Assembly (NCBI RefSeq): GCF_020171845.1
Contig: NZ_JAIVAM010000003.1
Span: 372,001-436,000, forward strand
Direction: 5' to 3'
DNA length: 64,000 bases
Origin: Cytobacillus kochii
GTDB lineage: Bacteria; Bacillota; Bacilli; Bacillales; Cytobacillaceae
Shown here: piece after piece, positions 1 through 64,000 of the stretch
Layout: every line of letters begins with the position of its first letter
Numbering within the stretch: position 1 is the stretch's first letter
Translations under genes and position numbers: made by a program
The notes under the pieces: generated by a model
What the model was told of the DNA's origin: nothing
Seen by the model: only the letters and a program-made list of their open reading frames with translations
Databases searched by the model: none

Positions 1-498
1 TACTACTTTATTTTTCGACGGTTATCAATGATCAGACAAGTATCTCTTGTTGTTCGCATACCGATTGTTGGCAAACTAGTCTCCCTTTTTTATACACATT
101 ACTTTGCTATCCAATTGCATTATTTACTTGCAGGTGGGATGTCTATCACAACTTCCTTGAACTTATTTGCTAAAGATGAAAAACAACCATTAATGAAGGA
201 AGTTGGTCAATATTTGCGTCGTAAGCTAGAAAATGGTGAACAATTAGATGAATTGATTCAGGTTTTTGGCTTTTTAGAATTAGATTTAAGGACAGTTATT
301 CGTCATGGGCAGCAAAATGGAAAGCTAGAAGAAGAACTACAATTCTTTAGCCGCTATTGTCTGCAGCTGTTAGAAGAAAAAATAGATCAATTAATGAAAG
401 TAATACAACCCACTATTTATCTTATTGTTGGTTGTTTAATCATTTCATTGTATTTGGCAGTAATGTTACCAATGTTTCAACTAATGGAGGGCGTATGA
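1..498 (+). CDS. comGB: ComGB, competence pseudopilus membrane platform protein (3' part only)
   Basis: The frame is open from base 1 and stops at 496-498, so 165 C-terminal residues of a longer protein are visible and the true start lies outside the window. The visible part carries a type II secretion F domain: a 'FYTHYF' segment, a GGMS turn, and a final hydrophobic helix ending in a short charged tail. ComGB is the polytopic membrane protein on which the ComG pseudopilus assembles for DNA uptake. The order GB-GC-GD-GE-GF-GG that follows, with overlapping genes throughout, fixes the identity. An internal ATG at 28 is not the real start. Confidence 0.9.
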   Translation, partial: YYFIFRRLSMIRQVSLVVRIPIVGKLVSLFYTHYFAIQLHYLLAGGMSITTSLNLFAKDEKQPLMKEVGQYLRRKLENGEQLDELIQVFGFLELDLRTVIRHGQQNGKLEEELQFFSRYCLQLLEEKIDQLMKVIQPTIYLIVGCLIISLYLAVMLPMFQLMEGV

Positions 499-815
499 TG
501 AAAAACATAAATAATGAAAAAGGGTTTACCATGATTGAAATGATGATTGTCTTGTTAGTCATATCTGTACTTTTAATTATTACAATTCCAAACATCACAA
601 AAAACCAATCGGCAATAAACGAAAAAGGCTGTAGTGCTTATACAAAAATGGTTCAGAGTCAAGTCCAATCGTATGAATTAGCTAATAATAAGCTTCCTGA
701 GTCATTGGATGTGCTTGTGACGGAGGAGTATTTAAATGAAGGTGAAACAACATGTCCGACCGGAGAAACACTTGTTTTAATAGATGGCATTGTGACGGCG
801 GTGAGAGACGAATAA
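498..815 (+). CDS. comGC: ComGC, major competence pseudopilin
   Basis: The protein is about 105 residues with a class III signal: a short charged leader ending in EKG, cleavage expected before FTMIE, then a hydrophobic helix. The conserved Glu at +5 of the mature protein is present. ComGC is the main subunit of the pseudopilus that lets transforming DNA reach ComEA. It is processed by the prepilin peptidase ComC. Two adjacent ATGs (495 and 498) are possible; 498 gives better spacing to the GGAGG at 486-490, while 495 would overlap the comGB stop. Two cysteines (in 'KGCSA' and 'TTCPT') could form the stabilising disulfide known for this family. Confidence 0.92.
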   Translation: MKNINNEKGFTMIEMMIVLLVISVLLIITIPNITKNQSAINEKGCSAYTKMVQSQVQSYELANNKLPESLDVLVTEEYLNEGETTCPTGETLVLIDGIVTAVRDE

Positions 816-1243
816 ATTTACAGTCAGGGTTTACTTTGATTGAATCATTAATTGTTTGGTCTGTTTTTAGTGTTATTCTTTTTATTACTGCTATAAGCAT
901 GCAGCACCAATTTGAAGAGTATGATAATCAAGCTTTCTTTGCCAAATTTGAAGGTGACCTTCTATATGCTCAGCAGTATGCGATTGTAAATCAAACAACG
1001 GTTAGTGTTTATCTTTTACCTGATGAGCATGAATATATCTTTTCTAATGGTCGAAATATTTTCCTTCGTCAGAAATATAGTGAGGATTATTTCATTACTA
1101 GCGGTACAATGCCATTACATTTCAAATTTTTAAATACTGGGAAAATTAACCGTTTCGGTTACTTGCAAATCAAAAGCTCGCTTAAGCAGTACAAATTTGT
1201 TTTTCAAATAGGCAGAGGGAGATTTTATGTGGAAGCATACTAG
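752..1243 (+). CDS. comGD: ComGD, minor competence pseudopilin
   Basis: A type IV prepilin motif (SG/FTLIES) followed by a hydrophobic helix and a soluble domain, in the comGD position of the operon. The only conventional start in frame is ATG 752, with an AAGGTGA Shine-Dalgarno about 7 bases upstream. That start makes a 26-residue leader and a 64-base overlap with comGC. A leader of usual length would begin near 812, where ATA overlaps the comGC stop as ATAA, so the start is uncertain. The mature part is sure from the motif and context; the leader is not. Confidence 0.82.
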   Translation: MSDRRNTCFNRWHCDGGERRINLQSGFTLIESLIVWSVFSVILFITAISMQHQFEEYDNQAFFAKFEGDLLYAQQYAIVNQTTVSVYLLPDEHEYIFSNGRNIFLRQKYSEDYFITSGTMPLHFKFLNTGKINRFGYLQIKSSLKQYKFVFQIGRGRFYVEAY

Positions 1244-1526
1244 TGGTTTTATGCTCATTGATTTACTCTTCACGTTATCGGCGATGCTTTTAATCGCGAC
1301 TCTTTTTATTCCTGTCATGATTCGTCTCTATACGTACACACATATAGAAAATTTGAGATATGAAGCCACTCAAATTCTATATGAGGAAATGATGGACAAT
1401 GATAGGGTGCTACCTAGGACGGTGAGAAAAGACGAAATATCATTTCACCTTTTTAACAGTGAGGATAATAATATTTGTATCTCTTATCTCTATCAACGAG
1501 AAGTGATGATCTGTGAAAAGTATTAA
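1227..1526 (+). CDS. comGE: ComGE, minor competence pseudopilin
   Basis: A 99-residue protein with a short leader and the prepilin-like SG/FMLIDLL helix, overlapping comGD by 17 bases and comGF by 14. Asp replaces the usual Glu at mature position 5, which occurs in minor pseudopilins of this operon. AGGGAGA lies just upstream of the ATG. The soluble tail ends in a run with two Cys. In B. subtilis ComGE is needed to assemble the pseudopilus but is not its main subunit. Sequence conservation in this protein is low, so the call rests mostly on position and the N-terminal helix. Confidence 0.82.
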   Translation: MWKHTSGFMLIDLLFTLSAMLLIATLFIPVMIRLYTYTHIENLRYEATQILYEEMMDNDRVLPRTVRKDEISFHLFNSEDNNICISYLYQREVMICEKY

Positions 1527-1971
1527 AAGAAACGGCTTTACGTTAATAGAAGCACTTATTGCTTTAGCTTGCTTTTTAATCATTGTGAGCTTTATGCCAC
1601 TTGTGTTTAAGGTTATTTCCGTTAACGAAAATATTGATGAAAGAAAGCAAAAGATTGAATGGCTCGTATTTATTCAGCAATTAAAAAAAGAAGTACGCGT
1701 TGCTGAGAAGATATCATTAGATAATCGAGGAGTGCTCATTTTATTAATAGACAATCAATCTATTAGCTATGAAAAATATGGTGATAAGTTAAGAAGGCGT
1801 GTGAATGGGGCAGGGCATGAAGTTGTGTTACAAAAGCTTCAATCCGTTCAATTTGAGGTGAAGGAAGATAACATGGTGCTTATTTATAAAAATATTTTCC
1901 AAAAAGAGTATCGGTCTTCTTTTTATCAAATGAAAATAAGGCGTACAAACGGTGACGAAGAAAATGAATGA
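1513..1971 (+). CDS. comGF: ComGF, competence pseudopilus component
   Basis: A 152-residue protein beginning at GTG 1513, with a prepilin-type NG/FTLIEAL signal and a hydrophobic helix of about 20 residues, followed by a beta-rich soluble domain. It overlaps comGE at its 5' end and comGG at its 3' end, which suggests translational coupling. Size and place match the ComGF family. It acts at the outer face of the membrane with the other ComG pilins during DNA uptake. Confidence 0.87.
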   Translation: MKSIKRNGFTLIEALIALACFLIIVSFMPLVFKVISVNENIDERKQKIEWLVFIQQLKKEVRVAEKISLDNRGVLILLIDNQSISYEKYGDKLRRRVNGAGHEVVLQKLQSVQFEVKEDNMVLIYKNIFQKEYRSSFYQMKIRRTNGDEENE

Positions 1972-2347
1972 AAAGGGACTCTTTTATCCTTTTGTATTAA
2001 TCCTCATTGTTTTGCTTTCTTTTGTGATTACCATTCAAGCAGATTTTTTAATAAGAGAAAAAAGAATCTTGAAATTAAGTAGTATCCTTTTACAACAGGA
2101 GTACTATTTTAAACAATCTATTATTTATTTAGATGAACAATTTCATTTGAATGGTGAGCTACCAATAGAAGGGGAGTATTCATTCAATCATGGAACGGTT
2201 TATTATGATTTAGAAGATCAAGAAGGAAACCTCATCAAAATCATTCTGGAAGTACAAATAAACGGTGTTGCGAACGTAGAAGCGATTGCGTATTATTCAT
2301 TGATTGAAAGAGAAGTGGTCAAATGGATAGAAATCGAGAGAAAATAA
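1952..2347 (+). CDS. comGG: ComGG, competence pseudopilus component
   Basis: A 131-residue protein with one N-terminal membrane helix after a short basic leader. Unlike the other ComG pilins it lacks a clear FTLIE motif (EKGLFYPF is seen), which fits ComGG. It is the last gene of the comG operon. GTG 1952 has AAGGCG eight bases upstream; ATG 1964 is the alternative and would remove four residues. The frame overlaps comGF by 20 bases. Confidence 0.82.
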   Translation: MTKKMNEKGLFYPFVLILIVLLSFVITIQADFLIREKRILKLSSILLQQEYYFKQSIIYLDEQFHLNGELPIEGEYSFNHGTVYYDLEDQEGNLIKIILEVQINGVANVEAIAYYSLIEREVVKWIEIERK

Positions 2348-2405
2348 TAGGAATAAATGGTTTATGAATGGGAAAGACTAGTAGCTAAAAAAGCAGGGAT
2401 GCCAG

Positions 2406-2597
2406 ATGAATTCTAATGATTATGTCAAGTTTATTACTCAGACATTCGTTCAATATATGGAACAACCAAAGTCTGAGAGAAAGAAACAAAGAATAGAAAG
2501 AAAGCAAGAAAAAGCGCCTGTTTTATTTAGGTGGTTTGGAATTGTACCTTATCTTTTGTTTTACGGAATGAAAGGAACGAAAAAAAGAAATCATTAA
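2406..2597 (+). CDS. yqzE: YqzE family small protein
   Basis: A 63-residue, very basic protein beginning 'NSNDYVKF', with a Lys/Arg/Glu-rich middle and a hydrophobic 'RWFGIVPYLLF' stretch near the C-terminus. This layout matches the short YqzE family that sits directly after comGG in Bacillus; its function is unknown. AGGGATG upstream of the ATG acts as a ribosome site. A 19-codon ORF (2357-2416) overlaps its start and may couple its translation to comGG, but this is only a possibility. Confidence 0.8.
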   Translation: MNSNDYVKFITQTFVQYMEQPKSERKKQRIERKQEKAPVLFRWFGIVPYLLFYGMKGTKKRNH

Positions 2598-2613
2598 TCA
2601 AACGACAATCAAC

Positions 2614-2660
2614 AAAAAATATGAACAACCCCCATTGTTGGGTTTGTTCATATTTTTTTA
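2614..2660 (+). terminator. Rho-independent terminator of the comG-yqzE operon
   Basis: A stem of about a dozen pairs (aaatatgaacaa with ttgttcatattt) around a C-rich loop, ending in a run of seven T. The A-run before the stem could let it work on both strands, but its place just after yqzE points to the plus strand. Confidence 0.85.
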
Positions 2661-2791
2661 GTATCGATAAGAATATTGGTGCCACCGTAGTAAAAAGAAA
2701 AATGAGGAATACGCTAGCAGTATGGTTAAGCATAGGTACTTGAAAAATGTTCCCTTAAGCAATCTCATGAGTCGTCCACGTTAGTTAATGC

Positions 2792-3589
2792 TTAACTAAT
2801 CGCTTCATCTGTTAAATAAAATAATCCACCATTAACAATAGAAATATGAACTTGGGGTTCATATTGCTCTTGTAATGCAGTCATTTCGTTTTCGAAGCTT
2901 TCTCCTTTTTCATCCGCATCTTCATAGAATCTTTCTAATAATTGCAGGTCCTTTTGCCATCTTAGTCGTGCTTCATCTGCCCATGTGTGATCTTCCTTTT
3001 CAATTTCCGACTGTAAAAAATTCGCCACACGCATCACACCACTTTGAGGCTTGATAAATGGTGACAATGTAAAGCTAAAGTCTGGTATTTTAGGAGTAAG
3101 TGATAAATGAAGGAGCTTATCATGGAATTGTTCAACCATCTGCCCGTTAATTAAGTGCAAGCCGATTGACTTGAACAAATCTTTTTTACGATCACATTGA
3201 TATGATATCCGTAGATTTAGCCCTAGCCAAGGACGTAAGGCAGTTTGCGTTCCTGGTGGGGCCTCGTAATTTTCATACAGACGGATATAACCAGCCAAGT
3301 TTTTCGTCGATTGAAAAATTTGATGCAAGCGAGGTGATCCAAAGTGAATAATCTCTCCCTTTATATCATCTGGTGCTAAGGACGGGTTGGTTATAAGTGT
3401 AAGTTCCATAGGGTTTGCAACACCGCCTGTTTTCTCTAAATAATGCCAATAAAAGGGACGGTTCATTAATTCCTTGTCTAATTCTACTGTCAACTGAATG
3501 ACTAAATAGCCTGGTTTATTTTCAAGGATTTCACAATGATTGGCATGAAAGTATCTTAATAGAAAATGGTGGATTTCATGTTGCTGCAT
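2792..3589 (-). CDS. yqhG: YqhG family protein
   Basis: A 265-residue soluble protein that starts at ATG 3589, overlapping the end of yqhH by 14 bases on the same strand. Size and its pairing with the helicase match B. subtilis YqhG, a family without known function. No signal peptide or membrane segment is seen. The tight overlap with yqhH suggests that the two proteins are made together and may act together. That link is inferred from context only. Confidence 0.85.
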   Translation of the reverse strand: MQQHEIHHFLLRYFHANHCEILENKPGYLVIQLTVELDKELMNRPFYWHYLEKTGGVANPMELTLITNPSLAPDDIKGEIIHFGSPRLHQIFQSTKNLAGYIRLYENYEAPPGTQTALRPWLGLNLRISYQCDRKKDLFKSIGLHLINGQMVEQFHDKLLHLSLTPKIPDFSFTLSPFIKPQSGVMRVANFLQSEIEKEDHTWADEARLRWQKDLQLLERFYEDADEKGESFENEMTALQEQYEPQVHISIVNGGLFYLTDEAIS

Positions 3590-5255
3590 GTTGATTTTCC
3601 TCCTTTACGGACTCAGCAAATTCAATCATAGATGTTAAATTATCCATTTTTATGCGCATTTCTCCTTCTGAAGCCGATTGCCCGAAAATATCAATTAGGT
3701 GATCATTAATACTGCCAAATTGTAGTTTAGTTAAAATATCATCCAATTCGCCAATCACTTTTTCGAAGAGATGGATTTTTTCATACAATAGTTTGAGTAC
3801 ATGTTCTTCTACCGTATCTTTTGTGGCGAAGTTATAAATATGGACATCGTTTTTTTGTCCAAGACGGTGAATTCTACCTATTCGTTGTTCAAGTCTCATC
3901 GGATTCCAAGGAAGATCGAAGTTAATGATATAACTACAGAATTGTAGGTTGATTCCCTCACCGCCTGCTTCTGTGGCAATTAACACCTGGGCATGGTTTT
4001 GGAATAATTCGCGCATCCAATCTTTCTTCCCGCGTTTGAAACCACCGCGAAAAGGAACAGACGTAATGTTATGCTGTTTTAAAAACCATTGTAGAAATAG
4101 CTGTGTGGCACGATATTCTGTAAAAATAATGACTTTATCATTGATTTGTTGAATGATCTCTAATGCTTTTTGTGCTTTTGCATTTTGTTGGATATTTTCT
4201 ACTAACCCAATTAACTCTTCTATTTTTTGCTGAAAGGCAACTGAGGGTTGTTCCTGTTTCTTTAACATATTTCTTAAAGTGTAAAATACCGCTTCGCGAC
4301 TGCTACATGCTTCACGTTGTAAAGTCATAAGTGAAAATTGGCTATCAGTCATCCAATTACCTTCTCTGTGCATGGAAGAAATCGCATCATATAAGGCTCT
4401 TTCTTCTTTTGAGAAATGGATGGGAACGGTTTCGACATGTCTTTTTGTCCATTCAATACCCGTATCTTGTCTACGATTACGAATCATTACTTTATTGACT
4501 AGTTCCTTTAAACCTTCATCATCATCGAGAGAGCGTGCATTTTTTTTGTATTTTTCATAAAAAGATGTTTCTGTTCCTAAGTGACCTGGTTTTAACAAAG
4601 AAACAAGATTAAAGATCTCACTAATTCGATTTTGTATAGGTGTTGCTGTAAGGAGTAAGCAAAATTTCTTTTTTAAAGACTGTACAAATTCATAGTTTTT
4701 CGTTTTATTATTCTTTAATTTATGAGCTTCATCAATAATAATCAAATCATAGTTTTGTTCAAAGACTAAACTCCTATGTGGTTCTCTTTTTGCTGTGTCG
4801 ATTGATGATACGACGACATCACATTGCTCCCACACATAGCTCTTTTTTTGAGCGACAGCTGGGATGAAGAACTTACTGTTTAATTCAATTGCCCACTGAG
4901 ACACTAAGGAAGCGGGTACAAGGATGAGTGCTTTCTTTACAAGCCCTCTGATCATGTATTCTTTTAATATTAACCCTGCTTCTATCGTCTTCCCTAATCC
5001 GACTTCATCAGCTAGAATTGCTTTACCATTCATGTTTTCCACTACTTGTTCGGCAACCTCTAGTTGATGTGGTAGTGGGGTGAGGTTTGATAAATGTTTG
5101 TCTACTTGCAGTCCATCAAACGCAGGGATGACCGTTTGATTCTCAACCTCAATGGTAAGCTTGAATAAATCCCAGTTTCCCCATGGTCCATCATTATCAA
5201 TACGATTTTGAAATTCATCTTGCCAAGTTGCATCAAAATTTATTTGTAAAGTCAT
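3576..5255 (-). CDS. yqhH: SNF2-family DEAD/DEAH-box helicase YqhH
   Basis: A 559-residue protein with both halves of a superfamily 2 motor. Motif I is ADEVGLGKT near residues 82-90, motif II is DEAH near 175-178, motif III is LTATPIQN, and the C-terminal half has motif VI in QRIGRIHRLGQ. It is shorter than RapA, lacking large accessory domains. The chosen start (MTLQINF) has AAGGAGAG close upstream; an in-frame ATG at 5273 lies before that site. It probably remodels protein-nucleic acid complexes using ATP, but the substrate is unknown. It is divergent from the gcv operon. Confidence 0.88.
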   Translation of the reverse strand: MTLQINFDATWQDEFQNRIDNDGPWGNWDLFKLTIEVENQTVIPAFDGLQVDKHLSNLTPLPHQLEVAEQVVENMNGKAILADEVGLGKTIEAGLILKEYMIRGLVKKALILVPASLVSQWAIELNSKFFIPAVAQKKSYVWEQCDVVVSSIDTAKREPHRSLVFEQNYDLIIIDEAHKLKNNKTKNYEFVQSLKKKFCLLLTATPIQNRISEIFNLVSLLKPGHLGTETSFYEKYKKNARSLDDDEGLKELVNKVMIRNRRQDTGIEWTKRHVETVPIHFSKEERALYDAISSMHREGNWMTDSQFSLMTLQREACSSREAVFYTLRNMLKKQEQPSVAFQQKIEELIGLVENIQQNAKAQKALEIIQQINDKVIIFTEYRATQLFLQWFLKQHNITSVPFRGGFKRGKKDWMRELFQNHAQVLIATEAGGEGINLQFCSYIINFDLPWNPMRLEQRIGRIHRLGQKNDVHIYNFATKDTVEEHVLKLLYEKIHLFEKVIGELDDILTKLQFGSINDHLIDIFGQSASEGEMRIKMDNLTSMIEFAESVKEENQHAAT

Positions 5256-5271
5256 TTGCTCTCTCCTTTTC

Positions 5272-5312
5272 ATACGAACGTTATTTTAAATTTATACATA
5301 TAATGTTCGTAT
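5272..5312. promoter_or_regulatory. Perfect 8-bp inverted repeat upstream of yqhH
   Basis: ATACGAAC (5272-5279) and GTTCGTAT (5305-5312) form an exact inverted repeat with 25 bases between. It lies 17-57 bases before the yqhH start codon, and the spacer holds a TATAAA-like -10 candidate on the minus strand. This is the layout of an operator that brackets a promoter. The half-site resembles PurR (CCGAAC) and LexA (CGAAC) half-sites, but the spacing fits neither family well. Confidence 0.35.
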
Positions 5313-5518
5313 TAAGCTTAAGTCATGTTGAAAAAACATGAGATTTTTAAATAAAAATATTGCTCAAATAATGATAGGATGGTAGGATGTAAGTAGCTTT
5401 GAAAGTTGTGAATTTTCAACGCTAAATCTGCAAATACGTACAATACGTCTTTGTAAGCTTCGACTCTCTAAAGCAGTTAATTATAGTATGTGCAAAAATG
5501 GAAAAAATTATAAACGCG

Positions 5519-5702
5519 AATGATAGCAAGGGGAGAGACTGCAGTGCTGCAGCGCCGAAGGAGCAAACAATCATCGTATTGTGAATCTCTCAGGCAAAAG
5601 AACACTTGCTTGACGCAACTCTGGAGAGAGCTCAAGGTAATAAGCGAGCCACCAAAGGGGAAAGGCTGCAATATCGCCGTAAACTCTCAGGTGAAAGGAC
5701 AG
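5519..5702 (+). ncRNA. Tandem glycine riboswitch
   Basis: Two glycine aptamers in series lie before gcvT. The first has ggggagagactgc, then gcgccgaaggagcaa, then aatctctcaggcaaaagaac. The second has ctggagagagctc, gccaccaaaggggaaagg, and aaactctcaggtgaaaggac. These are the conserved helices and junctions of the gcvT-type riboswitch. Glycine binding in known Bacillus members turns on glycine cleavage genes by antitermination. The terminator that follows shares the 3' bases of aptamer II, which fits that logic. Confidence 0.95.
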
Positions 5703-5750
5703 AGAATCTGCTCAAATGATCGGTTTTGAGGAGATTCTCTGTCCTTTTTT
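5697..5750 (+). terminator. Riboswitch expression platform: intrinsic terminator
   Basis: ggacagagaatctgctc pairs with gaggagattctctgtcc (5728-5744), followed by six T. The 5' arm begins with bases that also close aptamer II, so ligand-bound aptamer and terminator compete. This would abort transcription of gcvT-gcvPA-gcvPB when glycine is low. Confidence 0.9.
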
Positions 5751-5901
5751 GTGTGCTTTAGAAAACTTAGCTTCTTTAATGGGTTAAAGTGGAAAGCGTT
5801 TAGCTTTCGTCGTAGCATTTGGCGAGAAGCCAAGTACTTCTATGGCTAGTATGCAAATATTCATCTTAGAAAAAAACAGAAATATAAAGGAGGATGAGTG
5901 A

Positions 5902-7008
5902 ATGTCACAGTTGAAGAAAACACCACTACATGACATTTATCAAGAGTATGGTGGAAAAACGATTGATTTTGGTGGATGGGCTCTACCTGTTCAATTTTCT
6001 AGTATTAAAGAAGAACATGAAGCGGTACGTACAAAAGCGGGTCTGTTTGATGTATCCCATATGGGAGAAATTGAGGTTAAAGGTCAAGATAGTTTACGTT
6101 ATCTTCAGAAAATGATGACAAATGACGTCGCGAAACTAAAAACGTTTGGCGCACAATATACAGCAATGTGTTATGAAAATGGTGGAACTGTGGATGATTT
6201 GCTTATTTATAAAATGACTGAAGATGAATACCTTTTAGTCGTAAACGCAGCTAATATCGAAAAAGATTATCAATGGTTACAAAATCATTTAGAAGGAAAG
6301 GTTGAACTTAAAAACCTTTCAGAGGATATGTCACAATTGGCCTTGCAAGGTCCTATGGCTGAGGTTGTTTTACAGAAGATTACAGATGTTGATTTAAGTG
6401 AAATTGGATTTTTTAAATTTAACCAAACAGTAAATATAAATGGCAAAAATGCATTTGTATCGAGAACTGGCTATACCGGTGAAGATGGTTTTGAAATTTA
6501 TTGTCAAAATGAGGATGCAGTCTTTTTATGGCAGTCGATTTTAGAAGCAGGAAAAGAAGATGGAGTTCTTCCTTGTGGTCTAGGTGCCCGAGATACCCTT
6601 CGCTTCGAAGCCAATTTAGCCTTATATGGTCAAGAGTTGTCTTCTGAAATTTCTCCGCTTGAAGCAGGTATTGGCTTTGCCGTAAAAGTGAACAAAGAAG
6701 AAGATTTTATTGGAAAAGCGGCATTAAAATCACAAAAAGAAAATGGGTTAAGTAGAAAAATTGTTGGGATTGAAATGATTGAACGTGGGATTCCTCGTCA
6801 TGGTTATGCAGTTTATGCTGACGACCAACGGATTGGTGAAGTTACTACGGGTACACAATCTCCTACTTTAAAGAAAAATATCGGCTTAGCACTTCTGGAC
6901 AGTCCATACACAGCGCTAGATTCTGAAGTGGAAGTTGAAATTCGTAATAAGCGTGTCCGTGCCAAAGTAATTGCCACACCGTTTTATAAAAAAGAGAAAA
7001 AGAACTAA
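5902..7008 (+). CDS. gcvT: Aminomethyltransferase, glycine cleavage T protein
   Basis: A 368-residue protein with the T-protein signature: KTPLHDIY and [11 protein letters not shown] at the N-terminus, FDVSHMGEI, a central [13 protein letters not shown] and the C-terminal barrel domain with EVTTGTQSP. It transfers the methylene carbon from aminomethyl-lipoyl H protein to tetrahydrofolate, releasing ammonia. AAAGGAGGATG precedes the ATG. It is the first gene of a three-gene operon behind the glycine riboswitch; gcvH is not in the window. Confidence 0.97.
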
Positions 7009-7029
7009 CTAATCAGGGGGAGAGAAGCG

Positions 7030-8376
7030 ATGAAACACCGTTATTTACCGATGACTGATTCTGATCAAAAAGAAATGCTTGAAGCAATCGGAGTCAAAAC
7101 AATTGATGATTTATTTAGTGATATTCCTGAAAGCGTTCGTTTTAAAAGGGAATATAATATTAAACCAGCTAAAACGGAATCTGCTTTAATGAAAGAATTG
7201 ATGCTTCTATCACAAAAAAATGCAGATTTAAAAACAAATACTTCATTTTTAGGTGCAGGTGTTTACGATCACTATATGCCAGTTATTGTTGATCACGTGT
7301 TATCTCGTTCAGAGTTCTATACTGCTTATACACCCTACCAACCGGAAATTTCCCAAGGTGAGTTGCAAGCGATTTTTGAATTTCAGACAATGATATCTGA
7401 ACTAACAGGAATGGATGTAGCAAACTCATCTATGTATGATGGTGGAACGGCACTTGCGGAAGCTGCTATGTTAGCAACTGGACATACGAAGCGTAAAAAA
7501 GTATTGATTTCAAGTACAGTACATCCTGAATCAAAAGCTGTAATTGAGACTTATGCAAAAGGCCAATACATCGATGTAGTTGAAATCCCACACAAAGATG
7601 GATTAACAGATATGAGCGCACTAAAAGAAATGATTGGTGATGACATTGCCGCAGTAGTCGTGCAATATCCTAACTTTTTTGGAAGAGTGGAGCCACTTGC
7701 AGAATTAGAAGAAATTATCCATGCTCATAAATCCTTATTTGTTGTATCAAGTAACCCACTATCCTTAGGAGCGTTAACACCTCCAGGAAAATTTGGTGCA
7801 GATATCGTTGCTGGCGATGCGCAAGTTTTTGGTATTCCAACAGCTTTTGGTGGTCCTCACTGTGGTTACTTTGCCGTGACAAAGAAACTCATGAGGAAAG
7901 TACCTGGACGTTTAGTGGGGCAAACGGTTGATGAGAACGGACAACGTGGATTCGTGCTCACACTTCAAGCAAGAGAGCAACATATTCGTAGGGATAAAGC
8001 TACATCTAACATATGTTCAAACCAAGCTTTAAATGCACTAGCCGCATCTGTTGCAATGACAGCCTTGGGTAGAAACGGTGTCAAACAAATGGCGATAGAT
8101 AATATTCAAAAGGCGCATTATGCGAAAGAACAATTTAGAAGTGCAGGCTTTGAAATTACTTTTGATGGCGGTTCATTCAACGAGTTTATTATTAAGTGTA
8201 ATCGTCCAGTTCGTGAGGTAAATCAAGCATTACTGAAAAAGAATATTATTGGTGGTTATGATTTAGGCAGAGATTATAGTGAATTAGCTCATCATATGCT
8301 TATTGCTGTAACAGAACTAAGAACAAAAGGCGAAATTGATACATTTGTGGCAGAAATGGGGGATTACCGTGCATAA
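7030..8376 (+). CDS. gcvPA: Glycine dehydrogenase (decarboxylating) subunit 1
   Basis: A 448-residue protein equal to the N-terminal half of the P protein, as is usual in Bacillus where P is split in two. It has the conserved 'RYLPMTDSD' start, the [14 protein letters not shown] segment and [10 protein letters not shown]. It lacks the PLP lysine, which is on the partner subunit. GGGGGAGAG lies before the ATG. The gene overlaps gcvPB by 8 bases, so the two subunits are likely made in equal amounts. Confidence 0.96.
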
Positions 8377-9829
8377 CGAAAACCAGGCGCTCATTTTTGA
8401 GCTAAGTAAACCAGGGAGAATCGGCTATAGCCTTCCCGAGATGGATATTCCAGAAGTAGAATTATCTGATTTGCTCCCAGCTGAATATATCCGTCAAGAG
8501 GACGCGGATTTACCTGAAGTATCTGAACTTGATATTATGCGTCATTATACAGCTTTATCTAAGCGTAATCACGGAGTAGATTCTGGTTTTTACCCGCTTG
8601 GGTCTTGTACGATGAAATATAATCCTAAAGTAAATGAGAATGTAGCACGCTATAACGGCTTTGCTCATTTACACCCATTACAGGACGAAAGCTCTGTTCA
8701 AGGTGCAATGGAGTTGTTATATGATTTACAAGAGCATTTAATTGAGATCACAGGAATGGACGAAGTCACTCTACAACCGGCAGCAGGTGCCCATGGCGAA
8801 TGGACTGGGTTGATGATGATTCGTGCCTATCATGAAGCAAATGGTGATTTTAACCGTACAAAAGTTATTGTTCCAGATTCAGCTCATGGTACAAACCCTG
8901 CCTCGGCAACTGTGGCGGGCTTCGAAACCTTCACAGTTAAGTCTAATGATCAAGGCTTAGTAGATTTAGAAGATTTGAGGAGAGTGGTAGGAGATGATAC
9001 AGCTGCTCTTATGCTAACAAACCCTAATACGTTAGGCTTGTTTGAAGAAAATATTCTAGAAATGGCAGAAATAGTCCATGGAGCAGGCGGGAAACTGTAT
9101 TATGATGGAGCCAACTTAAATGCCGTTTTATCTAAAGCAAGACCGGGAGATATGGGATTTGACGTTGTTCATTTAAATTTGCATAAAACATTTACTGGTC
9201 CCCATGGTGGAGGAGGACCTGGATCAGGTCCTGTTGGGGTAAAAGAAGACTTAATTCCTTATTTGCCTAAACCAATCTTAGTGAAAACAGAAGAAGGTTA
9301 TACATTTAATTATGACCGTCCACAGTCAATTGGAAGAGTCAAGCCTTATTACGGTAACTTCGGTATCAATGTCCGTGCCTATACGTATATTCGTTCTATG
9401 GGTCCAGATGGTTTGAAAGCTGTTACTGAAAATGCAGTACTTAATGCCAATTATATGATGCGTAAGCTAGCACCAGCATTCGATTTACCATATGATAAAC
9501 ATTGTAAACATGAGTTTGTATTAAGTGGAAAACGCCAGAAAAAATTAGGTGTACGCACGCTTGATATCGCGAAGCGTTTGCTTGATTTCGGTTATCATCC
9601 ACCGACTATTTACTTCCCGTTAAATGTTGAAGAGTGTATGATGATCGAACCAACAGAGACTGAATCTAAAGAAACACTCGACAGCTTTATTGATGCGATG
9701 CTTCAGATTGCCAAGGAAGCTGAGGAAAACCCTGAGGTCGTCCAAGAAGCGCCACACACGACAGTAATTGGCCGTTTAGACGAGACGCTAGCAGCAAGAA
9801 AGCCAGTATTACGTTATCAAAAGGACTAA
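8369..9829 (+). CDS. gcvPB: Glycine dehydrogenase (decarboxylating) subunit 2
   Basis: A 486-residue protein, the C-terminal half of the split P protein. The PLP-binding lysine is expected in [18 protein letters not shown]. The chosen start is GTG 8369 ([10 protein letters not shown]), with GGGGG 6-7 bases upstream and overlap with the gcvPA stop. It decarboxylates glycine and passes the aminomethyl group to lipoylated H protein. Glycine-bound riboswitch control is shared by all three gcv genes. Confidence 0.96.
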
Positions 9830-9870
9830 TATAAAACGCCCTCTTACAAATATGTACGAGGTCTAAATAA

Positions 9871-9915
9871 AACGTGAACAAATTCATTTATGTGTATTTG
9901 TTCGCGTTTTTTTTT
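9871..9915 (+). terminator. Terminator of the gcv operon
   Basis: aacgtgaacaaat pairs with atttgttcgcgtt, followed by nine or ten T. Strong Rho-independent form, 40 bases after the gcvPB stop. Confidence 0.9.
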
Positions 9916-10086
9916 GCGAAAATCACCCCTAACAGGAGTTTATAATTGTAGATTAAGAACGGATCTTATTCTTCTAAATAAAAAAGATAAGTATATTGGG
10001 ACTCTTTACGTATGATATAAATGGTCTAACGTGGTTAGTAATATGTAGTTTAGAGGGAATAGAGGCATCATGACGAATGAGAATAA

Positions 10087-10110
10087 ACCACCCGTTTTAA
10101 GTCGGGTGGT
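10087..10110 (-). terminator. Probable terminator of yqhL
   Basis: A GC-rich 8-bp perfect stem (accacccg / cgggtggt) lies 10 bases past the yqhL stop on the minus strand. The following tract (tttattc) is only partly T-rich, so termination may be incomplete. Confidence 0.55.
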
Positions 10111-10119
10111 ATGAGAGAT

Positions 10120-10503
10120 TTATTTTTTAGATTTAATTTTTCCGCCCCATTTTTTGAAGCCGCCTTGTAAATGAGAAAGATTTTTGTATCCCTTCCGATA
10201 CAATAGTTGAGCCGCTCTACCGCTTCTCATTCCGCTCTGGCAGTATAAATAAACAGGCTTATCTTGACGAAGTTCAACAAGTCTTGTTTTTAACTGAGAT
10301 AAGGGAATATTTCTGGCACCTAAAATATGGCCACCTTCATATTCATTTGGTTCTCGGACATCAATCAATTGCGCTTTACGATATCCTTCTCTGAATTCTT
10401 GTTCTGATAATGTTTTTACAATTCTCTTTTGATACAACCTTGTGATTACTGTGTAAACAATAATAGCACCGATTATAATTAATAAAAAATATAGAGTAGA
10501 CAA
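10120..10503 (-). CDS. yqhL: Membrane-anchored rhodanese-like protein YqhL
   Basis: A 127-residue protein with one N-terminal membrane helix (about residues 3-20) and a single rhodanese domain. The domain shows LIDVREPNEYEGGHI and the active-site loop CQSGMRSG with its cysteine. It starts at TTG 10503, with AAAGGAG about 10 bases upstream. Rhodanese domains carry sulfur as a persulfide on the loop cysteine; the acceptor here is unknown. It is next to lipM, as in B. subtilis, but on the opposite strand. Confidence 0.9.
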   Translation of the reverse strand: MSTLYFLLIIIGAIIVYTVITRLYQKRIVKTLSEQEFREGYRKAQLIDVREPNEYEGGHILGARNIPLSQLKTRLVELRQDKPVYLYCQSGMRSGRAAQLLYRKGYKNLSHLQGGFKKWGGKIKSKK

Positions 10504-10814
10504 TTAATATTTGCTCCTTTCAAACATTGCTTACGCCAAGATATATTATATAAGTTTTTCATAGGTTTAGTAAAGGACAAGAACGAGAAAATTGTAATGA
10601 AAACTTAATGAAGCCCGCTTTTTTTGCACATTTAGAAAGGTAAAAAATCTTTCCATTAAGCGCTCATCTTTTTAATGCTTCATCAGTTGTAAGGACAAAT
10701 CATTTTTCTAGACTAGATGGAAAGAAGAATGTATGGCTTTTTTTTCTGGTCGAATTTTGATAGACTAAAATACGCTTAAACGTTTACTAAAAATAGATGT
10801 AAAAGAGGGTTATT
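10504..10814. other. Intergenic gap between divergent yqhL and lipM
   Basis: About 310 AT-rich bases that must contain the start regions of both genes. I see the TTG-start ribosome site of yqhL at the left end and AAAGAGGG before lipM at the right. No convincing -35/-10 pair, hairpin or ORF stands out. Confidence 0.4.
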
Positions 10815-11651
10815 ATGGGGAAGGAAGTATGGCGATTTATCCATTCAGGTATGGGTTCTCCATCATTTAATATGGCTTTAGATGAAGCTTTATTAGATTG
10901 GAATAGCGAAGGGAAAATGCCACCAGTGATTCGTTTCTATGGTTGGAACCCAGCCACACTATCTATCGGGTATTTTCAAAAAGTTGATAAGGAAATTAAG
11001 CTTGAAGCTGTAAAGGAAAATGGATTAGGTTTTGTTCGTAGGCCTACAGGTGGACGTGGGGTTCTGCATGAACATGAGCTGACTTATAGTGTAATTGTTC
11101 CTGAAGAACATCCACAAATGCCGAAAACAGTTACTGAGGCTTATCGTGTGATTTCAGAAGGGGTATTACGAGGTTTTCAACAACTAGGCTTAGAAGCATA
11201 CTTTGCTGTACCTCGTTCAAAGGAAGAAAAAGAAATGTTAAAGAATCCTCGTTCATCCGTTTGTTTTGATGCACCAAGCTGGTATGAATTAGTTGTTGAA
11301 GGTCGTAAAGTAGCAGGTAGCGCCCAAACACGGCAAAAAGGTGTGATTCTACAACATGGATCCATCTTACTTGATTTAGATGAGGATAAATTATTTAGTC
11401 TGTTTAAATATTCAAACGATCGCGTGAAAGAAAGAATGCAAAGAGCATTTAGTAGTAAAGCGGTAGCGATAAATGAACTGACGGATCGCACAATTACATA
11501 TGAAGAAGCAGTAGTGGCTTTTAAAAAGGGGTTTGAAGAAGGACTTGACATCATTCTAGAACCTTACGAACTTAGTGCAGAAGAAATAACTTATGTTGAA
11601 AAGCTGGCAAAAGAAAGATATGAAAATGATGAATGGACATTTAAACGATAA
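10815..11651 (+). CDS. lipM: Octanoyl-[GcvH]:protein N-octanoyltransferase LipM
   Basis: A 278-residue member of the LipB/LplA fold family. It has [18 protein letters not shown] and the catalytic cysteine in [12 protein letters not shown] at residue 150, the position of the nucleophile in B. subtilis LipM, followed by the lysine of GRKVAGSAQ. It moves octanoate from acyl carrier protein to GcvH, the first step of lipoate assembly. The neighbouring glycine cleavage genes and the downstream branched-chain dehydrogenase both need lipoylated proteins. An AGAGGG site precedes the ATG. Confidence 0.95.
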
Positions 11652-11660
11652 TAAATTTTT

Positions 11661-11705
11661 TTCGACTCGCTCTTTTATTTTTAAAAGAGTAGAGTCGAAT
11701 TGTTT
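11661..11705 (+). terminator. Terminator of lipM
   Basis: ttcgactcgctctttt pairs imperfectly with aaaagagtagagtcgaa, followed by ttgtttt. It lies about 10 bases past the lipM stop. Confidence 0.8.
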
Positions 11706-11828
11706 TGTCTACTAGATTTGCGAGAAACGATTTAAAGTGCAAGTCGTAAAATTGGTGAAAATCATTTATTTTATTAACTTAAATAAATAATTGCTCTTGT
11801 TTTCGAGTGTTTATCCTCTTTCTTGCAT

Positions 11829-11894
11829 TTGACAAAATAAATATAACACAATATATAGTGTTATATTTTATAAAGTAGGTACTATATATTGATT
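11829..11894 (+). promoter_or_regulatory. Ribonucleotide reductase promoter with paired NrdR boxes
   Basis: TTGACA (11829-11834) is followed at 17 bases by TATATA (11852-11857), a good sigma-A promoter. The first NrdR box, ACACAATATATAGTGT at 11846-11861, covers the -10 and is nearly a perfect palindrome. A second, weaker box, GTACTATATATTGATT at 11879-11894, lies 33 bases away centre to centre, or about three helical turns. This is the paired-box spacing known for NrdR, which represses ribonucleotide reductase genes when dATP is high. Confidence 0.8.
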
Positions 11895-12006
11895 ATCGAG
11901 GTTTATTTATGATAACGTAAGGGTATTCTCTAAAAACAATATAAAAGCATATTTCGATGTAAACATAAAGAGAAGTAAATTTTTAATGATTGAAGGAGTT
12001 GTCGTA

Positions 12007-14887
12007 ATGTCTGTTGCTGTAGGACAAGAATTAAAGTTAAATGTTGAGAGGTTAAATGAGGACATCCGCTTATTTCCACAAGTGCATCCTATTACTCCAG
12101 AGATGAAATTAACCCATAAAGGTGTTTCCCGCCTAGTTATGCTTGATAGATATACATTTAAAGATACAGAAAAAGTAACGTTATCTGAAGGTGACTTTGT
12201 TGTTCTAACGATTAAGGAGGATCCGAAGTTTCCTGCGCGAGGTTTAGGGTACATTGTAGAGATTGATTGGGAAAATAAAAAAGCAGTTGTACAAGTTGAA
12301 CAAGATTATCGCGGTGTACTCGATACACAAGAAGAGATAGAAACGGGAATCATTGTACGTTCTTTAGACGTTATAGAGAAGCCATTAGAAGTGTTTTACG
12401 AGCAAATTGCTAAGCGCAATGCCACAGGATTAGCTTCGGTTGAGAAGACTGAAGAAAAACAGAAAGAATGGTTTGAAAAGTTTTATCAGGAATTAGCTGA
12501 TTTGAACTTTATTCCAGCTGGTCGTGTCTTGTATGGTGCCGGTGCTGATACTGAGGTTACATACTTTAATTGCTATGTAATGCCGTTTGTACAAGATTCT
12601 CGTGAAGGTATCTCAGAGCATCGTAAACAAGTCATGGAAATCATGTCTAGAGGTGGCGGTGTTGGAACGAATGGTTCGACATTAAGACCGCGTAATACAC
12701 TAGCGAAAGGAGTGAATGGGAAATCTTCCGGATCTGTTTCTTGGTTAGATGATATTGCGAAGTTAACACATCTCGTTGAACAAGGTGGTTCAAGAAGAGG
12801 TGCGCAGATGATAATGTTAGCGGATTAATTGATGCTGTAGTCCGCGTCATTCAAACCAATGAATGACTAGAAAATCGGGTGAATTGCGGGGATATCCTGT
12901 TAAAGGCAAAACTGCTACAACGTGACTGGCAACGGTGAGCGTGAACGCTATAAAAAATGTTTTGCATGGGACAATCCGCAGCCAAGCGCCACTGGGCATA
13001 GGTAGTGGTGAAGGTTCAACGACTAGAGAGTGAGCCCCAACAATAAACTCTCAAATAGCGCCCGGCCCCTATAAAGGGTGATGATATAGTCTAGTCCGAC
13101 TGCTAAGAGCAGTGTAAATATCCTGAAAGGGACGGTAGTTAACGTGGCATCCTGATATTATTGAATTTATTATTTCTAAAATGCAAAATCCAAGAATTCT
13201 TCGTTTCTTACTTGAAAATACGGAAGATGAGACAATTAAACGTTACGCTAAGGAAAAACTAAAATTCACTCCATTTACAGAGCAAGAGATTGCCATGTAT
13301 CAAGGAATAATTAATTATAAAACCATTCCAGGTTTAGGTGGATTTAATGAGAAAATCATTAAAGATGCAGAAGAAAAACTATTAATAGGTGGAACATATG
13401 CTGTTCATAATTCTGAATTCCTTACTGGGGCGAATATTTCAGTTTGTTTAACGAAGGAGTTTATGGAAGCAGTTGAAAATGATGGTGAATATGAACTTCG
13501 TTTCCCAGATGTAGAGAGTTACGATCGTGAGCAGATGGATAACTACAACAAGCAATGGCATGAAGTTGGCGATGTGCGTGAATGGGAAAAGTTAGGTCAC
13601 GGTGTTCGTGTATATCGTAAAATTAAAGCAAAAGAGCTTTGGAACTTGATCAATATTTGCGCAACTTATTCAGCTGAACCAGGTATCTTCTTCATTGATA
13701 ACGCCAATGATATGACCAATGCGAAAAGCTATGGCCAAAAGGTAGTAGCAACAAACCCTTGTGGCGAACAGCCATTAGCTCCTTACAGTGTTTGTAACCT
13801 AGCAGCAGTGAACTTAGCTGAAATGGCTGACAAGGAAAATAAGACAGTTGATTTCGCAAAGTTGGCAAGAACTGTTGAGATTGGCGTACGTATGCAAGAT
13901 AATGTCATCGATGCTACACCTTATTTCCTTGAAGACAATAAAAAACAAGCTTTGGGTGAACGTCGAGTTGGCTTAGGTGTCATGGGTCTGCATGATTTAT
14001 TAATTTATTGTGAAACAGAGTATGGCTCAGAAGAAGGTAATGTATTAATTGACCAAGTGTTTGAAACGATTGCAACAACGGCTTATCGTGCGTCAGTAGA
14101 AATCGCTAAAGAAAAAGGTAGCTTCCCATTCTTAAACGGAGAAACAACGGAGGAAACGAACCGCTTAAGAAAAGCCTTTATCGAAACAGGCTATATGGAA
14201 AAGATGCCGGCTGATATCAAACAGGCAATTCTAGAAACGGGGATTCGTAATTCTCATTTATTAACAGTTGCTCCTACAGGTTCAACAGGGACAATGGTTG
14301 GTGTTTCTACTGGATTAGAACCATATTTCTCATTCTCTTATTTTAGAAGTGGTCGACTTGGTAAATTCATTGAAGTAAAAGCAGACATTGTTCAAGAATA
14401 TCTAGATCGTCACCCAGAGGCGGATCCTGAAAATTTACCAAACTGGTTTATTGCTGCAATGGATTTAGCTCCTGAAGCGCATGCTGACGTGCAATGTGTG
14501 ATTCAACGTTGGATTGATAGTTCCATAAGTAAAACAGTAAATGCGCCTAAAGGTTATAGTGTAGAACAAGTGCAAAAGGTGTATGAGCGTTTATACAAAG
14601 GTGGAGCAAAAGGTGGCACTGTATACGTGGATGGCTCAAGAGACTCTCAAGTATTAACTTTAAAAGCTGAAGAAAATTCTTTTGAAGAAGAAGCCTTAGA
14701 GAAGAAATCATCCACTAAACAGCATGTTGTCCTTGTTGATACCATCAATGACTTACGTTCAACTGATGTCACTATTGGATCTGAAGTTGGTAACACTTGC
14801 CCTGTCTGCCGTCAAGGGAAAGTGGAAGAAATCGGTGGCTGTAATACATGCACCAATTGTAATGCACAATTAAAATGTGGATTATAA
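12007..14887 (+). CDS. nrdJ: Class II, adenosylcobalamin-dependent ribonucleotide reductase, interrupted by a group I intron
   Basis: Exons 12007-12825 and 13145-14887 join in frame to 853 residues. Exon 1 carries the first redox cysteine in FNCYV (about residue 189) and the GGGVGTNGS loop. Exon 2 carries NPCGEQ (about 477-482), which holds the catalytic Cys and Glu, the APTGSTGT loop, and a C-terminal CPVC...CNTCTNC zinc-ribbon-like tail. The enzyme reduces nucleotides to deoxynucleotides using a radical from adenosylcobalamin, so it works with or without oxygen. ATG 12007 has AAGGAG eight bases upstream; an ATG at 11986 lies before that site. The upstream reading frame ends at TAA 12826-12828, the first intron codon. 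Confidence 0.93.
12826..13144 (+). ncRNA. Self-splicing group I intron (no endonuclease gene)
   Basis: The 319-nt insert has group I core elements in order: P (12881-12898), Q (acaatccgcagccaagc, 12971-12987), R (ggttcaacgactagag, 13013-13028) and S (gatgatatagtctagtcc, 13080-13097). P7 forms from gacta (13021-13025) and tagtc (13087-13091). P1 pairs GCGGAT at the exon 1 end with GTCCGC (12840-12845), giving the required U-G at the splice site. P10 pairs atgctg (12832-12837) with the first six bases of exon 2 (TGGCAT). The last intron base is G. A gagagt/actctc helix after R looks like P7.1 of subgroup IA. No ORF of useful length is present. Confidence 0.95.
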
Positions 14888-14935
14888 GTAGCAAGACTGA
14901 AAGGAAAGCGAGCCGAGCTCACTAAATAAAAATAT

Positions 14936-14980
14936 AAGCATGAGCAAATTATCTAGCGAATTTGTTCATGCTTTTTTTTT
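14936..14980 (+). terminator. Terminator of the ribonucleotide reductase gene
   Basis: aagcatgagcaaatt pairs with aatttgttcatgctt around an 8-base loop, followed by a run of ten T. It lies about 50 bases after the stop. Confidence 0.9.
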
Positions 14981-15554
14981 CTGTCTGTATAATCAGGAAG
15001 TCGCTAGACGGTTCTAGTTGGAGTTCACGTACAATTGACATAAGATCGTTTGCTTGAACATATTTAGTTAAAAATGGAAAGATAGTCTATGGCAAAAGGG
15101 AGTGTGCGTATAACTAGGTCAAAGATAACGAAGCAAAAGAGAATGGTTCGTACATCAAAAAGTGTAATCGCCATAGATAGCAGAACAAAAGAGTTTCATC
15201 GGCCTTCATGAATATAAAAATTCCTGCCTACGCTGATCATAAAACGTGGGATAAAAAAGAATGCCAGCACCACCAGAAATTCTAATCATCCACATGAAAA
15301 CTCCCCTCAACACTTCTTCTTCCTAGGGACTTAACAATTAATTTCACTGTCATCTTCATTAGCTTCAACATATTGTCCTGAAAAGAGTAGTCCGTTTAAT
15401 AGGGGATTTACCGAGTTCTTTTATGAACAACTGTCAGTTTTTTGATTTTCGCAAAAATCGGACTATTTCCAAGCTCAAGTGATTACAAATGTATTATAAT
15501 GCTTTTTCTTTTTGCAAAAGGGTGTATGCAAATTAGAATGGGGTGATTGTATAC
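14981..15554. other. Gene-poor stretch between the reductase gene and yqhO
   Basis: More than 550 bases with no gene that I recognise. B. subtilis has mntR (yqhN) between lipM and yqhO; no trace of its helix-turn-helix sequence is seen here. It holds a 40-codon ORF at 15089-15211 and, on the minus strand, a 29-codon ORF with a GAGGGGAG site (about 15214-15303). The right end carries the ribosome site of yqhO. Codon patterns are too short to judge; decayed sequence is possible. Confidence 0.4.
15089..15211 (+). CDS. Small basic ORF of unknown function
   Basis: ATG to TGA encodes 40 residues, starting MAKGSVRITRS and rich in Lys, Arg, Ser and Thr. Only a weak purine tract (ggaaag) lies upstream. 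It has no membrane segment. I do not recognise it; it may be a chance ORF in a decayed stretch. Confidence 0.2.
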   Translation: MAKGSVRITRSKITKQKRMVRTSKSVIAIDSRTKEFHRPS

Positions 15555-16442
15555 ATGGAAATCGATGGTGTTTTTTCAGGAGGGGGCATTAAAGGGTTCG
15601 CTCTAATTGGTGCTCTTGCGGAAATTGAAAAACAAGGTTTCCAATTCAAACGTGTGGCTGGAACGAGTGCCGGGTCAATTATATCTGCATTAATTATCGC
15701 AGGCTATTCAAGTGATGAGATAGAAAGAATGATGGATGATTTGGATTTAAAAGTGTTTTTAGATAGTAGAAAATCACTTATTCCTATTGCTGTAGCAAAA
15801 TGGATATTTTTATTTTGGAGTTTGGGATTATATAAGGGAAATGAATTAGAAAAGTGGATAGAAGCTCGATTAGCAGCAAGGGGGATTCGTACATTTGCAG
15901 ACGTTCCCCCGCTTTCTCTACGCATTATTGCATCAGATTTAACGAATGGGAGATTACTCGTGCTTCCAGATGACTTACCGAAATACCAAATTGACCCGAA
16001 TCGTTTTTCCGTAGCCAAGGCAGTGAGGATGAGTTGTAGTATGCCTTATTTTTTTGAACCTGTGAAAATCGGTGGTCGTGGCAAGCGTAATAATTTAATG
16101 GTGGACGGTGGTGTCTTAAGTAACTTCCCTATGTGGTTGTTTGATAAAGATAATGTAAAGAAAACAAGACCGGTTCTCGGGGTTAAATTGAGTATTAATA
16201 ATAATGAACAACCACCAAGAAGAATCAAGAATGCAATTCAAATGTTTGAAGCATTATTTGAAACTATGAAGGATGCTCATGATTCCCGTTATATTTCGAG
16301 AAGTCATGAACAGAATGTTATTTTTGTTCCTACAGAAGGAGTATTAGCAACAGAGTTTGAGTTAACTGAAGAAGGTAAGAGAGATTTATTGAAACTAGGG
16401 AGGGAAAGAGCGAAGGAATTTCTTGCCACATGGACTTATTGA
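15555..16442 (+). CDS. yqhO: Patatin-like phospholipase YqhO
   Basis: A 295-residue patatin-fold hydrolase. The oxyanion loop GGGIKG is at the N-terminus, the nucleophile serine is in GTSAGS, and the catalytic aspartate of the dyad is in MVDGGVLSNFP near residue 190. It is expected to cleave acyl esters of lipids in the cytoplasm or at the membrane; the true substrate is unknown. GGGGTG at 15540-15545 is 9 bases before ATG 15555, so this is preferred over the in-frame GTG at 15543. Confidence 0.9.
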   Translation: MEIDGVFSGGGIKGFALIGALAEIEKQGFQFKRVAGTSAGSIISALIIAGYSSDEIERMMDDLDLKVFLDSRKSLIPIAVAKWIFLFWSLGLYKGNELEKWIEARLAARGIRTFADVPPLSLRIIASDLTNGRLLVLPDDLPKYQIDPNRFSVAKAVRMSCSMPYFFEPVKIGGRGKRNNLMVDGGVLSNFPMWLFDKDNVKKTRPVLGVKLSINNNEQPPRRIKNAIQMFEALFETMKDAHDSRYISRSHEQNVIFVPTEGVLATEFELTEEGKRDLLKLGRERAKEFLATWTY

Positions 16443-16483
16443 AAATAAGCCTAAAATGTCTCAAATAACGCAATCTGACATTA

Positions 16484-16525
16484 AAAAAATCGGACCTCTT
16501 ATAAAGAAGCCCGATTTTTCTTTTT
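16484..16525. terminator. Bidirectional terminator between yqhO and yqhP
   Basis: aaaaatcgg (16485-16493) pairs with ccgattttt (16511-16519), with A-run and T-run on the two sides, so it can serve both convergent genes. The yqhP stop codon lies in the loop. Confidence 0.75.
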
Positions 16526-16879
16526 GCCTTTTTTTCCTTCAATGACTGTTAGATGTACAGAGGTATTTCTTTTTGATTTTTTTATAGAAGTTAAAGTGAC
16601 TGGCTTACTTCTTCGGTTTGAAGAAGTTTGATTCTCTTTATTTTTAAAACGTTTTTTTGACTTTTTAGCGGCTTGCGCAAATGCTTTTCGCTCACTCTTA
16701 TTGGGACTTGATGACCCGCTAAGTTTCTGGACGACAAAATAGATGACGACCCCAACAAGCGCCATAATGGCTATACCTCGAAATAATCCGGCTGGGTCTT
16801 TAATTAATTGAGAACCAAGCCCAATCATTGCAAGTAAAATAAGTGCGCCAAAAATATATAAGGATTTCCGATTCTTCAA
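16499..16879 (-). CDS. yqhP: SA1362 family membrane protein YqhP
   Basis: Starting at TTG 16879, which has GGGAGGTG 6-7 bases upstream, the protein has 126 residues. Two hydrophobic helices fill the N-terminal half (about residues 8-27 and 37-56), and the C-terminal half is a very basic Lys/Arg/Ser tail. This matches the SA1362/YqhP family of unknown role. The longer frame beginning at 16942 lacks a ribosome site. It lies convergent to yqhO. Confidence 0.8.
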   Translation of the reverse strand: MKNRKSLYIFGALILLAMIGLGSQLIKDPAGLFRGIAIMALVGVVIYFVVQKLSGSSSPNKSERKAFAQAAKKSKKRFKNKENQTSSNRRSKPVTLTSIKKSKRNTSVHLTVIEGKKGKKKNRASL

Positions 16880-17198
16880 GAAAGCCACCTCCCTATGAGC
16901 ATGATGAGCATATTTGTAAGCTTTTAAACTTCGAAAGAGCAAAAAACCAATTTATCGTACCCTTTTAAAGTTATCTTACCCAATATTTGAGATTTCAAGC
17001 AGTACTTATATAAGAAAAATATTATCTTAGACTATCTTGTACAATCAATAAGATTTTATATATAAATTTCTCTATTTTCACTGTGAAACCCTCTACAAAT
17101 AGATAAAAAACAAGAAAAAAATACGGGTTTTAACAATTTTATGAAAGATGCAATGGTTTCTACCTGCTTTGGACATAATAAGCACGGAGGTGAATCAT

Positions 17199-17711
17199 AT
17201 GAGTGATAAACATGAATTAGAACAAAACGAACGGGAACAACCATTATCAATGACATCTTTAACTTTTATCACTGGATTTGTCGGAGGTGTTTTTTGGAGT
17301 ACGATTGGTTACATCGCTTATGTCCTTAATTTAACAGAAGTAGGACCAAGAGTCATTTTAGAACCATGGACAATAGGTGATTGGAAGGATGGTTGGCTTG
17401 GAACAGTGATTTCGATTATTTTAATTGGAGCTGTTTCAGTTGTAGCCGCTTATATTTATTATTGGACAATGAGAAGGTTCAAGAAAATGTGGTTTGGTGC
17501 CCTTTATGGACTTGTTTTATTTGCCCTTGTTTTTTTTGTCCTAAATCCGATGTTTCCTAATATTGCCCCTGTAGGAGATTTGAAAATAAATACAATTATT
17601 ACATCTGTTTGCTTATATTTATTGTATGGTGTATTTGTTGGTTATTCCATTTCATATGAAAATGAAGAACAACAAAAGATGAAAGAAGCACAAGAAACAG
17701 AAGAAGCTTAA
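17199..17711 (+). CDS. yqhR: YqhR family membrane protein
   Basis: A 170-residue protein with a short acidic N-terminus and four predicted membrane helices, ending in a Glu/Lys/Gln-rich tail. The start (MSDKHE) has CGGAGGTGA close upstream; an in-frame ATG at 17148 does not. Size, topology and place before aroQ match YqhR. Its function is unknown. yqhQ, which lies between yqhP and yqhR in B. subtilis, is missing here. Confidence 0.85.
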   Translation: MSDKHELEQNEREQPLSMTSLTFITGFVGGVFWSTIGYIAYVLNLTEVGPRVILEPWTIGDWKDGWLGTVISIILIGAVSVVAAYIYYWTMRRFKKMWFGALYGLVLFALVFFVLNPMFPNIAPVGDLKINTIITSVCLYLLYGVFVGYSISYENEEQQKMKEAQETEEA

Positions 17712-17817
17712 ATTGTTAGAAGATTGATTGCTTTTATTTGCTTTATTATAGTGAGTGTTCTCTATTTTGTGATAAAATAGCCATATTGAATATTTCAGTA
17801 TTCGTAGGAGTGGCGCC

Positions 17818-18246
17818 ATGAAAAAAATATTGCTCATCAATGGACCGAATTTGAATCTTCTAGGCCAACGTGAACCAGGGATATACGGTTCGGTTACATT
17901 AGAGTCGCTTGAACATAATTTAAAACAAATAGCTGAACAAAGAAATGTTGCGCTTACTTGTGTGCAATCCAATCACGAAGGCGTAATCATTGATCAAATC
18001 CAACTGGCGAATAGGAAATATGAAGGTATTATATTTAATCCAGGAGCATTTACTCACTATAGTATTGCTATTCGTGATGCCATTGCAGCCATTGATGTCC
18101 CTGTTATTGAAGTACATATATCAAATGTGCATAAAAGAGAATCATTCAGACATCATTCCGTCATGGCAGCAGTAACACAGGGGCAAATTGTTGGTTTAGG
18201 AATGAAAGGCTATGAGCTTGCTTTATTTGCATTAACAGATGAATAA
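17818..18246 (+). CDS. aroQ: Type II 3-dehydroquinate dehydratase
   Basis: A 142-residue protein with all type II signatures: NGPNLNLLGQREPGIYG with the catalytic tyrosine, SNHEG, the NPGAFTHYS loop, and HISNVHKRESFRH with the catalytic histidine. It converts 3-dehydroquinate to 3-dehydroshikimate in aromatic amino acid synthesis. It forms a dodecamer in known members. It is 17 bases from yqhT and close to efp, so these three are likely one transcript. Confidence 0.96.
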   Translation: MKKILLINGPNLNLLGQREPGIYGSVTLESLEHNLKQIAEQRNVALTCVQSNHEGVIIDQIQLANRKYEGIIFNPGAFTHYSIAIRDAIAAIDVPVIEVHISNVHKRESFRHHSVMAAVTQGQIVGLGMKGYELALFALTDE

Positions 18247-18263
18247 GAGGGAGAGTAGAAGTT

Positions 18264-19325
18264 ATGACAAAGATAGATAAAATAAGAAATAGTTTTGATC
18301 AGGTAGGTATTGATGCTATTTTGATTACGAGTGCTTATAACAGACGGTATGTTTCTGATTTTACAGGGTCTGCTGGTGCTGTTTTAATTAGCCAAAACGA
18401 TGCATTGTTCATTACTGATTTTCGTTATACTGAGCAAGCTAGCAAGCAATGTACTGGATATACGGTTGTGCAACATAAAGGAACCATACCTGAAGAAGTG
18501 GCAACAATCGTAAAGCAATTAGGTATTAAGAAATTAGGATTTGAAAAAGATTATGTTACATATGCTTCTTACCAAACTTTTAATGAAACAATTGATGCTG
18601 AATTAATTCCTGTATCAGGCGAAATTGAAAAGTTACGCTTGATAAAGGATGAATCAGAGATTAAGATATTAAAGGGAGCCGCGAAAATAGCGGATAGCGC
18701 TTTTTCTCACATTCTTAACTTTATTCAACCTGGTAAGACAGAAATAGAAGTCGCAAATGAATTAGAATTTTTTATGAGAAAAGAAGGAGCAACTTCATCT
18801 TCGTTTGATATGATTGTTGCTTCAGGTGTCCGTGGTGCATTACCTCATGGTGTAGCGAGTGAGAAAGTTATCGAAAAAGGCGAGCTTGTTACAATTGACT
18901 TTGGTGCATTATATAATGGATACGTTTCTGATATAACAAGAACCGTTGCTGTCGGTCAACCAAGTGATAAGATGAAAGAAGTATACGATATTGTTTTAGA
19001 AGCACAGTTACGTGGTATGAAAGGGATTAAAGCTGGAATTACTGGAAAGCAAGCTGACGCTTTAACGAGAGACTATATTTCAGAAAAAGGCTATGGTGAA
19101 TATTTTGGTCATTCTACCGGTCACGGTATTGGCTTAGAAGTCCATGAAGGACCAGGGCTCTCTTTTAAATCTGACATCGTATTAGAACCAGGAATGGTTG
19201 TTACTTGTGAACCGGGTATATATTTACCAGGCATCGGTGGTGTTAGAATTGAAGATGATACGATTGTAACTAAAGAGGGTAATGAAAACCTTAATACATC
19301 AACAAAAGAATTAGTTATTCTTTAA
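18264..19325 (+). CDS. yqhT: Xaa-Pro aminopeptidase, M24 family (YqhT)
   Basis: A 353-residue two-domain metallopeptidase. The C-terminal pita-bread domain has DFGALYNGYVSDITRT with two metal-binding aspartates, HSTGHGIGLEVHEGP with a metal histidine, EPGIYLPG with a metal Glu, and GGVRIEDD with the last Glu. The N-terminal domain is of the creatinase/prolidase type. It removes an N-terminal residue next to proline from peptides. The aroQ-yqhT-efp order is conserved in Bacillus; EF-P also concerns proline-rich sequences, but a functional link is only suggestive. Confidence 0.94.
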   Translation: MTKIDKIRNSFDQVGIDAILITSAYNRRYVSDFTGSAGAVLISQNDALFITDFRYTEQASKQCTGYTVVQHKGTIPEEVATIVKQLGIKKLGFEKDYVTYASYQTFNETIDAELIPVSGEIEKLRLIKDESEIKILKGAAKIADSAFSHILNFIQPGKTEIEVANELEFFMRKEGATSSSFDMIVASGVRGALPHGVASEKVIEKGELVTIDFGALYNGYVSDITRTVAVGQPSDKMKEVYDIVLEAQLRGMKGIKAGITGKQADALTRDYISEKGYGEYFGHSTGHGIGLEVHEGPGLSFKSDIVLEPGMVVTCEPGIYLPGIGGVRIEDDTIVTKEGNENLNTSTKELVIL

Positions 19326-19353
19326 TGAGTGAATAGTAGGAGGAACTTTTTGC

Positions 19354-19911
19354 ATGATTTCAGTAAATGATTTTAAAACAGGTTTAACCATTGAAGTAGA
19401 TAATGGGATTTGGCGAGTAATAGATTTCCAACACGTGAAACCAGGTAAAGGTGCGGCGTTTGTTCGTTCAAAATTACGTAATCTACGTACAGGAGCTATT
19501 CAAGAAAAAACATTCCGTGCGGGTGAAAAAGTAGCTAAAGCACAAATTGATAATCGTAAAATGCAATATTTATATGCTAATGGTGATCAACACGTCTTTA
19601 TGGATACAGAATCTTATGATCAAATTGAATTAAGTGCTTCAGCAATTGAATATGAATTGAAGTTCTTAAAAGAAAATATGGAAGTTTCCATTATTTTATA
19701 TCAAAGTGAAACATTAGGTGTTGAATTGCCAAATACGGTAGTACTCGAAGTAACTGAAACAGAACCTGGCATCAAAGGTGATACGGCCTCTGGTGGTACA
19801 AAACCAGCCATTTTAGAAACAGGCTTAAGTGTGCAAGTACCATTCTTTGTGAACCAAGGTGATAAGCTTATTATTAACACAACAGATGCTTCTTACGTAT
19901 CTCGTGCTTAA
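19354..19911 (+). CDS. efp: Translation elongation factor P
   Basis: A 185-residue, three-domain EF-P. The N-terminal KOW-like domain has the modification loop [10 protein letters not shown] with its lysine, which Bacillus modifies with 5-aminopentanol. The C-terminal domain ends with [21 protein letters not shown] and the [12 protein letters not shown] tail. It relieves ribosome stalling at polyproline tracts. GTAGGAGGAA precedes the ATG. Confidence 0.97.
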
Positions 19912-19928
19912 TTTTTGAGTTTGATGAC

Positions 19929-19957
19929 TTGTTATTTTCGTGATCTTATAGTAATAT
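19929..19957 (+). promoter_or_regulatory. Promoter of the 6S-like RNA
   Basis: TTGTTA, a 17-base spacer and TAATAT predict transcription starting near 19964. That start coincides with the first paired base of the RNA closing stem. Confidence 0.6.
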
Positions 19958-19963
19958 AATAAT

Positions 19964-20191
19964 CAACTTGCTGCGTTGTTCGTTTGTATATGAAGTTTCA
20001 ACCTTTACGTTAATTGAGGGAGCTTAAGATCATAATTGAAATAACATGCCTACATTGTTTAGGACGTTAGGAAGATTATTGCAAGCACCCACCTGGTGGA
20101 GCAGGTATGAAACTCCATATAAATCGGCGGCAACAGCGGCTACTTGATTTACTAATAAAGACATTTGAGATGATTCTCAGATGTCTTTTTT
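19964..20191 (+). ncRNA. ssrS: Probable 6S RNA (SsrS-like)
   Basis: A stand-alone RNA gene with its own promoter and a strong terminator (agacatttgaga / tctcagatgtct plus T-run, 20159-20191). Its two ends pair: UCAA with UUGA, and GCUGC-GUUGUU (19970-19980) with GGCAAC-A-GCGGC (20129-20140). A second helix pairs AUAUGAAGUUUC (19988-19999) with GAAACUCCAUAU (20109-20120), with one mismatch. GUUCG and UCGGCGGCAAC flank the first helix, as in known 6S RNAs. 6S RNA mimics an open promoter and binds housekeeping RNA polymerase. The family call is from architecture only. Confidence 0.6.
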
Positions 20192-20340
20192 ACGTTTCAA
20201 CCTTAAAAATGACTTCCAAAGAGAGGCTATAGTAAGTCGAAGTTTACAATAAAAAGAAAATAACGAGTAAGTCTTATAAACCTAATTGGTTTACTGTATA
20301 AAAAAGTGAGTAAAATTTTTATTCAACCATCTTAAAGATA

Positions 20341-20360
20341 AAGGTGGGAATTCCCCACCT
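20341..20360 (-). terminator. Hairpin after the alkaline phosphatase gene
   Basis: aggtggg and cccacct form a compact GC-rich hairpin 13 bases past the stop on the minus strand. The following tttatcttt is a weak T-tract. Confidence 0.5.
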
Positions 20361-20373
20361 ATACTTTCCATCA

Positions 20374-21723
20374 TTATTCCCATTGATAACCCAATAATTC
20401 CGCCATTTTTTTAGGGATATCTGTATTATCCAACATGCCATGAAAATGTTCTGCACCTGCACCGTAGGCAAATAACGGAACTGGATTGGCTGTATGGCCA
20501 CCCGCACTACTTATGCCACGGATTTGGTGATTAACGATACCAGTATTATATCTTTCTGAGATAAAGCTACCGAGTTCCCATGCAGCTTTATTTTTTTTGT
20601 ATACTTTCCCCCGAGCGTTCATTAATCTTGCATTGAGCTGTATGCCTTCTTCCTCAGTTAAAAAAATCCCAGTAAATTTAAATAAATTGTCTACTAATTG
20701 AGAGGTAATGAATTTACCGTCCTCTCCCATTTTCGTTTGTGCAAGCACATATTCTGGTGAAGCTTGAATTTTTTTAATCATTTTTCGCTTTAGTGGTTCG
20801 GTCGCAGAAATACCCATTGTTTCATGATCAGCAACAACTACAATCAAAGTATCTGAACGGTTATGAGCCCATTCGACAGCCGTTTTCACAGCCTCATCAA
20901 ATTCTACTGTTTCTCTCCAAACACTTGCTATATCTGCTGAATGGGCTGCGTGGTCAATCCTTGCGCCTTCCACCATTAAAAAGAAACCATTTGCATTATT
21001 AAGCTTTTGTAGTGCTGTTTTTGTCATTTCGCTTAAGCTGGGTTCTGTGCCATCTGTATATTTGCGGTCTATTTTAAATGACAGATGATACGGAGCAAAA
21101 AGGCCAAGCAGTTTATCCCCTGTCTGATTGCTTAATAAATCATGTCTATTTCTGACAATGGTATAACCTAACTTCTTTGCTTTTTCTAACAGGGCAGGAC
21201 CATAAAAAACTTCTCCCCCACCTAACATGACATCAGGAGCGAGTGTGAGTTGTTGCTTCGCAATATCCGCCTGGTTTGCCCAACGATTAAGAACGCTTGC
21301 TGTGAAAGCGGCAGGTGTGGCATCCGTGATGGCATTGGTTGAGATGATACCAGTCTTTTTCTTTTGCTCTTTAAATAAATCGAGGATGCTTTTTACCTCC
21401 TTGCCATCTGGCGTGACTCCGATCATTTCATTATTGGTTTTGCTTCCTGTTGCGAGGGCAGTACCGGCAGCAGCAGAATCAGTTACGACTCGATTAGCCG
21501 AATAGGTTTGAACAAGGGCACTAAACGGGAGGGAAGTTAGAAACAATTGCCCCTCTTTGCCTCTTTCCAATTCCCGCGCTATCTCTAGTTGGCCCACCCC
21601 CATACCGTCTCCAATCATATAGATAATGTTTGTAGGCTTGTTTCCTTCTGCCGTAACAGACGTAGTATTTATTAGTAGGAATAAAGAAAAACATAGAATA
21701 GACAAGTACTTTAATTTCCTCAC
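20374..21723 (-). CDS. Secreted alkaline phosphatase
   Basis: A 449-residue protein with an N-terminal signal peptide (about residues 1-25). It has MIGDGMGVGQ for metal binding and VTDSAAAGTALATG with the nucleophile serine. Metal-binding residues are expected in ISTNAITDATPA, MVEGARIDHAAHS, VVADHETMG and GGHTANPVP. It releases phosphate from organic esters outside the cell. It starts at GTG 21723 with AGAGG upstream. It sits on the minus strand between efp and spoIIIAA, where B. subtilis has only yqhV. I found no convincing run of PhoP boxes upstream. Confidence 0.93.
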   Translation of the reverse strand: MRKLKYLSILCFSLFLLINTTSVTAEGNKPTNIIYMIGDGMGVGQLEIARELERGKEGQLFLTSLPFSALVQTYSANRVVTDSAAAGTALATGSKTNNEMIGVTPDGKEVKSILDLFKEQKKKTGIISTNAITDATPAAFTASVLNRWANQADIAKQQLTLAPDVMLGGGEVFYGPALLEKAKKLGYTIVRNRHDLLSNQTGDKLLGLFAPYHLSFKIDRKYTDGTEPSLSEMTKTALQKLNNANGFFLMVEGARIDHAAHSADIASVWRETVEFDEAVKTAVEWAHNRSDTLIVVVADHETMGISATEPLKRKMIKKIQASPEYVLAQTKMGEDGKFITSQLVDNLFKFTGIFLTEEEGIQLNARLMNARGKVYKKNKAAWELGSFISERYNTGIVNHQIRGISSAGGHTANPVPLFAYGAGAEHFHGMLDNTDIPKKMAELLGYQWE

Positions 21724-21797
21724 TCAATTCACATCCTCTTTAATAGATTGTCATGTGAATTATTGTCTCTCTTTTAATAATAATTATTTGCTATATG

Positions 21798-21827
21798 GTC
21801 ATACGTTAGATTCATCTTGCATACATT
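21798..21827 (+). promoter_or_regulatory. Sigma-E promoter of the spoIIIA operon
   Basis: GTCATACG, a 14-base spacer and CATACATT match the sigma-E pattern (GTCATATT and CATACAnT) about 55 bases before spoIIIAA. This fits mother-cell expression of spoIIIA during engulfment. Confidence 0.75.
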
Positions 21828-21881
21828 GAGAGTAGAAAAGAGCAAGTCCTATGGAGACAAAGGAAAGGGAGGACTTTCGAG

Positions 21882-22805
21882 GTGGAAACAATTCTAGCAT
21901 TTTTACCACGTTCAATCTCACAACAGTTACGGCAATTACCAACTCGTCAGTTAGCAGAAATAGAGGAAATAAGGATTAGGACTCATCGCCCGATTGAAGT
22001 TGTTACACATGGTAACTATGTTTTGTTACCTTATCAAGCAACGGAAGAGGATGCGATTCAGTTATTAGATAAGATGAGTCACTTCTCTATCTATACTTTG
22101 GAAGAAGAGTTACGTAGAGGTTATATCACGATAGAGGGCGGTCACCGTGTCGGACTAGCAGGTAAAGTTATTTTAGAAGGCGGACAAGTAAAAGTGATTA
22201 GAGATGTCGCTTCTTTTAACATTCGTATTGCCAAGGAAAAAATCGGGATTGCAGAAACTGTTGCTCACCATATTTATCAGAATGGTTGGATGCATACAGT
22301 TATTATCGGTCCTCCACAAACTGGAAAGACAACTTTGCTTAGAGATTTAGCGAGAATGGTCTCTAGTGAAAATAAATACACAACTGCTAAAAAAGTAGGC
22401 ATCGTCGATGAAAGATCTGAAATAGCTGGAAGTATTCATGGTATACCACAAATGAGGTTTGGTCCGCGTGTTGATGTGTTAGATGCGTGCCCAAAAGCTG
22501 AAGGTATGATGATGATGATTCGCTCGATGAGCCCAGATGTCCTTGTGGTCGATGAATTGGGTAGCAAAGCAGATGTAGAAGCCGTATTAGAAGCAGTTAA
22601 TGCTGGTATAAAGTTAATTACTACTACCCACGGCTTCTCGTATGAAGATATAAAAAAACGTCCGTTAATGGCACCTTTACTTGAATTAGATATATTTGAA
22701 CGTTTTGTTGAACTTAATAGGCGTGCAGGACCGGGGAATATACAAGCTGTCAAAGATGGTAATGGTATGCGGTTACATGGAAGGCAAGAGGTATTAGGAC
22801 CATGA
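21882..22805 (+). CDS. spoIIIAA: Stage III sporulation ATPase SpoIIIAA
   Basis: A 307-residue secretion-type ATPase with Walker A in IGPPQTGKTTLLRD and a Walker B-like DVLVVDELG. It resembles ATPases of type II/IV secretion systems. With SpoIIIAB-AH and SpoIIQ it builds the channel between mother cell and forespore. It starts at GTG 21882 with AAGGGAGG about 10 bases upstream, and overlaps spoIIIAB by 4 bases. Confidence 0.96.
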   Translation: METILAFLPRSISQQLRQLPTRQLAEIEEIRIRTHRPIEVVTHGNYVLLPYQATEEDAIQLLDKMSHFSIYTLEEELRRGYITIEGGHRVGLAGKVILEGGQVKVIRDVASFNIRIAKEKIGIAETVAHHIYQNGWMHTVIIGPPQTGKTTLLRDLARMVSSENKYTTAKKVGIVDERSEIAGSIHGIPQMRFGPRVDVLDACPKAEGMMMMIRSMSPDVLVVDELGSKADVEAVLEAVNAGIKLITTTHGFSYEDIKKRPLMAPLLELDIFERFVELNRRAGPGNIQAVKDGNGMRLHGRQEVLGP

Positions 22806-23317
22806 TTAAAATAGTGGGAGCAATACTAATCATCGTAGCTACTACTCTCGTAGGATTTGAGATATCAAAACGATTAAGTGAAAGGCCCCGTCAACTAAGG
22901 CAGCTAAAGAGTGCCTTGCAATCATTGGAAGCGGAAATCATGTATGGCCACACTCCATTACATGAGGCATCACGACGGCTCGCTTCTCAGTTAAGTCACC
23001 CAGTTTCGTTATTCTTTGCTGATTTTGCTTCTCGGCTAACAGAAACTGAAACGACAGTGATGAGGGCTTGGGAGAATAGCTTGAATCACATTTGGAAGAA
23101 AACGGCTCTGAAAAACAGTGAATTTGAAATCATGAAACAATTCGGAGAGACATTAGGGCGACATGATCGCATCTCCCAACAAAAGCAAATTTTGCTGACA
23201 TTAGCCCATCTTGAACGTGAAGAAGTAGATGCGCATGAGAAACAGGCAAAATACGAAAGAATGGCGAAAAGCCTCGGGTTTTTATCAGGACTTCTGCTAA
23301 TTATTTTATTAATGTAG
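22802..23317 (+). CDS. spoIIIAB: Stage III sporulation protein SpoIIIAB
   Basis: A 171-residue protein with hydrophobic helices at both ends and a helical middle holding ERPRQLRQLKSALQSLEAEI. It resembles part of the GspF-type platform proteins of secretion systems. ATGA overlap with spoIIIAA shows coupled translation. Located in the mother-cell membrane facing the forespore. Confidence 0.94.
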   Translation: MIKIVGAILIIVATTLVGFEISKRLSERPRQLRQLKSALQSLEAEIMYGHTPLHEASRRLASQLSHPVSLFFADFASRLTETETTVMRAWENSLNHIWKKTALKNSEFEIMKQFGETLGRHDRISQQKQILLTLAHLEREEVDAHEKQAKYERMAKSLGFLSGLLLIILLM

Positions 23318-23355
23318 AGAAAATTTCTCATGTTTGAGTGTAGGAGGAGAAAATA

Positions 23356-23559
23356 ATGGGATTAGATGTCGAGATTATTTTTAAAATTGCCGGTGTTGGG
23401 ATAGTCGTCGCTTTTTTACACACGATTCTTGACCAAGTGGGAAAGAAAGAATATGCCCAATGGGTCACTCTGTTTGGATTTATCTATATTTTATTCCTGG
23501 TTGCATCAGTGGTAGATAACCTCTTTCAAAAAATCAAATCAGTATTCTTATTTCAATAA
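23356..23559 (+). CDS. spoIIIAC: Stage III sporulation protein SpoIIIAC
   Basis: A 67-residue protein of two membrane helices around a short 'GKKEYAQW' loop, the standard form of SpoIIIAC. GTAGGAGGAG lies before the ATG. It shares fold features with the C-terminal half of SpoIIIAD. Confidence 0.95.
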   Translation: MGLDVEIIFKIAGVGIVVAFLHTILDQVGKKEYAQWVTLFGFIYILFLVASVVDNLFQKIKSVFLFQ

Positions 23560-23576
23560 GAAGGGAGAGGTATGCC

Positions 23577-23966
23577 ATTGATATTCTTAAAATAGTAGGA
23601 ATTGCTTTAATAGCTACATTCTTGGCACTAATTATTAAAGAACAAAAACCTAACTTTGCTTTTCTTTTAGTTGTTTTTGTTGGTTGTACGATTTTTTTAT
23701 ATCTTGTCGATCAGATATATATGATTATTCATATGATAGAGCGCATTGCTGTTAATGCCAATATTAATATGGTGTATTTGGAGACCATACTGAAAATAGT
23801 GGGTATTGCCTATATTGCAGAATTTGCCTCGCAAATTACGAAAGATGCTGGTCAAGGTGCGATTGCAGCAAAGATTGAGATGGCAGGGAAGATTTTTATC
23901 TTAGCAATGGCTATCCCAATATTAACGGTTTTGATTGAAACAATTATTCAAATGATCCCAAGTTAA
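23577..23966 (+). CDS. spoIIIAD: Stage III sporulation protein SpoIIIAD, apparent ATT start
   Basis: The protein is conserved from IDILKIVGIALIATFLAL, equal to the N-terminus of B. subtilis SpoIIIAD, through TKDAGQGAIAAKIE to the end. No ATG, GTG or TTG lies in this frame between the previous stop and the first helix. The earliest conventional start is TTG 23622, which would cut off most of membrane helix 1. ATT 23577 sits 6 bases after GGGAGAGG and gives 129 residues, close to the family's 133. A sequence error turning ATG into ATT is the alternative. Confidence 0.85.
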   Translation: MDILKIVGIALIATFLALIIKEQKPNFAFLLVVFVGCTIFLYLVDQIYMIIHMIERIAVNANINMVYLETILKIVGIAYIAEFASQITKDAGQGAIAAKIEMAGKIFILAMAIPILTVLIETIIQMIPS

Positions 23967-24067
23967 TCAGTGTAAAGAGAAAATGAAGGAGCCACCCATG
24001 CGGTGTGAATAGAAAATGACAACATCATAAGAGAGTAGCACCTTCCCTATATAAAGAGGTGTAAAAG

Positions 24068-25294
24068 ATGAAGCCCTATTTATTGAAAACATTGCTGTTT
24101 AGTATGTTGTTTATTTTCATGACAGGCCACATTGTACATGCCTCAGATGAAGAGGCAGATAAGCCAGATGAATACCAAACTGAAGAAGCTCAAGAAGTTT
24201 TTAATCCGGAAGATATTGTAGAGTCGCAAATAGATACACTCCATTTGGATGAATTAAAGGGATTCTGGGAAGATATCACCAATGAATATGGGGGTTTTTT
24301 ACCGGAAAGCCAAAAGGGTAGCATATACGATTTTATAAAAGGTGAAAAAGAGTTTTCATTTGATCAATGGGCATTAGGCATACTTAAATTCGTTTTTCAT
24401 GAATTTGTTGTAAATGGGAAACTTTTAGGAACCTTAATCTTACTAGCTGTATTTAGCATGTTTCTGCAATCATTGCAAAATGCTTTCGAATCCGGAACAG
24501 TAAGTAAAGTCGCTTATGCGATAGTTTTGATGGTATTGGTTATTTTAGCACTGAATAGCTTCCATATCGCGATGGAGTATGCAAGTGATACTGTCCATAA
24601 GATGACTTCATTCATTCTAGCGCTCATTCCTTTGCTGCTAGCATTAATTGCCTCGTCAGGTGGACTCATCTCAGCAGCCTTTTTTCATCCAGTTATTCTC
24701 TTTTTAATGAATACGAGTGGTGTGTTAATTCAATATGTTGTGTTTCCATTGCTTTTTTTATCCACGCTACTGCATATCGTCAGTACTTTGTCAGATCAAT
24801 ATAAGGTTACACAATTGGGTAATCTCTTGAGGAATTGGAGTGTGGGCTTACTCGGAATTTTCCTTACTGTGTTTTTGGCTGTGATATCAATCCAAGGAGT
24901 TTCGACAGCCATTACAGATGGTGTCACACTAAAAACAGCGAAGTATGTAACAAGTAATTTTATCCCTGTAATCGGCCGAATGTTCACAGACGCAACTGAT
25001 ACGGTAGTGACAGCATCTGTATTATTGAAAAACACTGTCGGAATTGCTGGAGTCGCCATTTTGATGATTATAGTAGCTTTTCCTGCAATCAAAATATTAA
25101 TGATTGCGTTTATATATAAATTTGCAGCAGCTGTTCTTCAACCTTTAGGCGGAGGGCCGATTATTAAATGTTTAGATATTATCAGTAAAAGTGTCATGTA
25201 CGTATTTGCAGCATTAGCCATTGTGTCTCTTATGTTTTTTCTTAGTATTACTGTCGTGATCGTAGCTGGAAATCTCACGATGATGGTGAGATAG
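24068..25294 (+). CDS. spoIIIAE: Stage III sporulation protein SpoIIIAE
   Basis: A 408-residue protein with a signal peptide (cleavage expected near residue 25), an acidic stretch, then about seven membrane helices. Conserved segments such as FIPVIGRMFTDATDTVV and PLGGGPIIKC identify it. It is the largest membrane part of the SpoIIIA complex and resembles permeases. It follows a gap of about 100 bases with no ORF of note. Confidence 0.95.
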   Translation: MKPYLLKTLLFSMLFIFMTGHIVHASDEEADKPDEYQTEEAQEVFNPEDIVESQIDTLHLDELKGFWEDITNEYGGFLPESQKGSIYDFIKGEKEFSFDQWALGILKFVFHEFVVNGKLLGTLILLAVFSMFLQSLQNAFESGTVSKVAYAIVLMVLVILALNSFHIAMEYASDTVHKMTSFILALIPLLLALIASSGGLISAAFFHPVILFLMNTSGVLIQYVVFPLLFLSTLLHIVSTLSDQYKVTQLGNLLRNWSVGLLGIFLTVFLAVISIQGVSTAITDGVTLKTAKYVTSNFIPVIGRMFTDATDTVVTASVLLKNTVGIAGVAILMIIVAFPAIKILMIAFIYKFAAAVLQPLGGGPIIKCLDIISKSVMYVFAALAIVSLMFFLSITVVIVAGNLTMMVR

Positions 25295-25306
25295 GGAGGG
25301 TCGCTC

Positions 25307-25945
25307 ATGGAATTTTTAAAAGAATGGATTACAACAATTATCATATTTATTTTACTAGCAACGGTTATTGATATGATTCTTCCAAGTTCAAAGCTACAGA
25401 AATACACAAAAATGGTTACGGGCTTATTATTAATAGCGATTATCTTAACTCCTATATTTAAATTTGTTTCTAGTGATTTTGAACAAACGATTATGTCGTT
25501 ACCAACAATTGAGTCTACTTCTTCAAAAGAAGAAATAGAAAATTCAATAGAAATGCAAAAAAAAGAAATACAAGCCTCCTCTCGTGCATATGCTTTAGAA
25601 AACGTAGAAAAAGCCATGAAAGCATCGGCGAATGAGGAGTTGGTAGAAAAGTACGGTGTAGAAATTACAAAGATAGAAATGATTGAAGACGATAGGTCCG
25701 AGCTTGAGTTCCCTCAAAACCTTCAAAAGGTCTATGTGCAAGTACAACCAGTAGAAGGAGGGGAACAAGAAGCAGTTGAAGTTGTCCAAAATGTAGAAGT
25801 AGACACAGGAAAGCCGATTGAATCAGAAGCAACAACTACTGTCCCAGGTGATATTACTTCTCTTCTGTCTACTAATTGGGAAATCGATGAAAAAGTGATG
25901 GAAGTATTTTTAGAAGAAGGGGGGATGGCGAAAGACGATGGGTAA
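25307..25945 (+). CDS. spoIIIAF: Stage III sporulation protein SpoIIIAF
   Basis: A 212-residue protein with two N-terminal membrane helices and a soluble ring-building-motif-like domain of about 130 residues. TAGGGAGGG precedes the ATG. The stop overlaps the spoIIIAG start by 8 bases. It is part of the ring assembly facing the intermembrane space. Confidence 0.93.
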   Translation: MEFLKEWITTIIIFILLATVIDMILPSSKLQKYTKMVTGLLLIAIILTPIFKFVSSDFEQTIMSLPTIESTSSKEEIENSIEMQKKEIQASSRAYALENVEKAMKASANEELVEKYGVEITKIEMIEDDRSELEFPQNLQKVYVQVQPVEGGEQEAVEVVQNVEVDTGKPIESEATTTVPGDITSLLSTNWEIDEKVMEVFLEEGGMAKDDG

Positions 25946-26588
25946 AAAAGGACCAATTACATTACTGAAAGAATGGTTATCAAAAGAAAAAGATGGAGAA
26001 AAAAAACCCGGTAAAGTGCAATACTTGATGATCGTTCTCTTATTTGGTGCCGCGATTATGCTAATTAGTAATATATTTTTTAATAATGACCAGTCTGATG
26101 AAGTCTCTGTCCTTAACTCCGAGAGTGAGCAAGCAGAAAAAGAGCAAGAAGTCTTTGGACAATCTAAACCACAATCAGCCAATTCAATTGCTGATTATGA
26201 AAAGGCATATGAAGCACAGATTAAAGAAGCGCTTGACACAATAGTTGGAGTGGATGATGTCTCTGTTGTCGTAAATGTGGATTCCACAGAGAAAAAAGTA
26301 TTAGAAAAAAATACTACGAATCAAGGTCAAATTACAGATGAGACGGATAGGGAAGGTGGCAAAAGGGTGGTGGAAGATCAATCGAAAGAAGAACAGGTTG
26401 TCATCATCCGTGAAGGAGAGAAAGAAGTTCCAATTGTAATAGAAACAAAAAAGCCTGATATAAGAGGCGTTCTCATAGTAGCAAAGGGTGCTGATAATAT
26501 CCAAGTGAAAACATGGATTGTGGAAGCTGTCTCACGTGTACTAGATGTACCTGCACATAAAGTTTCTGTTTTACCGAAGAAAAAATAA
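25938..26588 (+). CDS. spoIIIAG: Stage III sporulation protein SpoIIIAG
   Basis: A 216-residue protein with one membrane helix (about residues 28-48) and a ring-building domain near the C-terminus (DVSVVVNVDST and RGVLIVAKGADN). The family forms a large ring with about 30 subunits between the two membranes. It ends at the start of the spoIIIAH frame. Confidence 0.94.
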   Translation: MGKKGPITLLKEWLSKEKDGEKKPGKVQYLMIVLLFGAAIMLISNIFFNNDQSDEVSVLNSESEQAEKEQEVFGQSKPQSANSIADYEKAYEAQIKEALDTIVGVDDVSVVVNVDSTEKKVLEKNTTNQGQITDETDREGGKRVVEDQSKEEQVVIIREGEKEVPIVIETKKPDIRGVLIVAKGADNIQVKTWIVEAVSRVLDVPAHKVSVLPKKK

Positions 26589-26605
26589 TGTTTAAGGGGG
26601 ATTTA

Positions 26606-27130
26606 ATGATGTTATTAAAAAAGCAAACGGTATGGTTATTAACTATGTTGAGTTTAGTCGTTGTTCTGTCAATTTATTACTTAACTTCTCCAGATGGACA
26701 AATGAATCTTGCGGGAAATGACCAAGAAGAAAATGAAAATGCAGAAACCGGTGGTGCGGTAATTTCAGATGTAGCATCTGATGAAGAATTTGCCCAAGAG
26801 AGACTTGATCAAATGAACGAAAGAAGTATGGAAAAAGAAAGATTAACAGAAGTCGCAGCTTCGACAGAATTACCTGCAGAGGAAAGAAGTGAAGCGAAGG
26901 ACCAACTTGATTCACTTAATGAGTTAGCTGCTAAGGAAGAAATGTTAGAGAACTTGATAAAATCAATGAACTACGAAGATGTTCTTGTGAAAGCTGATGG
27001 AGCCAATGTTAAAGTGGTTGTAAAGGCGGAAGAACAATCAAAAGCTGAAGCAAACAAGATTATTAGAGAAGTAATGAATGAGTTAGGTACACAAGCTTTG
27101 GTAGCAGTAGAATTTCAAGTAAGTAAGTAG
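26606..27130 (+). CDS. spoIIIAH: Stage III sporulation protein SpoIIIAH
   Basis: A 174-residue protein with an N-terminal membrane helix after LLKKQTVWLL, a charged helical linker and a YscJ/FliF-like domain that binds SpoIIQ from the forespore. AAGGGGGA is 5-8 bases before two adjacent ATGs (26606, 26609). The in-frame ATG at 26588 lies before the ribosome site. It is the last gene of the operon. Confidence 0.94.
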   Translation: MMLLKKQTVWLLTMLSLVVVLSIYYLTSPDGQMNLAGNDQEENENAETGGAVISDVASDEEFAQERLDQMNERSMEKERLTEVAASTELPAEERSEAKDQLDSLNELAAKEEMLENLIKSMNYEDVLVKADGANVKVVVKAEEQSKAEANKIIREVMNELGTQALVAVEFQVSK

Positions 27131-27135
27131 TATGA

Positions 27136-27168
27136 AAGCTGAGCGATGAATACAATCGCTCAGTTTTT
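27136..27168 (+). terminator. Terminator of the spoIIIA operon
   Basis: ctgagcgat pairs with atcgctcag around a short loop, followed by six T, just after spoIIIAH. Confidence 0.88.
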
Positions 27169-27528
27169 TGCATTTTTTTATAGGGGAATGATAAAATAAT
27201 TATAATAGTTAGATAATAGTTTTTGATCAGTGCATAATTTTTGTACGTGTTTGACTGATGAATATTTTACATAGTTAAATAATCCGAACCTAGCAAGAAT
27301 GAAGAACTTCAACTTTCACTCGTTCTCTTAATAAATCAGAAGGAAAGAAAGGGATATAAGTGGTGTTTTAGAGGGATACTTATTATTTGGATAATATTTA
27401 CTATTAAAGTTAGTGTTGAACTTTCATTAGGTCTTAGCGTATGATTATAGTAGCTAGTCATAATTATTTACATAACTAGTATTTCATCTATTAAAGTTGA
27501 AGCGTAAATGAAGAACAGGGGTGTAAGA
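27169..27528. other. Long leader or promoter region before accB
   Basis: About 360 AT-rich bases without an ORF of note. TTGACT near 27251 followed by TTAAAT is a weak promoter candidate, which would leave a leader of roughly 250 bases. I saw no FapR operator (TTAGTACC type) and no clear riboswitch. A CTAGT/ACTAG pair near 27455-27480 is too weak to call. Confidence 0.35.
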
Positions 27529-28035
27529 ATGCTAAAAGTCCAAGAAATTCGTGAATTGATTAAATTAGTTGATCAATCTAATATTGATGAATTTGTTTAT
27601 GAACATGAAGGTACAAAAGTAGAAATGAAGAAAAATGTCACTGCTATTCAAACTGCAGCAGTACCAGTTGTTCAACCACAGGCACAGGCTGTAGTAGCGC
27701 CTCCTGAACAACCTCAGAAAACAGCAGCAGTTCAAACGGAAGTACAAAAAGTAGAACAAGTAAATGAAAAGAATGAAGATAAAGATACTTCAAATCTGCA
27801 TCAAGTAGTTTCTCCTATGGTTGGAACTTTTTATGAGTCATCCTCACCAGATGCAGATGCATATGTAAAAGTTGGTTCTAAAATCACCAAAGACTCTATT
27901 CTGTGTATTGTTGAAGCAATGAAATTATTCAATGAAATCGAAGCAGAAGTAGATGGAGAAATTGTGGAGATTTTAGTTAAAGATGGTCAATTAGTTGAAT
28001 ACGGGCAACCATTATTTTTAGTGAAGCCTGAGTAA
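27529..28035 (+). CDS. accB: Biotin carboxyl carrier protein of acetyl-CoA carboxylase
   Basis: A 168-residue protein with a conserved N-terminus ([15 protein letters not shown]), a Pro/Ala/Gln-rich linker and a C-terminal biotinyl domain with the target lysine in [10 protein letters not shown]. It carries CO2 as carboxybiotin from AccC to the transferase. ATG 27529 has AGGGGTG upstream; the ATG at 27508 lies before that site. accC follows after 15 bases. Confidence 0.96.
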
Positions 28036-28050
28036 GGAGGGCTTTTGTCG

Positions 28051-29406
28051 ATGATAAAAAAAGTATTAATCGCAAATAGAGGAGAAATCGCTGTACGTAT
28101 TATTCGTGCATGTCGTGAAATGGGTATTGAAAGTGTAGCTGTCTATTCAGAAGGTGATAAAGAAGCTTTACATGTTCAGCTTGCTGATGAAGCTTATTGT
28201 ATTGGTCCAGTTTCTTCAAAGGATAGTTACTTAAATTTCACTAGTATCATTAGTGTGGCGAAGTTAACAGATTGCGATGCGATCCATCCAGGTTACGGTT
28301 TTCTAGCTGAGAACAGTGACTTTGCAGAATTATGTCGCGAGTGTCATATTACATTCATTGGGCCAACTCCAGAAGCGATTGCCAAGATGGGTACAAAAGA
28401 TATTGCTCGTGAAACGATGAAGGAAGCAGGTGTACCAATCGTACCTGGTTCAAATGGAATTATTGAAGACATTAGTGAAGCGCTTGAATTGGTGCAAAAA
28501 ATAGACTATCCTGTTATTATAAAGGCAACTGCTGGCGGTGGCGGTAAAGGAATTCGCGTCGCACGTAATGAAGAAGAGTTAACAAAAGGAATTAACATTA
28601 CACAGCAGGAAGCATTAACTGCTTTTGGTAATGCAGGTGTATATATTGAAAAATACATTGAAGACTTTAGACATGTAGAAATTCAAGTACTAGCAGATAC
28701 TTATGGAAATACGATTCACCTTGGAGAGAGAGATTGTTCCATTCAGAGAAGATTACAAAAACTACTAGAAGAAACGCCTTCTCCAGCCCTAGACGGTGAA
28801 ACACGTGAAGAAATGGGGAAAGCTGCAGTAAAAGCAGCAGAAGCTGTAAATTATACCGGTGCAGGTACAATCGAGTTTATTTATGATTATCATAACCGCA
28901 AGTTTTATTTCATGGAAATGAATACACGTATTCAAGTGGAACATCCAGTGACAGAAATGGTGACAGGCGTTGACTTGATTAAAGAGCAAATTAAAGTTGC
29001 TTCTGGTGAACGTTTAGGTATGACCCAACAGGATGTTACTTATAGTGGATGGGCGATGGAATGTCGAATTAATGCAGAGAACCCGGCGAAAAACTTTATG
29101 CCATCCGCAGGGAAAATTACGATGTACCTTCCACCAGGTGGTTTAGGTGTTCGTGTTGATTCTGCTGCATATCCTGGATATACGATTCCTCCGTATTATG
29201 ATTCAATGATTGCAAAAGTGATTACTTATGGTGATACGAGGGAGGAAACAATTGCTAGAATGAAACGAGCACTAAGTGAATTTGTTATTGAAGGTGTTCA
29301 TACTACAATCCCGTTCCACTTAAGACTTCTTGAGAATGAGAATTTTGTTGCAGGGGAGTTTAACACGAAATTCCTGGAATTGAATGACGTTATGAAATCT
29401 GAATAA
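28051..29406 (+). CDS. accC: Biotin carboxylase of acetyl-CoA carboxylase
   Basis: A 451-residue ATP-grasp enzyme. It has [16 protein letters not shown] at the start, the glycine-rich ATP loop [23 protein letters not shown], and [13 protein letters not shown] with catalytic residues. It carboxylates biotin on AccB with bicarbonate and ATP. ATG 28051 is 9 bases from AGGAGGG; the upstream TTG at 28045 is too close to it. Confidence 0.97.
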
Positions 29407-29423
29407 GAATTGGAGGTTTCAAA

Positions 29424-29831
29424 ATGAGCGATCAAAATATTCTAGAAATGAACCAAGAGGAAACAGGGTTAGGTAAGGTGGAAATTGCACCTGAAGTAAT
29501 TGAAGTAATTGCAGGAATTGCGGCATCTGAAGTGGAAGGTGTTGCACAAATGCGCGGCAACTTCGCATCAGGTGTAGTTGAAAAATTAGGCAAGAAAAAC
29601 CATGGAAAAGGTGTAAAAGTCGAATTAGCTGAAGATGGCATTAAAGTGGATGTCTACTGTTTAATGAAATTTGGCGTATCTATTCCAACTGTTGCACAAA
29701 GTATTCAAGATAATATTCGTCAAGCTCTATTAAATATGACAGCGCTTGAAACGAAAGAAATTAATATTCATGTAGTTGGTATTCTTTTTGAAAACCAAAA
29801 ACAAGAAGATGAATACGAACAAGAAATATAA
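29424..29831 (+). CDS. yqhY: Asp23/Gls24 family protein YqhY
   Basis: A 135-residue protein whose central part (KVEIAPEVIEVIAGIAASEVEGV) is the Asp23/Gls24 signature. Place directly after accBC is conserved. In B. subtilis loss of YqhY disturbs acetyl-CoA carboxylase control, so a role in fatty acid balance is likely. AATTGGAGG precedes the ATG; a terminator follows. Confidence 0.93.
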   Translation: MSDQNILEMNQEETGLGKVEIAPEVIEVIAGIAASEVEGVAQMRGNFASGVVEKLGKKNHGKGVKVELAEDGIKVDVYCLMKFGVSIPTVAQSIQDNIRQALLNMTALETKEINIHVVGILFENQKQEDEYEQEI

Positions 29832-29843
29832 AAAGACAAAAAA

Positions 29844-29883
29844 AGCGGCTAGAGACATCGGTGTCTTTAGTCGTCTTTTTTTT
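29844..29883 (+). terminator. Terminator of accB-accC-yqhY
   Basis: ggctagagaca pairs with tgtctttagtc around tcgg, followed by an eight-T run interrupted by cg. Strong intrinsic form. Confidence 0.85.
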
Positions 29884-30136
29884 GCATTGATATATCCGCT
29901 CCATGACTTAAAGGTTTGTTTCAACAAATTTTAGAGAAGTCTATTCATATCAATGGCTATGGCTGCATTATTTAAAGTTCATCAGACTGTAAGTAAAAAT
30001 AGAGGAAAATTATTGACTACACTGTGCGAATCATAGTCAGTTATGCTATTATCTTCTTATGTGTTTTTTTATGTGTCGTTAAAGAAATCCACGAGGACAT
30101 TTATATAATAGATTGAATGACAAAGGAGAAATAAGA

Positions 30137-30535
30137 ATGAAAAGAAGAACAGCAAGAGAAAAAGCATTGCAAGCGCTATTTCAAATCGATTTAAGTGGAA
30201 CGGAAATGAATGAGGCCATTCATCATGTGTTAGATGAACAGCCAGAGGATGCTTATTTAAACCATCTTGTCAGTGGTGTTCTTCATCATAAAGCCCAGAT
30301 TGATGAGTTAATATCTAACAATCTGGAGAACTGGAAATTGGATCGTTTGGCAACCGTTGATCGCAATTTACTACGTCTTAGCACTTTTGAATTTGCTTTT
30401 AGCGAGGATGATATACCGGTTAATGTTGTTATTAATGAAGCCATTGAGATTGCAAAGATGTATGGAGACGACCAATCGCCAAAGTTTATAAATAGCGTAT
30501 TATCAAAAATAAAAGATAATTATAGTGAGAATTAA
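30137..30535 (+). CDS. nusB: Transcription antitermination factor NusB
   Basis: A 132-residue helical protein with RRTAREKALQALFQID at the N-terminus, DRLATVDRNLLRL in the middle and VINEAIEIAKMYGDDQSPKF near the end, all typical of NusB. It binds boxA RNA with NusE in rRNA antitermination. ATG 30137 has AAAGGAG upstream; an earlier in-frame ATG (30113) does not. The 300-base gap before it holds the yqhY terminator and a TGCTATTAT extended -10 candidate near 30041-30049. Confidence 0.95.
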   Translation: MKRRTAREKALQALFQIDLSGTEMNEAIHHVLDEQPEDAYLNHLVSGVLHHKAQIDELISNNLENWKLDRLATVDRNLLRLSTFEFAFSEDDIPVNVVINEAIEIAKMYGDDQSPKFINSVLSKIKDNYSEN

Positions 30536-30626
30536 GAGCATCTATTTTATGCGATTACATCATTTGAATCCGCTGCTTAAACTTTCCTATTACAATTAAT
30601 TCGTTGTAATAAAGAAGGAGATAAGA

Positions 30627-31982
30627 ATGGAAGAAAAGAGATATTTAACAGTTTACGCATTAACAAAATATATAAAGCGGAAATTTGATAGAGATCCACA
30701 TTTACAACAAGTAATGGTCAAAGGTGAAATCTCAAATTTCAAGCGCCATTCGAGTGGTCATATGTATTTTACATTAAAAGATGAGAAATCAAGAATTCTT
30801 GCAGTGATGTTTTCAAGATACAATCAAACGATGAAATTTGTCCCTGAGAATGGGATGAATGTTCTTATTACCGGTGATTTGTCCTTATATGAAGCAAGTG
30901 GACAATATCAAATATATGTGAAAGAAATGACCCCTGATGGTATTGGTGACCTTTATCTAGCCTATGAACAGTTAAAACAGAAACTCGAAAAGGAAGGGTT
31001 GTTTTCAGAGAAATATAAGCAACCGATTCCTAAGTATCCGAAAGCGATTGGGCTGATTACTTCACCAACTGGTGCAGCAATCAGAGATATAATTACAACA
31101 TTGAAACGCCGATATCCTTCTGTTCCTATTTATATTTACCCAGCACTTGTACAAGGAAAAGGGGCCGCACCTTCCATCACTCAACAAATCAATCGAGCGA
31201 ATGAAAGGAAAGAGGTTGATGTGTTAATTGTTGGTAGAGGTGGAGGTTCAATTGAAGAGTTATGGGCATTTAATGAAGAAGAAGTAATTAGAGGGATCTT
31301 TGCCTCATCTATCCCAATTATATCAGCGGTTGGTCACGAGACGGATTTTACGATTGCAGACTTTGTCGCAGACTTACGGGCACCAACCCCGACCGGTGCT
31401 GCTGAGCTTTCAGTGCCTCATATAGATGACCTAAGTGAACGCATCCATAACCAACAAGCACGGATGATCCGAGCAACGAGGGAGAGGTTAACAAGGCAGT
31501 TTGAACGTCTTCATAGAGTGGAGAAATCTTATGCTTTTCGTTACCCTCAAAAACTTTATGAGCAAAAATTAGAACAAGTTGATCGTACGAAAGAACAATT
31601 AATTAAAAGTACAATCCGCTTATTAAAATATAAGCAGGAACAAGTCGATCAGCAACGAAAACGCTTGCTAAGAACACCACCACACTCATTAGCCATAGAA
31701 AGCAGAAAACTATATATAGATATCAATAAACGGTTAAGACGTTCCATGAATGTTGTAAATGAACGAAAGCAAAGGGAATTCTCACATCTTATATCAAAAT
31801 TAGAGACGTTAAGTCCGTTAAAGATTATGGACCGTGGATATAGTTTGCTGTATTCGGAAAAGGAAGAACTCATCAAATCTATCCACCAAGTTAAACAAAA
31901 TGACGAAATAAAAGTAAAGGTAAAAGATGGTACGATATTAGCTGAAGTAAAGAATATAATCGATAATCGAGGTGAAAAGTAA
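30627..31982 (+). CDS. xseA: Exodeoxyribonuclease VII large subunit
   Basis: A 451-residue protein with an N-terminal OB fold ([22 protein letters not shown]), the catalytic domain ([14 protein letters not shown] and [16 protein letters not shown], plus [22 protein letters not shown]) and a long coiled-coil region. It cuts single-stranded DNA from either end together with XseB. The last base of its stop is shared with the xseB start region. Confidence 0.96.
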
Positions 31983-32215
31983 TGGCTAAAGAAAAAACAC
32001 CTACTTTCGAAGAAGCAATGGAGCAACTTGAGCAAATCGTAGAAAAGTTAGAGGAAGGGGATGTCCCTCTAGAAGAGGCCATTTCCATTTATAAAAATGG
32101 GATGGAACTTTCCAAGCTTTGTCACGATAAACTAAAAAATGTAGAAGAGCAATTAACAGAAATGATTACTGATGATGGAAAAAAACAGCCGTTTGTTATA
32201 CATGAGGAGGAGTAG
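31982..32215 (+). CDS. xseB: Exodeoxyribonuclease VII small subunit
   Basis: A 77-residue helical protein with [20 protein letters not shown] and [15 protein letters not shown], the XseB family signature. Several copies bind each XseA. It overlaps xseA by one base and ends 5 bases before ispA. Confidence 0.95.
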
Positions 32216-32220
32216 GGAGA

Positions 32221-33111
32221 ATGGGTGAGTCACTACAAGCTTTTTCACAACATCATAAAACACTACTGGAAGAGAAAATGGCATCCTTTGTTGAGAGATT
32301 AGAATCTCCAGCTGTGCTAAAAGAAGCAATGCAATATTCTTTGTCGGCTGGAGGTAAACGCATCAGACCTTTATTGCTTTTCGCTACTTTAGCTGCTTAT
32401 GGACAAGAAACAATTAAAGGACTTAACAGTGCATGCGCACTTGAAATGGTGCACACATACTCTCTTATTCACGATGACCTTCCTAGTATGGATGATGATG
32501 ATTTAAGAAGAGGAAAGCCGACAAATCATAAAGTGTATGGGGAAGCCAATGCAATTTTAGCAGGGGACGCGCTTTTAACTTATAGCTTTCAATTAATAGC
32601 AGAAACGGATGAAGCATTTGCTTCTCCTGAAGCTAAATTAGATTTAATTAAGGAATTTGCTCAATCAGCAGGAGCAGAAGGTATGGTTGGTGGCCAAGTT
32701 GCTGATATGTTGGGCGAACAGAAAACACTTACGCTTCCTGAATTAGAATACATTCATGTACATAAAACAGGAAAGTTACTAAGTTTTGGTGTCATCGCTG
32801 GTGCCATTTTAGCTGGTGCCTCAGATAAGGAAAAACAGCTTTTACTTGAATTTTCCACACATTTAGGTTTAGCCTTTCAAATAAGAGATGACATTTTAGA
32901 TTTAGAAGGTTCTGAGGAACTTATTGGTAAGCCGGTAGGTAGTGATGAAGTCAATGCGAAAAGTACTTATCCAAGCATCCTAACAATGAATGGTGCAAAA
33001 GCAGCACTTGATGAGCATACACAGCTAGCGAAAGAAAAATTAGCAAAAACAGGTTTGAATACTTATTACTTGGAAAAAATTACAGATATGCTAGCTGAAA
33101 GAAACCATTAA
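32221..33111 (+). CDS. ispA: Farnesyl diphosphate synthase
   Basis: A 296-residue polyprenyl synthase. The first aspartate motif is in HDDLPSMDDDDLRRG and the second is in FQIRDDILD, each binding magnesium-diphosphate. SAGGKRIRPLL is the substrate-binding part. It joins isopentenyl diphosphate units to make the C15 precursor for undecaprenyl and heptaprenyl lipids. GTAGGGAGA precedes the ATG. It is just upstream of dxs, the first step of the same route. Confidence 0.95.
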   Translation: MGESLQAFSQHHKTLLEEKMASFVERLESPAVLKEAMQYSLSAGGKRIRPLLLFATLAAYGQETIKGLNSACALEMVHTYSLIHDDLPSMDDDDLRRGKPTNHKVYGEANAILAGDALLTYSFQLIAETDEAFASPEAKLDLIKEFAQSAGAEGMVGGQVADMLGEQKTLTLPELEYIHVHKTGKLLSFGVIAGAILAGASDKEKQLLLEFSTHLGLAFQIRDDILDLEGSEELIGKPVGSDEVNAKSTYPSILTMNGAKAALDEHTQLAKEKLAKTGLNTYYLEKITDMLAERNH

Positions 33112-33228
33112 AAGGGATAACATTTGGCTTATTTTTATTTTTGCTGTAATCTAGTACTAATCATGAAAAGGAAATGAGAAGAAGTATACTAATTTATGAA
33201 TAAGTAATGAAAGTGAGTGATCCGGCTT

Positions 33229-35121
33229 ATGGATCTGTTATCAATTAAAGACCCAAGCTTTTTAAAGAAGCTCTCTAATGAGGAATTAGAGAATCTAGCC
33301 TCGGAAATTAGACAATTTTTGATTGAAAAATTGTCAGTTACTGGTGGTCATATTGGGCCTAATCTAGGTGTGGTTGAATTGACCATCGCTCTGCATAAAG
33401 CGTTTGATAGCCCAACAGATAAAATTTTATGGGATGTTGGGCATCAGTCATACGTTCATAAAATCCTTACTGGTAGAGCTAGCCAATTCGATACCTTAAG
33501 AAAGTATAAAGGATTATGCGGGTTTCCTAAATTGATCGAAAGTCCTCATGATGTATGGGAAACTGGCCATAGCTCCACCTCTTTATCAGGTGCTATGGGA
33601 ATGGTCATTGCAAGAGATATTAAAAAAGAAAATAGCCATGTGATACCAGTAATAGGGGACGGTGCCTTGACTGGTGGAATGGCATTAGAAGCGCTTAACC
33701 ATATTGGTCACGAGCAGAAAAACATGATTGTTGTTTTGAATGATAATGAAATGTCAATTGCTCCTAATGTTGGCGCCCTTCATAATGTTCTAGGTCGTCT
33801 TAGAACTGCGGGGAAATACCAATGGGCAAAAGATGAATTGGAAGCTTTTCTGAAAAAGATTCCAGCTGTCGGTGGTAAAATTGCTTCAACAGCTGAAAGG
33901 TTAAAAGATAGCTTAAAGTATTTACTTGTTTCAGGCGTGTTTTTTGAGGAACTCGGTTTTACTTATCTTGGACCAATTGATGGTCATAATTATGAAGAAT
34001 TATTTGAGAACATTAATTATGCCAAGAAAACAGAAGGTCCTGTTCTCTTACATGTAATTACGAAAAAAGGCAAGGGCTATGAGCCTGCAGAACGTGATAC
34101 TGTTGGTACTTGGCATGGAACAGGCCCTTATAAAACGGAAACAGGTGACTTCCTGAAGCCTGTGAATACTGCACCTGCATGGAGTAAGTTAGTTAGTGAA
34201 ACAGTCAGAGAACTGGCAAGAGAAGATGAACGAATTGTTGCCATTACGCCTGCAATGCCTGTGGGATCTAAGTTAGAAGGTTTTGCAAGTGAATTTCCAG
34301 ATCGCATGTTTGATGTAGGAATAGCGGAACAACATGCGGCTACAGTAGCGGCAGGTCTTGCTACACAAGGAATGAAGCCATTTTTAGCAATTTATTCGAC
34401 ATTTTTACAAAGAGCATATGATCAAATGGTCCACGATATTGCTAGGCAAAACCTAAATGTTTTTATTGGGATCGATCGTGCTGGTTTAGTAGGTGCTGAT
34501 GGAGAAACACACCAAGGTGTTTTCGATATTGCCTTTTTAAGACATTTGCCAAATATGGTACTGATGATGCCGAAAGATGAGAATGAAGGTCGTCATATGA
34601 CATATACCGCTATTCAATACAATGATGGTCCAATTGCAATGAGGTTTCCAAGAGGAAATGGACTTGGAGTTGAGATTGATGAAAAGATGACGGCACTTCC
34701 AATTGGTTCATGGGAAGTGTTAAAAGAAGGTAAAGACGCAGCTATTTTAACATTTGGAACAACCATTCCAATGGCTATGGAAGCGGCAGCTCTTCTTGAA
34801 ACGAAAGGCTATTCAGTAAAAGTTGTTAATGCCCGCTTTATTAAACCATTAGATGAGACAATGTTACATGATATTTTAAGTATGAACATGCCTATTTTGA
34901 CAGTTGAAGAAGCGGTCTTACAAGGTGGATTTGGTAGCGCCGTGTTAGAATTTGCTCATGATCATCATTACCATCATGCGAAAGTGGATAGACTTGGTAT
35001 CCCAGATCATTTTATAGAACATGGTAGTGTGGACAAACTCTTAGAAGAGATTAATTTAACATCTGATGAAATTGTAAAGCGCATGAGTAGATTAGCTGAA
35101 AAAAAACAAAAGAGGGCATGA
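33229..35121 (+). CDS. dxs: 1-deoxy-D-xylulose-5-phosphate synthase
   Basis: A 630-residue transketolase-type enzyme. It shows SGGHIG-like [10 protein letters not shown], the thiamin diphosphate motif [18 protein letters not shown], and [15 protein letters not shown] in the pyrimidine-binding domain. It condenses pyruvate and glyceraldehyde 3-phosphate in the MEP isoprenoid route. I place the start at ATG 33229 ([11 protein letters not shown]) by likeness to the B. subtilis protein, not at GTG 33217. The Shine-Dalgarno is weak. Confidence 0.96.
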
Positions 35122-35128
35122 AGCGATA

Positions 35129-35962
35129 ATGAGTAAAAAGGAACGAGTGGATGTTCTTCTTGTAGAACGAGGCTTGGCAGAAACAAGAGAAAAAGCAAAA
35201 AGAGCGGTAATGGCAGGCATCGTTTATAGTAATGAAATGAGGCTAGATAAACCTGGAGAAAAGGTAAAGAGTGATATTCCATTACAAATCAAAGGGAAAG
35301 CAATGCCTTACGTAAGTAGAGGTGGCTTAAAGCTCGAAAAAGCATTAGAGGTATTTGATTTAACCGTTGAAGATAAAATTCTATTAGATATTGGGGCATC
35401 AACAGGGGGCTTTACAGATTGTGCATTGCAAAATGGGGCACAAATGTCTTATGCCCTAGATGTTGGATATAATCAGTTAGCCTGGAAGCTAAGACAGGAT
35501 GAACGCGTGGTTGTAATGGAGCGCACTAATTTTCGCTATGTGACACCTGCTGATTTAGTCGGTCAAATGCCAAATTTAGCTTCCATTGATGTCTCATTTA
35601 TATCTTTACAACTAATTCTTCCTGTTTTGCGAACATTACTCGTACCTGGTAGTGACGTGATCGCATTAATCAAGCCTCAATTTGAAGCAGGAAGAGAACA
35701 AGTTGGGAAGAAGGGAATTGTTCGTGATTCGTCCGTACATGAACAAGTAATCGACAAAATTCTAACCTTCGCTCAAACAGAAGGATATCACATTAAAGGC
35801 TTATCATATTCTCCGATTACAGGAGGAGATGGTAATATTGAATTCCTCGCTCATTTGCAGTGGCAACATGGCCCAGAGGAAGTGCATGCTACGAATGATT
35901 TTGATATCCAATCAGTAGTAAAAGAAGCCCACAAGCAATTAAAAGCAAAACTGAAAGAATAA
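35129..35962 (+). CDS. tlyA: TlyA family rRNA methyltransferase / haemolysin-like protein (YqxC)
   Basis: A 277-residue protein with an N-terminal S4 RNA-binding domain (RVDVLLVERGLAETREKAKR) and a C-terminal FtsJ-type methyltransferase domain with the SAM loop DIGASTGGFTDCAL. TlyA of other bacteria methylates 2'-OH groups of rRNA. It is 7 bases from dxs and likely cotranscribed. In B. subtilis the next gene is also ahrC. Confidence 0.94.
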   Translation: MSKKERVDVLLVERGLAETREKAKRAVMAGIVYSNEMRLDKPGEKVKSDIPLQIKGKAMPYVSRGGLKLEKALEVFDLTVEDKILLDIGASTGGFTDCALQNGAQMSYALDVGYNQLAWKLRQDERVVVMERTNFRYVTPADLVGQMPNLASIDVSFISLQLILPVLRTLLVPGSDVIALIKPQFEAGREQVGKKGIVRDSSVHEQVIDKILTFAQTEGYHIKGLSYSPITGGDGNIEFLAHLQWQHGPEEVHATNDFDIQSVVKEAHKQLKAKLKE

Positions 35963-35978
35963 ACACAGACTAAAGTAA

Positions 35979-36013
35979 GCAGGCTAGGGGAGCATTTTCC
36001 AGCCTGTTCTTTT
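35979..36013 (+). terminator. Probable terminator after tlyA
   Basis: gcaggct pairs with agcctgt with a 15-base loop, followed by tcttttgtg. The tract is only moderately T-rich. Confidence 0.55.
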
Positions 36014-36207
36014 GTGTCAGGCATCATAACGGATATAAATGATATTTTGAAATTCTCTTAAGAAACAATCTTTTTTACCAAAAAAACACAAATTATGCAG
36101 AATAAATTGTACAATATAGAGAAAATCAGCTAACATATGAATTAAAAGATAATGAGAATCGTGTTGCTAGTTTCAGGCAACGCTTTGCATTCATAGAGGT
36201 GAAAAGA

Positions 36208-36657
36208 ATGAATAAAGGACAACGACATATTAAGATTAGGGATTTAATTACGAACAATGATATTGAAACCCAAGATGAACTAGTAGAAGAGTTAAGAAAT
36301 GCTGGGTTTAACGTGACACAAGCAACGGTTTCACGCGATATTAAAGAACTACATTTAGTGAAAGTTCCCCTTTTGGATGGAAGATATAAGTACAGTTTAC
36401 CAGCTGATCAACGCTTTAACCCTTTACAAAAATTAAAGCGTAACTTAATGGATGCATTTGTTCGTCTAGATTCTGCCGGTCATTTACTTGTGATGAAAGT
36501 TTTGCCAGGGAATGCAATGGCGATTGGTGTATTGATGGATAACCTAGATTGGGATGAAATATTAGGAACAATTTGTGGCGACGATACTTGCTTAATTATC
36601 TGTCGAACACCTGAACAAGCTGAAGTGATTTCCAAAAGATTTTTAGAAATGCTATAA
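36208..36657 (+). CDS. argR: Arginine repressor/activator ArgR (AhrC)
   Basis: A 149-residue protein. The N-terminal winged helix has [12 protein letters not shown] and [18 protein letters not shown]; the C-terminal domain has [13 protein letters not shown] and [14 protein letters not shown], which form the arginine-binding hexamer. With arginine it represses biosynthesis and activates catabolic genes. ATG 36208 has GAGGTG upstream; the GTG at 36199 lies too close to it. Candidate target boxes occur before the arginine-type transporter at 58 kb. Confidence 0.96.
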
Positions 36658-36668
36658 GCTGGGGTGAA

Positions 36669-38363
36669 ATGTCAGTGTTAAATGAAATATCAATTAGAAA
36701 CTTTGCTATTATCGAATCAATTACAATTGCCTTTAATAAAGGGCTAACTGTGCTTTCAGGAGAAACAGGAGCAGGAAAATCAATTATTATTGACGCCGTT
36801 CACTTGCTCGTTGGTGGCAGGGGTTCTTCAGAGTATGTAAGACATGGTGAAGAGAAAGCCGAGATAGAAGGTTTATTCATATTAGACGATGAACAACATC
36901 CGTGTTACAAACGGGCGTTAGAATTTGGTATAGATATCGATGAAGGAATGTTGATTCTGCGACGAGATATATCTAAATCAGGTAAAAGTGTCTGTCGAAT
37001 AAATGGAAAACTTGTAACCATTTCTATCCTTCGAGAAATTGGTAGTACGCTAATTGACATACATGGTCAACATGAACACCAAGAATTAATGAATGAAAGT
37101 TTGCATCTGCCTTTATTAGATCAATTTGGTGGTCCCAAAATCGCTAAAAGTAGACAAGAATACGAAGAGGTCTATAGAGAATACGAGCAAACAATGAAAA
37201 GAATCAAGACATTAACAGAAAATGAACAGCAAATGGCTCATCGACTGGATCTTATTCAATTTCAATATGAAGAAATAACAAACGCCAATTTAAAATTGCT
37301 TGAAGATGATGCCCTCCTAGAAGAGCGAAACCGCTTACTTAATTTTGAGAAGATGTATGAAGGCGTAAAAATTAGCTATAATGCCTTGCAAGGAGAACAA
37401 AAAGGGCTTGATTGGATTAGTTTAGCTATGAATCACCTTCAACAATCGGCAGAAGTTGATGAAGAGTTAGTTGAGTTGCAAGAAGTAGTTGCCAACAGTT
37501 TTTATCAATTAGAGGACACGGTAGCTATTTTAAGGAGTAAATTAGATTTTATGGAATTTGATCCTGTTCGTTTGAATGAAATTGAAGAGCGATTAAATGA
37601 AATCAATATGCTCAAACGAAAATATGGACCATCAATAGAGGAAATATTAGAATATGTTGCAAAGATTGAGGAAGAAATTGAAACATTAACCAACAAAGAA
37701 ACACATATCGAACACTTGCTCAAGCAGGCTAAAGAATTACAAGCTGATTTACTTGTCGAAGGACAGGAATTGAGTGAATTAAGAAGAAATGCTGCGGAAC
37801 GATTAACAAAAATGATTCATCGTGAATTAAAAGCACTTTATATGGAAAAGACTGTATTTGAGGTCCATTTTACTACGGATAAAGAAAGCTTTCATAAAAA
37901 AGGTATTGATACAGTCGAATTTTACTTATCCACTAACCCAGGAGAACCGTTAAAACCATTATCAAAAATTGCATCAGGTGGGGAACTATCCCGAATTATG
38001 CTTGCTTTAAAGAGTATCTTTTCTAAACATCAAGGGGTAACATCTATTATCTTTGATGAAGTTGATACAGGGGTAAGCGGAAGAGTCGCACAAGCTATTG
38101 CTGAAAAAATTCATCAAGTAGCGATTGATTCGCAAGTTCTTTGCATTTCCCACTTGCCACAAGTGGCTGCAATGGCAGATACGCATTTATTTATTTCTAA
38201 AACACTCAAAGCTGGCCGTACAAAAACAACGGTAAAGCCGTTGGATGACGAGGAAAAGATTAAAGAAATTGGTCGTATGATCTCTGGTGTGGAAATGACT
38301 GAACTGACAAGGGAGCATGCGAAGGAACTACTGAGCCTTGCCAAAAATGTAAAAATACCATGA
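36669..38363 (+). CDS. recN: DNA repair protein RecN
   Basis: A 564-residue SMC-like protein. Walker A is in SGETGAGKSIIIDAV at the N-terminus, a long coiled-coil part fills the middle, and the C-terminal half has the LSRIMLALKS signature and Walker B IIFDEVDTGVSG. It acts early at double-strand breaks, holding DNA ends. It is 11 bases from argR and they are probably cotranscribed. Confidence 0.96.
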   Translation: MSVLNEISIRNFAIIESITIAFNKGLTVLSGETGAGKSIIIDAVHLLVGGRGSSEYVRHGEEKAEIEGLFILDDEQHPCYKRALEFGIDIDEGMLILRRDISKSGKSVCRINGKLVTISILREIGSTLIDIHGQHEHQELMNESLHLPLLDQFGGPKIAKSRQEYEEVYREYEQTMKRIKTLTENEQQMAHRLDLIQFQYEEITNANLKLLEDDALLEERNRLLNFEKMYEGVKISYNALQGEQKGLDWISLAMNHLQQSAEVDEELVELQEVVANSFYQLEDTVAILRSKLDFMEFDPVRLNEIEERLNEINMLKRKYGPSIEEILEYVAKIEEEIETLTNKETHIEHLLKQAKELQADLLVEGQELSELRRNAAERLTKMIHRELKALYMEKTVFEVHFTTDKESFHKKGIDTVEFYLSTNPGEPLKPLSKIASGGELSRIMLALKSIFSKHQGVTSIIFDEVDTGVSGRVAQAIAEKIHQVAIDSQVLCISHLPQVAAMADTHLFISKTLKAGRTKTTVKPLDDEEKIKEIGRMISGVEMTELTREHAKELLSLAKNVKIP

Positions 38364-38396
38364 AAAGCTATCCAATGGAGGGTAGCTTTTTTTATT
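38363..38396 (+). terminator. Terminator of argR-recN
   Basis: aaaagctatcc pairs with ggtagctttt around a short loop, followed by a T-rich run, beginning at the recN stop. Confidence 0.85.
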
Positions 38397-38405
38397 AAGT
38401 TGCCA

Positions 38406-38435
38406 GTTATAATTGCTCTTGAAGCAGGCAAAATT
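38406..38435 (+). promoter_or_regulatory. Possible forespore (sigma-F/G) promoter of spoIVB
   Basis: GGCAAAATT (38427-38435) matches the GG-purine-rich -10 of forespore sigma factors. GTTATA lies 15 bases upstream as a poorer -35. spoIVB is known to be under forespore sigma-G (and weakly sigma-F) control, so the position fits. Confidence 0.4.
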
Positions 38436-38476
38436 ATATATGTAGCCATGAAACAAGAAGCGAGGAGAGTGTTGAA

Positions 38477-39766
38477 ATGACAAGAGATATATTGAGAAAA
38501 ATAATTGGTGGAATTCTCCTTGTTTCAATCATATGTATAGGATTTTCTAAACCGTTTCAAGAGTATATTCACATTCCTATAAACCTTACCGTATTTGAGG
38601 GTGAACAAGTACGATATAATATGGCGGAAACTGTAAATGCAACAATACAAGCACCCGATGGACAATTGGCGGTTGTTCAGGATAAAGAAGTCATTACACT
38701 CTCTGCTAATGAACCAGGCAAGAACGAAATGTTTCTTGATTTGGCTGGTTTCCCGATAAAAAAAGTAGATGTGGAAGTTTTAAAGGACTTTAAAGTTATA
38801 CCGGGTGGGCAATCAATAGGTGTAAAATTGAATACAGTTGGCGTATTGGTGGTCGGACATCACCAAATTAATACAATAAATGGAAAGATGTCACCGGGAG
38901 ATTTAGCAGGTATTAAAATAGGTGATATTATTACAGAAATAAACGGAACAAAAATTGAAAAAATGTCTGATGTTGCTCCATTTGTACAAGCAGCAGGAGA
39001 TAGTGGTAAACCCCTGAAAATATCAGTTACTCGTGATGAAGGAAAATTTGAGACAGAATTATTACCATTGAAAGATAAAAATGAACCAAACTTTAAGCTT
39101 GGATTATATATCCGTGATTCAGCGGCTGGAATAGGCACAATGACTTTTTATCATCCACAATCAAAAAAATATGGTGCTCTTGGTCATGTTATTTCTGATA
39201 TGGATACAAAAAGGCCAATTGTCGTTGATGATGGTCAAATACTACGGTCTACTGTTACTTCCATTGAAAAAGGGAGTAATGGGAATCCAGGAGAAAAATT
39301 AGCACGCTTTAAAGATGAAAAAGAAGTTATAGGCAACATTGATCGAAATAGCCCATTTGGCATTTTTGGAAGGCTTAATCGTGGATTGGCTAACGGGCTA
39401 ATGGATAAACCAATGCCAATTGCTCTTTCACATCAAGTAAAGGAAGGACCAGCAAAAATTCTAACAGTCGTTGAAAATGATAAAGTTCAACTGTTTGATA
39501 TCGAAATTGTTAGTACGATCCCGCAAAAATTTCCTGCTACAAAAGGAATGGTCATCAAGGTCACTGACGATGAATTGCTTGAAAAAACTGGGGGCATTGT
39601 CCAGGGTATGAGTGGCAGCCCAATTATTCAAAAGGGCAAGGTTATAGGAGCGGTGACACATGTTTTTGTTAATGACCCGACGAGTGGTTATGGTGTGCAT
39701 ATTGAATGGATGTTAAATGAAGCGGGCATTAATATTTATGAAAATAATGAAGAGCGAGCATCTTAA
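38477..39766 (+). CDS. spoIVB: SpoIVB signalling serine protease
   Basis: A 429-residue S55 peptidase with an N-terminal membrane helix, a PDZ domain (about residues 110-190, containing [19 protein letters not shown]) and a protease domain. The histidine is in GALGHVISD and the catalytic serine in GMSGSPIIQ. It is secreted from the forespore and cleaves SpoIVFA, starting pro-sigma-K processing in the mother cell. GCGAGGAGAG lies before the ATG. Confidence 0.96.
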
Positions 39767-39768
39767 AC

Positions 39769-39796
39769 AAAAAAGCGGTTATGCCCGCTTTTTTGT
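39769..39796 (+). terminator. Terminator of spoIVB
   Basis: aaaaaagcgg pairs with ccgctttttt around a 6-base loop; symmetrical A- and T-runs. Confidence 0.85.
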
Positions 39797-39908
39797 TTGT
39801 TTAGATATATAGTCAGGTGTATGTTGAGTTGAAATCATTTAATTTAGATTCTATAAGAAAAAGCATGACAAACATAAATATGTTAAAATAAGCAAGAAAC
39901 AAAGATTT

Positions 39909-40036
39909 TTCGACAATGAAGCAGAAAGACATCGATTATAGTCGAATAATAGAGGAAAACAAAGAAAACTTAAGATTTTATTAGTTTTTTAAAGAAAAAT
40001 AAAATTTGGTAAAGGATTTTTATCCCCTTTGTCGAA
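39909..40036 (+). promoter_or_regulatory. spo0A control region: 0A boxes and a sigma-H-like promoter
   Basis: Perfect 0A boxes (TGTCGAA) occur at 39909-39915 on the minus strand and at 40030-40036 on the plus strand. A near match (AGTCGAA) is at 39940-39946. GCAGAAAGA, 11 bases and gtcGAATaa (39921-39949) fit the sigma-H pattern moderately and overlap the middle box. This fits the known autoregulation of spo0A by phosphorylated Spo0A with a sigma-H promoter; assignment of single boxes to activation or repression is not possible here. Confidence 0.6.
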
Positions 40037-40107
40037 ATTGTCACTTAGCAAATAGAGACAAAAAAATAGAAAATAGATTCAACTATGGGTTGAGGAGGAA
40101 AAAAATA

Positions 40108-40902
40108 GTGAAAAAAATCAAAGTGTGTGTAGTTGATGACAATCGAGAGCTAGTAGCTTTGCTTGAAGAGTATATTTCATCTCAAGAAGATATGGAAATA
40201 GTCGGAGTGGCGCATAATGGACAAGACTGTTTAAATATTCTTGATGAAATCGAAACAGATGTGCTTGTATTAGATATCATAATGCCGCATCTTGATGGAC
40301 TGGCAGTTCTTGAAAAAATGAGAGAACTTAACTTGAAGACTCTTCCTAGCGTTATTATGTTAACTGCTTTTGGTCAAGAAGACGTGACAAAGAAAGCTGT
40401 TGATCTTGGTGCATCTTATTTTATATTGAAACCTTTTGACATGGATAATTTGGCTAGTCATATCCGCCAAGTGAGCGGAAAATCAAGTCCGATGATTCGT
40501 AAATCACCTTCTACAACCAATTACCGTACACAAGCAGAGGCAAAACCCAAAAATCTTGATGCCAGTATTACAAGTATCATACATGAAATTGGTGTGCCTG
40601 CTCATATAAAGGGTTACTTATATTTAAGAGAGGCAATTTCAATGGTATATAATGATATTGAGTTACTTGGCTCGATTACAAAAGTTCTGTATCCTGACAT
40701 TGCCAAGAAGTATAATACAACAGCTAGTAGGGTGGAAAGGGCAATTCGTCATGCAATTGAAGTGGCATGGAGCAGAGGGAATATTGACTCTATCTCTTCT
40801 TTATTTGGTTATACAGTCAGCATGACAAAGGCCAAACCAACAAACTCTGAGTTCATTGCCATGGTGGCCGATAAGTTAAGATTAGAGCATAAGGCTTCTT
40901 GA
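40108..40902 (+). CDS. spo0A: Sporulation master regulator Spo0A
   Basis: A 264-residue response regulator. The receiver domain has the acidic pair D10-D11 and the phosphoacceptor D56 in [13 protein letters not shown] holds the conserved lysine. A variable linker leads to the effector domain, nearly identical to the Bacillus family ([22 protein letters not shown] recognition). GTG 40108 has GAGGAGG upstream, as in B. subtilis where the start is also GTG. Phosphorylated Spo0A starts sporulation. Confidence 0.98.
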
Positions 40903-40942
40903 AAAAGCTAGGCGTGTGAACAGATCGTCCACACGAATAAAC

Positions 40943-40980
40943 AAAAAAGCGTCAGCATTTTATTATGCTGACGCTTTTTA
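40943..40980. terminator. Bidirectional terminator between spo0A and yqzF
   Basis: agcgtcagcat pairs with atgctgacgct, with A-run and T-run on the sides. It separates the convergent genes spo0A and yqzF. Confidence 0.88.
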
Positions 40981-41217
40981 TGATTCCTTCTTAAAACGGT
41001 CTTGCACTTTATTTCTTTTACGATCACGATGCAAAATAAATCCGGCGATAAAGCCAATTCCTAATATAACAAATAATAATCCACACACAAACTGCAAAGG
41101 TAAAGATGGGAAAGGGCTTTGTAAAATGCCAAATACCATATCCCTCATTAATTTAATTCCATATACCGCTAAAACACCGGGAAGTACAAGTATCATTAAT
41201 GCTATTAGTCTAATCAT
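40978..41217 (-). CDS. yqzF: DUF2627 family membrane protein YqzF
   Basis: A 79-residue protein with two membrane helices (MIRLIALMILVLPGVLAVYG and the 'QFVCGLLFVILGIGFI' part) and a conserved HRDRKRNKVQDRF tail. The start at 41217 has AAAGGAAA just upstream; the longer frame to 41328 is not supported. Function unknown. The place between spo0A and bkdR is as in related Bacillus. Confidence 0.85.
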   Translation of the reverse strand: MIRLIALMILVLPGVLAVYGIKLMRDMVFGILQSPFPSLPLQFVCGLLFVILGIGFIAGFILHRDRKRNKVQDRFKKES

Positions 41218-41297
41218 ATTTTTCCTTTCTTCCGCTGCTAAAATATTCAATAAACTCATTATATATGATAGGAAACGTTTATTAAAGGGAGATTTCA

Positions 41298-41381
41298 TTG
41301 GTGGAACGTATGAGAAAAATATTAACACTAACAGTAGAAGATATTTGTCAACAAGGACAATTAAGGTTACATTATAAATGA
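41298..41381 (+). CDS. Possible 27-residue leader ORF before bkdR
   Basis: TTG 41298 follows AAGGGAGA by about 7 bases and opens a 27-codon frame (ending QLRLHYK) that stops 49 bases before bkdR. The ribosome site is good and the peptide has no membrane segment. I do not recognise it. It could be a small protein or a remnant. Confidence 0.3.
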   Translation: MVERMRKILTLTVEDICQQGQLRLHYK

Positions 41382-41430
41382 AAGAAGTTGCATAGTAGAT
41401 TTGAAAGAATATTCAGGGTAAGGTGAAAGT

Positions 41431-43500
41431 ATGCAAAAAGTAATTATCATCGGGGCTGGTCAAGGTGGCTCCTCAATATATCGATTATTAAAAGAAACAG
41501 AAATGTTAAAAGTAACAGCGGTTGTTGATATTAATCGCGAAGCAAATGGACTACAACTTGCGAGTGAAGATGGTGTACAAATTGGTTACGATTGGCGCCA
41601 ATTTATTAAAGAACCTGTTGATATTATTATTGAAGTAACAGGAGACGAAGAAGTTAGTAAACAAATTAGATCTTCAATCAAAGAAGAGATCATTTTTATC
41701 CCTGGTAGTGTCGCTTATTTAATGGCCAAACTTTTGTATCAAAAGGAAGAGCTCATATCCGCACTTTCTAATCAAACATATAAATTCAACCTCATTTTTA
41801 ATACAACCGATAACGGTATGATCGTCATTAATCCTGACGAGGAAATTATACTTTTTAATAAAAGCGCAGAAACGATGACAGGAATAGAAAAGAAACAGGC
41901 GATAGGTAAGAAAATCGGAGATGTAATTAGTGGAAGCCTACTGCCGAGAGTATTGCATTCAAGGAGAGTGGAAACAAACCAAGAGTTTGTTTTAGGTAGT
42001 GGGTTGAAAATTATTACTACGAGAATCCCTGTAATCGGTGATAACGGTCAATTAATCGGTGCGGTTTCTATTTTTAAAGACATTACGGAGTTAGTTGATT
42101 TAGCTGAAGAAATTACTGATTTGAAAAACTTAAAAACAATGCTTCAAGCTATTATACAATCAAGCGATGAAGCGATCTCTGTTGTAGATGAAGATGGGAA
42201 GGGATTAATTATTAACCCGGCCTATTCAAAAATCACTGGATTAGCAGAAGAGGAAGTCATTGGTAAACCGGCAACTGCTGATATCTCAGAAGGTGAAAGT
42301 GTTCATATGAAGGTGCTCAAAACACGCAGAGCCATAAGGGGTGTACCAATGCGTGTAGGTCCGAAGAGAAAAGAAGTTGTCGTCAATGTAGCGCCAGTAA
42401 TTGTAGATGGCATTTTAAAAGGAAGCGTCGGGGTTTTGCATGACGTTTCAGATCTGCAAAGTATGAGTCGCGAATTAAACCGCGCGAGACAAATTATTCG
42501 AAATTTAGAAGCTAAGTATACTTTTGAGGATATTATTGGTCAATCTGATGAAATGGCCATTGCTATTGAGCAAGCTAAACTTGGAGCAAAAACGCCAGCA
42601 ACCGTTCTATTGAGAGGTGAATCTGGCACAGGAAAAGAATTATTTGCACATGCCATTCATAATGCAAGTGACCGTAAATATAATAAATTTGTTCGTGTAA
42701 ACTGTGCTGCCTTATCGGAATCATTACTAGAAAGTGAATTATTTGGTTATGAGGAGGGTGCTTTTTCTGGCGCGAAAAGAGGCGGAAAAAGGGGTTTATT
42801 TGAAGAAGCGGATAAAGGAAGTATCTTTTTGGATGAAATTGGCGAGTTAACTGCCAGCACACAGGCTAAACTATTAAGGGTGCTACAAGAAGGAGAGATT
42901 ACCCGAGTAGGTGGTACAAAGCCTCTTCAGATTAACGTTCGAATTATTGCTGCAACGAATGTTAATCTGGAAAAAGCCATTGCGAACGGCGGATTTAGAG
43001 AGGATTTATACTACCGTTTGAATCGAATGCCAATTCATATTCCGTCCTTGAGAAAAAGAAAAGAAGATATTCCTTTATTAGTGGACCGCTTAATTGAAAA
43101 AATCAATATTGAATATGGCCGTAATGTAGAAGGTGTAACGGAAGAAGCGATGAAGGTTTTAATGGCATATGATTGGCCAGGTAATGTCCGTGAACTAGAT
43201 AATATTATTGGAAGAGCGATTATATTTATGGGCTATCAAACACATATTGACAGTGAACATTTATCTACATTAGCGAATAGTGACAGTCCAGTTCTCGTAG
43301 ATTCCGAAATGCATGCATCTATTCAACAAGGAGAGCCATTAGCAAAGCAACTGGAAGGTTTTGAAAAAGAAATTATTACGAAAGCAATGAAACAAGCTGA
43401 GGGTAATAAGACACAAGCTGCCAAACATTTAGGGTTGTCTGTAAGAAATTTATACTATAAATTGGAAAAATATCAGATTGAAAATAAAAGCATGCAATAA
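41431..43500 (+). CDS. bkdR: Sigma-54-dependent transcriptional activator BkdR
   Basis: A 689-residue activator with, in order: a Rossmann-like domain ([17 protein letters not shown]), two PAS domains (about residues 115-220 and 240-345), an AAA+ domain with Walker A GESGTGKE, Walker B IFLDEIGE and the sigma-54 contact loop GAFSGA, and a C-terminal Fis-type helix-turn-helix ([20 protein letters not shown]). The loop has Ser in place of the common Thr of GAFTGA. It should switch on the downstream bkd operon from the -12/-24 promoter. Confidence 0.95.
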
Positions 43501-43519
43501 TTTGCATAGTTTGCAATAA
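43493..43519 (+). promoter_or_regulatory. Candidate BkdR binding repeats
   Basis: TGCAATAA occurs at 43493-43500 and 43512-43519 as direct repeats 19 bases apart, with TTTGCATA between. They lie 50-90 bases before the -24 element, where enhancer sites of sigma-54 activators are often found. The first repeat overlaps the bkdR stop codon. Assignment is inferred. Confidence 0.4.
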
Positions 43520-43569
43520 ATTTCACAGTGGGTTTTTAGTAATAAAGCGTTTTCATCGCGTTTTAATTT

Positions 43570-43586
43570 TGGCACGGTAATTGCAT
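43570..43586 (+). promoter_or_regulatory. Sigma-54 (SigL) promoter of the bkd operon
   Basis: TGGCAC, five bases and TTGCAT match the -24/-12 consensus (TGGCAC-N5-TTGCA) exactly. It is 70 bases before ptb and just after its activator gene. Confidence 0.92.
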
Positions 43587-43655
43587 AATAAAAAGATGAG
43601 TGCAGCAAAAAAACATTTTACTTGCACGCACTTTGAAGTAAAGGGGTTGAGACAG

Positions 43656-44558
43656 ATGAAATTGGATTCGCTTATAGAGAAAGCAACCCAATATGAAGGC
43701 AATGTAGTTGCAGTTGCCGCAGCAGAAGACGAAGAAGTCTTAGAAGCTGTAGCTGGTGCACTAAAGAAAAACATGGCAAGCTTTCTGTTATTCGGTAACT
43801 CTGAAAAGATTACACAAATACTGAATGCAAACCATGCAGATGTCGCTAGTAGCGACCACTTAACAATTATGCATGCTGAAACAGCTGCTTTGGCTGCTGA
43901 AATGGCGGTTAAATCTGTCAAAGAGAAAAAAGCAAGCGTACTTATGAAAGGAAATGTTCCTACAGCAGTTATTTTAAAAGCCGTACTTAACAAAGAATAT
44001 GGCTTGAGAACTGGTAGCGTTCTTTCACATGTTGCTGTGTTTGAAGTTCCTAACTTTGACAAATTTACGATTGTCACTGATGCTGCGATGAACATTGCGC
44101 CTGATTTGAGTCAAAAAGCGCAAATAACAGCTAATGCAGTAGGTATTGCTAAGAGTATTGGGGTGGAAATGCCTAAAGTTGCACCAATTGCTGCGGTTGA
44201 GGTAGTAAACCCAAATATGCAAGCAACATTAGATGCAGCGGCATTAACGCAAATGAATCAACGTGGTCAAATTAAAGGCTGCATTGTTGATGGACCTTTA
44301 GCACTTGATAATGCAGTTTCTATTGAAGCTGCTGAGCATAAAGGCATTACAAGTGATGTTGCTGGACAAGCAGATATCTTACTTGTACCTACTATTGAAG
44401 TTGGAAATGCTTTATACAAATCATTGATCTACTTTGCTCAAGCAAAAGTTGGTGCAGTGATTGCAGGTGCAAAAGCACCAATCGTTTTAACTTCCAGAGC
44501 AGACTCAGCAGAGAGTAAGTTATATTCACTTGCTTTAGCTATTTGCTCTGCTAAATAA
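43656..44558 (+). CDS. ptb: Phosphate butyryltransferase
   Basis: A 300-residue member of the phosphate acetyl/butyryltransferase family; 'LMKGNVPTA', 'FTIVTDAAMNIAPDL' and VGAVIAGAKAPIVLTSRADS are typical. It exchanges CoA of butyryl- or branched acyl-CoA for phosphate, giving substrate for Buk and hence ATP. ATG 43656 has AAAGGGGTTGAG upstream; the in-frame TTG at 43581 lies in the promoter. First gene of the bkd operon. Confidence 0.94.
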   Translation: MKLDSLIEKATQYEGNVVAVAAAEDEEVLEAVAGALKKNMASFLLFGNSEKITQILNANHADVASSDHLTIMHAETAALAAEMAVKSVKEKKASVLMKGNVPTAVILKAVLNKEYGLRTGSVLSHVAVFEVPNFDKFTIVTDAAMNIAPDLSQKAQITANAVGIAKSIGVEMPKVAPIAAVEVVNPNMQATLDAAALTQMNQRGQIKGCIVDGPLALDNAVSIEAAEHKGITSDVAGQADILLVPTIEVGNALYKSLIYFAQAKVGAVIAGAKAPIVLTSRADSAESKLYSLALAICSAK

Positions 44559-44594
44559 TATATTTTCTTTTAAAAACAAGGAGGATTTACAACC

Positions 44595-45692
44595 ATGGAA
44601 ATTTTTAAATATCTAGAGAAATATGATTACGAACAAGTCGTTATTTGCCAAGATAAAGAATCAGGATTAAAAGCAATCATCGCTATTCATGATACAACTT
44701 TAGGACCTGCACTAGGCGGAACACGTATGTGGACTTATGAGTCAGAAGAAGCAGCGATTGAAGATGCTCTTCGTCTTGCAAAAGGTATGACTTATAAAAA
44801 TGCTGCAGCTGGACTTAACCTTGGTGGCGGTAAAACAGTTATCATCGGTGATCCTAAGAAAGATAAAAATGAAGCATTATTCCGTGCTTTCGGACGTTAT
44901 ATTCAAGGTCTTAACGGACGTTATATCACTGCAGAGGATGTTGGTACAACTGTAGCTGATATGGACTTAATTCATGAAGAAACTGATTATGTAACTGGTA
45001 TTTCTCCAGCATTTGGTTCTTCTGGTAACCCTTCTCCTGTAACTGCTTACGGTGTGTACGTAGGTATGAAAGCAGCAGCAAAAGCAGCATTCGGAACTGA
45101 CTCTCTTGAAGGTAAAACAATTGCTGTTCAAGGTGTAGGTAATGTTGCATATCACTTATGTAAACACCTTCATGAAGAAGGAGCAAAATTAATCGTAACT
45201 GATATTAACAAAGAAGCTGTTCAACGTGCAGTTGATGATTTCGGTGCAGAAGCAGTAGGAATTAATGACATTTATGGTGTTGAATGTGATATCTATGCGC
45301 CATGTGCATTAGGGGCAACTGTAAATGATGATACAATTCCACAACTTAAAGCAAAAGTAATTGCAGGTTCTGCTAACAACCAATTAAAAGAAGAACGTCA
45401 TGGTGATCAAATCCACGAAATGGGTATTGTATACGCTCCTGACTATGTAATCAATGCTGGTGGTGTTATTAACGTTGCTGACGAACTTTACGGTTACAAT
45501 GCTGAACGTGCAATGAAAAAAGTTGAAGGTCTATACGATACAATTGACCGTATTATGCAAATTTCTAAAGAAGAAAATATCCCAACTTATAAAGCTGCTG
45601 ACCGTATGGCAGAAGAAAGAATTGCGACAATGAAACAATCTCGCAGCACATTCCTTCAAAATGGTCATCACATCTTAAGTCGCCGTAAGTAA
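44595..45692 (+). CDS. bcd: Leucine dehydrogenase
   Basis: A 365-residue amino acid dehydrogenase. The catalytic lysine is in [17 protein letters not shown], and the NAD loop is [11 protein letters not shown]. It deaminates leucine, valine and isoleucine to their 2-oxo acids, the substrates of the Bkd dehydrogenase. AAGGAGG is 8 bases before the ATG. Confidence 0.96.
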
Positions 45693-45709
45693 TTATGGTT
45701 CATATTGAA

Positions 45710-45739
45710 GTGGCGAGCGCTTTAATAAGCGCTAGCTAC
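45710..45739 (+). other. Intercistronic hairpin between bcd and buk
   Basis: gtggcgagcgc pairs with gcgctagctac over 11 positions with one mismatch and a G-T pair. No T-run follows, so it is not a normal terminator. It may stabilise or mark the mRNA for processing. Confidence 0.5.
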
Positions 45740-45784
45740 TTCCTTATGTAATTTCAAAAATGGATAAATAATGGAGGGTCTGTT

Positions 45785-46894
45785 GTGCAAGATCAAATCA
45801 AGAGAATGCTCGTCATCAACCCAGGATCTACTTCAACGAAGATCGGTGTTTTCGATAATGATAGTTCTGTGTTTGAAAAAACATTAAGACATGATACAGA
45901 CGAGATTAAAAAGTTTAAAACAATTTTCGATCAATATGAATTCCGTAAAAACGCTATTTTAGAAACTTTAGACGCTGAAGGAATTAACATTTCAAAACTA
46001 AGCGCAGTAGTCGGTCGCGGAGGACTTTTACGCCCAATTCCTGGTGGTACTTATGCGGTTAATAATGAAATGATTGAGGACTTAAAAGTTGGTTATGCTG
46101 GTCAGCACGCATCCAATTTAGGTGGGATTTTGGCTTACGAAATTGCTTCAGGTCTAAATATTCCTTCCTTTATTGTCGATCCGGTTGTCGTTGATGAATT
46201 AGCACCGATCGCCCGCGTTACTGGTTTCCCACAAATTGATAAAACAAGCATATTCCATGCATTAAATCAAAAGGCAGTAGCAAGAAGAGTATCAAAAATA
46301 TTAGGTAAGAAATACGAAGACTTAAACTTAATTGTTACGCATATGGGTGGCGGTGTTTCTGTTGGTGCTCATGAAAAAGGTCGTGTAATTGATGTGAATA
46401 ATGCACTTCATGGAGAAGGACCATTCAGTCCTGAGCGTGCAGGAACGGTTCCAGCTGGCGATCTTATTGATATGTGCTTCTCTGGTGAATATTACCGTGA
46501 AGAAATCATGAGTATGTTAGTTGGTGAAGGCGGACTTGTTGGCTACCTTGGAACAAACGATGCTGTAAAAGTTGAAAAAATGATTGAAGCTGGCGATGAA
46601 AAAGCGAAGCTCGTTTATGATGCGATGGGTTACCAAATTGCAAAAGAAATTGGTACTGCAAGTGCGGTATTAAAAGGTAAAGTAGACGCGATCATTTTAA
46701 CAGGTGGACTAGCTTATGGGAAAGCATTTGTAAATGATATTTCAAGCTATGTTAACTGGATTGCAGATGTCATCATTGAACCTGGTGAAGATGAACTTCA
46801 AGCGCTTGCAGAAGGTGCACTTCGTGTTCTTCGTGGCGAAGAAGAAGCTAAGAATTACACTATTGATGAATTAAATACAACAACAGTTAAGTAA
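45785..46894 (+). CDS. buk: Butyrate kinase
   Basis: A 369-residue acetokinase-family enzyme with [16 protein letters not shown] and [15 protein letters not shown]. It makes ATP from butyryl- or branched acyl-phosphate supplied by Ptb. GTG 45785 has GGAGGG about 7 bases upstream. Confidence 0.95.
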
Positions 46895-46916
46895 GTAGTA
46901 ATAGGAGGGTTTATTA

Positions 46917-48335
46917 ATGGCACAAGAATATGATTTAGTCATTCTTGGCGGAGGTACTGGTGGTTATGTAGCTGCTATTCGTGCTTCTCAACTTGGTCTT
47001 AAAACAGCGTTAGTAGAAAAAGGAAATCTTGGCGGTACTTGCCTTCATAAAGGTTGTATCCCAAGTAAAGCATTACTAAGAAGTGCAGAAGTTTTTGCGA
47101 CTGCTAAGAATAGTGATGAGTTCGGTATTTCTACTGGGGAAGTATCAGTAAACTTTGCAAAAGTGCAAGAGAGAAAAGGCAAAATTGTTGACCAATTGCA
47201 TAAAGGCGTTCAACACCTTATGAAGCAAGGGAAAATTGATGTATACGACGGTTTCGGACGTATTTTAGGACCATCCATCTTCTCTCCAACAGCAGGAACA
47301 ATTTCTGTTGAAATGAATAATGGTGATGAGAATGAAATGCTTGTACCTAAAAATGTTATTGTGGCAACAGGTTCTCGTCCAAGAACATTACCTGGTTTAG
47401 AAGTTGGCGGAAATGTAATGACTTCTGATGAAGCATTATCTATGGAAGAGATTCCTAAGTCAATTATTATCGTTGGTGGCGGTGTAATCGGTATCGAGTG
47501 GGCGTCTATGCTTGCTGATTTCGGTGCAGAAGTAACTGTACTAGAATTTGCTGACCGTATTATCCCTACTGAAGATAAAGATGTAAGTAAGGAAATGCAA
47601 CGTCTACTGAAAAAACGTGGCGTTAATATCGTTACTAAAGCGAAAGTACTTCCTGAAACATTGAAACAAGATGGCGGTGTAACGGTTTCTGCTGAAGTAA
47701 AAGGCGAAACAAAAGAATTCACAGCTGAAAAGCTTCTTGTATCTGTAGGTCGTCAAGCAAATACTGAAGGTATTGGTCTTGAAAATACTGATATTCAAGT
47801 AGAAAAAGGAAGCATCGTTGTGAACGAACATTACCAAACAAAAGAGTCTCATATTTATGCAATTGGTGATGTAATTGGTGGACTTCAACTTGCACATGTT
47901 GCTTCACATGAAGGTATTCATGCAGTTGAACATATCGCAGACCAAAATCCAGAGCCAATGGATTATGATCTTATTTCTAAATGTATCTATTCTTCACCAG
48001 AAGCTGCAAGTGTAGGTATCACAGAAGATCAAGCGAAGGAACAAGGCTATAAAGTGAAAGTCGGTAAATTCATGTTCCGTGCGATTGGTAAAGCGCTTGT
48101 ATTCGGTGAGTCTGACGGCTTTGTTAAAATTATTGCTGACGAAGAAACAAATGACATCTTAGGTGTACACATGATTGGACCACATGTGACAGATATGATT
48201 TCTGAAGCAGGTCTTGCAAAAGTATTAGATGCTACACCATGGGAAGTAGCACATACGATTCACCCTCACCCAACTTTATCTGAAGCAATTGGAGAAGCTG
48301 CATTAGCAGTAGACGGAAAAGCGATTCACGGATAA
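46917..48335 (+). CDS. lpdV: Dihydrolipoyl dehydrogenase of the branched-chain complex (E3)
   Basis: A 472-residue flavoprotein. The FAD motif is VILGGGTGGYVAAI, the redox disulfide is in GGTCLHKGCIPSKALL, the NAD motif is IIVGGGVIGIEWAS, and the C-terminal active site is in HTIHPHPTLSE. It reoxidises dihydrolipoamide on BkdB. TAGGAGGG precedes the ATG. Confidence 0.96.
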   Translation: MAQEYDLVILGGGTGGYVAAIRASQLGLKTALVEKGNLGGTCLHKGCIPSKALLRSAEVFATAKNSDEFGISTGEVSVNFAKVQERKGKIVDQLHKGVQHLMKQGKIDVYDGFGRILGPSIFSPTAGTISVEMNNGDENEMLVPKNVIVATGSRPRTLPGLEVGGNVMTSDEALSMEEIPKSIIIVGGGVIGIEWASMLADFGAEVTVLEFADRIIPTEDKDVSKEMQRLLKKRGVNIVTKAKVLPETLKQDGGVTVSAEVKGETKEFTAEKLLVSVGRQANTEGIGLENTDIQVEKGSIVVNEHYQTKESHIYAIGDVIGGLQLAHVASHEGIHAVEHIADQNPEPMDYDLISKCIYSSPEAASVGITEDQAKEQGYKVKVGKFMFRAIGKALVFGESDGFVKIIADEETNDILGVHMIGPHVTDMISEAGLAKVLDATPWEVAHTIHPHPTLSEAIGEAALAVDGKAIHG

Positions 48336-48352
48336 GCGTTAGGATTTATTAA

Positions 48353-48393
48353 AGTGGACTTCTAGGTTTTGTTGGAAATCTAGAAGCCTCACT
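48353..48393 (+). other. Intercistronic hairpin between lpdV and bkdAA
   Basis: AGTG-ga-CTTCTAG pairs with CTAGAAG-cct-CACT around a 14-base loop. No T-run follows directly. It divides the operon between the kinase/E3 genes and the E1 genes. Confidence 0.5.
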
Positions 48394-48455
48394 TCATTAA
48401 GTGGAGAATATAAGAGCGTTCCACGTTCTTCTATATATATTTAGGAGGTTTTGAA

Positions 48456-49454
48456 ATGGGTAAAACTAAAAATCGTCATAAAGCTTTAGGTTTAAGTGAT
48501 GAGCAAGTATTAGAAATGTATGAAACCATGCTTCTAGCACGCCGTATTGACGAGCGTATGTGGCTTTTAAACCGTGCAGGTAAAATTCCTTTCGTTATTT
48601 CATGTCAAGGACAAGAGGCTGCGCAAGTAGGTGCATCTTTTGCATTAGACAGAGAGAAAGATTATGCCCTTCCGTATTATCGTGACATGGGTGTTGTTCT
48701 TGCATTCGGTATGACTGCGAAAGAATTAATGCTATCAGCATTCGCTAAAGCGGAAGATCCAAACTCAGGTGGCCGTCAAATGCCAGGTCACTTTGGGCAA
48801 AAGAAAAACCGTATCGTAACAGGTTCTTCTCCAGTTACAACACAAGTTCCTCACGCAGTAGGTATTGCACTTGCTGGGAAAATGGAAAATAAAGATCTTT
48901 GTACATTTGTTACATTCGGTGAAGGTTCTTCTAACCAAGGAGACTTCCACGAAGGAGCAAACTTTGCAGGTGTTCATAAATTACCAGTTATTTTCATGTG
49001 TGAAAATAATAAGTATGCGATCTCTGTACCAATTGAAAAACAATTGGCATGTGAGAAAGTATCAGATCGTGCAATCGGTTACGGTATGCCTGGTGTAACT
49101 GTAGATGGTAACGATCCATTAGCAGTGTACCAAGCAGTTAAAGAAGCAGCTGATCGTGGACGTAAAGGTGAAGGTCCTACATTAGTTGAAACAGTTTCTT
49201 ATCGTTTAACTCCACACTCTTCTGATGATGATGATCGCAGCTACCGTGATCGTGAAGAAGTAGATGCAGCGAGAGAAAAAGATTCGATTATTACTTTTGC
49301 AGCCTACTTAAAAGAAATTGGTCTTTTCGATGATGAAAAAGAAAAAGAAATGAACGATCGCATTATGAAAATCGTGAATGAAGCAACTGATTATGCTGAA
49401 AATGCACCATATGCAGATGCAGAAGATGCATTGAAATATGTGTACGCAGAATAA
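48456..49454 (+). CDS. bkdAA: Branched-chain 2-oxoacid dehydrogenase E1 alpha subunit
   Basis: A 332-residue protein with the thiamin diphosphate motif in FGEGSSNQGDFHEGANFAG and a GQEAAQVG segment, and the flexible phosphorylation-loop-like YRLTPHSSDDDDRSYR. With BkdAB it decarboxylates branched 2-oxo acids and passes the acyl group to lipoyl-BkdB. The products prime branched fatty acids. TTTAGGAGG lies before the ATG. Confidence 0.95.
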   Translation: MGKTKNRHKALGLSDEQVLEMYETMLLARRIDERMWLLNRAGKIPFVISCQGQEAAQVGASFALDREKDYALPYYRDMGVVLAFGMTAKELMLSAFAKAEDPNSGGRQMPGHFGQKKNRIVTGSSPVTTQVPHAVGIALAGKMENKDLCTFVTFGEGSSNQGDFHEGANFAGVHKLPVIFMCENNKYAISVPIEKQLACEKVSDRAIGYGMPGVTVDGNDPLAVYQAVKEAADRGRKGEGPTLVETVSYRLTPHSSDDDDRSYRDREEVDAAREKDSIITFAAYLKEIGLFDDEKEKEMNDRIMKIVNEATDYAENAPYADAEDALKYVYAE

Positions 49455-49471
49455 GTAGGGGGGAATAACAC

Positions 49472-50455
49472 ATGGCAGTAATGTCTTATATTGACGCGAT
49501 CACTTTAGCGATGCGCGAAGAAATGGAAAGAGACCCAAAAGTATTTGTACTAGGAGAAGACGTTGGTCGTAAAGGTGGAGTTTTCAGAGCGACAAACGGC
49601 TTATATGAAAAATTTGGTGAAGATCGTGTATTAGATACACCACTTGCAGAATCTGCTATTGCTGGTGTTGGTGTTGGTGCGGCAATGTACGGTATGCGTC
49701 CTATTGCAGAAATGCAATTTGCTGATTTCATCATGCCTGCTGTCAACCAAATTATTTCAGAAGCAGCAAAAGTTCGTTACCGTTCAAATAACGACTGGAG
49801 TGCTCCAATGGTTATTCGTGCACCATATGGTGGCGGTGTCCATGGTGCCCTTTATCACTCTCAATCAGTAGAAGCTGTATTTGCAAACCAACCAGGTTTA
49901 AAAATTGTTATGCCTTCTACACCATACGACGCAAAAGGACTTTTAAAAGCAGCGATTCGTGATGACGATCCTGTTATGTTCTTTGAGCATAAACGTGCTT
50001 ACCGTCTAATTAAAGGTGAAGTACCTGAAGATGATTATGTACTTCCAATTGGTAAAGCTGACGTTAAACGTGAAGGTGAAGATATTACAATCATCACTTA
50101 CGGATTATGCGTACACTTTGCTCTTCAAGCAGCAGAAAAACTAGCGAAAGATGGTATCTCTGCTCACATTTTAGACTTACGTACGGTTTATCCATTAGAT
50201 AAAGAAGCGATTATCGAAGCAGCTTCTAAAACGGGTAAAGTCCTTCTTCTTACAGAAGATACAAAAGAAGGAAGCATTATGGGTGAAGTAGGATCGATTA
50301 TTGCTGAGAACTGCCTATTTGACTTGGATGCACCAATTATGCGCCTTGCAGGTCCAGATGTACCAGCAATGCCATATGCACCAACAATGGAGAAATTCTT
50401 CATGGTTAACCCGGATAAAGTAGAAAAAGCAATGAGAGAATTAGCTGAATATTAA
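49472..50455 (+). CDS. bkdAB: Branched-chain 2-oxoacid dehydrogenase E1 beta subunit
   Basis: A 327-residue transketolase-fold protein with LGEDVGRKGGVFRAT and the APYGGGVHGALYHSQS loop, standard for E1 beta. It forms the E1 heterotetramer with BkdAA. It is 17 bases downstream of bkdAA with AGGGGGG before its ATG. Confidence 0.95.
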   Translation: MAVMSYIDAITLAMREEMERDPKVFVLGEDVGRKGGVFRATNGLYEKFGEDRVLDTPLAESAIAGVGVGAAMYGMRPIAEMQFADFIMPAVNQIISEAAKVRYRSNNDWSAPMVIRAPYGGGVHGALYHSQSVEAVFANQPGLKIVMPSTPYDAKGLLKAAIRDDDPVMFFEHKRAYRLIKGEVPEDDYVLPIGKADVKREGEDITIITYGLCVHFALQAAEKLAKDGISAHILDLRTVYPLDKEAIIEAASKTGKVLLLTEDTKEGSIMGEVGSIIAENCLFDLDAPIMRLAGPDVPAMPYAPTMEKFFMVNPDKVEKAMRELAEY

Positions 50456-50461
50456 TCAAAA

Positions 50462-50498
50462 GTGGCAATGAGAGCGGAAATCCGACTCTTTTTGCCAC
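50462..50498 (+). other. Intercistronic hairpin between bkdAB and bkdB
   Basis: GTGGCAA (50462-50468) pairs with TTGCCAC (50492-50498), continued inward by GAGAG/CTCTT and CGG/CCG. It is followed by attcc, not T, so it is probably a processing or stability element. Confidence 0.55.
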
Positions 50499-50542
50499 AT
50501 TCCAAATAGATGTTGATAAGTAATAAGGAGGTCACTTTAATA

Positions 50543-51862
50543 ATGGCTATCGAACAAATAAAAATGCCTCAATTAGGTGAAAGTGTAACAGAAGGTACAA
50601 TTAGTAAATGGTTAGTATCTGTTGGAGATAAAGTAAATAAGTACGATCCACTTGCAGAAGTAATGACTGATAAAGTAAATGCTGAGGTTCCTTCATCTTT
50701 TGATGGAGTAATTAAAGAGCTAATTGCCGAAGAAGACGGCACATACGAAGTAGGCGAAGTGATTTTAACAATTGAAACTGAAGGTGGCGGAAGCAGCGAG
50801 CCTCAAGCTACTGAAGAAACTTCTGCACCAGCAAAAGAAGAAGCGCCAAAATCAGAAAGCAAATCAGTCGCTTCTACACCTGCAGCAGATGCACCTAAAG
50901 GTGGACGTTATTCTCCAGCCGTACTTAAGCTTTCTCAAGAGCATGGCATTGACCTTAGCCAAGTAGCTGGTACTGGTGCAGGCGGAAGAATCACACGTAA
51001 AGACTTAAACAAAATTATTGAGTCTGGTAATATTCCAACTGCTGATAATGCACCAAAAGCGGAAGCACCAGCAAAAGAAGAAGCACCTAAGCAAGAAGCA
51101 CCAAAAGCGGCAGCTTCTAAACCAGCTAAAGCAGCAGGCACAAATGTACCAGTTGTACCAGGAGATGAAGAAATTCCTGTGACTGGTGTACGTAAAGCAA
51201 TTGCAGCTAATATGCTTAAGAGCAAACATGAGGCTCCTCATGGTTGGACAATGATGGAAGTAGATGTAACAAATCTTGTTGAGTATCGTAACTCAATTAA
51301 AGGTGAGTTCAAGAAGAAAGAAGGCTTCAACCTTACATTCTTTGCTTTCTTCGTAAAAGCAGTTGCGCAAGCACTTAAAGAATATCCACAAATCAACTCT
51401 ATGTGGGCTGGCGACAAAATTGTACGTAAAAAAGACATCAACTTGAATATTGCAGTAGCAACTCAAGACGCTCTTTATACACCAGTTATCAAAAATGCTG
51501 ATGAAAAAACAATCAAAGGTATTGCGCGTGAAATCGGTGAGTTAGCTGGTAAAGTGCGTGCTGGTAAATTAACAGGTGCTGATATGTCTGGTGGTACATT
51601 TACTGTAAATAACACTGGTTCATTCGGTTCTGTTCAATCAATGGGAATCATCAACCACCCTCAAGCAGCGATTCTTCAAGTAGAATCTATTGTGAAGCGT
51701 CCAGTTGTTATGGACAACGGTATGATTGCTGTTCGTGACATGGTTAACCTTTGTATGTCACTTGACCACCGTGTACTAGACGGATTAGTATGTGGTCAAT
51801 TCATGCAACGTGTAAGAGAAATTCTTGAAAATACTTCTAAAGAAAACACATCTGTATACTAA
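50543..51862 (+). CDS. bkdB: Branched-chain 2-oxoacid dehydrogenase E2 (lipoyl acyltransferase)
   Basis: A 439-residue protein with a lipoyl domain (lysine in VMTDKVNAEVPS), an Ala/Pro/Lys/Glu-rich linker, a peripheral-subunit-binding domain (YSPAVLKLSQEHGIDLSQV), a second linker and the catalytic domain with SLDHRVLDG. It moves the branched acyl group to CoA. AAGGAGGT lies before ATG 50543. The lipoyl group would be made through LipM. Confidence 0.96.
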   Translation: MAIEQIKMPQLGESVTEGTISKWLVSVGDKVNKYDPLAEVMTDKVNAEVPSSFDGVIKELIAEEDGTYEVGEVILTIETEGGGSSEPQATEETSAPAKEEAPKSESKSVASTPAADAPKGGRYSPAVLKLSQEHGIDLSQVAGTGAGGRITRKDLNKIIESGNIPTADNAPKAEAPAKEEAPKQEAPKAAASKPAKAAGTNVPVVPGDEEIPVTGVRKAIAANMLKSKHEAPHGWTMMEVDVTNLVEYRNSIKGEFKKKEGFNLTFFAFFVKAVAQALKEYPQINSMWAGDKIVRKKDINLNIAVATQDALYTPVIKNADEKTIKGIAREIGELAGKVRAGKLTGADMSGGTFTVNNTGSFGSVQSMGIINHPQAAILQVESIVKRPVVMDNGMIAVRDMVNLCMSLDHRVLDGLVCGQFMQRVREILENTSKENTSVY

Positions 51863-51872
51863 GATGTGATTG

Positions 51873-51909
51873 TAAAAAATGAGAGGCGAATGGCCTCTCA
51901 TTTTTTTTT
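51873..51909 (+). terminator. Terminator of the bkd operon
   Basis: atgagaggc pairs with gcctctcat around gaatg, followed by nine T. Confidence 0.92.
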
Positions 51910-52081
51910 GAAAATAAATATCAAGTTTCAACAACCCACAATAAATCACCCCATAAATAATGTATATCTAGATGAATAAATTGATGGAATTCTACAAAAG
52001 ATTGCAGCTTTTTCCTATCTATACTACAATAAAATTAAGATTTATTAGAATTTTATTAATGTTTTGATCGCTATGATGAGG

Positions 52082-52115
52082 GGAGGTCCTGTCTTTTTTA
52101 GACAGATATTTTATG
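52082..52115 (+). promoter_or_regulatory. Shine-Dalgarno, hairpin and start codon of mutA
   Basis: A strong GGAGGT (52082-52087) lies 25 bases before ATG 52113, too far for normal use. Between them CTGTC (52089-52093) pairs with GACAG (52101-52105). Folding this hairpin leaves about 8 unpaired bases, the usual distance. No other in-frame start is better placed. Confidence 0.5.
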
Positions 52116-53897
52116 AATTTAAATAAAATGAAAAATGAGACATTTGCAAAGCCGACTTTACGCGATTGGCAGGAGAAAGCAGAGGAATCATTAAAGGGTG
52201 GGTCCATCGATCGTTTATCAACAGTCACTTATGAAGGGATTAAATTGAAACCGCTTTATTCACGAGAAGATTTACCTTCACCTATCCAAAATCCACTTCC
52301 AGGAAGTTCAGACTTTCGTCGAGGGTATACCTCTTCAGGATATCTTGAAGAACCATGGAACGTCTCGCAGCGGCTTTCTTCTACATCGGCAAAAGAAATG
52401 AAAAGACAATTATTAGAAGAATTAAATAAAGGACAATCAGCCATTTCATTTAACCCTGATCTTTACAAGCTTTCAGAAGTAGCAGAGATTGTTGAAGGCT
52501 TAGAAGAATATCCATTTTGTTTAATGACGGAAAATTCTTTACTCGATTTATACAAGACGATTGGTCAGCAAAATTCGAAAGGGTTTATTGGGAAAGATCC
52601 GTTAGCCAGTTTAATGAATAATAGTAAAGGTTACGATAATGATTGGTTGGAAGCAATTGTACATGCGAAAAATTCCTCACCTAAGCTAAAAACCATTTTA
52701 ATTCATACGACCATATATCATGAACTAGGTGCAAATGCTATTCAAGAACTGGCCATTGCCATTGCTTCTGCTGTTTCTCATATTGAGCGCTTGCTCAGCG
52801 AAGACTTCTCTATAGAAGAAATAGTAGATAAGGTCGTGTTTCATTTTTCCATTGGCGCCCAATTTTTTACGGAAATCAGTAAATTAAGAGCGGCAAAAAT
52901 CCTATGGTCTAAAGCTTTAGAAGCATACGGACTAAATGAGAAGCTAATGAACATGACCATTTCTGCTCAAACATCACCATTTACGAAAACATTGTACGAC
53001 CCTTATGTCAATCTTTTACGGGCAGGGAATGAGGCCTTTGCAGCCATCCTAGGTGGGATCAATTATTTACACGTCTCACCATTTGATGAACCTAGTGAAG
53101 CCTCCTCTTTTACTGCGAATCGAATTGCTCGAAATACCCAATTGATTTTAAGGGAAGAAGCGCATTTAAATAAAGTCGTTGATCCGGCAGGAGGCTCTTA
53201 TTATATTGAAACAATGACGAATCAAATTGCTGAAAGAGCTTGGGATTTATTTTTAGCAATAGAAAATCAAGGCGGTATGGAAGGTGCCATCGAGACAGGT
53301 TGGATTCAAGAACAGATCACGCAAGTGCAAAAAAAGCGGCTAGCAGATATTTATACGCGAAAGCAAAGTATTGTTGGCACGAACAAATATGCGAATTTAG
53401 ATGAATCACCGCTGCAGAATGCAGTGACGCTAGGCAACCGCTTATCCATTCCATATGAAAAGCTGCGCTATCAAGTAGAAATGATGAAGGCGAGTGGCGT
53501 TGATATTCAGGTGGGCTTATTATGTCTTGGAGATTTAAAAAAGCATAAGCCACGTATGGATTTTGTAAACGGCTTTTTAGCTCCAGGTGGTATTCGGTCT
53601 CATTTTATTCCAATTATGCATACAGAGAACCTAAAGGAACAAATAGAAAATAATCGTTTATCTCATTACGTGATTTGTGGTGCAAACGATCAATATGATG
53701 ATGATCTTTTAACTGCTGTGAAGGTAATAATGACAGAGAAACAAAGAATATTTAAACTATATTTGGCCGGTCATCCTACAGTAGAGGAACAAAAATGTTG
53801 GAAAGAGGCGGGCATCACCGAGTTTCTCCATATGAAAAGTGATTGCTACCATATACTAAGCACCATTGTGGAAGATTGGGAGGGTGAAGTGAAATGA
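52113..53897 (+). CDS. mutA: Methylmalonyl-CoA mutase small (beta) subunit
   Basis: A 594-residue protein related to the large subunit along its whole length. It keeps [30 protein letters not shown] of the barrel domain in a changed form but lacks the cobalamin histidine motif DxHxxG at the C-terminus. This is normal for the structural beta subunit. The start is discussed under the hairpin at 52082-52115. It overlaps mutB by 4 bases. Confidence 0.93.
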
Positions 53898-56053
53898 CCA
53901 AACCTGATTTTACAAAAGTAAAATTATTTGATGAGGGTGTCAAAGCGCAACAACCTGATAAAATCCATCATGATTTGTTTGAAACAAATGAAAGTATAAA
54001 TATTAAATCCGTGTATTCCCATAATGATCTAACGTCGATGGAACACCTCGATGATATGCCAGGAATCGCACCTTACACACGCGGTCCATATCCAACGATG
54101 TATGTTAATCGACCTTGGACAGTTAGGCAATATGCTGGGTTTTCAACAGCGGAAGAAAGTAATGCGTTCTATCGTCGTAATTTAGCGATGGGGCAAAAAG
54201 GACTTTCAGTCGCTTTCGATCTTGCCACACATCGTGGCTATGATTCCGATCATCCACGAGTGGTTGGCGATGTCGGAAAAGCAGGCGTAGCCATTGATAG
54301 TATTTTAGATATGAAAATCCTGTTTGATGGCATTCCTTTAGACCAAATGTCAGTCTCCATGACAATGAATGGAGCAGTTTTACCGATTATGGCGTTTTAT
54401 ATTGTCACGGCTGAAGAGCAGGGAGTGAGCCAGGAAAAGCTTGCGGGAACGATTCAAAACGATATCCTTAAAGAGTATATGGTGAGGAACACCTATATTT
54501 ATCCACCTGAGATGTCAATGAAAATCATTGCAGACATATTTGAGTATACTTCACATTATATGCCTAAATTTAATAGTATCAGTATATCTGGTTATCATAT
54601 GCAAGAAGCAGGTGCGCCTGCAGATATAGAATTAGCATACACGCTAGCAGATGGTCTTGAATATGTGCGTACAGGTATGAAAGCAGGGATTGATATCGAT
54701 TCTTTTGCTCCTAGATTATCCTTTTTTTGGGCAATTGGGATGAACTATTTTATGGAAGTGGCAAAGATGAGAGCGGCTAGACTGATATGGGCAAAGATGA
54801 TGAAAAACTTTGCACCTAAAAACCCGAAATCCATGGCGTTAAGAACACACTCGCAAACTTCCGGTTGGAGTTTAACAGAACAAGATCCATACAATAATGT
54901 GACAAGAACTTTGATAGAAGCGCATGCAGCAGCGATGGGACATACACAATCATTACACACAAATGCACTAGATGAAGCGATTGCCTTACCAACCGATTTC
55001 TCAGCAAGGATTGCGCGCAATACACAATTATTTTTACAAGAGGAAACAGGCATAACCAACGTTATCGATCCTTGGGGCGGTTCTTATTATGTAGAAAGTC
55101 TAACAAATGAGTTAGTAGAGAAAGCATGGGCGCATATTGAGGAAATTGAAGAACTTGGCGGAATGGCTAAAGCGATTGAAACAGGATTACCAAAAATGAG
55201 GATTGAGGAGGCGGCTGCAAGAAGGCAGGCACAGATAGATTCGAATAAAGAAACAATCATTGGTGTGAATAAATACCGTCTTGAGCAGGAGGAGCCTCTA
55301 GATATTCTAAATATTGATAATACCGCAGTACGGTTAAAGCAAATAGAACGCTTAGAGCATTTAAGAGCGACAAGAGATGAAGATAAGGTGAAAGAAGCGC
55401 TTGCAGCTATTACGAGAGCAGCTGAGACAGGTGAAGGAAATCTTTTAGCTTTATCCGTTCAGGCTGCACGGGTGCGGGCATCTTTAGGAGAAATATCTGA
55501 TAGTATTGAATTGGTCGCTAAACGACATAAAGCGATGATCCGTTCTATAAGTGGTGTATATAGCTCCCATTTTTCTAATGAAGAGGAAATAAATGAAGTA
55601 AAGGCAATGGCTGATGAATTTTTACAAAATGAGGGGAGAAGACCTCGTATTTTAATTGCTAAAATGGGACAGGATGGACATGATAGAGGAGCGAAAGTCA
55701 TTTCTACAGCCTTTGCAGATTTGGGATTTGATGTGGATATTGGGCCACTATTTCAAACGCCAGAGGAAACAGCGATACAGGCAGTCGAAAATGATGTGCA
55801 TGTGGTTGGGTTTAGTTCTCTTGCTGCTGGTCATAAAACATTGTTACCACAATTAGTGGCTGAGTTAAAAAAGCTAGGGCGTGAAGATATTTTAGTTGTA
55901 GTAGGTGGCGTAATTCCACCGCAAGATTATGAGTATTTGCTTGCTAATGGTGCATCTGCTATCTTTGGACCAGGAACCGTCATTCCAGTGGCTGCGCAAA
56001 AGGTAATAAGAGAGATTTATCATCGTCTAGGCTATGAGGAAGTGACGAATTAA
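53894..56053 (+). CDS. mutB: Methylmalonyl-CoA mutase large (alpha) subunit
   Basis: A 719-residue adenosylcobalamin enzyme. The N-terminal barrel has [12 protein letters not shown] and [15 protein letters not shown]; the C-terminal B12 domain has the cobalt-ligand motif DGHDRG and the later SSLAAG and GGVIPPQD loops. It interconverts (R)-methylmalonyl-CoA and succinyl-CoA. Substrate would come from propionyl-CoA made in valine and isoleucine breakdown, next door in the bkd operon. ATGA overlap with mutA. Confidence 0.96.
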
Positions 56054-56054
56054 T

Positions 56055-57164
56055 ATGGACACATATAAGAAGCGTGGAAGGCCGTCTAATGAAGGTTTTA
56101 CAGATTCTGTTCAGGATGGTGACTTCTCATCCAGTTTTTCGTCTCTGACAAGAGGAAGTAACTTTAAAAAGAAAAAAGAAACCTCACTACCCATCGATGA
56201 TCTGGAAAAAGGATTATTAGAAGGTAACCGAAGTGCACTTGCTCGTGCTATTACTTTAATAGAGAGTAATGCTGAGCATCATTTTCAAGGAGCTCAAGAG
56301 TTATTGCATAGAGTTTTACCACATGCGAATCAATCTATTCGTATTGGCATTACTGGGGTGCCTGGTGCAGGGAAAAGTACTTTTATAGAATCTTTTGGTT
56401 CGTTTTTATGTAATGAGTTAGGTGCAAAAGTAGCTGTTTTGGCTGTTGACCCTAGTTCAAAATTAAGTGGTGGTAGTATTCTTGGTGATAAAACGAGAAT
56501 GGAGCAACTCGCCAGAAATCCTCTCGCATTTATACGACCATCACCAACATCAGGAAAACTAGGTGGTGTCCATCGCAAAACAAGAGAAACGATGATCTTA
56601 TGTGAAGCGGCTGGTTTTGATGTCATCTTAGTTGAAACGGTCGGTGTTGGTCAAAGCGAAGTGATTGTACGTGATATGGTTGATTTCTTCATGCTCCTTG
56701 TTTTAACTGGAGCTGGTGACGAACTGCAAGGAATGAAAAAAGGAATTATGGAGTTAGCAGACACGATTATCGTTAATAAAGCAGATGGAGATAATAAACA
56801 TGCAGCCCAAAAAACGAGAGCTGAATATGAAAAGATTCTTCATTTTCTTCAACCTGCAACGAAAGGATGGCCATCTAGGGCTTATGTTTGTTCTTCCCTT
56901 TATGAAGAAGGTATAAAAGAAGTGTGGGAAGTGATCCAACAATTTATTGCCAATACACAAACTTCTGGTGTCTTCGAGCAGAGAAGAAGAGAACAAGCGA
57001 AAGAATGGATTTATTCCATGATCACAGATCAACTTCATTATCGTTTTTTTGGTTCACCAGTCGTGAAAGAGATGTTGCCTAAAATTGAAAATGATGTGAT
57101 TGCAGGTAACCGAACCGTAACATCGGTTGTCGAGGAACTTTTTAGGCAGTATACAAGAGAATAA
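56055..57164 (+). CDS. meaB: Methylmalonyl-CoA mutase-associated GTPase MeaB
   Basis: A 369-residue G3E GTPase. The P-loop is GVPGAGKST, then AVDPSSKLSGGSILGDKTRM, DVILVETVGVGQSE and the base-recognising NKAD. It guards cobalamin loading into the mutase. Compared with the roughly 330 residues of E. coli ArgK it has about 40 extra N-terminal residues with an AT-hook-like KKRGRPSN. The gene begins one base after the mutB stop; the ribosome site (GAGGAAGTG) is weak. Confidence 0.94.
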   Translation: MDTYKKRGRPSNEGFTDSVQDGDFSSSFSSLTRGSNFKKKKETSLPIDDLEKGLLEGNRSALARAITLIESNAEHHFQGAQELLHRVLPHANQSIRIGITGVPGAGKSTFIESFGSFLCNELGAKVAVLAVDPSSKLSGGSILGDKTRMEQLARNPLAFIRPSPTSGKLGGVHRKTRETMILCEAAGFDVILVETVGVGQSEVIVRDMVDFFMLLVLTGAGDELQGMKKGIMELADTIIVNKADGDNKHAAQKTRAEYEKILHFLQPATKGWPSRAYVCSSLYEEGIKEVWEVIQQFIANTQTSGVFEQRRREQAKEWIYSMITDQLHYRFFGSPVVKEMLPKIENDVIAGNRTVTSVVEELFRQYTRE

Positions 57165-57229
57165 AAAAAGCTGCCCCTTCACCGTGATAGGGGCAGTTCT
57201 AGTATATATAAGCCTGCTTTACTAGCAGG
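57165..57229. terminator. Terminator region after meaB
   Basis: ctgcccct pairs with aggggcag (57171-57196). The long T-run (ttttttt) follows on the minus strand; on the plus strand only ttct follows. A second hairpin, cctgct/agcagg, is at 57213-57229. Plus-strand stop is likely but maybe partial. Confidence 0.6.
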
Positions 57230-57333
57230 AACACCCAGGGGGAGGGTTATATATTGTATGTTACCCCAAAATTTTTCATTTAAAACTCAAAGATAAAAGT
57301 TTCTATACTGTAAAAAAACTCACGACCTTGGTA

Positions 57334-57342
57334 TGATATAAT
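57334..57342 (+). promoter_or_regulatory. Extended -10 promoter of brxB
   Basis: TG-A-TATAAT is a perfect extended -10; no good -35 lies upstream, which is common with this type. It is 68 bases before brxB. Confidence 0.6.
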
Positions 57343-57409
57343 TATACGTAAATGAATAAAACGTATAAGGACACTTTGATCCTAATTATTCTTTAGGGGG
57401 AATGAAATC

Positions 57410-57847
57410 ATGAGTATGGATTTTAATTTGTTTATGAATGATGTTGTGCAACAAGCTCGTAAAGAAATCGTTCATGCAGGATATACAGAGTTAAGAACAG
57501 CAGACGATGTGAAAGAAGCATTAGATAAAAAAGGAACAACGCTCGTAATGGTTAACTCTGTTTGTGGGTGTGCAGGGGGAATTGCTCGTCCGGCTGCAGC
57601 ACACTCTATTCATTATGATAAGCGCCCTGATCATTTAGTAACAGTATTTGCTGGTCAGGATAAAGAAGCAACTGCTGAAGCGCGTTCATATTTCACAGGT
57701 TTTCCACCATCTTCACCTTCCTTTGCTTTGTTAAAAGATGGAGAAATTATTACGATGGTTGAACGCCATGATATTGAGGGACACGATCCAATGGCAGTTG
57801 TTCAAAAGCTTCAAGCATCATTCGAAGAACATTGTGAAGAAGTATAA
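57410..57847 (+). CDS. brxB: Bacilliredoxin BrxB (YqiW)
   Basis: A 145-residue thioredoxin-like protein of the DUF1094 family, with the CGC active site in [15 protein letters not shown]. Bacilliredoxins remove bacillithiol from oxidised protein cysteines. TTAGGGGGAA precedes ATG 57410; a second ATG two codons on is possible. A strong terminator follows. Confidence 0.95.
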
Positions 57848-57866
57848 TATCATTATTTTATCATGG

Positions 57867-57902
57867 AAAAGAATAGCCGTTCCGTACGGTTATTCTTTTT
57901 TT
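57867..57902 (+). terminator. Terminator of brxB
   Basis: aagaatagccg pairs with cggttattctt, followed by T-run. Confidence 0.9.
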
Positions 57903-58034
57903 GCATGTAACACTCCTACCATTTTTTACTAGAGAAATGAAAACTAGTAAAATTTTTCTTTTCATATACAATTCCTTCCTTTATACTAAAAATTAGTTAG
58001 AAAAATCAAAAAATATAATTATGCAAATATATCA

Positions 58035-58085
58035 TTGCATATTCATACATATGTGTTAAAATACATCTAGATGAATAAATATTAA
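58035..58085 (+). promoter_or_regulatory. Transporter promoter with two ARG-box-like sites
   Basis: TTGCAT (58035-58040), 16 bases and TAAAAT (58057-58062) form a promoter candidate. TGCATATTCATACA (58036-58049) and TGAATAAATATTAA (58072-58085) each match 13 of 14 positions of a TGNATWWWWATNCA ARG box. They are 36 bases apart. The first covers the -35, the second lies just after the start point, an arrangement suited to ArgR repression by arginine. Confidence 0.55.
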
Positions 58086-58139
58086 TTGATTAGAAACGAA
58101 ATTTATTTTCATACTATATAATTTTTAGGAGGAAACACC

Positions 58140-58913
58140 GTGAAGAAGCAATGGATACTTTTAAGTGTGTTATTGGTATTAATTGGAGGGTTTTTAGCTG
58201 CATGTGGATCAAGTGAAGAAGCTGGTGGCGATAGCGATAAAAAAACATTAGTAATGGGTACGTCAGCTGATTATCCACCATTTGAATATATCGATACAGC
58301 ACAAGGAGAGGAAATTATTGGGATTGATGCTGATATCGCAAAAGCAGTGACTGAAAAGCTAGGATACAATTTAGAAATTAAAGATATGGATTTTGGTGGA
58401 CTGATTCAAGCACTTAACTCCGAACAAGTTGATTTTGTTGCATCAGCCATGTCTGCAACGGATGAAAGAAAAGAGAATGTTGACTTTACTGAAATCTACT
58501 ATACTTCTAAACATATGATTATCTCTAAAGAAGGTAGCGGGATTGAAACAGCTGAAGATTTAGAAGGGAAAACAGTTGGTGTACAATTAGGTTCTATTCA
58601 AGAGACAAAAGCAAATGATTTAGCTGAAGAGATAGATATGAAGGTTGAAAGCCGTAATCGTATTCCTGAGATCATTCAAGAGATTAAAGCAGGTCGCTTT
58701 GAAGCAGCCATTATTGAAGATACAGTTGCACAAGGGTTTCTTGAAAAAGAGAAAGATTTAGCTGGTGTAACGATTGAGGATGCTGACGGCGGCTATGCGA
58801 TTGCTTTACCAAAAGGTAGTGAGCTAACAGAAGAATTTAATAAAGCCTTACAAGAAATGATTGATAACGGGGAAATCGAGGACATTATCACAAAGTGGTT
58901 CTCTGAACAATAA
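58140..58913 (+). CDS. artP: Arginine-type ABC transporter substrate-binding lipoprotein
   Basis: A 257-residue solute-binding protein with a lipoprotein signal (FLAAC, cysteine at about residue 22) and the family 3 fold: GTSADYPPFEY, GIDADIAKAVTEKLG and GVQLGSIQE. It starts at GTG 58140 with TAGGAGG about 9 bases upstream. Homologue of B. subtilis ArtP/YqiX, which binds arginine with high affinity. The upstream ARG-like boxes support arginine, though substrate cannot be read from sequence. Confidence 0.88.
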   Translation: MKKQWILLSVLLVLIGGFLAACGSSEEAGGDSDKKTLVMGTSADYPPFEYIDTAQGEEIIGIDADIAKAVTEKLGYNLEIKDMDFGGLIQALNSEQVDFVASAMSATDERKENVDFTEIYYTSKHMIISKEGSGIETAEDLEGKTVGVQLGSIQETKANDLAEEIDMKVESRNRIPEIIQEIKAGRFEAAIIEDTVAQGFLEKEKDLAGVTIEDADGGYAIALPKGSELTEEFNKALQEMIDNGEIEDIITKWFSEQ

Positions 58914-58922
58914 ACCCAAATC

Positions 58923-58960
58923 AACGTTCAGAAGGGAAAAAACCTTCTGGACGTTTTTTC
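58923..58960 (+). terminator. Internal terminator between binding protein and permease genes
   Basis: aacgttcagaagg pairs with ccttctggacgtt, followed by six T. It would let more transcript cover the binding protein than the permease and ATPase, as in many ABC importers. Confidence 0.75.
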
Positions 58961-59019
58961 CCTTCAATGAGTGGATCAAATGAATTTCAAATATTAATTA
59001 CTGAGAGGAATGGCACTAT

Positions 59020-59679
59020 ATGAATTTAGATTTTACCTCTGTCCTCCCTTCTCTACCTTTCATTTTACAAGGGCTCGGTGTCACACTACAGATTGTATGT
59101 TTAGCGGGTATTTTAGGGTTTTTATTAGGAATTATCCTTTCTTTATGTAAGATTAGTAAAATGAAGCTATTAAATTGGCTAGCAAATGCTTATACTTCCG
59201 TTTTTAGAGGTACGCCATTAATTCTACAATTGATGATTATTTATTTTGGCTCACCACAAGTACTAGGCTTTCAAATAGAGGGTGTAACAGCAGCCATTAT
59301 CGGATTTGCATTGAACTCGGCCGCTTATATTTCTGAGATTATTCGTGCAGGCATACAAGCAATTGATAAAGGACAGCAAGAAGCAGCAATGGCTTTAGGC
59401 GTTCCGTATCGTCCGACAATGATAAATATTATTCTCCCACAAGCAATGAAGAACATTTTACCTGCGCTTATGAATGAATTCATTACATTAACGAAAGAAT
59501 CTGCCCTTGTGACGACAATTGGGGTAATGGATGTGATGAGACGAGCGTATCAAGTAGGAGCGAATCAGTATCAATTTATGGAACCACTCCTTCTTGCCGG
59601 AATCATTTACTATATCTTAGTAACGATACTCACATTCTTAGGCAAACTAGTTGAAGGGCGGTTGAGATCCAGTGATTAA
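59020..59679 (+). CDS. artQ: Amino acid ABC transporter permease
   Basis: A 219-residue membrane protein with about five helices and the permease loop [22 protein letters not shown], where the ATPase docks. The N-terminal part has [17 protein letters not shown], a signature of His/Glu/Gln/Arg permeases. It overlaps artR by 8 bases. Confidence 0.92.
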
Positions 59680-60394
59680 AGTGGAAAAATTGCATAAATC
59701 CTTCGGGAAGAATGAAGTGCTAAAAGGTATTTCAACACAGATAAATAATGGTGAAGTCGTTGCTATCATTGGTCCATCTGGTTCAGGTAAATCCACTTTT
59801 TTGCGTTGTATTAATAAATTGGAAGAGCCAACAAACGGGAAGATATGGATTAAAGATGAGGATATTACCGATCGACAAACAGATATATTAAAAGTCCGAC
59901 AAAATGTAGGGATGGTGTTTCAGCATTTCCATTTATTCCCTCATATGACTGTGTTGGAGAATTTAACTTATGCACCATTAAAGGTGAAAAAAATAACAAA
60001 ATCAGAAGCGGAAAAGAACGCTATGAAATTACTAGAAAAAGTCGGATTAGCTGTAAAAGCGCAGGAGTATCCTAACAAATTATCAGGGGGGCAAAAGCAG
60101 CGGGTAGCAATTGCTCGCGCCCTTGCGATGAACCCAGAAATTATGCTATTTGATGAACCAACCTCAGCACTAGATCCTGAAATGGTAAAAGAAGTGTTAG
60201 ATGTAATGAAAACACTCGCACATTCAGGTATGACAATGGCTATTGTTACTCATGAAATGGGGTTTGCGCGTGAGGTGGCGGATCGCGTATTATTTCTAGA
60301 TGGTGGCGTGTTAGTTGAAGATGCTCCGCCTAACGAATTCTTTTCCAATCCTAAGTCTTCGCGTGCGCAAGATTTCTTACAAAAAGTGTTATAA
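59672..60394 (+). CDS. artR: Amino acid ABC transporter ATPase
   Basis: A 240-residue ATPase with Walker [11 protein letters not shown]-loop in [10 protein letters not shown], signature LSGGQKQR, Walker [13 protein letters not shown] and the H-loop VTHEM. It drives import through ArtQ. It starts at GTG 59672 inside the artQ end. Confidence 0.93.
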
Positions 60395-60412
60395 GCGAAA
60401 AAAACCCATCTA

Positions 60413-60450
60413 GGGCTGTTGAGAATGTCTAGTCTCAGCAGCCTTTTTTA
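60413..60450 (+). terminator. Terminator of the artPQR operon
   Basis: ggctgttgaga pairs with tctcagcagcc, followed by TTTTTTA. Confidence 0.9.
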
Positions 60451-60857
60451 TTTTCAACATCAACTAGTTCTATGAAATTTAGTGCGGTGAATTTATGATC
60501 AATTAGTTATTTTTCAATACAAGAACAACTAAGCAAAAATGAAGTTGAACTATTGCACGTATTCCCTGAAGAACATCTACTTTATCAGGTTGGTAAGACT
60601 TTTGTGTATCACTACAAGTGAGCTCTTCTTTGATCATTTGTTGATTAATATGTAAAAATCCATTTGTACTTTATATGTGAATCATTGAAAAGTTTTAAGA
60701 GTGTTTGCTGGTGATAAAGTTTAAGGGTCGTTTTCCCATATTCATATTCACTTAACATAGAGCTTGATGTAATAATATTGTATTTAAAGTACAGACACCT
60801 AATCATTTTTGCTAAATATACTACAGTGTTATAAATAAAATATTAGGAGTAATGTCT
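60451..60857. other. Gene-poor stretch before the manganese catalase
   Basis: About 400 bases. The plus strand has an open stretch of about 50 codons without ATG (about 60485-60621, ending VGKTFVYHYK). The minus strand has a 53-codon ORF at 60645-60806. Both look like remnants. The right end contains the catalase ribosome site and presumably its promoter; I saw no sigma-B pattern. Confidence 0.4.
60645..60806 (-). pseudogene. Possible remnant of a ComK-like gene
   Basis: A 53-codon frame beginning MIRCLYFKYNIITS. From there to QQTLLKLFNDSHIKY its pattern recalls the N-terminal part of ComK-family regulators (a start strand, an E-x-YG turn, then TPL-x-L-x-x-x-SCIKYG). The frame then ends where the conserved GSSYEGR would be expected. 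No ribosome site is seen. The likeness is from memory and weak, so this may be a chance ORF. Confidence 0.22.
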
Positions 60858-61718
60858 ATGTTTTATCATATAAAAGAATTACAATATCATGCAAAACCAG
60901 AAAGACCTGACCCAGTCTTCGCTCGCCAACTGCAAGAAGTAATTGGAGGGCAGTTTGGAGAAATATCAGTTGCGCTACAATATCTCTTTCAAGGTTGGAA
61001 CGTTAGAGGCAATGGGAAATATAAAGATTTATTAATGGATACTGGTGCTGAGGAGTTAGCACATATAGAGATGTTAGCAACAATGGTTGCTCGCTTATTA
61101 GATGGAGCACCAGTAGGAGACTTAGAAGCAGCTGCTAAAGATCCTATTATTGGGGCTATTCTAGGAGGAATGAATCCTCAGCATGCCATTGTCTCGGGAT
61201 TAGGTGCAATGCCAGCTGATAGTAACGGAAAACGGTGGTCAGCAGATTATATTATTGCTAGCGGTAATTTACTTGCTGATTTTAGAGCTAATTTAAATGC
61301 AGAATCACAAGGAAGGTTACAAGTTGCACGTTTATATGCTGCGACAAATGATAAAGGTGTGAAAGATATGCTTTCTTGGCTTCTTGCTAGAGATACGATG
61401 CATCAAAATCAATGGATTGCTGCTATTAAAGAATTGGAAGAAAAAGAAAATGTCGTTGTACCAAGTACTTTTCCGAGAGAACTTGAAAAACAAGAAGTAT
61501 CTTATACCTTATTTAATTTTTCAGAAGGGAATGAAAGTGCAGAAGGAAGATGGGCACATGGACCGAGTATGGATAAGCTGGGTACTTTTAACTATGTGGA
61601 AAACCCTGTCCCTTTTGCAAAAAAACCGAAATTAAAACCTGCACCAGATTATATATTTAATACTCCACCGTCAGTAATGAAGGGTAGAGATGATCAAATA
61701 CCACCTAGTTTATATTAA
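60858..61718 (+). CDS. Manganese catalase
   Basis: A 286-residue di-manganese catalase. Metal ligands are expected in GGQFGEISVALQY (Glu), AEELAHIEML (Glu and His), LNAESQGRLQVARLY (Glu) and RDTMHQNQW (His). It breaks down hydrogen peroxide. ATG 60858 is 8 bases from TAGGAG; the ATG at 60852 is too close. In spore-formers such catalases are often coat-associated, but no sporulation promoter was found here. Confidence 0.93.
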   Translation: MFYHIKELQYHAKPERPDPVFARQLQEVIGGQFGEISVALQYLFQGWNVRGNGKYKDLLMDTGAEELAHIEMLATMVARLLDGAPVGDLEAAAKDPIIGAILGGMNPQHAIVSGLGAMPADSNGKRWSADYIIASGNLLADFRANLNAESQGRLQVARLYAATNDKGVKDMLSWLLARDTMHQNQWIAAIKELEEKENVVVPSTFPRELEKQEVSYTLFNFSEGNESAEGRWAHGPSMDKLGTFNYVENPVPFAKKPKLKPAPDYIFNTPPSVMKGRDDQIPPSLY

Positions 61719-61802
61719 ACTTTTTGCGCGCCAAAGGTTTCCAGGAAAAGAAAGACGCCTTTAGGAAGAGATTGAAACAATAAATAACTCCTAAGGGAAT
61801 AG

Positions 61803-61856
61803 AAAAGGGTCTTTATCTTCATATTTTTGGGAGGTAAAGACCTTTTCCCTTTTTAT
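61803..61856 (+). terminator. Terminator of the catalase gene
   Basis: aaaagggtcttta pairs with taaagaccttttc, with a long loop, followed by a T-rich tract. Confidence 0.7.
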
Positions 61857-61909
61857 ATCTTATTTTTTCATTATTAGAATGTGATTATTGTATAATAATA
61901 AGAAATATC

Positions 61910-62032
61910 ATGTTAGCTAGTGTGATATTCTTTCGTATTGTGGTTGGTGTGTTATCATCAATTATTTTCTGGGCTTTGGTTATAAGAGAAAGTATTGTTA
62001 TCAGGGCAATAAAAAAAACGAAAATTCACTAA
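61910..62032 (+). CDS. Possible 40-residue single-helix membrane protein
   Basis: ATG 61910 opens a 40-codon frame. It has one long hydrophobic helix (FFRIVVGVLSSIIFWALVI) and a basic C-terminal tail, like many bacterial small membrane proteins. There is no clear ribosome site. TATAAT at 61891-61896 would place transcription start about 7 bases before the ATG, so a near-leaderless mRNA is possible. I do not recognise it. Confidence 0.3.
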   Translation: MLASVIFFRIVVGVLSSIIFWALVIRESIVIRAIKKTKIH

Positions 62033-62097
62033 AGTAGATAAACGAGAACGATACGTACTTGATGCTCTAGCATGATGAACATACGAGGAGTAATAAG

Positions 62098-63093
62098 ATG
62101 AAATTTAGAATAGGCTATAGAACAGTGAAAACGGCAGTCGGAGCAACTCTTGCTATTATGATTGCGCAAATGCTTGGTTTGGAGAATTATGTCTCCGCCG
62201 GTATTTTAACGATTTTATGTGTGAAGGTGACAAAAAAAGATTCCTTGCGTGCTTCATGGGATCGGATATTCGCGTGTTTCATTGCTATATTTGTTGCGTC
62301 TCTACTCTTTGAAATACTTGCCTATCATCCATTAGTTATTGGTATCGTCTTACTTGTGTTTATTCCATTAGCGGTAATGTTCAAAGCTAGCGATGGAATT
62401 GTTACAAGTTCCGTTATTATTCTACATATTTATTCAGCTGAACAAGTGACAGTGGGACTGATTTTAAATGAGGTAGGAATTATTATCATTGGGGTTGGCA
62501 TTGCATTATTAGCCAATTTATACATGCCTAGCCTTGACGTGAAATTAAAGGAATATCAAGTAGAAATTGAACAAAATTTCAAACTGATTTTTGATGAGAT
62601 TGTCATATATTTAAGAACAAATGAAAGTACTTGGGATGGTAAGGAAATCACGGAGACGTATCAATTAATTGAAGAAGCAAAAGCATTAGCATTCAGAGAA
62701 GTGGAAAATCATGTATTAAGGAACGAGAGTCTCTATTATAGTTATTTCAAAATGAGAGAGAAACAATTTGAAATCATTGAGCATGTTTTGCCAGTGGTGA
62801 CGGCGATTGATGAAAATGTTGAGCAAGCAGAGATGATAGCTGATTTTATTGAGGATTTATCCGAACATATCCATCCAGGAAACACGGCCAGTCTTTTCAT
62901 CGATAAGTTACAACAAATGCGGGCCCAATTTGCTGAAATGCCATTACCACAAACAAGAGAAGAATTTGAAGCACGCGCGGATTTACTTTATTTTATTAAA
63001 GAAATGGAAGAATATCTCTTTATCAAAAGTCAATTTGCGGGGTTAAAAGGAAGCAAGAGCTTGTATCAAAATACGGCCACTGGAGAACAATAA
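62098..63093 (+). CDS. yqjA: Aromatic acid exporter family protein YqjA (DUF939-type)
   Basis: A 331-residue protein with about five to six membrane helices in the first 145 residues, starting KFRIGYRTVKTAVGATLAI, and a helical cytoplasmic C-terminal half. Size and N-terminal signature match YqjA. The family is named after AaeB-like exporters, but no substrate is known for this branch. CGAGGAG precedes the ATG. Confidence 0.88.
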   Translation: MKFRIGYRTVKTAVGATLAIMIAQMLGLENYVSAGILTILCVKVTKKDSLRASWDRIFACFIAIFVASLLFEILAYHPLVIGIVLLVFIPLAVMFKASDGIVTSSVIILHIYSAEQVTVGLILNEVGIIIIGVGIALLANLYMPSLDVKLKEYQVEIEQNFKLIFDEIVIYLRTNESTWDGKEITETYQLIEEAKALAFREVENHVLRNESLYYSYFKMREKQFEIIEHVLPVVTAIDENVEQAEMIADFIEDLSEHIHPGNTASLFIDKLQQMRAQFAEMPLPQTREEFEARADLLYFIKEMEEYLFIKSQFAGLKGSKSLYQNTATGEQ

Positions 63094-63107
63094 AGGGAAA
63101 AAAGGAT

Positions 63108-63626
63108 GTGATTCTATTGCTAAATGTGATGAGTCATCTTTTTCTAGTGTTAATGATTTCTCCACTTTGGCCCATTGGCCCAAACCCGTTACCGGGAGAT
63201 CCTTTCGTGATTGTAAATAAGCGCACAAATGAGCTAACTTTTATTGATAATAGGGAGGTTCAACAGGTTGTTCATGTTGCTACAGGAAAGACTGATAGCT
63301 TAACGCCAGAGGGGATGTTTACGATTATAGTAAAAGCGGAAAATCCTTATTATCGAAAAAAAGATATCCCAGGTGGAAAGAAAAATAACCCGTTAGGCAC
63401 ACGCTGGATAGGTTTTGATGCGAAAGAGACAGATGGCAGAATTTATGGCATTCACGGCACCAATGACCCAGAGACGATTGGTCACTATGTCTCTAATGGC
63501 TGTATTCGCCTGAAGAATGACCATGTTGAAGCTTTATTTGAGAGAATTCCTATTGGAACGAAAATATTAATTGTTTCAACTGATGAAACCACAGAACAAT
63601 TAGCAAAAAAATATGGCGCATTATAA
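63108..63626 (+). CDS. yqjB: L,D-transpeptidase YqjB (YkuD domain)
   Basis: Up to 172 residues with a signal-type N-terminus, a PGDPFVIVNKRTNELTF start of the domain and the catalytic motif IHGTN...SNGCIRLKNDHVE, holding the His and Cys. It would form 3-3 cross-links in peptidoglycan or attach proteins to it. There is no LysM domain. The start is uncertain: AAGGATGTGAT (63101-63111) is close to the full anti-16S sequence and would best serve TTG 63117, while GTG 63108 lies inside it. Confidence 0.88.
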   Translation: MILLLNVMSHLFLVLMISPLWPIGPNPLPGDPFVIVNKRTNELTFIDNREVQQVVHVATGKTDSLTPEGMFTIIVKAENPYYRKKDIPGGKKNNPLGTRWIGFDAKETDGRIYGIHGTNDPETIGHYVSNGCIRLKNDHVEALFERIPIGTKILIVSTDETTEQLAKKYGAL

Positions 63627-63676
63627 AAGGACGGCTCAACATTCGGAATTTCCGAGTGCTGAGCCGTCCTTTTTCT
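63626..63676 (+). terminator. Terminator of yqjA-yqjB
   Basis: aaaggacggctcaacattcgg pairs with ccgagtgctgagccgtccttt, a very long stem with few mismatches, and T-run. It can serve the minus-strand prli42 gene too. Confidence 0.92.
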
Positions 63677-63715
63677 TGTTAAGCTTCAAGTAGTTTCATG
63701 CTTTTTAATTTTATA

Positions 63716-63808
63716 TTAGAAGAACATCGTTAGACCCATTAGAAGTGTCGATGCAAGCATAACGAAAATCATCAAATAGACTATGATCTTCATTGTTTTT
63801 TTCGGCAA
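63716..63808 (-). CDS. prli42: Stressosome-associated miniprotein Prli42
   Basis: A 30-residue protein starting at TTG 63808 with GGAGAGGGTG about 7 bases upstream. It has a basic N-terminus (PKKTMK) and one membrane helix, IIVYLMIFVMLASTLLMGL, ending MFF. This matches the Prli42 miniprotein of Firmicutes, which in Listeria anchors the stressosome to the membrane. It is very short, so automated callers may miss it. The gene is convergent to yqjB, ending after its terminator. Confidence 0.75.
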   Translation of the reverse strand: MPKKTMKIIVYLMIFVMLASTLLMGLTMFF

Positions 63809-63981
63809 TTTCTTTCACCCTCTCCTTGAGTGGTATTCCTCTTTATTTTACTAGGATTTTCTCATTTGAACAACATAGAGTTTTTTTCTTGTATATTCGA
63901 CATATTCGTGGAAAATTATTATAATTATATATAGTTAGAAAATAATGATATTTTTAAATAGATAGAATAGGGGGGATTTCG

Positions 63982-64000
63982 TTGATCAAAAAAATTGATC
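63982..64000 (+). CDS. First codons of a gene, perhaps methylmalonyl-CoA epimerase
   Basis: GGGGGGAT is followed by TTG at 63982; the six codons that fit in the window read (M)IKKID. Methylmalonyl-CoA epimerases of Bacillus (YqjC, VOC fold) often begin KKxDHIGIAV, and yqjC follows yqjB in B. subtilis. The nearby mutA-mutB-meaB would need this enzyme. Six residues cannot prove it. Confidence 0.4.

Follow-up and report, generated by a model that had tools for sequence, protein, structure and literature searches.

The stretch of Cytobacillus kochii DNA that we analysed, here called the window (64,000 nt), carries a chromosomal nrdJ gene for a class II (B12-dependent) ribonucleotide reductase, and this gene is split by a 319-nt group I intron (Table 1). 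Removal of the intron fuses MIMLAD to WHPDI and leaves 860 codons free of stops, and the spliced protein gives a full-length match of 1710 bits to NCBIfam NF005991 (vitamin B12-dependent ribonucleotide reductase), in agreement with an earlier note on this DNA, which had read an unbroken protein from the joined exons. The gene is likely to start at ATG 12007, which is preceded by AAGGAG; relatives start at the same place and have stop codons upstream of it. The spliced protein would thus have 853 residues and exon 1 would have 273 codons; if this start is right, so is the 273-residue fragment that the same note had derived for unspliced mRNA from the TAA at the head of the intron. Codon numbers of intron sites below refer to the 860-residue frame, from which 7 is subtracted to obtain protein numbering. 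The genome is close to that of Cytobacillus stercorigallinarum (L052), at 99% protein identity. Upstream of nrdJ lies the palindrome ACACAATATATAGTGT, the sole NrdR-box-like site in the window, where chance would give a mean of 0.30 matches at two mismatches or fewer; it may be a site for NrdR.

Table 1. Features of the nrdJ locus and of two ordinary RNA elements elsewhere in the window; paired strands of a helix are joined by "with"
Feature	Position in window	Strand	Remarks
Glycine riboswitch	5520-5615		before gcv genes; ordinary
Promoter-like pair TTGACA/TATATA	11829-11861		upstream of nrdJ; -10 region covered by the palindrome
NrdR-box-like palindrome ACACAATATATAGTGT	11846..11861	+	perfect, 0 mismatches
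nrdJ exon 1	12007..12825	+	273 codons; PF00317, PF02867; frame open from ATG 11986
P1 5' strand GCGGAT	12820..12825	+	in exon 1
Group I intron	12826..13144	+	319 nt; first codon TAA, last base G
12-codon in-frame match to same-site HNH endonuclease C-terminus, IDAVVRVIQTNE*	12828..12866	+	possible remnant
P10 5' strand ATGCTG	12832..12837	+	pairs with exon 2 TGGCAT, 13145-13150
Internal guide sequence GTCCGC (P1 3' strand)	12840..12845	+	invariant in 36 sequences
P2 hairpin	12846..12867 (12846-12852 with 12861-12867)	+	double changes in 4/7 pairs
P3	12876..13064 (12876-12881 with 13059-13064)	+	manual assignment, covariation alignment
P4 (P and Q elements)	12885-12890 with 12975-12980	+	Rfam, covariation alignment
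P5	12895-12897 with 12969-12971	+	P5 extension 12906-12965; whole P4-P5 region 12885..12980
P6	12981-12983 with 13013-13015	+	region 12981..13015
P6a	12988-12993 with 13004-13009	+	covariation alignment
P7 (R and S elements)	13021-13025 with 13087-13091	+	region 13021..13091
P7.1	13026-13031 with 13047-13052	+	covariation alignment
P8	13067-13069 with 13076-13078	+	covariation alignment
P9	13099-13104 with 13108-13113	+	double changes in 5/6 pairs; P9-P9.1 region 13099..13132
P9.1	13121-13124 with 13129-13132	+	GAAA loop; double changes in 3/4 pairs
nrdJ exon 2	13145..14887	+	580 codons and stop
6S RNA gene	19965-20146		ordinary

The covariance search suggested in the earlier note matched the Rfam model for group I introns (RF00028) to positions 12816-13113 (model 1-253) with 64.5 bits, above the cut-off of 50 (E 4.6e-14), and the intron boundaries claimed there hold to the base. 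U12825, the base at the 5' splice site, pairs with G12840 (U.G), and G13144 closes the intron; both are kept in 36 relatives, and P1 and P10 mark the two splice sites with the pairings and last base that had been claimed. The first four P10 pairs are kept in most relatives and the last two in close relatives only. The P, Q, R and S elements were likewise recovered, the former two in P4 and the latter two in P7, within the conserved P3-P8 and P4-P6 core that defines group I, and a P7.1 hairpin between P7 and P3, itself with covariation, may point to the IA type. Helices P2 to P9.1 were assigned by hand and then scored on an alignment of the 36 same-site introns. Changes on both sides were seen in 28 of 77 base pairs, as against 13.0 +/- 1.8 after shuffling (none of 500 shuffles as high), and 93.1% of the alignment cells were able to pair, a share that fell to 35-40% when the partners were shifted by 1-3 columns. 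P3, P4, P6 and P7 are almost invariant, and the covariation lies mostly in P2, P5a, P6a, P9 and P9.1. Free folding recovers most of the helices; the folding energy is unremarkable (z -1.39) and was set aside as uninformative.

An intein was rejected because the insert stops at its first codon and 319 is not divisible by 3. As to group II introns, there was no RF00029 or RF02004 match in the window, and the insert ends are TAA...CG, not GUGYG...AY. The intron contains no open frame that reaches 60 codons and thus has neither the endonuclease gene of a homing intron, as had been noted before, nor the transposase gene of an IStron.

The gene is present in 185 of the 193 genomes of the window's family. 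The 96 interrupted genes and that of the window were compared by protein-to-DNA alignment allowing introns, and about 86 genes were uninterrupted. At least one group I-like insert was found in 95 of the 185 genes, giving 149 inserts at seven sites, after codons 270 (n=20), 271 (n=1), 272 (n=17), 280 (n=36, the site in the window), 487 (n=42), 657 (n=4) and 659 (n=29). All 149 begin after T and nearly all end in G, as read by an aligner that works in phase 0 only and favours T/G ends, so that the phase is assumed, although the junctions agree with one another. Rfam confirmed group I in a sample spanning sites 270, 272, 280, 487, 657 and 659. The comparison of relatives that the earlier note had called for thus finds the intron at exactly the same site in 36 nrdJ genes of the family, and eight or more further families of the order have the same site and flank. 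The single insert at codon 271 (L145, genome G064; 1239 nt), adjacent to sites 270 and 272, has a group I score of 33.1 bits, below cut-off.

Introns at both 270 and 280 leave an exon of 30 nt in 13 genes (L131, L136, L137, L138, L142, L146, L149, L173, L176, L178, L188, L196 and L205), against 3.9 expected, while 272 and 280 never occur together against 3.3 expected, both expectations being uncorrected for relatedness. In none of those 13 genes do both introns carry an endonuclease gene. L173 (G154:C1:2025446-2036066) has four group I-like inserts, after codons 270, 280, 487 and 659, three of which were found by Rfam, one of them below cut-off; its sister L155 has the 487 insert only. The protein encoded by full-length inserts differs among five sites: it is LAGLIDADG-like at 270, DUF559-like at 272 and HNH at 280, has no Pfam match at 487, and at 659 combines HNH with zinc-finger-like parts. 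The NPC cysteine (aligned to T. maritima NrdJ) lies one codon before site 487, a position that fits the preference of group I introns for conserved sites (PMC2814812). Group II introns of about 2.6-2.7 kb were seen in four nrdJ genes of the family, L206 and L207 (466/467), L184 (489) and L191 (533), with RF00029 confirmed in L206, L184 and L191. The gene also occurs on plasmids with introns at 272 and 487, in L003 (a 1.08-Mb plasmid of P. megaterium), L004 (V. halodenitrificans) and L005 (Rossellomorea), and plasmids could therefore carry those introns. In the Microcystis phage MaeS (L239), a class II reductase gene is 81% identical in DNA to a Bacillales exon over 113 nt, which is unexpected for the stated host.

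Each of the 36 occupied 280 sites reads GCG GAT before the intron and TGG CAT after it. In empty genes GCG accounts for 27 of 62 Ala codons, GAT for 39 of 103 Asp codons and CAT for 94 of 105 His codons, and the complete GCGGAT was found in 8 of about 105. Among phylogenetically independent pairs the P1 codons track occupancy 22.9 to 0 (median p 2.4e-7); the control codons at -8 and -7 have no link to it (p 0.29) and vary alike in occupied and empty genes. Equivalent fixation was seen at other sites, as TCC CGT (270), CGT GGT (272), TGT GGT (487) and ACG GGT (659). The fixed exon codons are those that P1 pairing demands, which argues that the introns are spliced. Bulk co-conversion of the flank was rejected as their source because the codons at -8 and -7 and most of their neighbours are as variable as in genes lacking the intron. 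Codon -5 (12811-12813), outside P1, is an unexplained exception: Ile is ATA there in 24 of 36 occupied genes versus 7 of 105 empty ones, and in independent pairs ATA is tied to occupancy (p 1.5e-5). Exon 2 and its counterpart in the nearest species are separated by 76 synonymous and 6 non-synonymous changes (dN/dS ~0.02), and such strong purifying selection downstream of the TAA argues that exon 2 is translated. Values of dN/dS against more distant species were discarded on account of saturated synonymous sites and a 3-nt indel that puts exon 2 out of alignment. Codon fixation and selection on exon 2 together point to real splicing, and the intron, a further example of a class already known, is very likely functional. 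With seven group I and three group II sites, and with introns that dictate paired synonymous codons, we think it somewhat probable that few protein-coding genes in the chromosomes of bacteria are as heavily colonised as nrdJ of the Bacillales.

Of the 36 same-site introns, 14 contain an HNH frame some 260 codons long, in the P1 loop between splice site and guide. I-PpoI is an example of an endonuclease whose gene lies in the P1 extension of a group I intron. The same-site nrdJ relatives likewise carry the gene between splice site and guide, but at site 280, unlike in those cases, the guide sequence itself codes for the last residues of the endonuclease, with the P10 strand also within its last codons. 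The intron of L195 retains only endonuclease residues 1-82 and 225-261, that of L148 the last 24 codons, and the remaining ones little or nothing. The tail IDAVVRVIQTNE* in the window was considered as proof of a lost endonuclease gene and rejected, since the same letters form P10, guide and P2; being needed as RNA, the tail alone does not prove gene loss in the window's lineage. Across the site, introns without the gene do not form a single clade (AU p 5e-96), and there are pairs of nearly identical cores of which one has it and the other does not (L130/L133, L137/L191). Repeated loss of the endonuclease gene would therefore fit these data, with gain possible at some steps.

On a tree of 137 nrdJ genes, site 280 needs 26 gains or losses, at least 25 of them on supported branches, and the intron lineage must thus have moved within the family. 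The nearest relative of an intron is the nearest relative of its gene in only 12 of 35 cases. The window's gene forms one clade (support 99) with those of C. stercorigallinarum, C. horneckiae and C. purgationiresistens, and the introns of these four also form one clade (88/82), all without an endonuclease gene; such concordance fits vertical keeping. The alternative posed in the earlier note, of an intron either vertically kept or moved in trans, is thus sharpened: vertical keeping fits the four-species clade, and the lineage as a whole has moved, with relatives that encode the HNH protein or remnants of it. Transfer of the site-280 intron by phage or plasmid was considered and rejected, no carrier having been found and plasmid-borne nrdJ having sites 272 and 487, not 280; among phages, plasmids and viral contigs nothing matched a site-280 endonuclease beyond short HNH or helix-turn-helix matches.

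The interpretation that we hold with high confidence from these comparisons is that of a self-splicing group I intron from a mobile HNH lineage, which would have come down vertically in the window's clade with its endonuclease gene gone. In the folded transcript the guide GUCCGC would pair with the exon end GCGGAU to form P1, guanosine would cut after U12825, and the freed exon 1 would attack after G13144 with P10 aligning exon 2, so that the ligated exons would give the complete NrdJ protein; ribosomes should be kept out of the intron by the TAA that opens it. The ancestor would have been a mobile intron of the same site with an HNH homing endonuclease gene in its P1 loop. The sequence, its fold and covariation, the site, the codon fixation and the relatives are shown here, and we infer that the RNA is catalytic in the cell, that the HNH protein brings about homing, and that the endonuclease gene was lost and not absent from the start; a host protein could be needed for splicing.

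The genome also encodes a class Ib reductase (nrdEF), so that splicing of nrdJ need not be essential, and with an unspliced mRNA that stops at once one might envision a decayed intron and a broken nrdJ. This seems very improbable, for all core helices are intact, exon 2 behind the stop has kept its dN/dS of ~0.02 against the nearest species, and the P1 codons are fixed in every occupied gene. Just as improbable is that the intron is a switch for NrdJ, with splicing regulated by, for example, B12, oxygen or guanosine supply. With a stop as its first codon, an intron left in the mRNA would amount to an off state, and nrdJ already has its NrdR-box-like site; within genera and among near-identical genes, however, the intron is present in some and missing in others, a pattern more in keeping with a parasite than with a regulator, and Rfam found no riboswitch adjoining the intron. 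It is unlikely, if less so, that the species of the window acquired the intron directly by horizontal transfer and did not inherit it: the many changes on the gene tree and the frequent disagreement between nearest intron and nearest gene would favour such an event, but the matching clades of four genes and four introns, all lacking the endonuclease gene, speak for inheritance.

Group I introns in reductase genes as such have long been known. More than 100 were curated in RNRdb by 2009 (PMC2795772), and some of them may sit in nrdJ. Split reductase genes of phages have been reviewed (PMC3653736), and nrdE, nrdF and recA have been named as Bacillus hosts of group I introns (PMC3984707). The nrdE-nrdF introns of Bacillus and its phages (SPbeta, the B. 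cereus group; phage Twort nrdE; PMC3984707, PMC3653736) are likewise group I introns in a reductase large-subunit gene of Bacilli, several of them with endonuclease genes, but their hosts are class I genes, often of prophages or phages, whereas the window intron occupies other sites in a class II chromosomal nrdJ. Introns of Bacillus, Enterococcus and Staphylococcus phages are 72-76% identical to it over ~105-146 nt of core, in other host genes and with no full-length match. Meng et al. in 2007 reportedly described a group I intron with an insertion sequence in a bacterial ribonucleotide reductase gene; the window intron is also of group I in such a gene, but without an insertion element. In the open-access literature we found no description of nrdJ intron sites or of a hotspot there. 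Contig C8 of the same genome (L002 and L209) holds a phage-like gene for DNA polymerase III alpha that has a group I intron and a LAGLIDADG ORF; about 15 kb from it are an nrdE with an intein-like insert and an nrdF, which suggests a prophage or plasmid with many mobile inserts.

Taken singly, the intron is well formed and unexceptional for a class already known, and it is the seven-site hotspot with measurable codon control that specialists may not expect. For annotation, intron-split nrdJ genes are liable to be called fragments or pseudogenes, and the codon signature offers a way of telling spliced from dead introns using genome data alone. The family thus provides a natural experiment, in which one gene for making DNA precursors has its seven group I sites empty or filled across ~190 species. 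With endonuclease genes that are full, half-deleted or absent, the proposed cycle of gain, decay and loss of homing introns becomes testable in chromosomes.
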